A DNA stretch of 50,145 nucleotides from a virus: IMG/VR virus record IMGVR_UViG_3300042564_004195, positions 1 through 50,145 of that record; one strand, written 5' to 3'. Positions 1 to 50,145 of this stretch are shown one piece after another. Position 1 is the stretch's first letter, and every line of letters starts with the position of its first letter. The notes under the pieces are model-generated. The model searched no databases. It was not told where the DNA came from and was given only the letters and a program-made list of their open reading frames with translations. The position numbers were made by a program, and so were the translations under genes.

Positions 1-1
1 A

Positions 2-448
2 TTGGCTCGTCGTTATGTTAAAAAGAAAACAGTAATTGAATATTTTTTAGCAAATATACTTGCTGGAAATGAATGGGTTGGAAATATGACAGACGAAGCC
101 TATGTAGTTTGGACAGCCAAAATACAGCGACTACAATATGCATTTAAAGAAGAGATATCAACTTGTGCAAATCATATTGAAAATTTTGACTCATTGTTGC
201 AACCGCGTGGAGGACATGTACCACTGTATACTCTACATATGTCAGGTCAAGTTTCTTTAGAGACACTATGCATACTTGATATACTCTGCAACTATTCTTC
301 ACGTATTGTTAAAACGGTGACAGACCCCATGGGACTGATTTCATCTTTAACACATCGGATAAATAACTACAAGCCATTTATTCGTAACTTACCATTACAA
401 CAAAAAGCTTTTCAAGAAATTGTAATAAAAACATTTACAAAGCCTTGA
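2..448 (+). CDS. 59: gp59-like helicase loader (5' partial)
   Basis: This is the C-terminal part of a T4 gp59-like protein, which loads the replicative helicase gp41 onto gp32-coated forked DNA. The frame is open to the left edge, so the leading TTG is probably not the start and the N-terminal DNA-binding domain lies outside the window. From memory, the visible 148 residues match the C-terminal half of T4 gp59: a helix with NILAGNEWVGNMTDEA, corresponding to the NLVANQDAWIGDISDAD region, and later LHMSGQVSLETLCILDIL, corresponding to the SNIISFETFILLDSFL region. It stops at TGA 446-448, 70 bp before gp32. The 59-32 order is the same as in T4, where the two proteins bind each other. Identity is fairly secure despite low similarity, because two motifs and the gene order agree. 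Confidence 0.8.
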   Translation: MARRYVKKKTVIEYFLANILAGNEWVGNMTDEAYVVWTAKIQRLQYAFKEEISTCANHIENFDSLLQPRGGHVPLYTLHMSGQVSLETLCILDILCNYSSRIVKTVTDPMGLISSLTHRINNYKPFIRNLPLQQKAFQEIVIKTFTKP

Positions 449-461
449 AATATGTTATAAT
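434..461 (+). promoter_or_regulatory. Possible sigma70-type promoter for gp32
   Basis: TTTACA (434-439) and TATAAT (456-461) are separated by 16 bp and lie about 60 bp upstream of the gp32 ATG. This would give gp32 its own early or host-polymerase promoter, fitting its need early in replication. The -35 hexamer overlaps the end of gp59. No T4 MotA box is evident. AT-rich sequence makes chance matches likely. Confidence 0.4.
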
Positions 462-518
462 AGCCAAGTGGTTATATAACATCACACAATAACAATACAC
501 TGCAATACAAATAAACAT

Positions 519-1442
519 ATGTCATTTGATAAACTAAAACAAAATCGGGCAGCAAGCATCAATAAACTTGTTGAAGCTGCAGAAAAATTGAGTACACCAA
601 AAGCTTCATACGGAGACGATCGTATTTGGAGCCCAGTAGTTGATAAAGCTGGAAACGGTTATGCCGTGATTCGCTTTTTACCAGCTCTTGAAGGTGAAGA
701 TCTGCCATGGGTTCGCTTTTGGGATCATGGTTTTAAGGGACCAACTGGTCGTTGGTACATTGAAAATTCACTTACCAGTATTGGTCAACCTGACCCGGTA
801 AGTGAGATCAATAGCGTGCTTTGGAACAGCGGCAATGAAAAAGACAAAGAGATTGCTCGCGAGCGTAAGCGTCGTTTGCATTACGTCTCTAATATTCTTG
901 TGCTTAGTGACCCAGCAAATCCAGACAATGAAGGTAAAGTTTTCTTGTACAAATATGGCAAGAAAATCTTTGACAAGATTATGGATATTATGCAACCACA
1001 GTTTCAAGATGAGACTCCAATCAACCCATTTGATTTTTGGGCAGGTGCAAACTTCAAGTTGAAAATTCGCAACTTTGAAGGCTATCGTAACTATGATAAG
1101 TCTGAATTTGAAGGAGCCTCTGAACTTTTCAGCGGAGACGAAGCTAAGCTTGAGAAGATTTACAATTCGTTGTACTCATTAAAGGACTTTATTGATCCTG
1201 CAAACTATAAGTCGTATGCAGATCTTAAGCGCAAGCTTGTTGAAGTACTTGGAGCAGAGGCACTTGCCGGTTCTTCCACTGAACCAGAAAGCGTGAATGT
1301 CGCTGCCGCATCAGTCGGTAAGTCAGTTGAACCAGTACAAAGTTATAATAGTTCAGAATCAACATTTGCTGCGTCAAGCACTGATGACGATGACGATGAT
1401 GAGTCGCTTAGCTACTTTGCAAAGCTTGCTCAAGGTGGTTAA
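519..1442 (+). CDS. 32: gp32-like single-stranded DNA-binding protein
   Basis: Single-strand DNA-binding protein of the T4 gp32 family, 307 residues against 301 in T4. It coats ssDNA at replication forks and recruits replication and recombination proteins. It has a basic N-terminus, an OB-fold core with DKAGNGYAVIRFLP (about 42-55), DHGFK (about 69-73) and ANILV/DPANPDNEGKVF-like strands, and an acidic C-terminal tail with six consecutive Asp residues (about 289-294) of the kind that binds partner proteins. The T4 zinc site uses one His and three Cys. Here the His of the HGFK segment (about 70) is kept, but residues 83-100 contain no Cys (SLTSIGQPDPVSEIN), so the zinc site is absent. I recall other marine T4-like gp32 proteins having the same change. 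No Shine-Dalgarno precedes the ATG. A strong terminator follows. Confidence 0.93.
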   Translation: MSFDKLKQNRAASINKLVEAAEKLSTPKASYGDDRIWSPVVDKAGNGYAVIRFLPALEGEDLPWVRFWDHGFKGPTGRWYIENSLTSIGQPDPVSEINSVLWNSGNEKDKEIARERKRRLHYVSNILVLSDPANPDNEGKVFLYKYGKKIFDKIMDIMQPQFQDETPINPFDFWAGANFKLKIRNFEGYRNYDKSEFEGASELFSGDEAKLEKIYNSLYSLKDFIDPANYKSYADLKRKLVEVLGAEALAGSSTEPESVNVAAASVGKSVEPVQSYNSSESTFAASSTDDDDDDESLSYFAKLAQGG

Positions 1443-1460
1443 TGTTTAAAGATTAGAAAA

Positions 1461-1493
1461 AAACAGGGGGTAGATCTATTCTACCCCCTGTTT
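1461..1493. terminator. Perfect 13-bp hairpin terminator, probably bidirectional
   Basis: The arms AAACAGGGGGTAG (1461-1473) and CTACCCCCTGTTT (1481-1493) pair perfectly around a 7-nt loop. On the plus strand the stem ends in TTTG, closing gp32 transcription. On the minus strand it is followed by a run of seven T (complement of 1457-1463), an even better U-tract, so it can also stop leftward transcription from the tape measure operon after it has crossed the thioredoxin-like gene antisense. Confidence 0.85.
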
Positions 1494-1511
1494 GTATATA
1501 TACTACTAAAT

Positions 1512-1787
1512 ATGATCTTTCTAATAAAGGTATTTACATACTTAAATTGTACTGATTGTTTACGTCATCTAAAAACACTACGTGACTATTGTGAACGCAC
1601 TCCTACAAGTTTGCAAATAATTGATATTGACAAGGAAGAAAATATACCGCTTATATTTGAATATAAAATAGATGGCATACCGCACACAATATGCTATAAT
1701 ATACGTGGCGAAATTATGCATAGTTTTCCAGGAGTAAAAACTCCTGAAGAGTTTGACAATATTGTATATTATCGAACTGCAGATTAA
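1512..1787 (+). CDS. Small thioredoxin/glutaredoxin-fold protein
   Basis: A 91-residue protein with a thioredoxin-type layout: an N-terminal beta strand, then the redox motif C-T-D-C (residues 13-16) at the start of a helix, then a strand with IDIDKEE, and the GIPHT segment (55-59) whose Pro57 fits the cis-proline beside the active site. It resembles phage glutaredoxins that reduce ribonucleotide reductase or other disulfides; its partner here is unknown. It lies between the gp32 terminator and the oppositely transcribed tape measure gene, whose stop codon overlaps its own by 3 bp in antisense. No clear promoter or Shine-Dalgarno is seen. The fold is well supported, the substrate is not. Confidence 0.75.
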   Translation: MIFLIKVFTYLNCTDCLRHLKTLRDYCERTPTSLQIIDIDKEENIPLIFEYKIDGIPHTICYNIRGEIMHSFPGVKTPEEFDNIVYYRTAD

Positions 1788-3538
1788 TAACCCATTGCAC
1801 TGCCAGTTAGTATTGGCATCATTTGTGGCATATTATTATTTACATTGCTGCTACTAATATTATTAGTGTTGCCGCCATTATTGTTATTGACAACTATCGT
1901 TGGTGCTATATTTGCAACGTTGCCGGCAGTCGCTAGGGTGTTGCCAGTTGTTAATGGTGTTGCTTTGATGTTTGCTTTCCACTTAAAGTCTGAAGCAGCA
2001 TACTCATCCCATGAACCATAACCTGCAGCCATTGCCTTTTCAGTTTTAGACAGTTCGGTAAAATTATTTGTAGATGTAGCCTTTAATATTTTCTCAGATG
2101 ACGATGATGTAGCAGTTGCTAATTTTTCAGATGATGATGATGATGTAGCAGTTGCTAATTTTTCAGATGATGATGACTCTTTTTCTTTTGGAGAACTACT
2201 GTATGCATACTCGTAAATTTTTGGTGGTATTGCCTTGCGTACCCAATACTTCGGATTTGCCTTTGATAGATCTTCTTTCGGATCTGGCAATATTGCTCGT
2301 ATACTTGATTTGTAAAGTTCATTTATTGCATTTCCCATGTCACCTGCTATATCTCCTATTGCGCCACCAGCAGAAGAGAATAAATTTTCAACATCAGCAA
2401 AAATAGTTCTAAATAAATTTGGAAATACTTCTGTAAAAAGATTTTTGATCACATCAAAAATAAACACACTAATTTGTTTAATGATACCTGGTCCTTCAGT
2501 AATCAAATATTCTATAATTTTATAACCAAGTTTACTAATAAATACTGGAAGATCAAACAATAAAAATTTAAAACCATTTATAATAAGAGGAAATATTTCC
2601 ATTATTCCAGTAAGAAGAAGATTTCCTAAAGGTTTGACAATATTTTCCCAACTGTTTGTAAAATATTTTCCCAATTCATCAGTTAATTTATTAGCATCTA
2701 ATGAAAGAATAGCATCAAAAATAGTAAATAAACTTCTAAAATTATCTATAACTTGGTCAATGACTTGTTTTACAGTTGGTCCAAGGAGTGTTCCAAGTTT
2801 TTCAAGACCAAAAAGTTTTAAAATCCAACCTCCTATATCAGCAAGTACTTGTATCGTCGAAGCAAAAACACTATTAAAAAGACCAATTAATCCTTCTTCA
2901 ATTGCGCCCATAACTCCATCTTCTTTATATCCTTTAATTGCACCCATAATAGCACCAATAAGTCCAGTAACCACAGTTATTGCAAGTCCAATTGGGCCAG
3001 CCAATTTAGTAAGTTTACCAAAAATAGAAAATATTTTTGGCATTTTACTTAGCATATTCAATAAACCAGCTGGAAGAATTTTTGTACCTAATGTAGCAAA
3101 TATATTACCCAACCCCTTCAATAATCCACCCGCAAATGGTCCTCCCGCTGCAAATAAACCAGCTAATTTTCCAAATATTCCACCGGGGATTTCAATCTTA
3201 GAATTTTTAGCTGGTGCTGAACGTGTTTTATCTGGTTTTAAACCTCTAAGAGCATCAAGTAATTCGTCACGATTTTCACGCTCTTGTAATTTGTTTCCTT
3301 CTAACCGCTTTGCTAACACTACATTAGATCGTATTAATACATCAAATTTGCCTTTTAAATCGCCTGCTATGCCTACTAATTTATCTAAAAACGTAGGAAC
3401 CTCTGTAGTGTTTTCACGAGCAGCATTTGACGCAAGTGTAAAGTCATAGTTATCGATTGTATCAAGAATAAGATCTTGAGACAAATTAGAACTTTGTAAT
3501 TCTTTTACAACCTGGGCTAGTGACGATTCTGCGGTCAT
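1784..3538 (-). CDS. 29: Tail tape measure protein (T4 gp29 position)
   Basis: A 584-residue protein, almost the length of T4 gp29 (590), the tape measure that sets tail tube length and sits inside the hub and tube. Residues about 1-115 are helical and charged. About 118-400 form a Gly/Ala/Ile/Leu-rich hydrophobic stretch typical of tape measure proteins. From about 445 the chain becomes low complexity, with Ser-rich repeats of an SSSSEKLATAT unit and an Asn-rich end. Its ATG overlaps the TGA of the upstream short ORF (ATGA), so the genes are translationally coupled. Position directly after the gp26/gp51 pair is the classical chaperone-then-tape-measure order. If length tracks gp29, the tail should be near T4 length. 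Assignment rests on size, composition and position rather than clear gp29 similarity. Confidence 0.75.
   Translation of the reverse strand: MTAESSLAQVVKELQSSNLSQDLILDTIDNYDFTLASNAARENTTEVPTFLDKLVGIAGDLKGKFDVLIRSNVVLAKRLEGNKLQERENRDELLDALRGLKPDKTRSAPAKNSKIEIPGGIFGKLAGLFAAGGPFAGGLLKGLGNIFATLGTKILPAGLLNMLSKMPKIFSIFGKLTKLAGPIGLAITVVTGLIGAIMGAIKGYKEDGVMGAIEEGLIGLFNSVFASTIQVLADIGGWILKLFGLEKLGTLLGPTVKQVIDQVIDNFRSLFTIFDAILSLDANKLTDELGKYFTNSWENIVKPLGNLLLTGIMEIFPLIINGFKFLLFDLPVFISKLGYKIIEYLITEGPGIIKQISVFIFDVIKNLFTEVFPNLFRTIFADVENLFSSAGGAIGDIAGDMGNAINELYKSSIRAILPDPKEDLSKANPKYWVRKAIPPKIYEYAYSSSPKEKESSSSEKLATATSSSSSEKLATATSSSSEKILKATSTNNFTELSKTEKAMAAGYGSWDEYAASDFKWKANIKATPLTTGNTLATAGNVANIAPTIVVNNNNGGNTNNISSSNVNNNMPQMMPILTGSAMGY
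2094..2162 (-). repeat. Short tandem repeat in tape measure gene
   Basis: Two tandem units, 33 bp (2094-2126) and 36 bp (2127-2162), and the start of a third differ only in the number of GAT triplets. They encode repeats of S(4-5)-EKLATAT. The in-frame triplet variation suggests replication slippage in a tolerant linker. Confidence 0.8.
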
Positions 3539-3687
3539 TTTTTACGTTTTTCTTCTTCTTCTCTTATGTGTTTTATTAGCATTGCAATATAAATTTCCCT
3601 CTCCCATGGTATCATCGTGTCTAATTCAGTTAAACTATATTTGTGATGTTGCATGAGTGCAAAGTTTGTTTGATAGTAATTAGTCAA
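3535..3687 (-). CDS. gp51-position ORF, likely -1 frameshift extension of gp26
   Basis: A short reading frame between gp26 and the tape measure. From the gp26 frameshift site it is open for 58 codons (3711-3538) before the TGA at 3537-3535. The coordinates given start at a possible TTG (3687); the first in-frame ATG is at 3654. Neither has a Shine-Dalgarno. The protein contains NYYQTNFALMQHHKYSLTEL followed by a D-x-M-x-P-W-E-R-E-I-Y segment and a highly charged KHIREEEEKRKK end. Such a short helical domain with a P-W-E-R-E-I-Y-like core is what I associate with the small downstream partner of tail assembly chaperones. Its stop overlaps the tape measure ATG. By position it corresponds to T4 gp51, but T4 gp51 is longer and I do not claim homology. 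Most likely it is made as the C-terminus of a gp26 fusion. Confidence 0.7.
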   Translation of the reverse strand: MTNYYQTNFALMQHHKYSLTELDTMIPWEREIYIAMLIKHIREEEEKRKK

Positions 3688-3704
3688 CGATTCATGCGAG
3701 AGGG

Positions 3705-4415
3705 CTATTCGAAAAAAGCTTGTGTGCCTACAAGTGTAATATCATTGTCAGTCTTACAACCAGTACAATTAAATTTTACACTATGTTGTAGTTTAGGAGA
3801 GTTTGATATATACTCTTCAATTTTATTAAGTTGAGCTCGGCTTAAGCTGTTAACAAATGTTAGCAACTCTTCGCGAGACGACTGTGCTGAGGGATACACT
3901 CCACTGTCATCAAAGATTGAATCAATTGAAGCAATAAGCATATTTGTTATTGTGTCCATATCAACTTCAGATGTGCTTATAATCGTTGACATATCATTTA
4001 CACGTATATGTCTTAGAACCACACCAATTTTATCAGTTAACATAATTTTGTTGCTAATTTCTTTAACTGGCCACGTTACTTCAATATCATCAATATTAAC
4101 AGACACCTCGTTGTAAGTTTCACAATGATCGCACTTACATTTGATATTGCTAACTTCACCTACGCTCTTTGCTCGTAACTTTAAGAAAATATACTCTAAG
4201 TCAAACGAAGTCAAATCGTTTGGGTCAACGACACCGAATGTACAGGCTCGTATAATGTCTTTAATCGCGGACATCATTTCTGATGAGCTGTTTGACTCCT
4301 GTGCGAGCAGCAATATTTTTTCTTCCTTTACAAGAAAAGGACGATATTCAATTGACTGTGATGTAGATGGTACAGTCAATACATATTTTGGGGATTCTAG
4401 GATTGGTAATGGCAT
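3705..4415 (-). CDS. 26: gp26-like baseplate hub / tail assembly protein
   Basis: A 236-residue protein of the T4 gp26 (T4_baseplate) family, needed for assembly of the baseplate hub and probably the equivalent of the tail assembly chaperone. The N-terminus PLPILESPKYVLTVPST and the FRPFLVKEEKILLLA-type segment (here RPFLVKEEKILLLAQE, about 25-40) are family hallmarks. Two Cys pairs, C95/C98 in KCDHC and C217/C220 in NCTGC, can form a four-Cys zinc site. The zero-frame product ends QAFFE-stop, immediately after a slippery heptamer. An AATAAATA late-type element lies 10 nt upstream of the ATG. It follows the tail tube-like gene and precedes the tape measure, the normal place for chaperones. 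Confidence 0.85.
   Translation of the reverse strand: MPLPILESPKYVLTVPSTSQSIEYRPFLVKEEKILLLAQESNSSSEMMSAIKDIIRACTFGVVDPNDLTSFDLEYIFLKLRAKSVGEVSNIKCKCDHCETYNEVSVNIDDIEVTWPVKEISNKIMLTDKIGVVLRHIRVNDMSTIISTSEVDMDTITNMLIASIDSIFDDSGVYPSAQSSREELLTFVNSLSRAQLNKIEEYISNSPKLQHSVKFNCTGCKTDNDITLVGTQAFFE
3711..3717 (-). promoter_or_regulatory. Candidate -1 ribosomal frameshift heptamer
   Basis: Read on the minus strand, the end of gp26 is GCT TTT TTC GAA TAG. The heptamer T TTT TTC (3717-3711) fits the X XXY YYZ slippery pattern in the zero frame, one codon before the stop. A -1 slip continues with CGA into the 58-codon frame that ends at the tape measure start, giving a protein of about 293 residues. A 6-bp pairing, GCATGA with TCATGC (3698-3693 with 3655-3650), could form a weak downstream structure; no strong pseudoknot was identified by eye. 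Confidence 0.65.
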
Positions 4416-4425
4416 AATATAATGT

Positions 4426-4433
4426 TATTTATT
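4426..4433 (-). promoter_or_regulatory. AATAAATA late-type promoter element for gp26
   Basis: AATAAATA on the minus strand, 10 nt before the gp26 ATG (4415). It differs from the T4 late promoter consensus TATAAATA at the first base. Confidence 0.45.
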
Positions 4434-4439
4434 GTTTAA

Positions 4440-4967
4440 TTAACGTATGATATCTAATTTATCATATGTAAATACTACAGATATTTTTTGTATTGTTGAT
4501 TCAGCATTATTATCTAGTTCAATAGAATTCAAAGTTATTGGATATGCGTTTTGCAATTTAACATTTTGAATTTCTTTATCGCTTTCATTTAATTGTCTTA
4601 TTGTGATATCAGTCTTGTAAGTTTGGTGATCTTTAGCGAGTAGATAGGAATCAATGTTTATTATTTTTTTCATCCATTCATCTATCGCCTTTTTAATGGC
4701 GTTATTATTAGTTGAAATAAATGTCATTGTTACATCATCTTCAATATAACCGGTTGGTATTTTTAATGGACGACGAGTGCCTATATCATAGTCTAATGTT
4801 GTAATTTGTTTTCCAGGTATATTAACAGACTCACATAAAAATGAAATATCCCTTGATACAGATGATGAACCAGGTAAACTAGCAAATGTTACTGAAAATC
4901 TATTTGGACGCGCTAAGCCCCCATTTCGCATTATTGCAGATTTAAAATCATTTATTGAAGATGACAT
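4440..4967 (-). CDS. Tail tube protein of the gp19 family
   Basis: A 175-residue protein resembling T4 gp19, the 163-residue inner tube subunit. Visible family features are an N-terminal helix followed by NRFSVTFASLPG, a RDISFLCESVNIPGKQI segment, and RRPLKIPTGYIEDDVTMTF, where R-x-P-T-G is typical of tube proteins, then a C-terminal strand with KISVVFTYDKLDIIR. It could be the major tube subunit or a tube-initiator paralogue in the baseplate; copy number cannot be read from sequence. It lies 3 bp from the stop of the upstream gene with no promoter of its own, so it is probably expressed from the promoter at 5561-5568. Confidence 0.78.
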   Translation of the reverse strand: MSSSINDFKSAIMRNGGLARPNRFSVTFASLPGSSSVSRDISFLCESVNIPGKQITTLDYDIGTRRPLKIPTGYIEDDVTMTFISTNNNAIKKAIDEWMKKIINIDSYLLAKDHQTYKTDITIRQLNESDKEIQNVKLQNAYPITLNSIELDNNAESTIQKISVVFTYDKLDIIR

Positions 4968-4970
4968 AAG

Positions 4971-5555
4971 TTAGATTAGTGTACGTGTTTTTTGCCAGAT
5001 TGAGGCATTCTTTTGGCCAACGAAAGAATCAGTTGGTAAAAAGAGTGCAGTTTCCCATTCCTTTGGAAGTACTTCAACTGTTTTAGAAGTGACGTGTGCA
5101 TATAAATAGTGTTTAAAACATGGAGCGTATGCACGCAATTTTGATGTGCCATTTAGTAAATCATATGATAGTTTAAACCGTGTAGTTTCATCTAATTTAT
5201 TGTTGTTCATATAATCCATCAGGCGATCAAAAAATATTGCGCGTTGACGAGGCGGAAGATAGTGTAGATTCAATCCATAGAATCCTTTTTTTGCTGGGCC
5301 TACCATGAGTATAAGTGGAAATCTATCATAATACGGCAGCGTCTCTTTGTATTTTGGATCATATAAAAACATAAACATACGACCAATAAGAGGTCTGTTT
5401 CTTACTGCCAATGAGTCGTCGTTTAATACTTTTGATGGAGATACATTTGAGAGTGTACGTATTTTACGATAAAACCATTCTCTGGATTCTTTTGTACGAG
5501 GTAAGAATCCAGTTTTTTCTGCATCAGACTGAATTTTAGAAAAAAGAGACGGCAT
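4971..5555 (-). CDS. Conserved T4-like virion protein, role unknown
   Basis: A 194-residue protein. I recognise the type from marine T4-like phages by the segment YDPKYKETLPYYDRFPLI, followed by GFYGLNLHYLPPRQRAIFFD and a C-terminal EWETALFLPTDSF block, but I cannot assign a T4 gene number. It lies between gp4 and the tail tube gene. Head-completion or DNA-end-protection roles (T4 gene 2 neighbours gene 4) are possible but not shown by the sequence. A TATAAATA element lies 5 nt before its ATG, so this gene and the tube gene downstream can be transcribed late. Confidence 0.7.
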   Translation of the reverse strand: MPSLFSKIQSDAEKTGFLPRTKESREWFYRKIRTLSNVSPSKVLNDDSLAVRNRPLIGRMFMFLYDPKYKETLPYYDRFPLILMVGPAKKGFYGLNLHYLPPRQRAIFFDRLMDYMNNNKLDETTRFKLSYDLLNGTSKLRAYAPCFKHYLYAHVTSKTVEVLPKEWETALFLPTDSFVGQKNASIWQKTRTLI

Positions 5556-5560
5556 ATATC

Positions 5561-5568
5561 TATTTATA
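5561..5568 (-). promoter_or_regulatory. TATAAATA late promoter element (-)
   Basis: Exact T4 late consensus on the minus strand, with 5 nt (GATAT) between it and the ATG at 5555. With T4 geometry the transcript would start at or next to the start codon. Confidence 0.65.
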
Positions 5569-5576
5569 ATGTAGAT

Positions 5577-6032
5577 TTATGTCAATAATTTTATACCAAG
5601 TCCCTTTATGGTATCTTCTGTCCATACTTCAAAAATCCAACCACGATCTGCACAATACTCGTTTGCAGCTGACCATTTGGATTGATTTTTTACATATGTA
5701 AGCACTTCAGTAATGTATGCCTTTGTTTTTCGAGTGCGCACCTTTGGTTCCTGAGTTTGCTTCTTCGGCTTTATCTCGATGAGATATGTTTGACCAGTTT
5801 TAAATTGTATTTTTAAGTCTACGAAATATCGATGTAATTTATTATCAGTTTTACATCGATAGGGCACAATTGTTTCTTCACTGCTCCATTTCACAACGTT
5901 AGCATTCTCATCACACCATTTAAATACTTGACGTTCCCAAAGTGATCGGTAACATATTGCAGTATAGTCACCGTCATATTTTCCTGGATGTATTGGCCGA
6001 TACTTACCACTATAATACTGCCCACGTTTCAT
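5577..6032 (-). CDS. 4: gp4-like head completion protein, TnsA-like nuclease fold
   Basis: A 151-residue protein, the same length as T4 gp4 (150), which completes the head portal vertex before tail joining. The start MKRGQYYSGKYRP at 6032 was chosen over the longer upstream frame because it matches the family N-terminus (G-x-Y-Y-S-G-K-F/Y) and is preceded by a late-type element. Other family features are YRSLWERQVFKWCDENANVVKWSSEE, HRYFVDLKIQF, and E-I-K-P-K-K. The E...D...E-x-K pattern (WERQ; FVDLK; IEIKPK) is that of a PD-(D/E)xK TnsA-like nuclease fold. Its ATG is only 12 bp from the ATG of the divergent plus-strand gene. Confidence 0.9.
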   Translation of the reverse strand: MKRGQYYSGKYRPIHPGKYDGDYTAICYRSLWERQVFKWCDENANVVKWSSEETIVPYRCKTDNKLHRYFVDLKIQFKTGQTYLIEIKPKKQTQEPKVRTRKTKAYITEVLTYVKNQSKWSAANEYCADRGWIFEVWTEDTIKGLGIKLLT

Positions 6033-6045
6033 ATAAATACTTATA
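6032..6045. promoter_or_regulatory. Overlapping divergent late promoters
   Basis: The 14-bp sequence TATAAATACTTATA holds TATAAATA on the plus strand (6032-6039), 5 nt before the ATG at 6045, and TATAAGTA on the minus strand (6045-6038), 5 nt before the ATG at 6032. Both start codons sit at the same distance from their element, and the intergenic gap is 12 bp. Confidence 0.65.
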
Positions 6046-6770
6046 TGGCACTTAATTTTCCAGAAGACGCAAACACAAAACGTCCATACGTGTTTTTTCA
6101 GTGCACCGCACGAAACAGCCAAGTTATAGCACTGCCGATTCCAGGATCGCTACAGTTTAGTGATGGTGCTACATACAACAATACTGAGCTCGGATTTTTA
6201 GGGGGTAGTTTAGCTAATATTGCATCAACAGTGTCTAGTCAGGGTCTTAGTGGTGAATCAGTAAAAAGTGCACTGGCTAATGAATTTTTAAATAAAAAAT
6301 CTGAATATAGTGGAGCATCGATAGGTACTTTAGTACAAGGGATAACTACAATGACTGGAGCAAATGAAGGCTTACAAAGCGCAATAAGTATAGGCACTGG
6401 AACAACGGTAAATAAAAATATAACAACTGAATTTACATCTACAAATACACGCGTATTTTCATTTCAGTTTCAACTCATACCACGAACATCTAGTGAAAGT
6501 ACTAAAATAAAAAATATAGTAAAGACCTTTAGAGAAGGATTATATCCAGAATCAATTGGTTTTCAATTAAAATATCCCCCAAAATGGAAAATAAGATTTC
6601 CACAAAACAGCCATTTACCAAAGATTGGAGAGACATATTTAACTGAAGTAAATACTACATACAATGGATCTACAAATATGTGGAGAGATGACGGTTCGCC
6701 GCTTGAAACAACTATACAGGTGTCCTTTATGGAAACAAAGGCGTATACATACGACACAATACCTAAATAA
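6045..6770 (+). CDS. gp48/gp54-like tail tube initiator or cap of the baseplate
   Basis: A 241-residue protein. The start at ATG 6045 (MALNFPEDANTKRP) is preferred to the longer frame because of the TATAAATA element 5 nt upstream. The C-terminal half has FTSTNTRVFSFQFQLIPRTS, then KNIVKTFREGLYPES and KYPPKWKIRFPQ, the pattern shared by T4 gp48 and gp54, which form the platform between the hub and the tail tube. It is shorter than gp48 (364) or gp54 (320). Only one such gene is present in the window. Residues about 50-115 are Ser/Gly/Ala-rich and probably flexible. It heads the plus-strand baseplate run and is followed 3 bp later by gp53. Confidence 0.75.
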   Translation: MALNFPEDANTKRPYVFFQCTARNSQVIALPIPGSLQFSDGATYNNTELGFLGGSLANIASTVSSQGLSGESVKSALANEFLNKKSEYSGASIGTLVQGITTMTGANEGLQSAISIGTGTTVNKNITTEFTSTNTRVFSFQFQLIPRTSSESTKIKNIVKTFREGLYPESIGFQLKYPPKWKIRFPQNSHLPKIGETYLTEVNTTYNGSTNMWRDDGSPLETTIQVSFMETKAYTYDTIPK

Positions 6771-6773
6771 TAT

Positions 6774-8201
6774 ATGCCAAACTTTTTTGCAAAATATCCA
6801 AAAGTAAATTATGACCTGGTTTCTGATGGGTCTATATTTGAATTAACTGATATCTCTCGTTCTGTAGTATTAAACACAAATAAGATACAGGACGATAATG
6901 CGCTATACACATATTATGAAATAGAAGACGGAGAAAGACCCGATATAGTATCACATAAACTTTATGATGATGTACAATATTATTGGACATTTTTTATAAT
7001 AAATAATTTTTTACGTGACGGTTACGCGTCATCTTGGCCGCTATCTTATAGAAATTTTACAAAGATGATTGAGAGTGAATATGGTAAATATTCTGCACTA
7101 TCAATTGTCCCTGTTGTTGATCCAACAGTTGATCTAAATGGCCGAGGTAAACTAGACATGTCATGCATACCGCTTGATGAAAAATATTTGCCATACTTAA
7201 AATTTGTTTCTCAAGATCGTGAGTATCGTTCAAGCATAGCGCAGTATGACAGCGGTCGCCAACAATTAGTCATATATGATTGTCATAAAGTTGAAACATT
7301 TGGAATAATAACTAAAGCAACTACAAACAGTTTAACAAATTCATCAAAAAATTGGGTAACCAATCAATGGAGTAATAACCAAATAAGAATTACTTCTGGC
7401 ACAGGTGTTGGGCAAGTGAGAACAATTTCATCTAATACTGCTACTACAATAACAGTTTCAGAAAACTGGACAATTACTCCAGACTTGTCTTCAATATATG
7501 AAATTGAAACATTTGGAACACCAACCAGTTCAACTAAAAATAGTTTAGTTGATTTGTCAAAAAAATGGGTACCCGACCAATGGAGTAATAGTCAAATAAA
7601 AATTATTAGTGGTACCGGAGTTGGCCAAGCGAGAACAATTTTATCTAATAATACTAATACTCTTACTCTTTCAACAAACTGGACAATTACCCCAGACAAG
7701 TATTCAACATATTTGATAATTAAATCAACTGAAAAAATAAAAATATCAGCAGAAACATTTATAGAAAACACAAATTTTAGTTATAAAATTACTTATGATA
7801 GTTTGAGTTATGACTCTATGCCAGATAATCATAAACAAACGTGGATAGATGCAGTATATTCTAATATTATAAAATATGATCAGATTGGATATGCTGAACA
7901 TATCGAAGCAAACACTACAAAAGAACAATATGTGTCTACGAAAACGCTAAACGTGGCAGACCCACAATACCGATGGAGCAACTATGCCAATGCTGCATAT
8001 GAATATGTTGATCCAATTGGCGTCATACGTTCTGCATATGATATTTTAACTGACGAGAATGTAGTTATTCCAAAATACAAATCATTTTATGAGTATGAAA
8101 ATGAAATAAACGAAAGTAAACGAGTTATACAAGTCATACGCCCAGATTTTATCTCTGATTTTGCAGACGAATATTTTAATGTTTTAAATGATACTCTTTG
8201 A
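6774..8201 (+). CDS. 53: gp53-like baseplate wedge protein with inserted tandem repeat
   Basis: A 475-residue relative of T4 gp53 (196 residues), a wedge protein joining neighbouring wedges. Residues about 1-105 carry the gp53 core: NALYTYYEIEDGERPDIVSH and LYDDVQYYWTFFIINNF, then YRNFTKMIESEYG. Residues 174-244 and 245-316 are two tandem copies of a module with NSL, K-x-W-V-x-x-Q-W-S-N-x-Q-I, SGTGVGQ-x-RTI and NWTITPD; a related sequence occurs in the 1935-residue protein at 26010. The C-terminal region (from about 320) has conserved YDSM and YRWSNYANAAYEYVDP segments. ATG at 6774 directly follows the upstream stop. The module looks like an acquired surface or spacer domain. Confidence 0.85.
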   Translation: MPNFFAKYPKVNYDLVSDGSIFELTDISRSVVLNTNKIQDDNALYTYYEIEDGERPDIVSHKLYDDVQYYWTFFIINNFLRDGYASSWPLSYRNFTKMIESEYGKYSALSIVPVVDPTVDLNGRGKLDMSCIPLDEKYLPYLKFVSQDREYRSSIAQYDSGRQQLVIYDCHKVETFGIITKATTNSLTNSSKNWVTNQWSNNQIRITSGTGVGQVRTISSNTATTITVSENWTITPDLSSIYEIETFGTPTSSTKNSLVDLSKKWVPDQWSNSQIKIISGTGVGQARTILSNNTNTLTLSTNWTITPDKYSTYLIIKSTEKIKISAETFIENTNFSYKITYDSLSYDSMPDNHKQTWIDAVYSNIIKYDQIGYAEHIEANTTKEQYVSTKTLNVADPQYRWSNYANAAYEYVDPIGVIRSAYDILTDENVVIPKYKSFYEYENEINESKRVIQVIRPDFISDFADEYFNVLNDTL

Positions 8202-8203
8202 TT

Positions 8204-9829
8204 ATGGCAACTACGTCTAATGCAAACAATCCGGCGATCAATACACCAAAGACTGGCTATGCTGGAGATAATTCTGGCGTAAAGACACCTGGCGCCTTTA
8301 AAGTTGTCAAAATGGTCATGATAAATTCAAAGGGCAAAACTAAAGATTTAAAAGCCCTCAACCTAGTTGATTCATTTACTATAACGACTGAATTATTTTC
8401 ACCGGTAGTTACATTTACAGCAACTATACGAGATAATGAAAATTTCATTGATACATTTGATATATGTGGTCAAGAAATTATTGAAGTTGAAATAGATCCT
8501 GTAAATATTGGAAAGGCAATAATACAAACATTTTATGTAAAAGAGTATGTAAATTATACAAAAACCCTTGATTTTCCAAATACTCAAATATACTCGCTCG
8601 TCGCAATTTCAGAATTTGCGTATCGTAGTAGTCTAATGAATATTTGCCGACCAGTTGATAAGGAAAAAACGGTTGCTCAAAATATTGAAACTATTTTTAT
8701 AGATGATTTGAGTCTAAAGGAGTTTGCAGTTGACGGAGATGTCTCAACCAAATTTGAAGGTATTATAAACATTCAACGACCATTAAAAGCAGCAGAATGG
8801 TTACGTTCACGCTGTTTTGAAGAAGACGGCTCTCCATTTTTTCTTTATAGTGACGTAACGCAGCAAGGCAAAGTATACCTGTCTTCTTGGAAAAGTTTAA
8901 ATAATGCACCAGTTTTGTATAAAAAACCTAAAAATTCATTTAGATATCGTCAACAATCAGAAAAAACACCAGGTACTGCAGAACACACAAAGGAAGAACG
9001 GTCTCGCATACTTAGTATGTCATCAAATATAAAATTTGATAGACTTGCTTCTGCCAATGCTGGAGCATACGCTAGTCGATTAAACGTAACTGACTATGCA
9101 TCAAAGGCATATTATACTTTAGATTTTAAAACTAAAGCAACTAAAGATTGGACACCACAAAAATATAAAATAAAAAATCGAGAAGGCGTAGAAGAAACTA
9201 AGCCAATGCATGAAATATCTTCTGCAAATATTGCAAGCATTCAAATTAATACTGCAATAAACCCAGATGGCAAAGGTAATTCGGTTACTGCTGCGCTATA
9301 TCCTAACATATCAAAGGGGAATGCATTTATTGCCCGATTAAATGAAATAAATCATGAAATTGTAGTATATGGAGATAGTGCACTAAACCCAGGTGTAAAA
9401 ATAGATTTGGAAGTACCAAAGGCTTTACGAGATAGAACTGAATATGTAGAAGATCCTGTGGTGTCAGGCACATTTATGATTACAGTTGCTGCCCATGTTT
9501 TTTCAAACGGTATTTATACAAACAAATTAAAGTTAGTTCGTCTTGGAGGAGTTGGGATTTTAAGTGGCGGCACATATGTCCCTTCAACTGTGTCTCCATC
9601 TGAAGTTGCATCAAATAGTGTTGACTCAACTGCCCCTGCAACCAACACACCTGCGCCACAAACTAATGCTTCACCAAATAAATTATTAAATGAGTTTAAT
9701 AAACCTCAGAGTACTCCAACTCCGATACCATTGCCAGCAACAAAAAGTCCATTTCCTTCTGTATCACCGCCAATACAAAATCCAGAACCATCTTTAATAC
9801 CAAACCCTCCAACGCAACCTTTAGGGTAA
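8204..9829 (+). CDS. 27: gp27-like baseplate hub protein
   Basis: Central baseplate hub protein, 541 residues from ATG 8204 (T4 gp27 is 391). T4 gp27 forms the trimeric ring that holds the gp5 spike and connects to the tube. Family features are FTITTELFSPVVTFTATIRDN near residue 50, the WLRSRCFEEDGSPFFLY segment (around 200) and ARLNEINHEIVVYGDSALNPG around 390. After about residue 455 comes a Pro/Ser/Thr/Asn-rich tail of roughly 85 residues without a T4 counterpart, probably disordered. The gp53 stop (TGA 8199-8201) lies 2 bp before the start. The two gp5-like genes follow directly, matching the physical contact between gp27 and gp5. Confidence 0.88.
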   Translation: MATTSNANNPAINTPKTGYAGDNSGVKTPGAFKVVKMVMINSKGKTKDLKALNLVDSFTITTELFSPVVTFTATIRDNENFIDTFDICGQEIIEVEIDPVNIGKAIIQTFYVKEYVNYTKTLDFPNTQIYSLVAISEFAYRSSLMNICRPVDKEKTVAQNIETIFIDDLSLKEFAVDGDVSTKFEGIINIQRPLKAAEWLRSRCFEEDGSPFFLYSDVTQQGKVYLSSWKSLNNAPVLYKKPKNSFRYRQQSEKTPGTAEHTKEERSRILSMSSNIKFDRLASANAGAYASRLNVTDYASKAYYTLDFKTKATKDWTPQKYKIKNREGVEETKPMHEISSANIASIQINTAINPDGKGNSVTAALYPNISKGNAFIARLNEINHEIVVYGDSALNPGVKIDLEVPKALRDRTEYVEDPVVSGTFMITVAAHVFSNGIYTNKLKLVRLGGVGILSGGTYVPSTVSPSEVASNSVDSTAPATNTPAPQTNASPNKLLNEFNKPQSTPTPIPLPATKSPFPSVSPPIQNPEPSLIPNPPTQPLG

Positions 9830-9835
9830 TTTACG

Positions 9836-10408
9836 ATGAAAATTGAACATTGGTTTACTGGAGTCGTAGAAAATATTGCAGACCCATTAAATGCAGGTCG
9901 CGTACAGATTCGTTGTTTTGAATATCATGAACAAAACAATATAATATTGCCAAGTGAAAATTTACCATGGGCAATGCCAATTATGCCGCTTACAAGCGCA
10001 AGTCTGAGAGGAATTGGCACAAGTTCAACTGGGTTACGTGTTGGTAGTTGGGTGTTTGGATTTTTTAGAGATGCTGACTTACAAGATCTAGTAATAATTA
10101 ATAGTATTGGAGGAATTGTTCCAAATTCAGTGTCTAGCGGCGGAAACACGTCATCTAATAGTGTGAGTTCAACAACACGCTCAACCAATGCAAATGCCAT
10201 TGGGCCGTCTGGCACAAATCCATCACCTACAAAAACTGTTACTGGCATAGATGTTCAATATGATGAGTTTCTTAATAATACTACAAATGCCAGTGATATT
10301 GGAAATCGCAGTCCAGTTGGAGGAGATGAGGAACCTAGTCTTTTACCACCGCTGCCAGGAACTCCAGAAGCCGATGCAATTGATGTATTGCCACCACTAG
10401 ATCTATAG
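9836..10408 (+). CDS. gp5-like hub OB-fold protein without lytic domain
   Basis: A 190-residue protein with only the N-terminal OB-fold domain of T4 gp5: HWFTGVVENIADPLNAGRVQ, ENLPWAMPIMPLTSAS and GSWVFGFFRDADLQD (up to about residue 85). The rest is Ser/Thr/Asn/Pro-rich, ending in acidic and proline runs (LLPPLPGTPEADAIDVLPP). There is no lysozyme and no beta-helix. It is a tandem paralogue of the next gene, with high identity over the first 90 residues in protein and DNA. It may form mixed trimers with that protein on gp27, or be a variant hub subunit. No Shine-Dalgarno is visible. Confidence 0.8.
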   Translation: MKIEHWFTGVVENIADPLNAGRVQIRCFEYHEQNNIILPSENLPWAMPIMPLTSASLRGIGTSSTGLRVGSWVFGFFRDADLQDLVIINSIGGIVPNSVSSGGNTSSNSVSSTTRSTNANAIGPSGTNPSPTKTVTGIDVQYDEFLNNTTNASDIGNRSPVGGDEEPSLLPPLPGTPEADAIDVLPPLDL

Positions 10409-10409
10409 T

Positions 10410-10417
10410 AATAAATA
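10410..10417 (+). promoter_or_regulatory. AATAAATA late-type element before second gp5 gene
   Basis: AATAAATA, 9 nt before the ATG at 10427, in the 18-bp gap after the first gp5-like gene. Confidence 0.4.
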
Positions 10418-10426
10418 CGTTATAAA

Positions 10427-11773
10427 ATGAAAATTGATCATTGGTTTATTGGCATAGTAGAAAATATTGCAGACCCGCTAAATGCAGGACGTGTGCAAGT
10501 TCGGTGCTATGAATATCATGAACTTGATGATGTTAATAGCGTGCCTAGTGAAAATTTACCATGGGCAACTCCACTCATGCCACTTACAAGTGCTAGTAGT
10601 GCTGGTACTGGCACAAGTCCAACTGGACTAATGGCTGGTAGTTGGGTGTTTGGCTTTTTTAGAGATGCTGATCAACAGGACCCAGTAATACTTGGTAGTA
10701 TTCCTGGAGTTGAATCATTAAACGGCACAAGCATACCAGCAGACGCTAGCAGTTCTTCAGTAGGCGCAGCCTATTCGAGCGCGACAAACACCTCACAATA
10801 CACAGAAGGTTCACCTTCTGCAGGAGCAGCAAATACTTCGGCACTTGATGGAGATGATATAGCTGCTCAACAGAATAATACAAGTACAAGTACAAGCGCC
10901 TTTATTAATAATTTAGTACGAATAGCAGTAGGAGAAAATGGCACAAGCAATAGCGCAGGTCGTAGTAAATATGGCGTTAATGACGCTTGGTGCGCAGCAT
11001 TTTTAACATGGTGTATAAAACAAACAGGAGCAATACCAACATCAGATTTACCGGCTAATCCAAATGCAGTTGCCGAATGGTTAAAATGGCCAAATGGAAA
11101 AGGTGGTAAGTATGTAATTAAAATTGCTAATCCTAAAGTGTTGTATGCTGGCGATATTTTAATTAGGGACGCTGCACAAGATCATATAGGATTGGTAAGT
11201 AAAGGTGGTTCAATTACCGGCGGCTATACTTCGGTTGAAGGCAACACTGGTAAAAATCGATCAGTGATGGTGCGGGATAAAAAGGGCGGATTTAACTATG
11301 TGTTGAGATGGAAAGGTGCATTTGGCGGTACTGACGTAGCAACGCCAATGACATTATCACCTGAAAGTACTCCAATTGGTGTACCTGCTGGATGGATAGG
11401 AAAAAGAACAGGCCCGCCTGCAATAGTTTTTGATGGTACTGGTTATTATCCGCCAGGTGATACGCATATACCAGCAACGGCATATAAAATTGGTGGGCAA
11501 TATTTAAATGGTGACACTACAAAATTTGTTGTAGTTAATAGACAAGATTATAATAATTTTAAAATGGGTAGTAAAGTGTATGTTTATAACCATACAACTA
11601 AACAAGCAACATGGGCAATAGCTGGAGATCGCGGTCCAACACAAACCCGAAGTGAAATGTCAGTTGCAACAGCTGAAGCAGTTGGTGTTAAAATACTTAA
11701 AGGATCAGACGGAAAATATCGAAATGCTGTTGATGGTAATTATGTTGTAAGTTTTTACTTTTTTGATAGTTAA
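10427..11773 (+). CDS. 5: gp5-like hub protein with CHAP and GH75-like domains
   Basis: A 448-residue tail lysin. Residues 1-95 are the gp5 OB-fold (HWFIGIVENIADPLNAGRVQ, ENLPWATPLMPLTSAS, GSWVFGFFRDADQQDPVILG). After a Ser/Thr/Ala linker, residues about 156-297 form a CHAP/NlpC-type amidase-peptidase: Cys189 in NDAWCAAF, His253 in DHIGLV, and Glu271/Asn273 in SVEGNTG are the likely catalytic residues. Residues about 320-447 resemble the GH75 chitosanase fold, with GDRGPTQTRSEMSVATAEAV (400-419), where Asp401 and Glu410 fit that family's acidic pair. T4 gp5 has a lysozyme in this place. The protein would cut peptide and perhaps glycan bonds of the host wall during penetration. The beta-helix of T4 gp5 is missing and is encoded separately at 12006. 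Confidence 0.85.
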   Translation: MKIDHWFIGIVENIADPLNAGRVQVRCYEYHELDDVNSVPSENLPWATPLMPLTSASSAGTGTSPTGLMAGSWVFGFFRDADQQDPVILGSIPGVESLNGTSIPADASSSSVGAAYSSATNTSQYTEGSPSAGAANTSALDGDDIAAQQNNTSTSTSAFINNLVRIAVGENGTSNSAGRSKYGVNDAWCAAFLTWCIKQTGAIPTSDLPANPNAVAEWLKWPNGKGGKYVIKIANPKVLYAGDILIRDAAQDHIGLVSKGGSITGGYTSVEGNTGKNRSVMVRDKKGGFNYVLRWKGAFGGTDVATPMTLSPESTPIGVPAGWIGKRTGPPAIVFDGTGYYPPGDTHIPATAYKIGGQYLNGDTTKFVVVNRQDYNNFKMGSKVYVYNHTTKQATWAIAGDRGPTQTRSEMSVATAEAVGVKILKGSDGKYRNAVDGNYVVSFYFFDS

Positions 11774-11777
11774 AATT

Positions 11778-11987
11778 ATGCCAATTACAATGCCAAATTT
11801 GTTTCCTGATGGTGTGCCGCTGGCTTCAAGCAGTACATATTCATATATTACAAATAATATAGACAAAAATATTTCACAATATGTAGTTAATTCTCCCATA
11901 GCTCAACCTGCAAATTGTAGTGCATTAGATACTGACTCTACAACTTCAGATAAAACTTCAGAATCTAACATTAAATTAAATAAATAA
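11778..11987 (+). CDS. Small protein of unknown function in the spike operon
   Basis: A 69-residue product from ATG 11778 (MPITMPNLFPDGVPLASSST), beginning 4 bp after the lysin stop. The reading frame extends upstream only to a TTG inside the previous gene. The second half is Ser/Thr/Asn-rich and polar. It sits between lysin and needle, where T4-like phages may encode a PAAR tip, but I see no PAAR features (no conserved His/Cys pattern or G-D repeats). Function unknown; it may be a spike accessory. Confidence 0.5.
   Translation: MPITMPNLFPDGVPLASSSTYSYITNNIDKNISQYVVNSPIAQPANCSALDTDSTTSDKTSESNIKLNK
11979..11986 (+). promoter_or_regulatory. AATAAATA late-type element before the needle gene
   Basis: AATAAATA lies 19 nt before the ATG at 12006, overlapping the end of the small upstream gene. 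The surrounding sequence is nearly all A/T, so support is weak. Confidence 0.3.
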
Positions 11988-12005
11988 TTAGATAATATAT
12001 AAAAT

Positions 12006-12845
12006 ATGGCAAACAACACCTTTAATCATCCGTTTCCCACAGATCAATCTGTGTATCCATACAATAATGTGACGCAGACTCGCTCGGGGCATATTTTTGA
12101 AATTGATGATACATTAGGCAATGAACGTATACATGAAAAACATAAGTCTGGAACATCACGTATTATAGACGCTGAAGGTAAGCTATCTGTAATGGTTGTC
12201 TCAAATCGATATACTACAATTTGTGGAGAAGATTTTGTAACAATTATGGGTGATGCAAATATTACAGTAAACGGTTCTGCAAATTTAACTGTGAACGGCA
12301 ACTATAATGTTGAAGTAAATGGCAATATGAACCAAACCGTTAAGGGCGAGTATCGTTTAAAAGTTGGTGCCGCATACAAAAATGAAGTGCTTGGTGACAA
12401 GGCAGAAAATATTGTTGGTAAAAAGGACAGCATAGTTGGCAACGGAGTAAACAATACAGTACGAGGTGGCGGTATAAAAAACATGGTAGTTGGCAGTATT
12501 GAAGAGACTGTAGCTGGAGGATATACTGGAATATACACCGGTTCAAGTAGTACAACAGCATTACTTGGAGCAAGCATGACCGCTCCAGCTGGTGCAGCTA
12601 CAATTGGGGGCATGACTGCAGCAATTGATGGTGTATCAATGTTAACTCTAACATCACTTGGACCAACTATGATGTATTCAACTGTAACAAATATGACAAC
12701 ACCACTTGTAAATGTACTTGGCGGAGCACTAATTGCTGCTGGTGATGTTCGCGCTTTAGGAGGAACTACTGGTTTAGCTACTCACATGCATCTAGGTGAT
12801 GGTACTGGCAATGCACCTGCCCCAACTGCCCCAGGAATAGGATAA
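12006..12845 (+). CDS. Central spike needle, gp5 C-terminal-type beta-helix
   Basis: A 279-residue protein matching the needle part of T4 gp5. Residues about 75-175 are an octad-like repeat: ITVNGSANLTVNGNYNVEVN followed by GNMNQTVKG and further V-x-G-x-x-x units, the intertwined triple-stranded beta-helix of puncturing needles. The N-terminal part (HPFPTDQSVYPYNNV, GHIFEIDDTLGNERIHEKHK) is the connector found in gp5/VgrG-type spikes. Near the end, ATHMHLGDGTGN could bind metal at the tip. Together with the OB-fold genes upstream it reconstitutes a gp5 that has been split over separate genes. Surface-like residues 195-260 are Gly/Ala/Thr/Met-rich. Confidence 0.85.
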   Translation: MANNTFNHPFPTDQSVYPYNNVTQTRSGHIFEIDDTLGNERIHEKHKSGTSRIIDAEGKLSVMVVSNRYTTICGEDFVTIMGDANITVNGSANLTVNGNYNVEVNGNMNQTVKGEYRLKVGAAYKNEVLGDKAENIVGKKDSIVGNGVNNTVRGGGIKNMVVGSIEETVAGGYTGIYTGSSSTTALLGASMTAPAGAATIGGMTAAIDGVSMLTLTSLGPTMMYSTVTNMTTPLVNVLGGALIAAGDVRALGGTTGLATHMHLGDGTGNAPAPTAPGIG

Positions 12846-12849
12846 TAAT

Positions 12850-15267
12850 ATGTCAACACTAATAGATTTAAGCTTTTTATACCTTAGCGTCGATGATGAT
12901 AATGGTAGCAACCCAGGTGGAGTCACTGTGACATATAATGGCACAGATTTTAATGCTCAAAATTTTGTCAACGGGGTATATCAAATAACACAAGAGGTTG
13001 TATTTAATGCGGTAAATAATAATGTGATTCTCCCTATGCATGGATTTGAAAGTGGAGATAAAATTTCATTTGCAACAATAAACAATACTACTGGACTTAC
13101 AGTTAATGTATTATATGATGTAGTGTTAATCCCTTCGGATGACGGTGGACTTATTACTTATGATTTAGGCGAATTTAAATTATCATTAAATAACACACTA
13201 GTTGATTTTACTACAAATGGAACTGGTACTGTAAAAATAAGATCTAATAGTGGATTTTTTAATTTAGCGAGCGGTCTATTTGATCAAAATGCCTTTGGTT
13301 TAGATTTAATACAAATACCATTTTCTCAGGTTGATATGCAGGTAACTCATGATAGTGGAATACCTTACATATCAAGTATACCAAAAAATGTAGGTCGCTA
13401 TGACTATACTATAGTTACTACACTAAAAGGCGATCCAACGTGCAAAGGGTGGTTTACTACGGAATATCATAAACCAGTTCCAACAAACATACCACCTTGG
13501 TATGGCCAATCTTATAGATCACAAGTTGAATCGCTAAAAGACCCCAGTAAATATTTAACTATATTGCCACTCCCGTTTGAAATAGTGGTTTTAGAAGATG
13601 AACGTGCTTATGACGGAAAGCCTAAAGGACCAGAATTTGAAACAATTCCAAAATTAATAGAATCTCCTGATCCAAATAACCCAATAAACATACCAGTTAG
13701 AGTAAAATATTTTGGAGAAAAACTAGTTGCACCTCTTTCAGCGCCAATTGAAATAGGAGTCTATACAATTGAATATGAATGTACTGATTTTAATTATGTT
13801 GGCAGTGCTACAAGTACATATACGATTCGCAACTTAACAAATATTGAGGCAGAGACTGCAGCAGCAGAATATCAGGAAAAGGTTGATATATTTAATGAAG
13901 CAACTTCTGATACTGGAAATGGAAATATTTATGAAGGAGCTTTAGGCGGAATAAGCAGTAGTAGCAGTTTAAGTAATTCAAGTTATGCGTCATCATCAAA
14001 TGCGATGACGAAAAAAGAATTTGTTGAGACTGGAATATTAACAATACTTGACAAAGCTGACATACAGGGCTTGGGCACAATAAAAACGCTTGCAGAGTGC
14101 GCGCAAAGTTTACCTCAACGTTTAATGATATTTGCAGCTGCTAAAATAGCAGCATTTGTTTTAAGTTATATACCAGGGTTAGGCATTATAAAACTATTAA
14201 CTTCAATAATGGAGTTGATAGAGATGGTGAAAAAAATAATGGCGCTCATCGAGTTTGTTAAAGAAAACCCATGGGCGGCATTAAATATGGTACTTGAAAC
14301 TAGCGGTGCATATGATGCATTAGGCAAATTAGCAAATGAGCAAATTGCTGCGATACAAGAAAGTTTTCCAGGCATGACTGGTGATGTCGGTCAATTTGTT
14401 AAGGATGTCGCAAACGGACTTGTTGATATTTGTAATCTTGATATAAGTGGAAATCCAATTGCTACACTTATAAAGGCAGACAACACAAAAACTCCAACTG
14501 CAGTTACAAAGTTTATTCCTGCTACATCACGACAGCCAAGTGAAGCAAAAGCAAAATATGACTTTTTTCAATTTCAATTGCGTGATGCTCTAAATAAAGA
14601 CACTGATAAACTTAAAAAAATGTCTGATGAGGGCAATACAGTTGGCGTACAAGAATATGTTTCAATGCTCACTGCAGTTCATGAACTTGCATACAACTAT
14701 CATGACCGTATTGCTGAAACAGGAACACCGGTTGGTCTTTTAAATGGATCGACTTCTGATGCATTAAGTTCAGTATATAATGTATTGGGTGAAGCCACAA
14801 GCATATTATCAAGTGTCTATCCAGACTCTACCTCTACGACAGCAACGACGAGTGGCACAACTAAAACTTCAGGCTTTTCTGTAGACTCATTAAATGCCGG
14901 ACTTGGTTCAATTGCAAATACAATTGACGGAGTTACTGCAGGATTAAGTTCAATTACAAGTTTTGCAATGGGTGAAACTGGATTCTCCATAACTGCACTT
15001 AGAAATGAATTTAATTTTGGTGCGAAAGAGATGCTTAAGAAAAATCCATTTTGGTCAAAAGAGACGATTAAAGAATATAATGATCGGGTTAATAGAATAA
15101 AATCAGAAATGGAAAATAATGTAGATGCGATACGCAACAATCCAGCAAACGCAAAAGCTGCCGCAGCTGGATCAGCAACCACTTCAAGTTCAGGTTCTTC
15201 TACTGATGGAATTTCATCACTTATATCATCTGCCAGTTCGTCTCTCAGTTCGTTGATTAGATCATAA
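12850..15267 (+). CDS. Large baseplate-associated protein with MBG-like domain
   Basis: An 805-residue protein without a T4 homologue that I recognise. The N-terminal region is beta-rich. Residues about 245-328 read like an MBG/Ig-like domain: ERAYDGKPKGPEF, then VRVKYFGEKL, and GVYTIEYECTDFNYVGSATS before TYTI. A Ser-rich linker follows (around 370-385). Residues about 415-485 form hydrophobic and amphipathic helices (LPQRLMIFAAAKIAAFVLSY onward). The C-terminus is helical with long Ser/Thr/Ala runs. It starts 4 bp after the needle gene and precedes gp25. It may be a peripheral baseplate protein or decorate the spike; the hydrophobic helices would also fit a protein that interacts with membranes on ejection. 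Function is not determined. Confidence 0.7.
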   Translation: MSTLIDLSFLYLSVDDDNGSNPGGVTVTYNGTDFNAQNFVNGVYQITQEVVFNAVNNNVILPMHGFESGDKISFATINNTTGLTVNVLYDVVLIPSDDGGLITYDLGEFKLSLNNTLVDFTTNGTGTVKIRSNSGFFNLASGLFDQNAFGLDLIQIPFSQVDMQVTHDSGIPYISSIPKNVGRYDYTIVTTLKGDPTCKGWFTTEYHKPVPTNIPPWYGQSYRSQVESLKDPSKYLTILPLPFEIVVLEDERAYDGKPKGPEFETIPKLIESPDPNNPINIPVRVKYFGEKLVAPLSAPIEIGVYTIEYECTDFNYVGSATSTYTIRNLTNIEAETAAAEYQEKVDIFNEATSDTGNGNIYEGALGGISSSSSLSNSSYASSSNAMTKKEFVETGILTILDKADIQGLGTIKTLAECAQSLPQRLMIFAAAKIAAFVLSYIPGLGIIKLLTSIMELIEMVKKIMALIEFVKENPWAALNMVLETSGAYDALGKLANEQIAAIQESFPGMTGDVGQFVKDVANGLVDICNLDISGNPIATLIKADNTKTPTAVTKFIPATSRQPSEAKAKYDFFQFQLRDALNKDTDKLKKMSDEGNTVGVQEYVSMLTAVHELAYNYHDRIAETGTPVGLLNGSTSDALSSVYNVLGEATSILSSVYPDSTSTTATTSGTTKTSGFSVDSLNAGLGSIANTIDGVTAGLSSITSFAMGETGFSITALRNEFNFGAKEMLKKNPFWSKETIKEYNDRVNRIKSEMENNVDAIRNNPANAKAAAAGSATTSSSGSSTDGISSLISSASSSLSSLIRS

Positions 15268-15299
15268 TGTTTGTATAATTTACCGCGTATTATAAATTA

Positions 15300-15307
15300 T
15301 ATAAATA
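15300..15307 (+). promoter_or_regulatory. TATAAATA late promoter element before gp25
   Basis: Exact consensus, 5 nt before the ATG at 15313. Its position supports choosing 15313 rather than the upstream TTG at 15271 as the gp25 start. Confidence 0.65.
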
Positions 15308-15312
15308 GAAAT

Positions 15313-15744
15313 ATGAGTAAAACGCTATCGGACTATAATGATTCTAGGTCATCGAATGTGGCTAGAAAAAATTTATATTCCGATATAGACAATAGTTTTG
15401 CCATACACCCAATTTATAATGACATACGTCCAATTCTTGATATTGATTCAATACGTCAAAGTTTAAAAAATTTGTTGCTAACAAATCAATATGATCGGCT
15501 GTTTCAACCAGAAATTGCTTCGGACATTCGTGCTTTGCTGTTTGAAAATGCAAACATGTTTACAGAATATGAGCTAAAGGCAAAAATAGAACAGATGATT
15601 GACCTCTATGAACCACGTATAAGCGACTATGAAGTGACTGTAGTGGACGAGTCTGATCAAAATGCATATCGGGTGGGCATAACTTTTCAAGCATCATACA
15701 ATTCAACTGCTGAAATTGTAATATATTTAACACGAGTACGATAA
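15313..15744 (+). CDS. 25: gp25-like baseplate wedge protein
   Basis: A 143-residue protein (T4 gp25 is 132) at the inner baseplate, where it binds the gp6 dimer and nucleates the sheath. The segments DIDNSFAIHPIYNDIRPILD and IRQSLKNLLLTNQYDRLFQP are the gp25/GPW family core: a short helix followed by the R-Q-S-L-x-x-L-L-L-T-x-x-x-E/D-R pattern. An AENANMFTEY-like helix and a C-terminal VTFQ-type strand (GITFQASYNSTAEIVIYL) complete the fold. The stop overlaps the gp6 start by one base (TAATG), so the two are translationally coupled. Confidence 0.92.
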   Translation: MSKTLSDYNDSRSSNVARKNLYSDIDNSFAIHPIYNDIRPILDIDSIRQSLKNLLLTNQYDRLFQPEIASDIRALLFENANMFTEYELKAKIEQMIDLYEPRISDYEVTVVDESDQNAYRVGITFQASYNSTAEIVIYLTRVR

Positions 15745-17612
15745 TGGAAATTCCTACACAATCAGTAAATGTTACAGAATTAGATTTTGATCAAATCAAG
15801 GCTAATCTAATAGAATATTTCAAGGCTGGAGACAGTCCGTTTAAAGACTGGGATTATGCTGGGTCTGGATTAAATATGTTGCTTGATGTGCTCTCGCATA
15901 ACACACATTACAATGCATTACTCGCGCACATGGCAGTCAATGAAAGTTTTATTGATACTGCACAGTTACGACAAAACGTGGTGTCTGCCGCAAAGTTAAT
16001 TGGATATACCCCACGCAGTTATGCCTCTGCAAAGGCACAAATAAACGTAACTGTAACGCCAAGAAATACATTATTAAATGAATATGTTTTTCCAGTGGGT
16101 TCAACTTTTTCATCAAATATAACAGACCTTTCAAAAAGTCAAACCTATAAATTTACAAATTTAAATGATATTGTCTGCACAAAAAATTCTAGTGGAGACT
16201 TGGTAGCAAATAACATTGACATATATCAAGGTACATTCATTAAAAAGAGAATTCAAATAAATTCTACACAAAGTAATAACGAATATATTATAGACGATAA
16301 AAATATTGATACAAGCACGTTAAAAGTAGCGGTATATCAAACTGGACGGTCAGAAATTAACGAAGTATATTCTTTATTTACAGATATTAATAGTGTTGAT
16401 GACACGACACCAATTTATTTCTTATACGAAAACTATAATGGCAACTATGTAATATCATTTGGTGATGGTATATTTGGCAAAAAACCAGATAACTTAAACG
16501 TTTTAGAGTTAACATATTTGGTTACTGATGGCGCTGGTGCAAACTCTTCAAATATTTTTTCATACTCTGATTTTTTTGATTCAACTCAACTAACTCGAGT
16601 TAGTTTAAATACAGTTGCACGTGCGGTTGGCGGGTCAGATCGTGAGTCTATTAGTAGTATAAAATATAATGCGCCACTTCAATATGTTTCACAAAATCGT
16701 GCAGTGACTGCTGATGACTACAAAACATTGGTGCATAGTTATTTAACAAATGTAAAATCCGTAGCTGTGTGGGGAGGCGAAGATAATGATCCACCACAAT
16801 ATGGTAAAGTTTTTATATCTGCAAAAAAATCGGATTCTTCATCAGTTTTAATGCCAAATGAAAAACAAGGATTGCTGACATATTTAAGTGATAAAAAAGT
16901 ACTCTCAATATTTCCTGAAATAGTTGATCCTGAATATGTTGATATTGTGCTTGATGTACTCTTTAAGTATAACCGTAACCTGACTACGCACACAAAAACA
17001 CAACTTGAAACAAAGGTTAAAGAAAGTATAGGCGCATTTAATAGTCAATATTTGGAATCTTTTGATGGTGTGTTTCGTCATTCATTTTTATCAAAGACTG
17101 TTGATGGAACAAGTCCTGCAATATTAAATTCACTTATACGAGTGTTTATCTCTAAAAGTTTTACGTTAGTTAGTGGGCAACCACAAAAAATAACAATAAA
17201 ATTTGGCACATCATTAACAGTTGATGATAATATTGCCATTGTAAATTCTACTGGTTGGGATTATGATGGAGTTACATATTATATTGGTGAGGAAGCACAT
17301 CCAACACTGTCTGACATACGCTTGCTGTATGTCTATTATTATGATGCCAATGATAAACCAATTATTCGTAATAAAAATGTTGGTACGCTTACACTGAGTA
17401 CAGGAGTAATGGAAATAGAACCGCTACTCGCTGACACTGACACCACAATGATAATAGACGTAATACCACTATCAAATGACCTTGCGCCTAAACGCAATCA
17501 ACTTATGCGCATTGATACAACACGCCTAAATGTTTATGGCGAAGTTGACCTAATTGCCGTTGGTGGTTCAAATCGTTCAGTGCAATATAATACATTTAGT
17601 AGAGACCGTTAA
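15744..17612 (+). CDS. 6: gp6-like baseplate wedge protein
   Basis: A 622-residue protein of the gp6 / Baseplate_J superfamily (T4 gp6 is 660), forming the inner iris ring that opens on contraction. The N-terminus has YFKAGDSPFKDWDYAGSGLN and LLDVLSHNTHYNALLAHMAV, then AQLRQNVVSAAKLIGYTPRS, all hallmarks of gp6. A central VARAVGGSDRESISSIKYNA segment and RAVTADDYKTLV are the J-type core motifs. Order gp25-gp6 as in T4. No separate promoter is seen. Confidence 0.95.
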   Translation: MEIPTQSVNVTELDFDQIKANLIEYFKAGDSPFKDWDYAGSGLNMLLDVLSHNTHYNALLAHMAVNESFIDTAQLRQNVVSAAKLIGYTPRSYASAKAQINVTVTPRNTLLNEYVFPVGSTFSSNITDLSKSQTYKFTNLNDIVCTKNSSGDLVANNIDIYQGTFIKKRIQINSTQSNNEYIIDDKNIDTSTLKVAVYQTGRSEINEVYSLFTDINSVDDTTPIYFLYENYNGNYVISFGDGIFGKKPDNLNVLELTYLVTDGAGANSSNIFSYSDFFDSTQLTRVSLNTVARAVGGSDRESISSIKYNAPLQYVSQNRAVTADDYKTLVHSYLTNVKSVAVWGGEDNDPPQYGKVFISAKKSDSSSVLMPNEKQGLLTYLSDKKVLSIFPEIVDPEYVDIVLDVLFKYNRNLTTHTKTQLETKVKESIGAFNSQYLESFDGVFRHSFLSKTVDGTSPAILNSLIRVFISKSFTLVSGQPQKITIKFGTSLTVDDNIAIVNSTGWDYDGVTYYIGEEAHPTLSDIRLLYVYYYDANDKPIIRNKNVGTLTLSTGVMEIEPLLADTDTTMIIDVIPLSNDLAPKRNQLMRIDTTRLNVYGEVDLIAVGGSNRSVQYNTFSRDR

Positions 17613-17614
17613 GT

Positions 17615-20017
17615 ATGCTTTTAAGTATAGCAAATTCGCGCCCGCGTAATATAGAATCAATACAAACCGAAAGTTTGTATCCAGATTCTTTAAAAGAGTC
17701 TGCGAGCAATCTTATCAATTTTATTGAGCGCTATTATGAGCACCTAAATCGTACTGGTTTGCCGTCAAATGAAATTGCTGCCATTACTCGCGAAAAAGAT
17801 ATTGATATTGTATCCGATAAATATCTAACCCAAATACAAAGCCTAATTGCACGCAATATTCCAAATTCTCGTGTGCTTGATAAAGTCACTCTCTATCGCG
17901 TTATTATACAATATTATCATACACGCGGTTCGGAAGACAGCATACACACATTTTTCAAACTTTTCTTTGACGAAATTGTAAGCATATTTTACCCTAAAAA
18001 TTACCTATTTGACTTGTCAGGCGGCAGCGGTCGTTGGGCCCCAATTGACATACCATCATTACGTACATCACGCACAAACCCAAATAAAAATACACTATTA
18101 GTAGTTTCTGACTATAGGATTGGACCATTTCCAAGTTCAAATCCCGGACCGTATACTGTTACGTTAAGTGCTTTTTCAGAAGATCTTTGGACTTATGGCA
18201 GAGTAGAAAAGTCATTTAATCTGCCATATATACAAAAAGTTAATGTTGCCACTGAAGGAGCAGATCCTGTTTATCGTTGGGTCTATCGCTATAAGGATGA
18301 ATTTGAGTTATACAGCACAAATGACACGCCTTGGCCAGATGAAGCAACTTGGGACGTCTTTGCGCGCAACATTGAATATACCGAAGATGATGGTACAATA
18401 GACACACAAAATATAGAGTATAGTAGGTTAACTATAACTCCCATAGTTCCATCTACAGACACAGAAGAAATACTTGATGAGTCTGGTAAAGTTTTAGTTG
18501 ATGAGTCTATTACAAACAACGAAATAATTACTGAAAAAATAATTACTCTTGGTGATGATAGTATAGACATTTCAGTTTTTGGTTTAGAGACTGAAGAGGG
18601 CACGGCAAATTATATATTAACTCAAAAAGGACTGCCTCCTGAAGACAATGGTATTGTCACAGAAGAAGCGGGCGGCTCAACATATGCAGTTAACACTTCA
18701 AATGTCGAGTATGCTCATATATTTAGCGTAACGGCAAGCCCAGAATATACATCTAAAATTGGTGACCTTATACATTCATTAGAAGATGATCCAACCCCAA
18801 CAATTTATCGCTGTGAAGACCTGGATCCAATTCTATGGAGTGTAATTCCAAGTGATGAAGATGTATGGACATATTCTGATAACAAATCATTTGCTTCTAA
18901 TCTATATAAGTTGCATGACGGTTATTATTGGCAAAATTATTCATATGAAATCAAAAGTGAGTTACCATATGATGAGTGGGGTGATGATTATTTGCGGTTT
19001 GTACACCCTTCTGGGTTAAAACTATTTAGTGCTATAATCTTTGAATTTATTGCTCGTAGTGAATGGTACGATATTATTGACTATGTCGTTCGCAAACCAC
19101 AGGAAAGTTATTCATGGCTAAATGCATATCATCCTCCAGTACTCGGCTATCATAGCCCTCGTAGTCAACCAGGTTGGTTGACAGCAAACGAAAGACTGCT
19201 AACAATTATACTTACAAGACTGCTAGATCGCAACGCGCCGGAGTCTCTAGTACGTATGGTTCAACTTGCCCTTCGCATATTTGCAATTAATGCCAATTAC
19301 AGAGACAAGGTAGTCTATGAAGACTATCAACGTTGGATAAAATTCTTTGATCCAAACGAACTAGTCTCTGGCTTTTCACACAAGACTATTGCTCAGGCAA
19401 GTGCGCCATACACACCAAATGCTGATCGACTGTTTAGTAATATATCAAGTTTTATAACATTTAAAGTACTCGATCTTTCATACTATCCATGGTTTTATAG
19501 TGAATTAATTCAACTTGACCCAACATATGAAGACACGGACCCAGAATATGATGAAGCAGTCGTCGAATCTTTTGATATAACTATGGAAACCTATATGAAT
19601 AGTACTCTTGAAGACAAAGAGGCATTGATATATAGATATCCATTTGAAAGTCAAGATGATAATACATTTATAACTGAAAACGAAGAAAGTGTGTTTAAGA
19701 CCGAGGGACAAACACATATACAATCCGCGTCAATCACGTCAAATAAGTCTACGCTGATTGCAGGACAATCTATACGATTCTATATTAACACTGCATTTAT
19801 ACGAGACAATACAGAATTATATTATACTGTAGACGGAAATAATATTTTATCAACTGGTGGAAGTTTTGTAGTTAAAAACAATTCTGGATATTTTAGATTT
19901 ATACCAATTTTAGACACAAATCCTGAATTACCTGTTACATTTACAATTTCAATACGACGTGGTAACAATGATGGTCCAATATTAGTTACAAGTGCAGCAA
20001 TAACAATAACAATATAA
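17615..20017 (+). CDS. Large baseplate protein of marine T4-like type
   Basis: An 800-residue protein directly after gp6, at the place where T4 has gp7. The N-terminal 150 residues show a pattern I associate with marine T4-like phages: NLINFIERYYEHLNRTGLPS, REKDIDIVSDKYLTQIQSLI, IPNSRVLDKVTLYRVIIQYY, RGSEDSIHTFFKLFFDEIVS and a FYPK...DLSGGSGRW segment. The middle is acidic and beta-rich, with HDGYYWQNYSYEIKSELPYD (about 433-452). Residues about 700-800 form an Ig-like domain (ITSNKSTLIAGQSIRFYINT, then GGSFVVKNNSGYF), similar to the domains of the gene at 43858. It is probably a wedge component; equivalence to gp7 is by position only. Confidence 0.7.
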   Translation: MLLSIANSRPRNIESIQTESLYPDSLKESASNLINFIERYYEHLNRTGLPSNEIAAITREKDIDIVSDKYLTQIQSLIARNIPNSRVLDKVTLYRVIIQYYHTRGSEDSIHTFFKLFFDEIVSIFYPKNYLFDLSGGSGRWAPIDIPSLRTSRTNPNKNTLLVVSDYRIGPFPSSNPGPYTVTLSAFSEDLWTYGRVEKSFNLPYIQKVNVATEGADPVYRWVYRYKDEFELYSTNDTPWPDEATWDVFARNIEYTEDDGTIDTQNIEYSRLTITPIVPSTDTEEILDESGKVLVDESITNNEIITEKIITLGDDSIDISVFGLETEEGTANYILTQKGLPPEDNGIVTEEAGGSTYAVNTSNVEYAHIFSVTASPEYTSKIGDLIHSLEDDPTPTIYRCEDLDPILWSVIPSDEDVWTYSDNKSFASNLYKLHDGYYWQNYSYEIKSELPYDEWGDDYLRFVHPSGLKLFSAIIFEFIARSEWYDIIDYVVRKPQESYSWLNAYHPPVLGYHSPRSQPGWLTANERLLTIILTRLLDRNAPESLVRMVQLALRIFAINANYRDKVVYEDYQRWIKFFDPNELVSGFSHKTIAQASAPYTPNADRLFSNISSFITFKVLDLSYYPWFYSELIQLDPTYEDTDPEYDEAVVESFDITMETYMNSTLEDKEALIYRYPFESQDDNTFITENEESVFKTEGQTHIQSASITSNKSTLIAGQSIRFYINTAFIRDNTELYYTVDGNNILSTGGSFVVKNNSGYFRFIPILDTNPELPVTFTISIRRGNNDGPILVTSAAITITI

Positions 20018-20020
20018 ATA
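20013..20020 (+). promoter_or_regulatory. TATAAATA late promoter element (20027 gene)
   Basis: Exact consensus across the stop codon of the preceding gene, 6 nt before the ATG at 20027. Confidence 0.6.
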
Positions 20021-20026
20021 ATAGAT

Positions 20027-21061
20027 ATGCCAGATATTAAATTTTCACAATTAGAAGTTGTAACTGCGGCGGCAGCAAATGATTCTGTACCAATTATTGA
20101 CGCCTCTAACCCACTTATGTCAGAAAATGGCAGTAATGCAATTATATCTATAGGTGATCTTGCAGATTCATTGTTTGACGGACTTAGTGATGGTGCATTG
20201 AGCAGTGCCAAGATTCAAACAAACCCCACATTTACTGGTAATGTCACACTGCCAGCCACTACGACTATTGGCAGTGTGACTGGTACTGAAATAAGCTTTT
20301 TGTCAGGATTGAGAGATAATATACAATCTCAACTTGATGGTTTTACTTTTGGCGGTCTAACTAGTACAGAAATAGGTTACCTCAGTGGAATAACGTCTAG
20401 CGTTCAAACACAGTTAAACTCTAAAGCGCCCCGTGAGTCTCCTACATTCACTGGAACGGTGTCTGGTATTACCGCCACTATGGTTGGGCTCAGCAATGTA
20501 GACAATACAAGTGATGCAAGCAAACCTGTTTCAACTGCAACGCAAACAGCATTAAACTTAAAAGCGAACCTCGCAAGTCCAACATTTACTGGAACTGTAG
20601 CTGGTATTACAGCAACTATGGTAGGACTGGGCGCTGTCACAAATGAAAGCAAGGGCACGATGTTTAGCAGTCCTACCTTTACAGGGACTCCGCTATCAAC
20701 GACGGCGAGCGCTGGCACAAATACCACACAAATTGCTACGACAGCCTTTGTGCAATCTGAAATAATTAATAGTTATAACAACATATTAGAAATATCCACA
20801 TCTACGCTGACTCTTAGCAGCACTCATTATAATAAATATGTGCGTCTTTCAAATGCGGGCGCTATAACTATTACACTACCTGTTTTATCGTCAGCTCCAG
20901 TAGGAACTACAATTACATTTAGACGCAACACTGGAGCAGGTTCATTGACGCTAACTGCAGCAAATGGTGTTACAGTTAATAATAATGATGCCGCAACTGT
21001 GCTTGCTGGTGAAGTGTGTGCGATAAAAAATATAAGTAGCAATACTTGGGACTTTATTTGA
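20027..21061 (+). CDS. Tail fibre protein with GLxNVDNTSD repeats
   Basis: A 344-residue fibre protein. The N-terminus (MPDIKFSQLEVVTAAAANDS) is shared in form with the fibres at 21982 and 23305 (K-I-S-Q-L / K-I-T-D-L) and is probably the attachment domain. The shaft consists of repeats of PTFTGTVxGITATMVGL and NVDNTSDAxKPVSTATQTAL with a TSTEIGYLSGITSSVQTQL unit. The C-terminal 100 residues (STHYNKYVRLSNAGAITITL...NTGAGSLTLTAAN) form a small beta domain often found at fibre tips. The next gene starts 2 bp after its stop, so the FGE-like lectin is probably displayed on or next to this fibre. Confidence 0.8.
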   Translation: MPDIKFSQLEVVTAAAANDSVPIIDASNPLMSENGSNAIISIGDLADSLFDGLSDGALSSAKIQTNPTFTGNVTLPATTTIGSVTGTEISFLSGLRDNIQSQLDGFTFGGLTSTEIGYLSGITSSVQTQLNSKAPRESPTFTGTVSGITATMVGLSNVDNTSDASKPVSTATQTALNLKANLASPTFTGTVAGITATMVGLGAVTNESKGTMFSSPTFTGTPLSTTASAGTNTTQIATTAFVQSEIINSYNNILEISTSTLTLSSTHYNKYVRLSNAGAITITLPVLSSAPVGTTITFRRNTGAGSLTLTAANGVTVNNNDAATVLAGEVCAIKNISSNTWDFI

Positions 21062-21062
21062 T

Positions 21063-21962
21063 ATGTTATTTTCTGCAATTAAAAGAAAGCGCCGTCGACG
21101 TAATAACGGAGGTAATGGAGGAGCAAATGCGTGGGCTTTCATTCCACAGGGGGCCTTCACGATGGGGGACTCGTTGGATGGCATGCTTAATGCTCCAATC
21201 CGCACAGTGACCTTGGATGCTTTCTATATGGGCAAATATGAAGTGACTAAGGCTGAGTGGGACGAGGTGCGCACTTGGGGCTTGAACAATGGTTACACAG
21301 ATCTCGCTGCAGGCAGCGGCAAGGCCAACAACCATCCCGTGCAGTCGATTACTTGGTACCAGATGGTGAAGTGGTGCAATGCCCGTAGCGAGAAGGAGGG
21401 GCTCACGCCCGTGTATTATACCAACGACGCGCAGACCACGATCTATAAAACTGGTAATGTAGATGTGACTAATGCGCAAGTAAATTGGAGTGTGAATGGC
21501 TACCGTCTGCCGACAGAGGCAGAATGGGAAAAGGCGGCGCGTGGAGGCTTGAGTGGTAAGCGTTTTCCTTGGGGCGACACGATCAGCCACAGCCAAGCGA
21601 ATTATTATGCAAACAGTAGCTACAGCTACGACTCCAGCGGCTCAGTGAACAATTTCCATCCGACCTATTCGACAGGATCGATCTACACTTCGCCCATTGG
21701 AGCCTTTGCCGCCAATGGCTACGGCTTGTATGACATGGCAGGAAATGTATCGGAGTGGTGTTGGGATTGGATTGGGGCATACGCGACAGGCAGTCAGACC
21801 AATCCACGTGGACCTACTTCAGGTACAATTCGTGTATTACGTGGCGGTAGTTGGACGTCTAATGATGGTCCTAATTACAGTCGTGTTGCAGTACGTACGG
21901 CTGGCGGTCCCATTGTTACGAATACTGACATAGGATTTAGAGTTGTCCGCAACACAATATAA
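21063..21962 (+). CDS. FGE/SUMF1-like C-type lectin-fold adhesin
   Basis: A 299-residue protein. After a basic start (KRKRRRR, then GGNGG), residues 25-299 match the formylglycine-generating-enzyme-like (FGE-sulfatase) family: FIPQGAFTMGD, YMGKYEVTKAEWDEV, NHPVQSITWYQMVKWCNARS, GYRLPTEAEWEKAARGG, RFPWGD, NGYGLYDMAGNVSEWCWDW, RVLRGGSW (257-264) and IGFRVV. The Cys pair that makes true FGE catalytic in the GGS(Y/W) segment is absent, so it is likely a non-enzymatic C-type lectin-fold binding protein, a receptor-binding tip. Base composition from about 21120 to 21770 is clearly richer in G+C than its neighbours and the wording is close to verrucomicrobial homologues as I recall them, indicating recent transfer. 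The last about 45 codons return to AT-rich composition and occupy the place of the variable region in retroelement-diversified lectins. Confidence 0.85.
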   Translation: MLFSAIKRKRRRRNNGGNGGANAWAFIPQGAFTMGDSLDGMLNAPIRTVTLDAFYMGKYEVTKAEWDEVRTWGLNNGYTDLAAGSGKANNHPVQSITWYQMVKWCNARSEKEGLTPVYYTNDAQTTIYKTGNVDVTNAQVNWSVNGYRLPTEAEWEKAARGGLSGKRFPWGDTISHSQANYYANSSYSYDSSGSVNNFHPTYSTGSIYTSPIGAFAANGYGLYDMAGNVSEWCWDWIGAYATGSQTNPRGPTSGTIRVLRGGSWTSNDGPNYSRVAVRTAGGPIVTNTDIGFRVVRNTI

Positions 21963-21967
21963 TTCTA

Positions 21968-21975
21968 TATAAATA
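21968..21975 (+). promoter_or_regulatory. TATAAATA late promoter element (21982 gene)
   Basis: Exact consensus, 6 nt before the ATG at 21982, after the lectin stop. Confidence 0.65.
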
Positions 21976-21981
21976 TCGTAT

Positions 21982-23292
21982 ATGGCTACCATAAAAATTT
22001 CACAGTTAAGCGAACTAACAGCTGACACAGATGTAACGTCAAATGACCTCTTACAAATAATTAATATTGAGCAGACTTCGTCGACATATCCAACTGGTAC
22101 AAATCGTAAGATTAAAGCAAGCACACTTGCAAATGGACTCTCTCGTCTGACTACAACAATACCACAAGTTATACAAGATGAGCTTGCTAAAAAAGTATCA
22201 CTTGAAAACTTTAATAGTGCCGGTTTAAAAATTGCAATTCCAGTTGTTGCTGCATCTACTGGAAATTTTACACTATCAAACATAACTCCATCGTCTAGTA
22301 TGGATGGAGTGACCCTTGCATCTGGCAATCGTGTACTCCTAAAAGATCAAAACGCACCTGCTCAAAATGGAATCTATGTAGTTCAGACAACAGGGTCCCC
22401 GACACGTGCAACTGATTTTGACACTCTGCTAGAAATTAATGATGGTTATGTACTTGTAAATGGTGGCAATACTCTTAAAGGTAGTTCATGGGTCGTAACA
22501 AGTGATGTTGCTGTAGTTGGCAATGATCCAATAGTCTTTACCCAATTTTCTTCTGCAGTAAGTGGACTATCAAAGTCAGCAGTTGGCCTGGGCAATGTTG
22601 ATAATACGAGCGATGCTGATAAACCAGTATCAACAGCGACTGCGACTGCATTAAACCTTAAAGCAAATATTTTAAATCCAAATTTCTCTGGAACAGTAGG
22701 CGGCATTACAAAGAGCATGGTTGGCCTGGGCAATGTAGACAATACGAGTGACTCTAACAAACCAGTGAGTTTACTGCAGCAACAAGCATTGGACCAAAAG
22801 GCCAATCTTGCAAGCCCAAATTTCTCTGGAAATGTAGCACTACCAAGCACAACTACTGTTGGTGGCACTACAATTAGCTTTGTTCCAGCGGGAGCAGTTA
22901 TGGCTTTTGCAATGAACTCTGCACCAACTGGTTGGCTTGTATGTAACGGTCAGGCAGTTAAGCGAGCAGGGGTTTCTGGTTATCCAGCACTTTTTGAAGC
23001 TATTGACACAACATATGGTGCAGGAGATAATAGTACAACCTTCAATCTTCCAGACCTACGCGGTTATTTTGTAAGAGGATTTGGAACTGCTGCTGGATCT
23101 GGCGCATTTGGAGCAAAACAAGAGGATGATTTCAAGGCTCACACGCACCCTGTTAATAACATCGTATTAGTTGGTGGTTATCAAGGAAGCGGTGGTGGAC
23201 TCGTTGGAAGAGGTTCTGCAAATTCTGACAGCACAGGAGGTACAGAAACCCGCCCCAAAAACATTGCAATGCTGTATTGCATAAAATTCTAA
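21982..23292 (+). CDS. Tail fibre with phage collar domain
   Basis: A 436-residue fibre. The N-terminus MATIKISQLSELTADTDVTS plus NDLLQIINIEQTSS resembles that of the next gene. Residues about 85-185 (GLKIAIPVVAASTGNFTLSN, RVLLKDQNAPAQNGIYVVQT) form a repeat-type domain common in phage fibres. Then follow NVDNTSDADKPVSTATATAL and a second similar repeat. The C-terminal about 140 residues are a tail collar domain: PAGAVMAFAMNSAPTGWLVC, NLPDLRGYFVRGFG, KAHTHP and RPKNIAMLYCIKF. The AHTHP histidines would coordinate metal in a trimeric tip as in T4 gp12. It is likely a receptor-binding fibre. Confidence 0.85.
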   Translation: MATIKISQLSELTADTDVTSNDLLQIINIEQTSSTYPTGTNRKIKASTLANGLSRLTTTIPQVIQDELAKKVSLENFNSAGLKIAIPVVAASTGNFTLSNITPSSSMDGVTLASGNRVLLKDQNAPAQNGIYVVQTTGSPTRATDFDTLLEINDGYVLVNGGNTLKGSSWVVTSDVAVVGNDPIVFTQFSSAVSGLSKSAVGLGNVDNTSDADKPVSTATATALNLKANILNPNFSGTVGGITKSMVGLGNVDNTSDSNKPVSLLQQQALDQKANLASPNFSGNVALPSTTTVGGTTISFVPAGAVMAFAMNSAPTGWLVCNGQAVKRAGVSGYPALFEAIDTTYGAGDNSTTFNLPDLRGYFVRGFGTAAGSGAFGAKQEDDFKAHTHPVNNIVLVGGYQGSGGGLVGRGSANSDSTGGTETRPKNIAMLYCIKF

Positions 23293-23298
23293 TAAATA
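23291..23298 (+). promoter_or_regulatory. AATAAATA late-type element (23305 gene)
   Basis: AATAAATA overlaps the upstream stop codon and ends 6 nt before the ATG at 23305, the same spacing as the exact TATAAATA sites. Confidence 0.5.
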
Positions 23299-23304
23299 TA
23301 AAAT

Positions 23305-24534
23305 ATGCCAGTTAAAATTACAGACCTAGATACATCAACGACTATTACGAGTAATGATCTCATTCAAATCATTGATGTTGATGATCTAACAATGAGTCCT
23401 GCAGGGACAAATAGAAAGATTACTGCGTCTAATGCAGCAAATCAACTAGCAAATTTGATTTCGAGTGTGCCACCTGTAATGGTAACTGCCTTATCAACAA
23501 AGGCAAATCTTAATTCTCCTACATTTGATGGAAATGTGGTGCTACCAACCACAACCTCTATAGGACCGGTTAATAGTGCTGAAATAGGACGTCTAAGTGG
23601 AGTTACTAGTGGTATTCAAGGACAGTTGGATCTTAAGGCAAACCTTGCAAATCCAACCTTTACTGGAACAGTAGGTGGCATTACAAAGAGCATGATTGGG
23701 CTCAGCAATGTTAATAATACGAGTGATGCTGATAAACCGGTATCTACGGCGACACAGACCGCATTAAACCTTAAGGCAAACCTTGCAAGCCCAAATTTCT
23801 CTGGTAACGTGGTGTTACCTGATACAACCTCTATAGGATCTGTTACTAGTGCTGAAATAGGACGTCTAAGTGGTGTTACTAGTGGTATTCAAAGCCAACT
23901 AAATGGCAAACAAGCAACAATAACAGGAGCTGCAACTACTATTGATACTGAAAACTTGACGGCATCGAGAGTATTGGTGTCAGACTCTGATGGTAAAGTA
24001 TCAGCGTTATCACAGTCGGCACCTGTATTTGTGCCAGCAAACTATAGTACGCTTTCAAATAGTAATAGTTTTTTAATAGGTTATTCTGCTAACGGAACAT
24101 TAAGTACAGATCCTTGGTGGTCAGGCATACAGACAGTAACAGTTCCAAATTGCCCAACAAATACTGTTGGTGTACTTCTCCAAGCTATTGTAAATTGCAA
24201 CACATTTGCAAATAATGAAATACGCGCAAACTATTATAAGTCGAGTGAACAAAATAGTGCAGTTGTACCATCTACGAGTACAACTGCACAGAATATTACA
24301 CAAGCGCAATACAACGCTATTAATACATCATTTACTAGAATTTCATTAGATTCTATGGGTACATCTACAGGAGGATTTGAAGCAGAAGGCAGTGCGACAT
24401 TCCCATTGTATATAGATGAAACTAACCAACAATTCAAATATTTTTTAACTGATAATAAAGCTTCAACCGCTCCAACATCTACACCAGAATATAGTACAAA
24501 TATTAGGCTATTAGGCTATTACGTAAAAATATAA
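23305..24534 (+). CDS. Tail fibre with GLxNVxNTSD repeats
   Basis: A 409-residue fibre sharing its N-terminal attachment-like domain (ITDLDTSTTITSNDLIQIID) with the preceding fibre. The shaft has two S-A-E-I-G-R-L-S-G-V-T-S-G-I-Q units and one GITKSMIGLSNVNNTSDADK repeat. Residues from about 245 form a different C-terminal beta domain (SAPVFVPANYSTLSNSNSF ... RLLGYYVKI) with no recognised family; this is the probable receptor-binding tip. It ends the first fibre cluster; a 96-bp AT-rich gap follows. Confidence 0.75.
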   Translation: MPVKITDLDTSTTITSNDLIQIIDVDDLTMSPAGTNRKITASNAANQLANLISSVPPVMVTALSTKANLNSPTFDGNVVLPTTTSIGPVNSAEIGRLSGVTSGIQGQLDLKANLANPTFTGTVGGITKSMIGLSNVNNTSDADKPVSTATQTALNLKANLASPNFSGNVVLPDTTSIGSVTSAEIGRLSGVTSGIQSQLNGKQATITGAATTIDTENLTASRVLVSDSDGKVSALSQSAPVFVPANYSTLSNSNSFLIGYSANGTLSTDPWWSGIQTVTVPNCPTNTVGVLLQAIVNCNTFANNEIRANYYKSSEQNSAVVPSTSTTAQNITQAQYNAINTSFTRISLDSMGTSTGGFEAEGSATFPLYIDETNQQFKYFLTDNKASTAPTSTPEYSTNIRLLGYYVKI

Positions 24535-24604
24535 AAATATTCATTTACTACTAGCAACTAATAAATTACATCCAACAACTCGCTTTAAATAATTAAAATT
24601 TTGT

Positions 24605-24612
24605 TATAAATA
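24605..24612 (+). promoter_or_regulatory. TATAAATA late promoter element before gp8
   Basis: Exact consensus in the 96-bp intergenic gap 24535-24630, 18 nt before the gp8 ATG. It is the only exact site that leaves room for a short leader, and nothing else is visible in the gap. Confidence 0.65.
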
Positions 24613-24630
24613 CATTAAATAAAAATATAT

Positions 24631-26010
24631 ATGGCAGCAATCGTAACAGACTCCTTTCGTAGAAACAACGCTCAATTTTTTCTAGACAATATTGCAGACA
24701 GTACATATTATCTTGGGCTTGGTAAATCTGAACAATGGGCAACCGACGAGGAGTCAACAAGTTTAGTTATACCTATTCCTCTTGGAATTCCTTCAGATGA
24801 TTCCGATATAAAATCAAATTTAACTACATTAATTAAGATTAATACGGTTAATAGCGGACTGGTAATTCCACAAATAAAATGGAAAGCTGGTGCTCGCTAT
24901 AAGGCATACAGTCCAGCCGATCCTGATTGTTTTTACCCTAGTACACTTGTTGGTGGAGGAGAAGTTAATCCATGCTATGCAGTTATAAGTGGACGAATTT
25001 ACCTATGCTTAAAGGCCGGTGACGGAGCAGTTGCCAACATTCCAGGGTCCACTGACTATCGTGCCCTTAGTTATGGCAGTGATGGTTATATATGGATACT
25101 TGTTGATAATGTAGTTACTGCAACTGCAAATATCAATACCGATCAATTTATTAGCATTTCTTCTGGAGTTGCTGCTGATTCAATTTCAGCAGCAATTGAA
25201 AATGATGGTGGAGGGTTATTATATGGGTTTACATTAACTTCTGGAGGCAGTGGATATACATCTACAAATTCTGTTCAGTTTGTTGCGCGAAAAATCAATG
25301 ACACCGAAATTACAATAACATGCCCAGTAAATATAAATTCTACTACTGGGGCGATTGAAAGTGTGCTATTGCCTGCTGACTATTCTTATATCGCGGAGTC
25401 TTCAAAAGGTATAGTTGATGGATATTTTATTTTTGATCCAGCTGAAACTGGATCTGGAGCAGTTATAGTTCCACATATTGCTCCTGCTCGTGGATTTGCA
25501 TACAAACCATCAGCAACTTTACCATCGTGGTATGTTGGAATCGCGGTAGACGCAGTTGATAACATTTCGGATGATGGGTTGTATATACCATATCGTCAAA
25601 TATCGGTATTAAAAGATATAGAATATTCTGAAGGTTCATCAATTGATACACTAGCCGCGCTTCGTTACCTAACATTAGCGTCTGCTCCAACAAGTACTCC
25701 TGCAGTTGGTAGTTTAATAACTTTTGGTACGACTGGAATAAAGGCGTATTTTGATAACTATTCTACTGTTTCTGTTGGTGGAAGCACCCAACATCGTGTT
25801 TATTTTCACCAAAACTCAACTACTGGATATGGCGTGGTACCATCAACTGGTTCATTTACAGCACCTAATAATAACACTATAAATTATTTAACAGTAAATA
25901 ACAATGAGTATACACCACGTAGCGGCGAAGTTATATTTGCTGAAAATCGCAAAAAAATAAATCGTCAAAGTGCTCAAACTGAAGAAATCAAGATTATTAT
26001 TCAATTCTAA
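24631..26010 (+). CDS. 8: gp8-like baseplate wedge protein
   Basis: A 459-residue protein (T4 gp8 is 334). It starts RRNNAQFFLDNIADSTYYLG followed by LGKSEQW, the signature of the T4-like gp8 wedge proteins (F-Y-I-G-I-G-K-S-x-x-W in marine relatives). WKAGARYKAYSPAD, CYAVISGRIYLCLKAG and GSDGYIWILVD follow and also match the family. T4 gp8 forms dimers linking gp10, gp7 and gp6. Its stop overlaps the next ATG (TAATG), so it is co-translated with the giant gp10-like protein. Confidence 0.85.
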   Translation: MAAIVTDSFRRNNAQFFLDNIADSTYYLGLGKSEQWATDEESTSLVIPIPLGIPSDDSDIKSNLTTLIKINTVNSGLVIPQIKWKAGARYKAYSPADPDCFYPSTLVGGGEVNPCYAVISGRIYLCLKAGDGAVANIPGSTDYRALSYGSDGYIWILVDNVVTATANINTDQFISISSGVAADSISAAIENDGGGLLYGFTLTSGGSGYTSTNSVQFVARKINDTEITITCPVNINSTTGAIESVLLPADYSYIAESSKGIVDGYFIFDPAETGSGAVIVPHIAPARGFAYKPSATLPSWYVGIAVDAVDNISDDGLYIPYRQISVLKDIEYSEGSSIDTLAALRYLTLASAPTSTPAVGSLITFGTTGIKAYFDNYSTVSVGGSTQHRVYFHQNSTTGYGVVPSTGSFTAPNNNTINYLTVNNNEYTPRSGEVIFAENRKKINRQSAQTEEIKIIIQF

Positions 26011-29000
26011 TGTCTGTTACAACATACAACACTACATATCATGATGATTATAATGCGTCTGGAAATGGCGATAAAAATTATCTTCGCGTATTATTTAAAC
26101 CTGGTTATAGTGTACAGGTAAGAGAACTTAATCAGTTGCAGTCTGCACTGCAAGATCAAGTTAATCGCCTTGGCAGCAGTGTTTGGAAAAATGATACTGC
26201 AGTAATTGGCGGCAAGACTTCTTTTTTGCCCAGTGTACGCTCACTTACATTAAACCTATCAACTGCAGTTTCATCTGTTGCCGAAACTGCATTTACTGTC
26301 GCTCAAATTGCCGAGACTGCAAAAACTATTGAATATGCTTCAGGTCTTCGTGGTGAAATACTTGGTTATAGACAAATAGAGGCAAACATCTATAGGTTTT
26401 ATTTTACATACATCAATACGGGAAATGCCGGCGAAACTGAATTTGATGATGACACACTCGCTGGTTATAGTCTAATATTGCGTTCTTCAGATTTAAATTT
26501 AACTGAAAATGAGTTGCCATCAGTATCAAATCTAACTTATATTTCTATTGGGTTTGCGTCTGGAATTGTTTGTGAAGAAGGTGTATTTTTTACAAAGGGA
26601 TCATTTGTAGCAGTTCCACGTCAAACGGTTTTCATTGATAAGGCGTCTGAAGAAACACTTCTTTCTGGTTATGCAGTATTAAAGATTGATGAAAATATTG
26701 TCACCTATTCAAGCGATAATACATTACTTGATAATGCAAATGGCACTCCAAACTATAGTGCTCCAGGCGCCGATCGTTATTCAATAGACTTAACATTGCA
26801 ATGGATCACATCAACTGTGTATGCAGCAGATGTATCAAATTCATATATAAAACTGCTTGTAATAAATTCTTCGCGTCCATTAGAAGTTGTTGAAACTGCA
26901 GAATACTCGGAAATTGTTGATATACTTGCAAAGCGTACAAGCGAAGAGTCTGGTAACTATACAGTAAATCCATTTTCTATACAAATACGTGAGACATTTG
27001 ATGGCGATAATTTACCAGCAAATTGTATTGTAGTTGGGCGGCGCTATCGCATTCAAGATCTTGGTAGCACTACTGCTCCTCTTACTGATTGGGTTGCTCT
27101 CGGCGCAGCTTCGCCTGCAATTGTAGGTTCTGAATTTGTAGCAGTTTTACCACCAGGAGACGGAACATCAGGCACTGCATTAGTAAATGAAACCAATGGC
27201 GGCCGCGTTAGTGAGGTTGCATATATACATGGTGCATACAAGGCAGATGATCTAGATCAAATAGGATATACATTTGAAACTGTCGCTCAGCAAAAGGCAG
27301 CAATTGAAGATGCACGAGGTAAATTTACTGTTACTCTCGATCCATCTACTGCTTATGTTGATGGGTACCGAGTAGCACTTGATAAAAGTTTAAACTTAAC
27401 CTCTCCAAAGGCTCTTGAGACTGGAGAGTTTAATGTCAGTGTGAGTGCAAATATAGGCAACTATTTTATTGGTGATGTACAACGTGCCAATGCGAATGAT
27501 TCTACCTTTCCATCGATTTCAACAATTACAAATACATATAACCTGTATGCGTACAACACGACATTATCAACTACTACACCTCCAGTAGAAGGTGCAAATG
27601 TAGTCATTATTGGCACTTGTCGCATAAAGGCGTTTGAACCAACTGGCGCGTCATCTACAGAATTTAAATGTTATGTATATGATGTAAAGTTTAATTCTAC
27701 AGCACAAACTGCTAATTGGAATGCACGTCGATTTGATAACATTGATCAAATTTATGGAAATGAATTTTTGTTTAATGTAACTGGCGGAAATTTACAAGAA
27801 ACAACATCAAGTACAAACTTGTTTGAACTTCCATATGCACAAACAAAGACTCTTCAAAATATATCATATTATGTTCAACAAACTTTTAGCGGATCTACTG
27901 CACCAAATATAACTCTTAATGTTGGTGATAATAAAATATTTACTGACACAAGTGATATTACATTAATAGTTAATGGAACCACTAAAACACAAAGTGAATA
28001 TACTGCAACGCTATCATCGAATGCAAAAACTATTACAATAGTACCGAGCAATAGCAACTGGTCATCAGGCGCAGTTTATAGTGCGCTTGCAAAAGTTAAG
28101 GTTATAAATGCCAGTACCGCAGCGCGAGTTACAAAGAGTGTGGCATCTACTACAGACAGTGGCGTTACACCAGCGTCTGGAGGTGCGTCTCGCATATACA
28201 CTCTTAAAAATACCGATATTATCCGCATCGTAAGTGTGGTTTCTGATAATAAAGACATTACCTCATCATTTAAACTAATTGATGACGGCCAACGCGATAA
28301 CATCTATACAAATGGACGCATCCAATATATTGGTTCTGGCCAATTAAATGCTAATATTGATATTACATATGAATATTATGACCGTCTTGGCGGAGTCTCT
28401 GGTCGTGATCTCGTGATGTATAATGTTGACTCTTATAGTTCAAATAACAACAGCGTTGGCACCCCATATGATAATATACCAACATACTCTGGGATTAAAC
28501 TTTCTGATGTGCTAGACTTTAGACAAGACATACTCTATACTGTAAATTCAGGTGTTGTTGGAAATATAGTATCAAATACTGGAAAAGCCATTATTGATCC
28601 AAATACCCCTATAACTTGCGCAGCTACATTCTATTTACCACGTATTGATAAGGTTACAGTAAATTCTAGAAATGAGTTTGCGATTATTCAAGGCATTCCA
28701 TCTCTAACTCCAGTTGAGCCTGGAGCGCCAAAAAATTCAATGACACTCTATTCATTGAACGTTCCAGCATACACGCAAAATGTGTCTGAAATTGTAAAAA
28801 ATTATATCGACAATCGTCGATATACAATGCGAGACATTGGTGCCCTTGAAAAACGTATAGGCAATATTGAATATTATACTTCGCTATCATTACTAGAACG
28901 TTCTGCTAATGATAAACCAATTTTTGATGATGCGGGCGAACGATTTAAAAATGGAATACTAGTTGATAATTTTATTGGTCATGGAGTTGGCGACGTCTTT

Positions 29001-31817
29001 GATCCTCAATATCAATGCGCAGTTGACCGTGACGCTGGACTGTTACGTCCTCGATACAATACTCATAACATTGACCTTGCAATTGACAGTCCGCTAACAA
29101 CTACTACAGTTACAAATACTACGAGTGGTTCAATTACACGCACTACGCTTGCAGACAATGGGAAAATACGAGTACATGACAGTATAATTACGCTGTCTTA
29201 CGACGAGGTTGAACTTGTTTCGCACCTAAAAGCGACTGCACACATTAGTGTTCACCCGCACATATATGCAAAGATTAATGGGAATATACGTCTGTCTCCT
29301 GCTGCCGATAATTGGAAAGACACAATCACTCGCCCAGATCTTATTGTAACTGATGACAGCGCATTTGATGCAATCAAGTTTATTGCAGAAGATCCAGCGC
29401 TTGACATACTTGGCACGGATTGGAATAACTGGACTAGACAATGGGGTGCGAGTAGTACAACTACTACACGCGGAGCATTTATAAGAGGTCGTGGCATACC
29501 TACGACAACCACTACACAACGCGCATATACTGACACTCGTACAGGCACAAATACTACTCTTGGTTTTTCATTTGTGCCAAAAAGTCTTGGTGAAAGTGTT
29601 GTTGATACTTCAATTATACCATTTATACGTTCACGAATTGTATATTTCCATGCAACTGGATTAAAGGCGTCTACTCGAGTCTATCCATTCTTTGAAGATC
29701 GTGATATATCAGCATACACAAATCAAATATTAAATAACGATTCAACCAAATTTATCATTCCTACGACAGTAAATGATAACACTACTCGCCGTTTTGATGG
29801 AATCTTATCAAACCAATTACCATCTCCAGAGTCTGGTTATAGCGCATATGGCGCAACATTAACTACTGACACATCTGGAGAACTCTATGGTTCATTTATC
29901 ATACCAAATAATAGTTCGATTCGATTCCGTACTGGTGATCGTACATTTAAGTTGACTGATGATCCGCGAAATGCATCTTCAGAAACTACGTATGCACTAT
30001 CAAAATATACTGCAAGTGGTATACTTGAGACTGTGCAAGAGACGATATTGTCTACGAAAACGCCACAATTTACTGTAACCCCAATTTCAGAAACTGTTTC
30101 TGGAACTGTAGTCACAAGCACTACAACATATCATGACCCGCTTGCTCAGTCATTTATAATTAGTTCAGAAGACTATCCAACTGGTGCATTTATAACTTCA
30201 GTTGACCTATACTTTGCTCAAAAGGCACTTTTCCAACCGGTTGAAATTTATATTGTAACAATGGAAAACGGTGCACCAACACGCACAATAGTTCCATACT
30301 CACGCACATTCTGTCGCCCATCTGAGGTACAAATAAGTGCTAATGGTTTATTGCCCACAAACTTTAGGTTTAGTGATCCTGTTTTCTTAAAGAGTGATGA
30401 AGAGTATGCAGTGGTAGTATCATCAAATGATGGTGATTATCGTTGCTGGTATGCAATACTTGGTGAAGCTGATGTGATTACTGGTAAACGTATAGAAAAA
30501 CAAGAATATCTTGGTACATTTTTTACAAGTGCAAACGCCTTCACTTGGACTCCTCAACAAGAACAGGACCTAAAATTCAAAATTAATCGTGCACAATTCT
30601 TTAATCCAGCAACGACGACAGTCAAGTCTGGAGACATTAATTTTAGAACACAATTACACACTGGTGTCGAAACAATTGAAATTGTAGATGGTGGTAGTGG
30701 ATATGGGTTGCCTCCAACAATAACATTCGATCCAAGCAGAGGTACTCGCGCAGAAGCTGTAATTGATCCATTTACCGGTAGTATTTCACGCGTAATTATA
30801 CATGATCGTGGAGCAGGATATAATAATAATGCTCCTACAGTAATAGTAACAAAAAATACTGCAGACAGCAACACTCCAGTAGTACCCAACTTGGTTGCAA
30901 AACTGGCAGAAATTCCGGTGTCTATTTTTAACTTACGTCAACCAAACTTAGCATTTAATAATTCTGCAATATCTCATAGGATTCAATTTGGAAATGAATC
31001 TCCAGAACGTATTGAAGCAAATAGCGATAATTATATTCCTAGTAGTTATGGTAATTTAAGTTCTCATATACTTACATCACGTAATCAAAATGTCCCGTTT
31101 GGACCACGCGCAGTGCTTACATCAAATCTTATGTCTGCTGATTCTGCAATATCACCCGTGATTGATGTTGATGGTTCATCATTGCTAACAATTGCAAATA
31201 TTATCAATGATGACTCTACGGATGAAGGTTATACTGTATATGAATCTAGTACTTCTACCGGAGGTTCAAATACTACACTTATAAAAAGTACAGCAACTTG
31301 GACAACAAATGCGTTTGTTGGAAAAACATTAAAAATAACGAGCGGCACACTAAGCGGAAAAGAATTTACAATAACTGCTAATAACGCGACTATTCTTACA
31401 TTCTCTCCAACAGCTGCCTCTGCAGTTGGTAGTGATGTGACATATTCAATTGTAAGTCCATTAGAAAATGGATCTGCAACTGCTCGATATATTACGCGTA
31501 AAGTTAACTTAAACTCTCCTTCTGATCGATTAAATATTTATCTATCAACAAATCGTCCTACATTTGAAACAGACATTAAAGTTTATGTTAAATTGGGATT
31601 TGATACAACTACTACAGATGATCAATTAGTATGGACAGAATTAACTCCAACAAATCCAATACCAATTAATACAAACATTGATACATATTCTGAAACTGAA
31701 TATGTAATTGACCCAGGTGATGACTTTGTTTCTTTCCAGGTAAAAGTTGTACTCCTGTCAAATAATATTTTTGATATACCGACAATTCGAGATTTTAGAG
31801 CAATTGCAACAGTATAA
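26010..31817 (+). CDS. Giant baseplate/fibre-attachment protein (DUF4815-like)
   Basis: A 1935-residue protein of the DUF4815 type found next to gp8 in marine T4-like phages and considered to take the place of gp10 in attaching fibres. The N-terminus YNTTYHDDYNASGNGDKNYL, then RVLFKPGYSVQVRELNQLQS, is the family signature. Residues about 330-395 hold an inserted module (GRRYRIQDLGSTTAPLTDWV ... GTSGTALV), seen in many phage structural proteins. The region around 1195-1310 has RSRIVYFHATGLKASTRVYP and the region around 1375-1470 has DPLAQSFIISSEDYPTGAFI, both core motifs. Near 1745-1815 there is a module with ATW, KITSGTLSGKEFTI related to the gp53 insertion. It is the longest gene in the window. 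Confidence 0.8.
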   Translation: MSVTTYNTTYHDDYNASGNGDKNYLRVLFKPGYSVQVRELNQLQSALQDQVNRLGSSVWKNDTAVIGGKTSFLPSVRSLTLNLSTAVSSVAETAFTVAQIAETAKTIEYASGLRGEILGYRQIEANIYRFYFTYINTGNAGETEFDDDTLAGYSLILRSSDLNLTENELPSVSNLTYISIGFASGIVCEEGVFFTKGSFVAVPRQTVFIDKASEETLLSGYAVLKIDENIVTYSSDNTLLDNANGTPNYSAPGADRYSIDLTLQWITSTVYAADVSNSYIKLLVINSSRPLEVVETAEYSEIVDILAKRTSEESGNYTVNPFSIQIRETFDGDNLPANCIVVGRRYRIQDLGSTTAPLTDWVALGAASPAIVGSEFVAVLPPGDGTSGTALVNETNGGRVSEVAYIHGAYKADDLDQIGYTFETVAQQKAAIEDARGKFTVTLDPSTAYVDGYRVALDKSLNLTSPKALETGEFNVSVSANIGNYFIGDVQRANANDSTFPSISTITNTYNLYAYNTTLSTTTPPVEGANVVIIGTCRIKAFEPTGASSTEFKCYVYDVKFNSTAQTANWNARRFDNIDQIYGNEFLFNVTGGNLQETTSSTNLFELPYAQTKTLQNISYYVQQTFSGSTAPNITLNVGDNKIFTDTSDITLIVNGTTKTQSEYTATLSSNAKTITIVPSNSNWSSGAVYSALAKVKVINASTAARVTKSVASTTDSGVTPASGGASRIYTLKNTDIIRIVSVVSDNKDITSSFKLIDDGQRDNIYTNGRIQYIGSGQLNANIDITYEYYDRLGGVSGRDLVMYNVDSYSSNNNSVGTPYDNIPTYSGIKLSDVLDFRQDILYTVNSGVVGNIVSNTGKAIIDPNTPITCAATFYLPRIDKVTVNSRNEFAIIQGIPSLTPVEPGAPKNSMTLYSLNVPAYTQNVSEIVKNYIDNRRYTMRDIGALEKRIGNIEYYTSLSLLERSANDKPIFDDAGERFKNGILVDNFIGHGVGDVFDPQYQCAVDRDAGLLRPRYNTHNIDLAIDSPLTTTTVTNTTSGSITRTTLADNGKIRVHDSIITLSYDEVELVSHLKATAHISVHPHIYAKINGNIRLSPAADNWKDTITRPDLIVTDDSAFDAIKFIAEDPALDILGTDWNNWTRQWGASSTTTTRGAFIRGRGIPTTTTTQRAYTDTRTGTNTTLGFSFVPKSLGESVVDTSIIPFIRSRIVYFHATGLKASTRVYPFFEDRDISAYTNQILNNDSTKFIIPTTVNDNTTRRFDGILSNQLPSPESGYSAYGATLTTDTSGELYGSFIIPNNSSIRFRTGDRTFKLTDDPRNASSETTYALSKYTASGILETVQETILSTKTPQFTVTPISETVSGTVVTSTTTYHDPLAQSFIISSEDYPTGAFITSVDLYFAQKALFQPVEIYIVTMENGAPTRTIVPYSRTFCRPSEVQISANGLLPTNFRFSDPVFLKSDEEYAVVVSSNDGDYRCWYAILGEADVITGKRIEKQEYLGTFFTSANAFTWTPQQEQDLKFKINRAQFFNPATTTVKSGDINFRTQLHTGVETIEIVDGGSGYGLPPTITFDPSRGTRAEAVIDPFTGSISRVIIHDRGAGYNNNAPTVIVTKNTADSNTPVVPNLVAKLAEIPVSIFNLRQPNLAFNNSAISHRIQFGNESPERIEANSDNYIPSSYGNLSSHILTSRNQNVPFGPRAVLTSNLMSADSAISPVIDVDGSSLLTIANIINDDSTDEGYTVYESSTSTGGSNTTLIKSTATWTTNAFVGKTLKITSGTLSGKEFTITANNATILTFSPTAASAVGSDVTYSIVSPLENGSATARYITRKVNLNSPSDRLNIYLSTNRPTFETDIKVYVKLGFDTTTTDDQLVWTELTPTNPIPINTNIDTYSETEYVIDPGDDFVSFQVKVVLLSNNIFDIPTIRDFRAIATV

Positions 31818-31822
31818 AATTT

Positions 31823-32053
31823 ATGGCCACTCGAAAAAAAATTAAAGTAGAAGAGAATCCAACGCTTGAAAGAGACTCTTTTTCAAATGCTATTCTAAAC
31901 ACAGACACGACAGCATATGTTGCAGCTCGCAATCGAAAAAAGCATATACGCCATCAAGAGCGAATAATTGCAGACTTACAAGCAAAGGTTGAAGAGTTGT
32001 TAGCTTGGAAACTTGAAATAGTTGAAATGTTAACAAAAAAAGAGAATAAATAA
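31823..32053 (+). CDS. Small coiled-coil protein
   Basis: A 76-residue, highly charged protein. Residues about 39-73 form a likely coiled coil (HIRHQERIIADLQAKVEELL, with I/L at heptad spacing). The first part is basic and disordered. It starts 6 bp after the DUF4815-like gene and ends 6 bp before a giant adhesin gene, so it may be a fibre-assembly adaptor or chaperone. No family recognised. Confidence 0.65.
   Translation: MATRKKIKVEENPTLERDSFSNAILNTDTTAYVAARNRKKHIRHQERIIADLQAKVEELLAWKLEIVEMLTKKENK
32045..32052 (+). promoter_or_regulatory. AATAAATA late-type element (32059 gene)
   Basis: AATAAATA overlaps the end of the small coiled-coil gene and ends 6 nt before the ATG at 32059. Confidence 0.45.
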
Positions 32054-32058
32054 AGATA

Positions 32059-35000
32059 ATGGATTCAATTCAATTTTCAGAGTTTTCTACAACTGGTGTT
32101 AATATATCTGACACCTTTGATATTTGGCGTCAAAAAACAAATGGTGTAGTAACAGAACTAACCGATTTGCGTAATGATATATCGCCGTTATTTTATAGTA
32201 CTGGCCAAAACTCATCGTCATTGCTGCGTACTGTCACGCTTGATACACCACAGACTATAACTGGTACAAAAACTTTTTCTGGCGGCACTGCGGTTTCTCC
32301 AATATTAAAAATTGATGCCGCCGGAGTTTATTATGAAGAGGGCACATTGGTTTCTACCGTTCCTTTAAAAAGTAATAAAATAATAATTGGCTCTCAACTG
32401 CAACTGGGCGCGCACCAATACTCAATACCAGTAAACAACCCAACTGAATCTTCTCTCTTAAGAAAAGAAGGAAACTCTTTGGCATGGACGTCACTTAGTG
32501 GCATTATTGCCCAAATACAAAGTGAAGGAGCAGTAAACGTAAGTACCACAAATGTAGTACTTCCAATTGGAACAATACAACCATATAGTTCAGTTACAAG
32601 TGTACCAAGCGGATGGCTGTCTTGTGGTGGTGCACGTTTTAAGGGAGGAGATTATCCAGAACTTGCTACGCTGCTATTAGCAACATATGGCCCAATTTTT
32701 ACGACTCAAACTGGAAATACTATTGCTCCTTCAGTGTCATATAATGCTTCTTGGTGGTACACTCTCCCTGATTTACGCGGTCGAGTCACTCTTGGGGCTG
32801 GAACTGGCACTGATATAGCAGCCGGACAACAAACATTTACACTTGGCGGGTCTGGAGGTAAATATTCTCATGCATTGACAATTGCTGAGATGCCATCTCA
32901 CGCTCATACGATAAGCACCGATGGCGCCCATACTCACTTTATATCAACTGCTGATATATTTAATACTTCTGCGTTTATTATCAATGATCAAAGTGGTGAT
33001 AAGATAGTTAGTAGCGATAATGTTCCTACGTCTATAGGAAATTATCGTGATAATCGCTATGACACACAAAGTGCTGGTGCACACACCCATACCATAGGCA
33101 ATACCGGAGGCAGCCAAACTCACTCTATAATTCAACCATATCTTGTTACAAACTATATTATAAAGGCAACTCCTGATTCTGTAGTCAACACATTCATCGA
33201 CCGTGGAAATGTTTTTGATATAATACGAGGCACAGAGTCTATTCAAAGTTTGTCGCTTGCAAATGGCGGCACCGGGGTTTTAAATTTAAGACATGACCCA
33301 ACATTAACAATTAATGTTGATCGTCAATTGGGAATAGCAGAATCTTCAATTACGCCTGATAAACTTGCAACTAATTCTGTTGATCCATCTAAATTAAGTC
33401 TTGGTGGTCCATCATGGGATTCTGCCTCTGCAACTTTATTTGAAGGCAATGATCCTAATACTCGTAAAAGAGTTGCAACTCGCGAATATGTAGATGCACT
33501 TGTATTTAAAAAAGGACCTGCTGCAAAGTTAGTAAATAAACCTAGTCATGCACCGCACAGTTCTGCACCTGGTTTTGGTGAATTTTGTTATATAAATCAT
33601 GACGGAGTTCCAATAATAACTGGAGGCAGTCCATATAGTAGATTTGGACACGCCGACAAATATTCGCATTGCGAAATGCCATTGCCTGATAATAGAAAAG
33701 CAGTAGAATTGCATGTCACACGATACAGTGCATGTGCCCTTGACAATGAAGGCGAGTTATGGGCAATTGGACTCATTTGGCATAACCCCTATAATATGGT
33801 GCCATTTCCTGGAACAGCAAATGTAGATGTACGTGTAAAAGAATGGACAAAAGCATACAACCCGCTCTATAACTATTCGGCTGGCAATAAAATTAAAAAG
33901 GTTATAATTAGTGGTGGATATGATATTCAGAACGTTGCTGTAATTGATACATCAAATCGCCTTTGGATTGCAGGATATAACCAACATGGCATATTAGGCC
34001 GTGGTAACAATGGGAGAACTACCACAAACACTGGAACAAAACCAGCTGGAGAGACAACACCAGTGCTCGAAAATGTCTTTGATGCTTGTATTATTGGTAC
34101 ATGGAATGGAACAATTGAAACTGCAACATGCATAGCGCTAACTTCAAGTGGCATACACGTGTCTGGTTATGGTTCTACTGGCTTACGCGGTGATGGCTTA
34201 AATCCAGCAGCAGTTAATAGCACATTTAATACCGTTACAATACCAGACATAACTGATTATTCATCATGTAGGTTGTATGCCGGAGGGGAAGACTCTGCTA
34301 CAACTGCGTTTTTAGTTAGTGGCTCTGGAAATGTAATTTATGGTTGGGGCTATAACGGCAATGGAATACTTGGTGATAACACAACATCAAATAAAAATCG
34401 TCCAACTGTAATTTGGGAAGATCCAAATTTAAATATTGATAAGGTTTATACTACAACCCATACAGATGGAACAGGTGCCGCATATATATTTGGTAGCAAA
34501 AATAATGCGACAACTAAACTTGGCGCAGACATAACAACCTCTACAAGTGGTCACCTTTTAGGAACGTCTATCAGTTCTAGTGATACTGCTAATATAATTG
34601 CAACTAGCTCTCCAGGTATTGGAACTGGACGTGTGCAATGCTATCAATATTCTGGAACAGCATGGAATGCATATGGAGCAGTTATAAATGGTTCTGAAAA
34701 TGCCAGTAATTTTGGTAATTCTGTAAGTTTAAGCTCGTCTGGTAATCGCCTTGCAATTGGTGTACCTGACGGACAACGCGTAGGCACCAATATTTTTGGT
34801 CAAGTTCGCATTTATGATTATTCAGGCGGAGCATGGTCACAACTAGGAACTAATTTAAATGGAAGTCAAGCGGGAAGTAAATTTGGTGGTACCGTTGCGC
34901 TGTCTGGTGATGGAAATACCTTTATAGTTGGTGCACCAAATACAAGCAAATCATTTAATGGAACTGTTTCTACGCTTGTGGGACAAGTGCGTGCTTATTC

Positions 35001-36135
35001 TATAACTGGTACAACTATAACTCAACTTGGATCAGCAATAGATGGATCTAGTGGTGGTCAATATTGCGGATCTGCGGTTGCAATTAATAACAATGGGACT
35101 ATAATTGCGGTTTCATCTGGAGGAAATGCAAATGCTGGAGTAGTTCGCGTGTATCAATTAGTGTCCGGTCAGTGGTCGCAACTTGGTGGAGATCTTGCTG
35201 GTAAAAGCGCCAATGATAATTCTAATAATATATCATTAAGTGGATCAGGCACACGCATTGCAATAGGCGCGCCTGGAGTTGATGATAATGGACTTAATAG
35301 CGGTCAAGTGCGCATATTTGAATATAATCAAACTACTACAACTTGGGAACAACTTGGCACCAATATTAATGGATCTGCAGCAGGATATGCTAGTGGTTCT
35401 GCAGTAGTGCTATCACGTGATGGACAAACTCTTGCAATAGGCACGCCAAATGCTGACACTCTTGGAAAAACAGATAATGGATATGTACGTTTGTACAGAC
35501 TCTCTGGTAATAGTTGGAAATTATTAACTGGCAATTTATCTGGAGAAAATTCTACCGAAAAATCAGGATCAGTCCTTGCACTCAGTTCAAATGGTAATAC
35601 TGTAATAATTGGTGCGCCAACATATAATGCTAATCGTGGACTTGTACGAGCAATAACATTTTCATCAACTCCAACAATAACAAATGAATTATGGTGTTCT
35701 GGTACAAATACTGGAAATAAATTTGGTATAACTGGAAACAGCAATCAGTGGAGACTGTCTGGACTACTTCCGTCTGGATATAGCCTTGAAGACTTTTGGT
35801 GTGGAAATGGTTTTTATTCAGACAACGTAAATTTTGCAAAAGCATACAGAGCGTCTGATAATAAATATTACTTGTTTGCTGTTGGAAAAAATGGCCATTA
35901 TCAAGCTGGAAATGGAAGTGCACTTCAATTAAATAGTTGGACCCGTCTTAATTTAAGTTCAGAAATTGTAGAAAAAATAGTTGATATACAATGTGTATCA
36001 CCTTATGACTCTGAAGACTATACAGTCTTGTTATTAGATGATGGTTCACTATATTTTTCTGGATATAATGCCTATATGATTGATCCAAATTTACCAAATA
36101 ACGCATTGAGAACAGACTTTACACGCATTAAATAA
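32059..36135 (+). CDS. Giant adhesin: collar, RCC1 and nested FG-GAP propeller
   Basis: A 1358-residue fibre/adhesin. Residues about 168-370 are a tail collar domain (PIGTIQPYSSVTSVPSGWLS, LPDLRGRVTLGAG, SHAHTISTDGAHTHF, GAHTHTIG) with several His-x-His pairs fit for metal binding as in T4 gp12. Residues about 494-815 are RCC1-like blades (LWAIGLIWHNPYN; LWIAGYNQHGILGRG; VIYGWGYNGNGILGDNT). About 830-1208 are FG-GAP-like repeats of S-L-S-S-S-G-N-R-L-A-I-G-V-P type, seven or so. About 1210-1357 return to RCC1-like sequence (YLFAVGKNGHYQAGNG; LLLDDGSLYFSGYN). The FG-GAP propeller therefore appears inserted into the RCC1 propeller. It is likely a major receptor-binding protein. Confidence 0.82.
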   Translation: MDSIQFSEFSTTGVNISDTFDIWRQKTNGVVTELTDLRNDISPLFYSTGQNSSSLLRTVTLDTPQTITGTKTFSGGTAVSPILKIDAAGVYYEEGTLVSTVPLKSNKIIIGSQLQLGAHQYSIPVNNPTESSLLRKEGNSLAWTSLSGIIAQIQSEGAVNVSTTNVVLPIGTIQPYSSVTSVPSGWLSCGGARFKGGDYPELATLLLATYGPIFTTQTGNTIAPSVSYNASWWYTLPDLRGRVTLGAGTGTDIAAGQQTFTLGGSGGKYSHALTIAEMPSHAHTISTDGAHTHFISTADIFNTSAFIINDQSGDKIVSSDNVPTSIGNYRDNRYDTQSAGAHTHTIGNTGGSQTHSIIQPYLVTNYIIKATPDSVVNTFIDRGNVFDIIRGTESIQSLSLANGGTGVLNLRHDPTLTINVDRQLGIAESSITPDKLATNSVDPSKLSLGGPSWDSASATLFEGNDPNTRKRVATREYVDALVFKKGPAAKLVNKPSHAPHSSAPGFGEFCYINHDGVPIITGGSPYSRFGHADKYSHCEMPLPDNRKAVELHVTRYSACALDNEGELWAIGLIWHNPYNMVPFPGTANVDVRVKEWTKAYNPLYNYSAGNKIKKVIISGGYDIQNVAVIDTSNRLWIAGYNQHGILGRGNNGRTTTNTGTKPAGETTPVLENVFDACIIGTWNGTIETATCIALTSSGIHVSGYGSTGLRGDGLNPAAVNSTFNTVTIPDITDYSSCRLYAGGEDSATTAFLVSGSGNVIYGWGYNGNGILGDNTTSNKNRPTVIWEDPNLNIDKVYTTTHTDGTGAAYIFGSKNNATTKLGADITTSTSGHLLGTSISSSDTANIIATSSPGIGTGRVQCYQYSGTAWNAYGAVINGSENASNFGNSVSLSSSGNRLAIGVPDGQRVGTNIFGQVRIYDYSGGAWSQLGTNLNGSQAGSKFGGTVALSGDGNTFIVGAPNTSKSFNGTVSTLVGQVRAYSITGTTITQLGSAIDGSSGGQYCGSAVAINNNGTIIAVSSGGNANAGVVRVYQLVSGQWSQLGGDLAGKSANDNSNNISLSGSGTRIAIGAPGVDDNGLNSGQVRIFEYNQTTTTWEQLGTNINGSAAGYASGSAVVLSRDGQTLAIGTPNADTLGKTDNGYVRLYRLSGNSWKLLTGNLSGENSTEKSGSVLALSSNGNTVIIGAPTYNANRGLVRAITFSSTPTITNELWCSGTNTGNKFGITGNSNQWRLSGLLPSGYSLEDFWCGNGFYSDNVNFAKAYRASDNKYYLFAVGKNGHYQAGNGSALQLNSWTRLNLSSEIVEKIVDIQCVSPYDSEDYTVLLLDDGSLYFSGYNAYMIDPNLPNNALRTDFTRIK

Positions 36136-36136
36136 T

Positions 36137-37804
36137 ATGTCAGATTATAAAAAAATAATTTTAAAAAATAGTCCAGTTCCTGGTGCAGTTCCACTAGAAG
36201 ATTTCTTGGATTTTGGCGAATTAGCACTTAATTATGCTGATAAAAAATTGTATTATAAAGAACTTGGCGGAGGAATTGTTGTACATGAGACTCCATATCT
36301 TGACGACGAAGGCAGTCAAAATTCCGTGGTAAAGAGAAATGGTGATGGCTCTGGTGTTTTTAATGGAGTCATTAGTAATGTATCTGATCCAGACCTGTAT
36401 GCATTAGATATTTCTTCTAGTGCGTCTACTACTGCTCAGGTGTCTGCTCTAAACACTCAAACCGCAATAAATGCATCTGCAGTGAGTGGTATTGGTGCAA
36501 ATATAAACAGCGCCTCTGGTATTGGCGCAATTATAAGCAGCGGTAGTTCTACAGCTGCAGTTATAAGCAGCAATAGTTCCACATATCATGCAGAATTTGG
36601 AAATAGAGCTACAAATAATTCATCTGCAATTGAAAGAATTCGTGGTGCATTTGTGTGGTTCTATAACACATTTAAAGGTCGATTGCAAACCGCAAATATA
36701 GCTGCTGATCGCAATTGGACACTACCAGATCGTTCAGGCACGATATTATTAGATTCAAGTATACGCAGTGGAAAAACAATCTACGTTGATGCTGGTGTCG
36801 GTACAGACACTCGTAATGGATTTACGGCATATTCATATACTCCGTATGCAACCATAAGCGCTGCTGTAACAGACTCATCACCAGGTGATTTGGTTTATGT
36901 TCGAGCAGGTACATATAATATTACTTTATCGATCAACCTTAACGATGAAGGAAGCCTATATTTTGAACCAGGAGCAACAGTTAATGTTGCAACAGGTGTT
37001 ACAGCATTTTCTTTTAATCAAACCACAAATATTTTTCCAGTAGCTAATTCAATACGTATTCAAGGACATGCTGATTTTGTATTAACTGGCTCAGCAGGAA
37101 TACTAACAATACCCACTTCAAATAATACTTCTTCACCACCTATTGTTGCATTTGAATGTAATAGTATCACTGGTCCAAATGCCGCTACTGGTACGCTTTT
37201 TAATATTGAGAACGGAGTATTGTCTGTTGATGCTAAAACTATAGCAATGACAAACACATTTACTGCTTCAAATGCTACTGTATTTAATATTACTGGCACT
37301 GGAGATGTTACAGCAAGAATTCCATATGTATATTGTGGAAGATTTGTTAATGGTTCTGGCGCAGCTAATGTTGGTGGCGGTGCTGTTGCTCAGATAAATG
37401 CTGACGTTTGGACATTGGTAACATACAACGCAACAGCTGGTATGAGTCTAAGGTTAATTACTACTAACTTTAGAATAGTTAATTATAATCATGTTGGTGT
37501 AGGTGCTGCATTAAGTTGGACAGAAAATACCACATATGAAAGTCATGCTTTCCGAGGAATTACTTGGAATAGTTTGGCTGGTCAACCGAATATAACATTT
37601 GCTTCTACCAATGGTTCAACAACTAATAAAATTATTAGACTATCCCAAACAAATATAATGCGTGCGGCAACGACAAACAGTTTAAGCTCTAATGTGCCTA
37701 TAAATGTAGGAACATATGGTACATTTGCATCAGCGCCAGCAACTTCAAACGTTACATTTAAGATTGGTTCATTCACAGTAGATGCAGACGTAAACACTTA
37801 TTAA
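36137..37804 (+). CDS. Beta-helix fibre/adhesin protein
   Basis: A 555-residue protein. The N-terminal ILKNSPVPGAVPLEDFLDFG plus ELALNYADKKLYYK is a fibre-attachment motif also present in the gene at 45623 (IIGKVPLESDLTYGEVALNY). Residues about 85-155 are Ser/Ala/Ile repeats (GIGANINSASGIGAIISSGS). About 210-500 form a parallel beta-helix: GKTIYVDAGVGTDTRNGFTA, PYATISAAV, DLVYVRAGTYNI. The same module occurs in the genes at 37815 and 45623. Pectin-lyase-like folds of this kind can bind or cut glycans, but no catalytic residues are identified. Confidence 0.75.
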   Translation: MSDYKKIILKNSPVPGAVPLEDFLDFGELALNYADKKLYYKELGGGIVVHETPYLDDEGSQNSVVKRNGDGSGVFNGVISNVSDPDLYALDISSSASTTAQVSALNTQTAINASAVSGIGANINSASGIGAIISSGSSTAAVISSNSSTYHAEFGNRATNNSSAIERIRGAFVWFYNTFKGRLQTANIAADRNWTLPDRSGTILLDSSIRSGKTIYVDAGVGTDTRNGFTAYSYTPYATISAAVTDSSPGDLVYVRAGTYNITLSINLNDEGSLYFEPGATVNVATGVTAFSFNQTTNIFPVANSIRIQGHADFVLTGSAGILTIPTSNNTSSPPIVAFECNSITGPNAATGTLFNIENGVLSVDAKTIAMTNTFTASNATVFNITGTGDVTARIPYVYCGRFVNGSGAANVGGGAVAQINADVWTLVTYNATAGMSLRLITTNFRIVNYNHVGVGAALSWTENTTYESHAFRGITWNSLAGQPNITFASTNGSTTNKIIRLSQTNIMRAATTNSLSSNVPINVGTYGTFASAPATSNVTFKIGSFTVDADVNTY

Positions 37805-37814
37805 TTTTAAAAAT

Positions 37815-39056
37815 ATGAGTCAACAAACACTATACAACGATTTGGTAATTACTGGTGACCTAACAGTTTCTGGTACCACTACTACAATTAATACAAATAA
37901 TCTAACTGTAGAAGATAAAAATATTATTATTGGTAATGTAGACTCTCCATCAAATATTACTGGAGATGGTGGCGGACTTACATTAAAAGCTGCTAGCGAT
38001 AAAACCTTTAATTGGGTGTCAGGTGCTGATAGATGGACGTCAAATGTTGGCGTTGAAGCTAGTGCGCTTGTACGTACTGGAGGCACAACTGCGCAATTTT
38101 TAAAGGCTGATGGCACTACACAAGAATTAACTACTGGAAAAACGATTTATGTTGATGCAGGTGTAGGTACAGACACGCGGCCTGGGTTTAACAAATATGA
38201 TATATCAAAACCATATGCAACTATTGGCGCAGCAGTGTCTGCTTCTGCCAGTGACGATACAGTTTATGTTCGTGCTGGAGCTTATACAATATCTTCACAA
38301 ATTAGTTTAGACTCTAAGGGTAATATATATTTTGAAACTGGAACAGCCATTACGGTTGCTGGCAATACAGTTGCATTTTCTCTTACTGCAAATGAAACTA
38401 AAACAGTTAATGGATTTGCTCAATTTACGTTAAGTGATACAGCAGACATACTAACACAATCAAATGGAACTCTATTTTTAGAATATCAAAGCATTACAAG
38501 CACCTCAACAGACACACTATTTAGAATATCTGGAGGCACATTAAATACAAGTTTTGCGAGTATTGTAGCGTCTACAACAGACGGATTTGTGTTGACAGGA
38601 AGTGGAACACTGGTAATTCGCCGTTCCCACACCGCGTCATGTAAACAATTTTTAAACTGCGATACTAGTGGAGCTGTTACTATGGACATATGGACTGTTG
38701 TAGGAGCTTCTACAGATGCAACTATTCGCGTTGTTAATCATAATGGATTTTCATATCGTGGAGTTAACTTAAACAACAACTCATCTAGTCCATGCATCGT
38801 TTTTGCATACACCGGTGGAACTAATGCTCCAGTCTTACGAAACTTAAGATTAACAACAAGCGGAACTGGTATTTCTATTAATGCTGCTACTGCAACAAGA
38901 GATATATTCTTAGATCAAATTAAAATAAATGCTGTTAACAGTCTATCATCTACCGCACCTACAACCGTTTATTCTACCACAACATACAGCACTGTCGCGC
39001 CTGACACTAACGTAACAGTAGACGGGCAATATAATATAATGTCTAAACTTTTCTAA
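37815..39056 (+). CDS. Beta-helix fibre protein
   Basis: A 413-residue paralogue of the neighbours. The N-terminus YNDLVITGDLTVSGTTTTIN and NLTVEDKNIIIGNVDSPSNI is a repeat type common in marine phage fibres. RTGGTTAQFLKADGTTQELT links to the beta-helix (GKTIYVDAGVGTDTRPGFNK, YATIGAAVSASASDDTVYVR). The C-terminus TTVYSTTTYSTVAPDTNVTV plus DGQYNIMSKLF is repeated almost exactly at the end of the gene at 40456, because the DNA from 38957 onward has been duplicated. No promoter motif precedes it. Confidence 0.75.
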   Translation: MSQQTLYNDLVITGDLTVSGTTTTINTNNLTVEDKNIIIGNVDSPSNITGDGGGLTLKAASDKTFNWVSGADRWTSNVGVEASALVRTGGTTAQFLKADGTTQELTTGKTIYVDAGVGTDTRPGFNKYDISKPYATIGAAVSASASDDTVYVRAGAYTISSQISLDSKGNIYFETGTAITVAGNTVAFSLTANETKTVNGFAQFTLSDTADILTQSNGTLFLEYQSITSTSTDTLFRISGGTLNTSFASIVASTTDGFVLTGSGTLVIRRSHTASCKQFLNCDTSGAVTMDIWTVVGASTDATIRVVNHNGFSYRGVNLNNNSSSPCIVFAYTGGTNAPVLRNLRLTTSGTGISINAATATRDIFLDQIKINAVNSLSSTAPTTVYSTTTYSTVAPDTNVTVDGQYNIMSKLF

Positions 39057-39463
39057 AACTATGGCAACAGGACCACTAACAATAAATAATTATTTAATAA
39101 ATAACAATACAACGATAACTGGTGACTTAACAGTTGATGGAACTATTATTACAACATTTGATTCGACTATAACTGGAAGTGGTAAAACTTTTAGCAATGC
39201 TGATTCTGGTAAAACATTTCAAGTCTCTGGAACAAATACATTAGTTCTCCCTACCTATGCATCAGCAAAAACTGGATGGAGCATTGGCATTGTAAATGTA
39301 GGCGGAAATACACTTACTGTTAATATTGCTGGGGGATCTGGAAATACAATTAATGATGTTACAACATTTAACAATACAGTAAAATATTCTTTAGTTAATA
39401 TCTATAAATCTGATATATCTGGTAAATTTATTGCAATAGGTGTCTTGTATTAGTCATGAATAT
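38957..39463 (+). repeat. Duplicated fibre cassette, copy 1
   Basis: Covers the last about 100 bp of the 37815 gene, all of the 39061 gene and the first bases (ATGAATAT) of the protease gene. It matches 40566-41074 nearly base for base at the start (offset 1609), with small in-frame indels near the start of the small gene and scattered substitutions. Confidence 0.85.
39061..39453 (+). CDS. Small fibre tip/adaptor protein, copy 1
   Basis: A 130-residue beta-rich protein. MATGPLTINN and TTITGDLTVDGTIITTFDST form a short shaft-like part, followed by KTFQVSGTNTLVLPTYASAK and NVGGNTLTVNIAGGSGNTIN, a beta domain seen at fibre tips. The gene at 40670 is a close paralogue. It lies 4 bp after the beta-helix fibre gene and 2 bp before the serine protease gene. 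It may be a trimeric adaptor bearing the next protein. No enzymatic motif. Confidence 0.7.
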   Translation: MATGPLTINNYLINNNTTITGDLTVDGTIITTFDSTITGSGKTFSNADSGKTFQVSGTNTLVLPTYASAKTGWSIGIVNVGGNTLTVNIAGGSGNTINDVTTFNNTVKYSLVNIYKSDISGKFIAIGVLY

Positions 39464-40448
39464 ACGAAATATTAATCTTGCAGCAGCATCGAGCAATATT
39501 ATTAATCCTGCATTTGGCGCGATGCGTTCTAAAACCGATGCAGAAATGCTTTCTATGTTAGGAACAAAGCCAGGCGGTGCAGTTAACATGGAATTATGGT
39601 CTGCTAGAAACTCAACAGCTAATCCTCCAACATACACTCGAAACCCAAATTTATGGTGCAATGAACTTGTGTCTCAACTTACTGCTGCCGTAGCTTATAA
39701 AGATGATGTAACTGGTGGTAAACAAAGCTATGGCGGCATATTAATAAGCCCGCGACACGTTCTTTATTGTGATCATGCTCACCCTCATGCAAAAAACACA
39801 TGGGAAGTAAATTATAATAGTAATAAAGAATGTAAGTTGCACTTTGTTCTTGAGAACGGAAATGTAGTAGAAGCTATACAAATTGCGCAAACTCTAGTTA
39901 GGTCTACTCGCGATAGGCCTGGAGCATACACCCCGGCCGATTGGCCAAGCGGAGTGGCACCTGCCCAAGATTTGTGTGTAGCAGTACTTGATAGAGACGT
40001 TCAGGCGCTTGGTGTGCATGTTATGCCAATACCAAAATTAACATTGCAAGACTTGGGTTATATCGCAACTCCTGTTATCTCACATATTCATGTCACGCAG
40101 GGATACGAAAGAACTACTTCTATAATCCCACCGACACCACGTTCTGATTATCCACAATATCATAATTCAATGGTTGCGGTAGGATATGGTGGTATGTCAG
40201 ACCCTCCATTAAATTCAACACTAAAAACTATTGATTATGCAGTATGGAACGGAGACAGTGGCACACCGTCAATGATACTATTAAATGGAAAATTATATTT
40301 ACACAGACTTATAGGAGCATCAAATATTCCCAATAACATTGGTCATATTAACGCAATGATTGCAGTCGCTGAAGACGATGCTATATCTCGTGGAAGGTTA
40401 GCCGCACGTACTGGAATAACAGTTCCACTAGTGCCAGTTTTAATTTAA
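39456..40448 (+). CDS. Trypsin-like serine protease in the fibre locus
   Basis: A 330-residue protein with the three blocks of a chymotrypsin-fold protease: YGGILISPRHVLYCDHAHPH with His107, AQDLCVAVLDRD with Asp172, and VWNGDSGTPSM with Ser268. The G-D-S-G-x-P motif and its spacing from the other residues are typical. The N-terminal 80 residues are unlike proteases and may attach it to the fibre. There is no signal peptide. The two small genes at 39061 and 40670 are paralogues, and this gene stands between them at the same place where the second copy is followed by an FG-GAP adhesin. A virion-borne protease could degrade host surface proteins or mature fibre proteins. Activity is inferred. 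Confidence 0.85.
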   Translation: MNIRNINLAAASSNIINPAFGAMRSKTDAEMLSMLGTKPGGAVNMELWSARNSTANPPTYTRNPNLWCNELVSQLTAAVAYKDDVTGGKQSYGGILISPRHVLYCDHAHPHAKNTWEVNYNSNKECKLHFVLENGNVVEAIQIAQTLVRSTRDRPGAYTPADWPSGVAPAQDLCVAVLDRDVQALGVHVMPIPKLTLQDLGYIATPVISHIHVTQGYERTTSIIPPTPRSDYPQYHNSMVAVGYGGMSDPPLNSTLKTIDYAVWNGDSGTPSMILLNGKLYLHRLIGASNIPNNIGHINAMIAVAEDDAISRGRLAARTGITVPLVPVLI

Positions 40449-40455
40449 ATATAAT

Positions 40456-40665
40456 ATGTCTACTACATCTATTAATATTATACCTCAAAACGGTAACTCT
40501 TCTGTAGTTGCTATTGATTGCGGCACTTCAACTCCAAAATTAGGCGGTACAGTAGATATATCCGAACCTACAACCGTTTATTCTACCACAACATACAGCA
40601 CTTTCGCGCCTGACACTAACGTAACAGTAGACGGGCAATACAATATAATGTCTAAACTTTTCTAA
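40456..40665 (+). CDS. Short remnant-like fibre protein
   Basis: A 69-residue frame. Residues 1-38 (MSTTSINIIPQNGNSSVVAI ...) are unique; residues 39-69 repeat the C-terminus of the 37815 fibre (TTVYSTTTYSTFAPDTNVTV) with one substitution. It looks like a truncated or rebuilt end of a beta-helix gene carried along with the duplication. It has its own ATG 8 bp after the protease stop but no clear ribosome binding site; whether it makes a product is unknown. Confidence 0.5.
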   Translation: MSTTSINIIPQNGNSSVVAIDCGTSTPKLGGTVDISEPTTVYSTTTYSTFAPDTNVTVDGQYNIMSKLF

Positions 40666-41074
40666 AACTATGGCAACAGGACCACTAACAATAAATAACA
40701 ACACAACAATAACTGGTGACTTAACTGTTAAGTCAGACTTAACAGTTGATGGTAATATTATTACGTCAATCGATTCGACTATAACAGGAAGCGGTAAAAC
40801 TTTTAGCAATGCTGATTCTAGTAAAACATTTCATGTTTCTGGAACAAATACACTAGTTCTTCCTACCTATGCATCCGCTGATACTGCATGGAGCATTGGC
40901 ATTGTAAATGTAGGCGGAAATACACTTACAATTAATATTGCAACAGGTTCAGGAAATACAATTAATGATGCAGTCACAATAAGCAATACAGTAAAATATT
41001 CATCAATTTATATCTATAAATCTGATATATCTGGTAAATTTATTGCAATAGGCACGTTATATTAACATGAATAT
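40566..41074 (+). repeat. Duplicated fibre cassette, copy 2
   Basis: Second copy of 38957-39463. It ends, like copy 1, at an ATGAATAT start, but the gene that follows encodes an FG-GAP adhesin rather than a protease. Confidence 0.85.
40670..41065 (+). CDS. Small fibre tip/adaptor protein, copy 2
   Basis: A 131-residue paralogue of the 39061 product, differing by an indel in the shaft part (a TVKSDL-type repeat here replaces an extra LINN there) and a few substitutions (KTFHVSGTNTLVLPTYASAD). The C-terminus YKSDISGKFIAIGTLY is nearly identical. It lies 1 bp before the FG-GAP adhesin gene. Confidence 0.7.
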   Translation: MATGPLTINNNTTITGDLTVKSDLTVDGNIITSIDSTITGSGKTFSNADSSKTFHVSGTNTLVLPTYASADTAWSIGIVNVGGNTLTINIATGSGNTINDAVTISNTVKYSSIYIYKSDISGKFIAIGTLY

Positions 41075-42275
41075 CAGTGATTTTAGAAAAGTAGTATTAT
41101 CTAACCAAACTATAATACTAGACTCACCAATGCTAAACGCAATTGCGGCAGGTGATGATTTTGGGTTTAGCGTTGCGATGAATGCTACCGGTACAGTTTG
41201 TATAATAGGCGCTCCAAATTTTGATACAAATAATAAAGGGCGAGCAGTTGTCTATGCATTCAATGCAACTGCTAAATTATGGGAACAGCGAGGAGCTCCA
41301 TTCCTTGGAGCTCTTAGCGGTCAAAAGCTTGGTTATTCTGTTGCTATAAATGGTGATGGAACCAGAATAGTTATTGGCAGTCCAGGAAATTCTAATGTTC
41401 AAGTTTATTCTTGGAATGAAACGTCATATACTGTTATAAGAAATAGTACTGCAACTGCAACCGCTGCTGGTTGGAGCGTTGCGATAAATTCTGCTGGAAA
41501 TCGTATTGCAGTTGGAGCACCAACAAATAGTGCCACTGGAACTGATAGAGGAGCAGTTGAAATATTAGATTATTCTGGAAGCGGAACAACTTGGAATTCA
41601 CATGGAATAATCGCATATGGAGAGGCAAATGGAGATAAATCTGGTTGGTGTGTATCATTAAATTCGAGTGGAAATAGAGTTGCAATTGGTGCACCATTTA
41701 ACGATATTGGAGGAACAATTACTCAAGCAGGTCATACTAGAGTTTATCATAATACATCCGGAACAAGTTGGATCAAATTAGGAATAGATCTAGATGGTTC
41801 CAGTATAAATGAACAGTCTGGATTTAATATCTCGTTAAATGATGTTGGAGATATTGTTGCGATAGGAAATATACAGGATGACACCAGCGCAAACAACGAT
41901 GCTGGAACGACTAGAGTGTATAAATGGAGCGGTGGTGCTGGCACATCTGGATCATGGTCTCAGCAAGGACTAGATTTAAATGGAAATCCTGGAGACTTAC
42001 TTGGCTATTCAGTGTCACTAAATTCTGAAGGAAATATATTGGCAATTGGAGCTCCATTTAGAGACAATGCTAGTGGAATCGACTCGGGAGGGGCCCAAGT
42101 TTATGAATTTGATAATACTAATGTCATTTGGAAACAAATACGTCCATTATTACAAGGACAATCTGTCGGTGAACAATCTGGGCTTTCTGTATCTCTTAGT
42201 AAAAATTCTAAAAAAATAATAGTTGGCGCGCCATATACATCTACTGGAGGAACTGCTAGAATTTATTCAATATAA
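41067..42275 (+). CDS. FG-GAP beta-propeller adhesin
   Basis: A 402-residue protein made almost entirely of FG-GAP-like repeats of about 50 residues: DDFGFSVAMNATGTVCIIGA, KLGYSVAINGDGTRIVIGSP, AGWSVAINSAGNRIAVGAPT, KSGWCVSLNSSGNRVAIGAP, QSGFNISLNDVGDIVAIGN, LLGYSVSLNSEGNILAIGAP and QSGLSVSLSKNSKKIIVGAP: seven blades, fitting a seven-bladed integrin-like propeller. Similar repeats form part of the giant adhesin at 32059. Calcium-binding D-x-D/N-x-D/N-x-x loops are partly present. Probably receptor binding. Confidence 0.8.
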   Translation: MNISDFRKVVLSNQTIILDSPMLNAIAAGDDFGFSVAMNATGTVCIIGAPNFDTNNKGRAVVYAFNATAKLWEQRGAPFLGALSGQKLGYSVAINGDGTRIVIGSPGNSNVQVYSWNETSYTVIRNSTATATAAGWSVAINSAGNRIAVGAPTNSATGTDRGAVEILDYSGSGTTWNSHGIIAYGEANGDKSGWCVSLNSSGNRVAIGAPFNDIGGTITQAGHTRVYHNTSGTSWIKLGIDLDGSSINEQSGFNISLNDVGDIVAIGNIQDDTSANNDAGTTRVYKWSGGAGTSGSWSQQGLDLNGNPGDLLGYSVSLNSEGNILAIGAPFRDNASGIDSGGAQVYEFDNTNVIWKQIRPLLQGQSVGEQSGLSVSLSKNSKKIIVGAPYTSTGGTARIYSI

Positions 42276-42278
42276 ATA
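42271..42278 (+). promoter_or_regulatory. TATAAATA late promoter element (42286 gene)
   Basis: Exact consensus across the upstream stop codon, 7 nt before the ATG at 42286. Confidence 0.6.
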
Positions 42279-42285
42279 AGCTTAT

Positions 42286-43854
42286 ATGTCAACACCAATT
42301 AATTTAGGTCCATATTTACTAAATGCTCCCACAGAAGTTGAAAAGGGGCATATACGTGATAGTTTAGATCTTGGATCTGCATCACTCCTACAGGGGGAAT
42401 TTTTGGACATCAATAGATTAAAATTTACTGACCCCACCAACTCTACGCGTAGTATTATTCTTGATAAGACTCTTTTTGGATCTGCAGTGGCGGATCGCTT
42501 ACGTTTTGCTCGTGCCATAAATGTTACTGGAGAAGTTACTACATCTTCTCCAATTCCTCTTTTTGATGGCACCGAAAATATTAATATACCAATAAGCATT
42601 AATGCTGGTGCAATTACTGAATCTAAACTTGCAACAGACGCTGTAGTTGCTATAAAAATAAAAGATGGTGAAATTACTCCGGCAAAACTTTCTGCGGGTG
42701 GTCCAAGTTGGACTAATACTACTACACTTTTAACAAGAGCTTTAGAACTTGGAAGTGGAATTACAAGTAATGATAATTCTTTTATAGATTTTCATTCATC
42801 TGTGCCACTAGTTGATTATGACGCCCGCATTATACGCAGCCCTGGGGTAGATGGAGCATTAAGCATCCTTAATGCTGGTGCTGGTGCTATAAACATTCGA
42901 GGGCTGTCAGTAGCGTCAGACAATACTGTGACATCATCACGTCAAATAATTGGAGCCATAGAAATTATTGGAAATCAAATTAATACGACTTTTGCAAATA
43001 ACGCAGAAATTGCGCTTAACTTTGAAAGCAGTGATAGCACAGTTACAAACTTTTTAAACACTACAATATTCAATGGCAAGCAAGAAATTTCTGCAAGGTT
43101 TTTTGGTGACACAAAAACACTTGAAACATATGGGCCGTGTCGTTCAGTAACAAACGGACAAGTTGGGTGGGCTACCGCTGGACTTGAAACGCGCAGCACA
43201 TCTGGAAATACATTGCTAGCATTACATGCTGTTGGTTCAACTGCAACACTGCTAAAACATGTTCGTGGCGGATCAGGATTAGAAATACGTGACGCGGGAG
43301 ACACCGCCTTTGCTCCGCTAAAGGCTTCAACATTTACAGGTAATAATGCGCTCTATTTAAACTACGAAACTCCAACAATATATCTTCAAGACACAAATCA
43401 TCGTGGTTCGATGATATATGTAGACAACAATATATTTTCTATACGTCGTTCGTCTGGCAATAATTCTACAACGATGCAAGATCTTAATGGTCGTTGGCCA
43501 TTAGACATTAACTTAGAGACCAATAATGCGACCTTTGGTGCAGATGTAAATGCTGCTTCATTTACATCTCGTTCTTCGATTCGTTATAAGAAAGACATAC
43601 GCCCGCTACAAGATTCGCTGGCTAAAGTAAACTCGTTAAACGGAGTTTCATATGTTTGGAAAGAAACTAAAAAGGCTGATCTTGGATTAATAGCAGAAGA
43701 GGTGAATGAGGTTTATCCAGAACTTGTGCATAAGACAGAAACTGACGAGGTTGAAGGCATAGATTATGGAAAATTGACTGCAGTACTCATTGAAGCAGTA
43801 AAAGAGTTGACTGGTCGTGTGCAGACACTCGAAAAACAATTAGAACAACGATAA
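42286..43854 (+). CDS. Tail fibre with C-terminal S74 chaperone
   Basis: A 522-residue fibre. The N-terminus MSTPINLGPYLLNAPTEVEK and the DPTNSTRSIILDKTLFGSAV part are fibre-shaft-like. Residues about 425-522 are an intramolecular chaperone of the peptidase S74 (endosialidase) family: SRSSIRYKKDIRPL with the Ser and Lys of the self-cleavage motif, VSYVWKE, DLGLIAEEVNEVYPELV, GIDYGKLTAVLIEAVKEL and a C-terminal coiled coil. The chaperone trimerises the fibre and normally cuts itself off, leaving a receptor-binding domain at about 100-420. A TATAAATA element precedes it. Confidence 0.85.
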   Translation: MSTPINLGPYLLNAPTEVEKGHIRDSLDLGSASLLQGEFLDINRLKFTDPTNSTRSIILDKTLFGSAVADRLRFARAINVTGEVTTSSPIPLFDGTENINIPISINAGAITESKLATDAVVAIKIKDGEITPAKLSAGGPSWTNTTTLLTRALELGSGITSNDNSFIDFHSSVPLVDYDARIIRSPGVDGALSILNAGAGAINIRGLSVASDNTVTSSRQIIGAIEIIGNQINTTFANNAEIALNFESSDSTVTNFLNTTIFNGKQEISARFFGDTKTLETYGPCRSVTNGQVGWATAGLETRSTSGNTLLALHAVGSTATLLKHVRGGSGLEIRDAGDTAFAPLKASTFTGNNALYLNYETPTIYLQDTNHRGSMIYVDNNIFSIRRSSGNNSTTMQDLNGRWPLDINLETNNATFGADVNAASFTSRSSIRYKKDIRPLQDSLAKVNSLNGVSYVWKETKKADLGLIAEEVNEVYPELVHKTETDEVEGIDYGKLTAVLIEAVKELTGRVQTLEKQLEQR

Positions 43855-43857
43855 ACT

Positions 43858-45192
43858 ATGCCAACCGGTTATACAATAAACGGTACTGACTTTGATGATA
43901 TGTTTAAACCACGCGTAGGAACTGCTGGGGCAGCGTGTGGTTATAATGTAGTGACCTCTACAAACCCATACGTGACTCAAGATTTAGCGAGCCGCTATGA
44001 GCCTAGTCGAGGAGCAGGGGATCGAATACCTGAACTTACAGGACTTAAAAATTCTGCTGGCATTGACTTGCGTGACTTGTTTATGAATGACGGTTTTGAA
44101 ATTATTCCTACATACACAATTGTCGCAAATAAAACTTCAATCAATGAAACGACTGACCGAACTGTCACCTTTACATTAACCACAACTGATGTGCCTAATG
44201 GAACAGTCCTGTATGTGTCACTGTCTAGAACTGACTTAACATTAAGCGCAAGTACAATTACAGTAAACTCTAGCACAGCAAGTTTTAGTGCGACTGCATC
44301 TACTGATGCAACTGCCGAAGGATATGTTACATTTCAGGCGATTCTTCGTACTGGTTCTCAATCTGGCCCAGAAGTCAAGCGTAGCGATGCAATTGGGTTA
44401 ATTGACTCTTCAATTCCAATTCCAACATATTCTATTGCGCCTTCATTATCTGCTATTAATGAAGGGGGTTCGGTAACATTTAATGTCTCTACTACAAATG
44501 TTAACCCTGGCACGACGCTATATTGGACACTCTCTAGGTCTGACTTGACGCCTAATAATGGAAGTTTTGTTGTTTCTAGTGGCAGCAACTCATTCGCAGT
44601 GACTGCAAACACTGACTCATTTACTGAAGGGCCTACAAGCTTTACTGCAAGTATACGTACTGGAAGTACAAGTGGGGGAATACTTGTGACGAGCTCGGCG
44701 GTTGGAATAAATGACACATCACTAGACCCAATAAATTATAGTATTGGTCTTAGAGTTGATGTATATCGAGATGTTGGTACAGCGACGTGGGGTAAGAAAG
44801 GTGGGTTTATTAGAGTTTTAATAAAACGTGATAGCATACTACAGTACGGATCTGATGGTAAATGTAATGTTACTGTATCATTTGCAAATAACTCAATGAG
44901 TAGTATTCCAAATTGGAATACTACATTACGCATAACTCAAAATGAATTATTAAACTCTGTTCCTAACACTATAACAGGTATTGTCCCAGCAACTGATGCA
45001 GGATATTATGACATAACCGGTGTATTACCGCGTCCTTCTACAGCTGGATGGAAGGAAACAAGAGGGTGTATACCATCAGGATCAACTACAACTGTAACTT
45101 TAAGAGATACTCTCGCTGGCACAACAAAATCCGGTAGTGTCGGAACACATTCAAATGGTCTTACTGGCCAAGCATATCCAAAATATTTTTAA
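43858..45192 (+). CDS. Ig-like domain virion protein
   Basis: A 444-residue protein. The N-terminal 85 residues (YTINGTDFDDMFKPRVGTAG) have the DF-x-x-M/L-F-x-P pattern common in marine phage structural proteins. Two Ig-like (Calx-beta-like) repeats follow: IVANKTSINETTDRTVTFTL and IAPSLSAINEGGSVTFNVST, each with an LSRxDLT and an SIRTGS/ILRTGS strand. Residues about 300-444 form a beta-rich C-terminal domain of unknown type, ending SNGLTGQAYPKYF. The same Ig type ends the 17615 protein. Probably surface-exposed. Confidence 0.75.
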   Translation: MPTGYTINGTDFDDMFKPRVGTAGAACGYNVVTSTNPYVTQDLASRYEPSRGAGDRIPELTGLKNSAGIDLRDLFMNDGFEIIPTYTIVANKTSINETTDRTVTFTLTTTDVPNGTVLYVSLSRTDLTLSASTITVNSSTASFSATASTDATAEGYVTFQAILRTGSQSGPEVKRSDAIGLIDSSIPIPTYSIAPSLSAINEGGSVTFNVSTTNVNPGTTLYWTLSRSDLTPNNGSFVVSSGSNSFAVTANTDSFTEGPTSFTASIRTGSTSGGILVTSSAVGINDTSLDPINYSIGLRVDVYRDVGTATWGKKGGFIRVLIKRDSILQYGSDGKCNVTVSFANNSMSSIPNWNTTLRITQNELLNSVPNTITGIVPATDAGYYDITGVLPRPSTAGWKETRGCIPSGSTTTVTLRDTLAGTTKSGSVGTHSNGLTGQAYPKYF

Positions 45193-45201
45193 TTATCATA
45201 T

Positions 45202-45209
45202 TATAAATA
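45202..45209 (+). promoter_or_regulatory. TATAAATA late promoter element (45216 gene)
   Basis: Exact consensus, 6 nt before the ATG at 45216, inside the 23-bp intergenic gap. Confidence 0.65.
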
Positions 45210-45215
45210 GACTAT

Positions 45216-45611
45216 ATGGCGACGTATAGCAACATTTATATCGATCAAGGCAGCACCTATGCGTCAACTATAGACGTAAAAGACAGCAACGGATTGCCAA
45301 CAGATCTAACAGATTATTTTGTTAGAGGTCAAATGCGTAGAACATATAATTCTACTCTTTTTTATGATTTTATACTAGATATACCAAATCCAACAAATGG
45401 AAAAATTGTAATATCACTATCAAATAACATATCTGCTACATTAAAACCGGGCAGATATGTTTATGATATTGAAATTGTACATTCTACTTTAGGTGATGTT
45501 AGACGAGTAGCCGAAGGACAAGTTGATGTATCACCTAGCGTCACGAGTAATGATTATAACCCAGAAAATAATTCCAATCAAACAATAGTCTATACTGGAG
45601 GAACATTTTAA
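45216..45611 (+). CDS. Conserved marine-phage structural protein
   Basis: A 131-residue protein like a conserved virion protein of cyanophages: ATYSNIYIDQGSTYASTIDV, then DLTDYFVRGQMRRTY, GKIVISLSNN, LKPGRYVYDIEIVHS and VAEGQVDVSPSVT. The fold recalls the BppU-like N-terminal domain of baseplate proteins, so it may attach fibres to the baseplate. It heads the last fibre transcript, with the 1038-residue adhesin 11 bp downstream. Confidence 0.75.
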   Translation: MATYSNIYIDQGSTYASTIDVKDSNGLPTDLTDYFVRGQMRRTYNSTLFYDFILDIPNPTNGKIVISLSNNISATLKPGRYVYDIEIVHSTLGDVRRVAEGQVDVSPSVTSNDYNPENNSNQTIVYTGGTF

Positions 45612-45622
45612 TTTAATAATAT

Positions 45623-48600
45623 ATGCCAACTATATCAACTACATTTATTCTAAAAAATTCCTCAATAATTGGAAAAGTACCATTAGAATCAGATTTAACT
45701 TATGGAGAAGTCGCGTTAAATTATGCCGACGGTAGATTATACTATAAAAATGCTAATAATAATATTAGTCAATTAAATCCAATACTCACTGGAGCGGCGT
45801 CATCTATTTCTACTGAAAACTTGACGTCATCAAGAGCATTGGTGTCAAATGCGTCCGGTAAAGTTGCAATATCAAATGTAACTTCTGATGAATTGGGGTA
45901 TTTATCTAGTGCCACTTCGAATATACAAAATCAACTGAATAACAAAGCAAACCTTGCAAACCCAACATTCTCTGGAACAGTTGGTGGTATCACAAAGAGT
46001 ATGGTTGGACTCGGCAACGTGGACAATACAAGTGACCTAGATAAACCAATATCTACTGCAACTGCGACTGCATTAAACCTTAAAGCTAACATTGCAAACC
46101 CAACATTCTCTGGAACAGTTGGTGGTATCACAAAGAGTATGGTTGGACTCGGCAACGTGGACAATACAAGTGACCTAGATAAACCAATATCTACTGCAAC
46201 TGCGACTGCATTAAACAATAGAGTTGATTTAAGTGAATCACAAACTATAACTGGAACAAAAACAATAAATGCTCCAATAACGGTTAATAATAAATTCGTT
46301 ACTATTCGTGGAACACCAACAGAATCACAATATGGGTTAAATATTATAAATAATGGCAACTTTGACCCAGGCACTCCATTGGTAGTTGATGGTAGAGCGC
46401 GGGTTGTTCATGGTATGACATTTGCCGCAGGTATACCAAACTTTACAAATGGCAGTGATCATACTCACGTTCAGTGGACAACGCAAAATCGTCAAAGTTG
46501 GCAAATGATTCAAAATGGCGGAGCAAGTACTACTAATGCAAATACTTTTACGTTGACTACTGTAATGACTACTGCGTCTTTACAATTTTTTAATGAGTCA
46601 AATATACACAGCATCGACACACGAGAAGTTGTGGTGACAAACAATGTATTTCCATTTCTTGCGACTGGTTTAAAAATAAATTATAACGCTAATGCAACTG
46701 GATTAAATGTTGGTGATTTTATTCAAATAACTATGAATCCAGCTCCTCCTGGTGTAGTAGCAAATACCTACAACGGGATCGTTACTGCTGGTCCTACAAC
46801 AGTAACGATCGATGGGCAATCTAAAATTCAATATACCTTTTCGTTAGAAGGATTTAATAGCGTAAATTGGACTCCAAGTTTAGCAAGTTTTTCAACTACA
46901 TTTGTTAATCCAGTAAGTGGTTTTAATAATATTAGAGTTTCATTTGCACCAACAGAATTAACCGGAACACGAGTGTCATTGACTGGAGCATGGTCTGGTA
47001 TAGGCAGATATGTTAAAGTTGAAATGACAGGACATAATGCATTTGAGGGACTACCATTAGTATTTACTGTTGCTGGAAGCACTAAAATTGGATTAGTAGT
47101 TGGAAGTTATAATACATTTGTTAAAAAAGTCATTGATGCCAATACGTTTATAATTTCTGTTGGAAATGCTATTAGCGGGTTTAATACTACTAGTGGAACT
47201 TATGTGGGAGCCACTGGTTGGACATTATATAGAGGATCTACTGATGCAATTCACCAATATACTCCATCAACATCACATTTTATTTTCCATCGTTTTCCAA
47301 CTTCTAATACGACCCCTACAACAACTGGTGGTAGTAAAGCAATATCTTTAGGAAATTGCGCAGAAGTTGAAGGAAACTTTTCATATTCTTTTGGTCATAA
47401 GGCAGGAGTGTTTGCTGATCATTCTATGGCACTTGGCGGAGAAGATAGTTTTATTAATGCTAATTATAGCACTACAGTTGGAGGTCAAGGACTTGTTTCA
47501 TCTGGTGTATATCAAACAATTATTGGCAAATATAATACGATTGATACATCAAACACAAAACCATTTATTGTTGGTTGGGGATCGAGCGACTCTAGTCGAT
47601 CGAACCTTTTAGAGTTATCAAATACGACTCTTACGCTAAACACTGCAATAAATGCAAGTGGTTCAGCAACTGCTTCATCATTCATAAGATCTGGCGGCAC
47701 AAGTGCACAATTTTTAAAGGCTGATGGAAGCACTCAAGAATTAGTCACCAGTAGGACAATATACGTTGACACAAACGGAACAGACACAAGAGGATCGTTA
47801 AGCCAGTACAGTATTTCCGTGCCGTTCGCCACTATCGGCGCAGCTATGGCTGCATCAGTAATCGGTGACACAGTGCGCGTCCGTGCTGGCAACTACACCA
47901 TCACGCAAACAATCCTCCTTAATGGTAGAGGCAACCTGCATCTTGAAGAGGGAGCCGTTGTTACGTGTAGCGTTTCTGGTAATCCTGTATTTTTGCTACT
48001 CGCAAACGAATCCAAATCAATTAGCGGAGGCGGTCAGTTTATCATAACAGGAAGCACAAACGGATTTTGGGTTCAATCTGGAGGCGACCTGCAAACACAA
48101 CTGTGCTCAGTTGAATGCGCCACTATAAGCACCACAACGTCACCACTGAATGCTGCGACAATTTTTGATGTGTCAACTGGAGTTCTGGTTGTAAATGCTG
48201 AAACTGTTTACGCGCTGGCATCAACCATAATTAGCTGCGCTGGTACAAGCAGCAACCTACACTACGCTGTAAAGTTTACCTATTGCTCGCGATTTGCATT
48301 TTTCCCAACTTCAGGATCATCGGCGCAGATGTCTTGCGACTGCTGGACAATCGCATGTTACGGTCCTAAATGTTTTCAGATTGTTGGTGGTGTGGTTGGA
48401 GCGAAATACGAAACATTGATAGATAATTTCGGTAACGGCACGTTATTCTCGTTGGAATATGGAAATGATTCCACCCCAAATGCGTTGGTAATCAGAGGTG
48501 GACGGGCAATAACATATTCAACAAATCCGTGTATTAGATTCACCACAACAACGGGAACTGGTAAGTCCGTCCGCCTTATTGGTGATCCTTTTTTCCATAC

Positions 48601-48739
48601 TGCTGGAGATAATTCCATTTTTTCTGAACCTTCAAATCCAAGGACGGTTCTTTCGTCATTTGCAAGCTCGAATAAACCAGTTGGTGGAGGTGTTAGTATT
48701 ACAGGAAATTATTCTGTAAATGCTGGATTCACCTCTTAA
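45623..48739 (+). CDS. Large chimeric tail fibre with YadA-like and beta-helix parts
   Basis: A 1038-residue fibre. The N-terminus (FILKNSSIIGKVPLESDLTY, GEVALNYADGRLYYKN) is the attachment motif shared with the 36137 gene. Two identical 46-residue repeats follow (about 111-198; NPTFSGTVGGITKSMVGLGN). The middle contains beta domains. Around 585-650 lie YadA-head-like repeats (GNCAEVEGNFSYSFGHKAGV, FADHSMALGG, STTVGGQGLVSSGVYQTIIG). After a linker (RSGGTSAQFLKADGSTQELV) the last 330 residues are a beta-helix (IYVDTNGTDTRGSLSQYSIS ... VRVRAGNYTI) that is Cys-rich, with CDCWTIACYGPKC. That C-terminal part is more GC-rich than the rest and seems to be a recent replacement. Confidence 0.8.
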   Translation: MPTISTTFILKNSSIIGKVPLESDLTYGEVALNYADGRLYYKNANNNISQLNPILTGAASSISTENLTSSRALVSNASGKVAISNVTSDELGYLSSATSNIQNQLNNKANLANPTFSGTVGGITKSMVGLGNVDNTSDLDKPISTATATALNLKANIANPTFSGTVGGITKSMVGLGNVDNTSDLDKPISTATATALNNRVDLSESQTITGTKTINAPITVNNKFVTIRGTPTESQYGLNIINNGNFDPGTPLVVDGRARVVHGMTFAAGIPNFTNGSDHTHVQWTTQNRQSWQMIQNGGASTTNANTFTLTTVMTTASLQFFNESNIHSIDTREVVVTNNVFPFLATGLKINYNANATGLNVGDFIQITMNPAPPGVVANTYNGIVTAGPTTVTIDGQSKIQYTFSLEGFNSVNWTPSLASFSTTFVNPVSGFNNIRVSFAPTELTGTRVSLTGAWSGIGRYVKVEMTGHNAFEGLPLVFTVAGSTKIGLVVGSYNTFVKKVIDANTFIISVGNAISGFNTTSGTYVGATGWTLYRGSTDAIHQYTPSTSHFIFHRFPTSNTTPTTTGGSKAISLGNCAEVEGNFSYSFGHKAGVFADHSMALGGEDSFINANYSTTVGGQGLVSSGVYQTIIGKYNTIDTSNTKPFIVGWGSSDSSRSNLLELSNTTLTLNTAINASGSATASSFIRSGGTSAQFLKADGSTQELVTSRTIYVDTNGTDTRGSLSQYSISVPFATIGAAMAASVIGDTVRVRAGNYTITQTILLNGRGNLHLEEGAVVTCSVSGNPVFLLLANESKSISGGGQFIITGSTNGFWVQSGGDLQTQLCSVECATISTTTSPLNAATIFDVSTGVLVVNAETVYALASTIISCAGTSSNLHYAVKFTYCSRFAFFPTSGSSAQMSCDCWTIACYGPKCFQIVGGVVGAKYETLIDNFGNGTLFSLEYGNDSTPNALVIRGGRAITYSTNPCIRFTTTTGTGKSVRLIGDPFFHTAGDNSIFSEPSNPRTVLSSFASSNKPVGGGVSITGNYSVNAGFTS
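45954..46216 (+). repeat. Identical tandem repeat, 138-bp period
   Basis: 45954-46078 and 46092-46216 are 125-bp stretches that read identically, at a period of 138 bp (46 codons). Synonymous sites have not diverged, so the duplication or its homogenisation is recent. The unit is the GLGNVDNTSD shaft repeat. Confidence 0.9.
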
Positions 48740-48859
48740 TACTACCAATAACCCTTGATTAAACCCTAACCTCTGGATAGACTCCTATTATGACTGACAC
48801 AATCCTCAAACAAAATGTTGGATGTGACGATAATACTGTATCTAGATCAATAATTGTAT

Positions 48860-48872
48860 TTTGACAGTCAAA
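48860..48872. repeat. Short inverted repeat, possible operator
   Basis: TTTGACAGTCAAA is a perfect 6-bp inverted repeat around a single base, in the 144-bp gap (48740-48883) between the large fibre and the small leftward gene. Too tight for a hairpin loop, it could be a protein-binding site. I see nothing else in the gap and no clear terminator. Confidence 0.35.
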
Positions 48873-48883
48873 CCATTTATAAC

Positions 48884-49069
48884 CTAGGCGCTTAGTTGTA
48901 CCTCTTCAAACTCTTCTTTTGAAAGATGTAAACGTGCAGAGTTTGCTTTAAAAAATACTTTGTCGCCTTCAATTTTGTAGACAACAATGTAGTCGACAAT
49001 GCCAACATTCATACTGCGGAGAAGATCCTTAAATTCGCTTTTAATATAGACTTTTTCATTTAATTTCAT
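48884..49069 (-). CDS. Small protein of unknown function
   Basis: A 61-residue charged protein (MKLNEKVYIKSEFKDLLRSM) with a KVYIKSEF strand, VDYIVVYKIEGDKVFFKANS and a LHLSKEEFEEVQL helix, possibly a small SH3-like beta barrel. An AATAAATA element lies 7 nt before its ATG on the minus strand. It is divergent from the UDP-galactopyranose mutase gene. No family recognised. Confidence 0.65.
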   Translation of the reverse strand: MKLNEKVYIKSEFKDLLRSMNVGIVDYIVVYKIEGDKVFFKANSARLHLSKEEFEEVQLSA

Positions 49070-49076
49070 ATAGATA

Positions 49077-49084
49077 TATTTATT
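49077..49084 (-). promoter_or_regulatory. AATAAATA late-type element (-)
   Basis: AATAAATA on the minus strand, ending 7 nt before the ATG at 49069; spacing similar to the other late-type sites. Confidence 0.45.
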
Positions 49085-49114
49085 GTGTACAACTACACAA
49101 ATTTATGATAAAAT
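49083..49114 (+). promoter_or_regulatory. Candidate promoter/operator of the UGM gene
   Basis: TTGTGT (49083-49088) could be a -35 element, with AT-rich TATGATAAAAT (49104-49114) as the -10 region. TTGTGT and ACACAA (49095-49100) form a 6-bp inverted repeat with a 6-nt spacer, so it may be an operator or small hairpin instead. It lies 8-40 bp before the ATG at 49123 and is unlike the ATAAATA late elements, suggesting a different expression class. Confidence 0.35.
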
Positions 49115-49122
49115 GATTTAAT

Positions 49123-50121
49123 ATGAAAAAAAGTGCTAAAATAATTGGATGCGGGTTATCTGGAATTACTGCTGCGGTGCTCCTAAAAGAAAAAGGATAC
49201 GCCGTAGAGATTTATGAAACACGACCACATATTGGTGGAAACTGTGCTGATGCTTATATAACAAATACACTTGTACATCAATATGGTCCTCATATTTTTC
49301 ATACCGACGATGAAGAGGTCTATGAGTTTCTTAGTCGTTATACCGAATGGACCCCGTTTGCGCTGCGTCCAAAGGGAGACACCCGACTTGGCCAAGTAAG
49401 TTTGCCATACAGCAAGAAAACAGTATCTGAACTTGGTCGTGAGCTGTCTCAAGAAGAGATTGTAGAATATATCTTTAAGGAGTATAGCGAAAAGCAATGG
49501 GGAGTGCCGTTCGACGAGATTCCAAGCACAATTACAAATCGAATTCCAAAGACTGCAGAATGCGAAGATCCAACCTGGTTTGAAGGTCAAAAGTATCAAG
49601 CTGTACCAAAAGATGGTTACTCTGCAATGTTTACAAAGATGCTCGAAGGGGTCACAGTACATCTAAATTGTGGAGAAGATGATTGGATGTACAAGCGAGA
49701 GGCGGGTGATTTGATTGTCTATACTGGCAAGATTGATAGCTATTTTGGCACGATATATGGACGTTTGCCATATCGTTCACTTGAGTTTAAACATCATGTG
49801 TTGTGTGAAAAGCAAGACACATTTATTGTAAATCAAAACAATAGCACAACCGACTATACACGAATCTATGATCACAGTTATTTTATGCCAGATCATGTCG
49901 GTCCAACAGTAGTCACGTCTGAACACCCGAAAGAATGTGGGCCGGGAGACATTCCGTTTTATCCTATTCCTTGGGGTGAAGGACAGGAAACATATCGACT
50001 CTATGAATCACTAGCAAAGGCAGAAAAGGGAGTGATTTTTGTTGGCCGACTTGCAACCTATAAATACCTAGACATGTGGATGGCAATTAAACACGTCATG
50101 TTAAAGTTAAAGGATCTATGA
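49123..50121 (+). CDS. glf: UDP-galactopyranose mutase-like flavoenzyme
   Basis: A 332-residue protein of the UDP-galactopyranose mutase family, which interconverts UDP-galactopyranose and UDP-galactofuranose with reduced FAD. The N-terminus has the FAD dinucleotide motif IIGCGLSGITAAVLLKEKGY, then IYETRPHIGGNCADA and VHQYGPHIFHT, typical of the family; later SEKQWG, GKIDSYFGTIYGRLPYRSLE and FVGRLATYKYLDM (near 316-328). It is shorter than bacterial enzymes (about 360-390) but the core motifs are kept. It overlaps the next gene start by ATGA, indicating a surface-sugar or nucleotide-sugar operon. It could modify phage glycans or host surface polysaccharide. Confidence 0.92.
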   Translation: MKKSAKIIGCGLSGITAAVLLKEKGYAVEIYETRPHIGGNCADAYITNTLVHQYGPHIFHTDDEEVYEFLSRYTEWTPFALRPKGDTRLGQVSLPYSKKTVSELGRELSQEEIVEYIFKEYSEKQWGVPFDEIPSTITNRIPKTAECEDPTWFEGQKYQAVPKDGYSAMFTKMLEGVTVHLNCGEDDWMYKREAGDLIVYTGKIDSYFGTIYGRLPYRSLEFKHHVLCEKQDTFIVNQNNSTTDYTRIYDHSYFMPDHVGPTVVTSEHPKECGPGDIPFYPIPWGEGQETYRLYESLAKAEKGVIFVGRLATYKYLDMWMAIKHVMLKLKDL

Positions 50122-50145
50122 AACTAGCATTATGCATACGTGGGC
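50118..50145 (+). CDS. Start of a further gene (3' partial)
   Basis: ATG at 50118 overlaps the mutase stop (ATGA) and is followed by 9 codons up to the window edge (MKLALCIRG). A weak AAAGGA precedes the ATG, one of the few Shine-Dalgarno-like sequences in the window. The M-K-L-A-L-C-I-R-G opening is of a type seen in phage glycosyltransferase-like proteins, but this is too little to assign a function. Confidence 0.5.

Follow-up and report, generated by a model that had tools for sequence, protein, structure and literature searches.

The locus considered here raises the question of how a short reading frame, lying between a gene 26 homologue and a probable tape measure gene, is translated: as a gene in its own right, or as the end of a protein begun in gp26. 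The window is the whole stretch of DNA that was analysed, 50,145 nt of IMG/VR virus record IMGVR_UViG_3300042564_004195, and the features that bear on the question are collected in Table 1. We consider it very probable, on the sequence features set out below, that the tail-assembly-chaperone gene in this window carries a programmed -1 ribosomal frameshift of the lambda G/GT type.

Table 1. Features of the gp26 locus, in window coordinates
Feature	Coordinates	Strand	Basis
Probable tape measure protein, 584 aa; start overlaps the -1 frame stop	1784..3538	-	Position, weak phrog matches
-1 frame extension (gp51 C-terminal-like, TAC-C), 58 aa + TGA	3535..3711	-	phrog_634, codon-position divergence, T4 gp51 alignment
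3' arm, predicted stimulatory stem	3597..3608	-	Folds, covariation
5' arm, predicted stimulatory stem	3693..3704	-	Folds, helix statistics
6-nt spacer GAATAG, heptamer to stem; holds the zero-frame stop TAG (3705-3707)	3705..3710	-	Sequence, folds
gp26 homologue, short chaperone form (TAC-N), 236 aa + zero-frame stop	3705..4415	-	PF12322, phrog_150, AlphaFold model
Slippery heptamer T TTT TTC	3711..3717	-	Sequence; in-phase TTTTTTN across relatives
Tail-tube-fold protein (gp19/gp54-like), upstream of gp26	4440..4967	-	PF06841 above cut-off, phrog_45 E 8e-43

The gp26 frame matches PF12322 in a profile search with an E-value of 1.5e-56 (191.9 bits against a cut-off of 24.5) and phrog_150 with an E-value of 2e-60. 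Its zero frame ends ...CAA GCT TTT TTC GAA TAG, with the TAG at 3707-3705, and the first-pass annotation was right to the base in placing a T TTT TTC heptamer, in the X XXY YYZ phase, one codon ahead of this stop. A shift of -1 leads to R-I-A-L-S-H-E... from 3711 and then, through 58 open codons, to a TGA (3537-3535) that shares bases, in the form ATGA, with the start codon of the 584-aa ORF (ATG, 3538-3536); the predicted fusion has 235 + 58 = 293 aa. The length of the open frame, its stop over the next ATG and the size of the fusion had all been given in that annotation, as had the lack of an ATG near the gp26 stop and of a Shine-Dalgarno sequence before a TTG, and the sequence agrees: the first ATG, GTG or TTG of the short frame is a TTG at 3687, with internal ATGs after it, and no Shine-Dalgarno-like purine-rich stretch is visible before this TTG. 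Readthrough of the gp26 TAG was discarded as a candidate, and would add little because a zero-frame TGA comes six codons past the TAG.

The extension itself has the marks of a coding sequence. It matches phrog_634, the gp51 family, with an E-value of 2.4e-27, and hhalign aligns it with residues 207-244, the C-terminus, of T4 gp51 (E = 5e-5, probability 68%). Its divergence by codon position in relatives is 0.33/0.17/0.56, and as judged from such comparisons the -1 frame is evolving as a protein, under protein constraint. A model of the 58-aa extension has a pLDDT of 80 and three helices, with no match in a viral library at E<=0.001 by Foldseek.

Loss of the heptamer or of the -1 frame in relatives had been named at the outset as an observation that would speak against frameshifting. 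Of 194 gp26 loci, 177 keep both, as an in-phase TTTTTTN with the -1 frame open after it, including 80/80 of those kept from the first IMG/VR scan. The 17 misses are the 16 ackermannvirus-type loci of the set, all without the heptamer, and one locus with five Ts (L115); a scan with the gp26 of a Nitratidesulfovibrio phage yielded no loci. Among 73 non-redundant loci, drawn solely from heptamer-bearing ones, all 73 have TTT for the first F and a T closing the codon ahead of FF, against 26.5 predicted by synonymous choice, although that preceding residue may be S, D, N or A. Conservation of the heptamer, as read from these codons, is therefore beyond chance.

The short frame could instead constitute a gene 51 of its own, with translation beginning either at a start codon of that frame or by reinitiation once ribosomes have terminated at the gp26 stop. 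Several records, several cyanophages among them, indeed annotate it as an independent CDS that opens with an internal ATG or some other start, and 54/69 loci share an ATG at residue 20 of the extension. The conserved region, however, encloses this ATG: at each of the preceding residues 4, 9, 16 and 17, at least 60 of the 69 loci are identical. Furthermore, 60/69 loci are without ATG, GTG or TTG up to and including residue 3, nor is any start position conserved there, so that the separately initiated short protein raised by the first-pass annotation as a counter-case lacks, at the sequence level, a conserved early start codon. A separate gene also predicts neither the constraint on the T wobble positions nor a stem 6 nt downstream. 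On the missing conserved start, the wobble constraint and the stem, independent initiation of the short frame was rejected and is in our view highly improbable. The heptamer and -1 frame in 177/194 loci, with no conserved early start, support the earlier proposal that a -1 frameshift brings gp26 into the tail-chaperone paradigm.

The two frames could also be joined by transcriptional rather than ribosomal slippage on the T-run, and a homopolymer of 6-8 Ts is found in 73/73 non-redundant loci, which were selected for having a T-run. Transcriptional slippage has no need of a stem at a given spacing, and the runs on which it occurs are usually longer. Here the T-run is short (6, 7 and 8 Ts in 55, 16 and 2 of the 73 loci, all heptamer-selected) and a conserved stem stands at ribosomal spacing; on these two grounds transcriptional slippage was rejected, and we give it only the slightest chance.

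A downstream RNA structure goes beyond what the earlier annotation described. In the window, a predicted stem begins 6 nt past the heptamer, where 3704-3693 pairs with 3608-3597; 11 of its 12 pairs form, with one G-G mismatch, and this main stem closes a loop of ~84 nt. The fold has an MFE of -35.3 (z -6.06), with 0/200 shuffles as stable. Over the 73 non-redundant loci the mean fold z is -2.8 against synonymous shuffles, compared with -0.3 to -0.7 in five gp26 windows, and 42/73 loci have a helix of at least 7 bp starting at +12 to +15, where 12.8 (sd 3.1) would be expected. Relative to the heptamer, the 5' arm keeps its place at +13, while the position of its partner ranges from 39 to 134 between lineages: just 40/73 loci have the long-range partner, other lineages have a local hairpin sharing the same 5' arm, and 20/73 fall in neither class. 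Three third-codon-position pairs covary on independent branches, exceeding all 67 control pairs. Pair 13:120 shows no independent covariation (1.2 vs 1.0), and its C-G/G-C variation was not retained as evidence for the stem, since the tree lends it no independent support. Neither pairs with double changes (6 vs 5.6) nor extra pair types (17 vs 17.4) were more numerous than in shuffles, and a search of 3400-3900 gave no Rfam match at E<=1.

It is conceivable that this RNA structure has a different role, such as regulating tape measure translation or the stability of the mRNA, and no effect on frameshifting. The stem is deduced from sequence only, and the beginning of the following gene likewise shows an excess of structure, though a weaker one (mean z -1.33, n=47). 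Such a role fits poorly, however, with a 5' arm that stays fixed relative to the heptamer while its partner moves, and with its retention in three (L060, L073 and L084) of the five non-redundant loci that have the zero-frame stop 31 nt away from the heptamer; it is not kept in L048 or L080. Moreover, the tape measure start in the window is outside this stem and sits in a separate predicted hairpin. We regard this explanation as unlikely. It is probable that T4-like phages except T4 share an undescribed, deeply conserved RNA stimulator, its 5' arm fixed 6 nt past a T6 heptamer and its 3' partner moved by lineage between distal (~+109 to +120, in PWERE codons) and local sites, which is kept by third-codon-position compensation and sets the ratio of gp26 to fusion.

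The 6-nt spacer fits a stem-loop-stimulated -1 signal, because it falls within the 5-8 nt range given in a section of PMC4066793. The E. coli dnaX and IS911 signals, in the portions of PMC8861025 and PMC4066793 that treat them, have a slippery heptamer and then a stem-loop after 5-8 nt, and that of dnaX has 11 bp after 5 nt. The predicted stem in the window resembles these in its spacing; it differs in that the main stem closes a long loop, with a local hairpin on the same 5' arm in other lineages, and in that the window is without an upstream SD-like element (-2.4 kcal/mol, weaker than the null of -4.2). Such upstream stimulators occur in some stem-loop-stimulated -1 signals and are not universal; among relatives they are favoured, with 28/73 loci below the 5th percentile of their null.

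The surroundings of gp26 are those of a G/GT-type gene. The order is tube-type gene, gp26, extension and probable tape measure gene, and the slip site is close to the 3' end of TAC-N, where the -1 frame overlaps it and continues open through a coding extension. The 584-aa ORF has weak tape measure phrog matches (phrog_6090, E 3.2e-6), its best phrog match being a family named endolysin (phrog_315, E 2e-6), and it has no Pfam match; in HTVC008M a 'putative tail tape measure' is annotated one gene further down. The AlphaFold model of gp26 has a pLDDT of 93.9. The two best structural alignments of this model are to 3fgx, with 85 residues aligned within 5-95 (Z 7.7), and to 2ob9, the tail assembly chaperone of HK97, with 83 aligned within 1-85 (Z 7.5); the row after these has 5.2. 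Values of 7.5-7.7 are in a range commonly reached by models without a clear match. Foldseek of the model against the PDB gave no match at E<=0.001, and the gp26 profile found nothing credible among PDB sequences (best E 0.052).

We infer that slippage occurs, at a low rate. Most ribosomes would halt at the TAG and yield the 236-aa gp26 (TAC-N), and a minority would move back by one nucleotide at T TTT TTC and yield the 293-aa gp26-gp51' fusion (TAC-NC), the long RNA stem presumably holding up the slipping ribosomes. As in lambda G/GT, the short form may coat the tape measure protein and the C-terminal domain of the long form may recruit tail tube subunits. The slip site of lambda G/GT is GGGAAAG, which differs from that of the window. 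The two systems would be alike in having a -1 extended chaperone gene tied to the tape measure protein; in lambda this extension is made by low-level -1 frameshifting, according to part of a review (PMC5009743), which also states that the chaperone frameshift is conserved 'except T4'.

T4 is like the window phage in having the PF12322 domain and a homologue of the extension at the end of its gp51. Its genes 26 and 51 are separate, as the first-pass annotation had held; both are full PF12322 genes, and they lie on opposite strands. In contrast to the window phage, its gp26 codons GAG TTC TTT GAG break the T-run. Each of 13/13 other records searched whole has one PF12322 match; a gp26 search of the window record, a 50-kb fragment, found only gp26 itself, the short frame having 58 aa, and a second such gene may lie elsewhere in the genome. 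The frameshifted chaperone genes of T4-like phages in the work of Vladimirov et al. 2022 are reportedly 26 and 51. Slippage on poly-T in T4-like phages and the link of gp26/gp51 to tail chaperones are already in print: passages of PMC12846349 credit Vladimirov et al. 2022 with poly-T -1 frameshift signals in the TAC-N genes of T4-like phages, and a passage of PMC10885494 also cites this work. In comparison with those cases, the window locus belongs to an uncultivated phage and has a covarying stem. The full-text literature searched, outside whose coverage most subscription papers lie, including Vladimirov et al. 2022, describes no RNA stimulator for this frameshift, and the stem starting 6 nt past the heptamer is possibly new.

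Our findings support the lambda tail-chaperone scheme in cyanophages and other marine T4-like phages, with T4 as the split-gene exception. None of the 19 annotated records examined, T4 excluded, has a joined CDS for both frames. The cyanophage 'gp51', in the relevant part of PMC3037559 a gene of ~20% of normal length, would have looked so short because it would correspond to the C-terminal part of a fusion. Should the stem be confirmed, these phages would offer a natural set of variants for relating the position and shape of a stem to the frameshift rate in bacteria.

The frameshift that the first-pass annotation proposed for gp26, the zero-frame gene, is right, and its mechanism belongs to a known kind. 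The gene ends in GCT TTT TTC GAA TAG as claimed, with the slippery heptamer in phase. The -1 frame, translated as RIALSHESLTNYYQTNFALMQHHKYSLTELDTMIPWEREIYIAMLIKHIREEEEKRKK, ends in a TGA that overlaps, as had also been claimed, the ATG of a 584-aa ORF, and the fusion predicted from the sequence is 293 aa long, which agrees with the anticipated product of about 293 residues.

Features of the gp26 junction in the window
Feature	Position	Strand	Basis or remark
gp26	4415-3705	minus	236 aa
Heptamer T TTT TTC	3717-3711	minus	sequence, X XXY YYZ phase
ATG of 584-aa ORF	3538-3536	minus	overlaps TGA of -1 frame
TGA of -1 frame	3537-3535	minus	
Predicted stem arms	3704-3693 with 3608-3597	minus	11/12 pairs, one G-G mismatch

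The first ATG or GTG of the long ORF, compared with the -1 frame stop in 68 loci, had an offset of -1 in 9, -5 in 9 and +2 in 12; others were scattered and none was found in 15. Stop-start coupling is therefore not a fixed feature.

Gp26 matches PF12322 (E 1.5e-56) and phrog_150. Its upstream neighbour is a tail-tube-fold protein (PF06841, phrog_45), and the downstream 584-aa ORF is weakly tape-measure-like, with a top phrog match named endolysin. For the 58-aa extension encoded in the -1 frame, the family matched is phrog_634, 'baseplate hub assembly catalyst' (E 2.4e-27); a weaker match lies at the C-terminal end of the phrog_150 profile. Among named phages, gp26 matched 635 records, every one below 60% identity, 462 of which are named Synechococcus, Cyanophage or Prochlorococcus. 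Over residues 1-95, the structure model of gp26 (61-sequence alignment, pLDDT 93.9) aligns with 3fgx (Z 7.7); 2ob9, the tail assembly chaperone of HK97, follows at Z 7.5 and the next row at Z 5.2. According to the alignment tool's warning, best Z values of 7-8 often arise without true kinship. Foldseek alone gave no match in the PDB at E<=0.001, and its top named matches among viral models were baseplate hub proteins. The model leans towards a chaperone fold shared by gp26.

Elsewhere in the window, which is a 50,145-base virus record, a 475-aa ORF (6774-8201, plus strand) contains two similar tandem stretches of ~75 residues (...WSNNQIRITSGTGVGQVRTI... and ...WSNSQIKIISGTGVGQARTI...). The adjoining plus-strand ORFs 9836-10408 and 10427-11773 are likely a duplication, since their N-termini are very similar (MKIEHWFTGVVENIADPLNAGRVQIRC and MKIDHWFIGIVENIADPLNAGRVQVRC).

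Scanning IMG/VR with gp26 yielded at least 600 matching stretches. The best 80 of these were kept, and all carry an in-phase TTTTTTN 7 to 31 nt before the zero-frame stop and an open, similar -1 frame (which in one, L034, runs off the contig); the protein of locus L001 is identical to the window's. Further IMG/VR scans, one of which (with the Nitratidesulfovibrio phage gp26 as query) found no loci, and 15 GenBank regions enlarged the set to 195 sequences, window included. A gp26 match was present in 194, the exception being T4, which fell below the tblastn limit. Conservation in relatives, the check that had been suggested for this junction, was borne out: 177 of the 194 loci have the heptamer and the open -1 frame (TTTTTTC 149, TTTTTTT 26, TTTTTTA 1, TTTTTTG 1). 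The zero-frame stop does not stand at a fixed distance from the heptamer in the 177 (10 nt in 152, 7 nt in 12, 31 nt in 9, 16 nt in 3 and 13 nt in 1), indicating that the slip site is kept, not the stop. The 17 loci without this arrangement are a named ackermannvirus (L095), its 15 IMG/VR relatives (L097-L111, 70-100% identical to it) and L115, a Stenotrophomonas-type phage contig. Near position 3750, the slip site of L115 has five Ts, which disrupts the arrangement, against six in the near-identical L114; the five-T run is either a sequencing error or a natural variant.

Clustering at 70% gp26 identity reduced the 177 loci to 73. All 73 have a T at the third position of the codon preceding FF, against 26.5 predicted from their own codon usage, a count that measures wobble constraint within the set and not prevalence, since the loci were preselected for the heptamer. 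The residue encoded there differs between loci: Ser in 42, Asp in 14, Asn in 12 and Ala in 5. For the 69 loci that share the place of a P-[WFYA]-E-[RK] motif (the other 4 were set aside), differences in the extension amount to 0.33, 0.17 and 0.56 per site at -1 frame codon positions 1, 2 and 3, which at the sequence level is a coding signature. As had been claimed of an ATG near the gp26 stop, a start is generally missing: 60 of the 69 have no ATG, GTG or TTG at or before extension residue 3.

An RNA stem is predicted 3' of the heptamer. Counting nucleotides after the first T of the heptamer from 0, positions 13-24 pair with 109-120 at a mean probability of about 0.25-0.44 in the 69 ungapped loci, compared with 0.02-0.06 in synonymous shuffles. 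In the window, inner helices extend this stem, and the RNA 3710-3583 has a minimum folding energy (MFE) of -35.3 kcal/mol (z -6.06), with 0/200 dinucleotide shuffles as stable. For region +8 to +130, with 30 synonymous shuffles per locus, the mean z was -2.8 over 73 loci and -5.3 for the window alone; a second run on +12 to +132 gave -2.88, with 48/73 loci below -2. Comparison windows gave mean z of -0.32 to -0.73 (five in gp26, 73 loci each) and -1.33, -0.56 and -0.23 (three in the next gene, 47 loci). The 5' arm is partnered by the distal arm in 40 of the 73 loci and forms a local hairpin in 13, the remaining 20 having neither by the thresholds used. MFE helices of at least 7 bp begin at +12 to +15 in 42/73 loci (12.8 expected, sd 3.1), with a peak at exactly +13 (31 loci, 4.6 expected). 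The spacer from heptamer to stem is thus 6 nt, within the 5-8 nt stated for frameshift stems in PMC4066793. Pairing with the anti-Shine-Dalgarno sequence is predicted roughly 15-12 nt upstream of the slip site in relatives such as L027, L033 and L056; in 28/73 loci, the window not among them, it lies under the 5th percentile obtained with synonymous shuffles.

We also found covariation in the stem. In the 69-row alignment, 57 cells changed on both sides against 33.5 (sd 5.4) in shuffles (0/500), and the covariation score was 0.196 against 0.149; neither the number of doubly changed pairs (6 against 5.6) nor that of further pair types (17 against 17.4) was raised. Covariation was also tested on a phylogeny of gp26 from 119 loci (of 125 at 90% identity; those lacking the motif at the shared position were excluded), each pair being covered by 70 to 99 rows. 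Phylogenetically independent locus pairs changing together and oppositely numbered 6.3 and 0.1 for 14:119, 5.5 and 0.0 for 17:116, and 5.5 and 0.8 for 23:110; 13:120 had no support on the tree (1.2 and 1.0). Each of the six sites in the three former pairs falls at a third codon position in the -1 frame, and C/T and G/A changes are silent in their codons. Among 67 control pairs, unpaired third positions passing the filters (at least 50 rows and 3 informative pairs), the best reached 3.5 net, against 6.2, 5.5 and 4.7 for the three; taken one by one, the sign tests are weak (median p near 0.03, 0.03 and 0.125). This conserved, covarying stem may be the new part of the finding.

Ackermannvirus-type loci retain the -1 gp51-like extension, with an MPWHL motif. 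In them the heptamer is replaced, in the same phase, by [ACG]TT TTY, a T_TTY tetramer, in 16/16 of the first loci (L095, L097-L111) and 7/7 further records (L196-L202, with L197 not classified to family). PMC4066793 recognises Z_ZZN tetramers as a class of slip site. The junction of the first 16 loci has 29 invariant nt. Reinitiation would be possible at the junction of L197, L200 and L202, because TAATG stands there.

Vladimirov et al. 2022 reportedly named genes 26 and 51 and described frameshifting as conserved in several T4-like groups. Other papers describe G-T frameshifting as widely conserved 'except T4' (PMC5009743) and a cyanophage gp51 of about 20% of the usual length (PMC3037559). 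With reference to Vladimirov et al. 2022, PMC10885494 states that some T4-like phages have instead one short gene together with a longer one that is a fusion, and PMC12846349 credits the same study with poly-T slip signals in the TAC-N genes of such phages. No joined CDS is annotated in the 20 annotated GenBank regions, T4 among them, of the 22 (two carry no annotation), and in cyanophages ACG-2014j (L085), ACG-2014d (L086) and S-MbCM6 (L087) the extension frame is present with no CDS annotated over it.

Among 14 records searched whole, only T4 has two PF12322 matches, gp26 and gp51. Straboviridae, the family of T4, also includes Vibrio phage phi-pp2, which retains a single gene and the heptamer. 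Residues 1-201 of T4 gp51 are a gp26-like domain and residues 207-244 align with the extension (E 5e-5, probability 68%); T4 gp26 ends with a broken T-run (codons GAG TTC TTT GAG TTA CTA). Given this make-up of T4 gp51 and the broken run, it appears that frameshifting gives these relatives the product for which T4 has a second gene.
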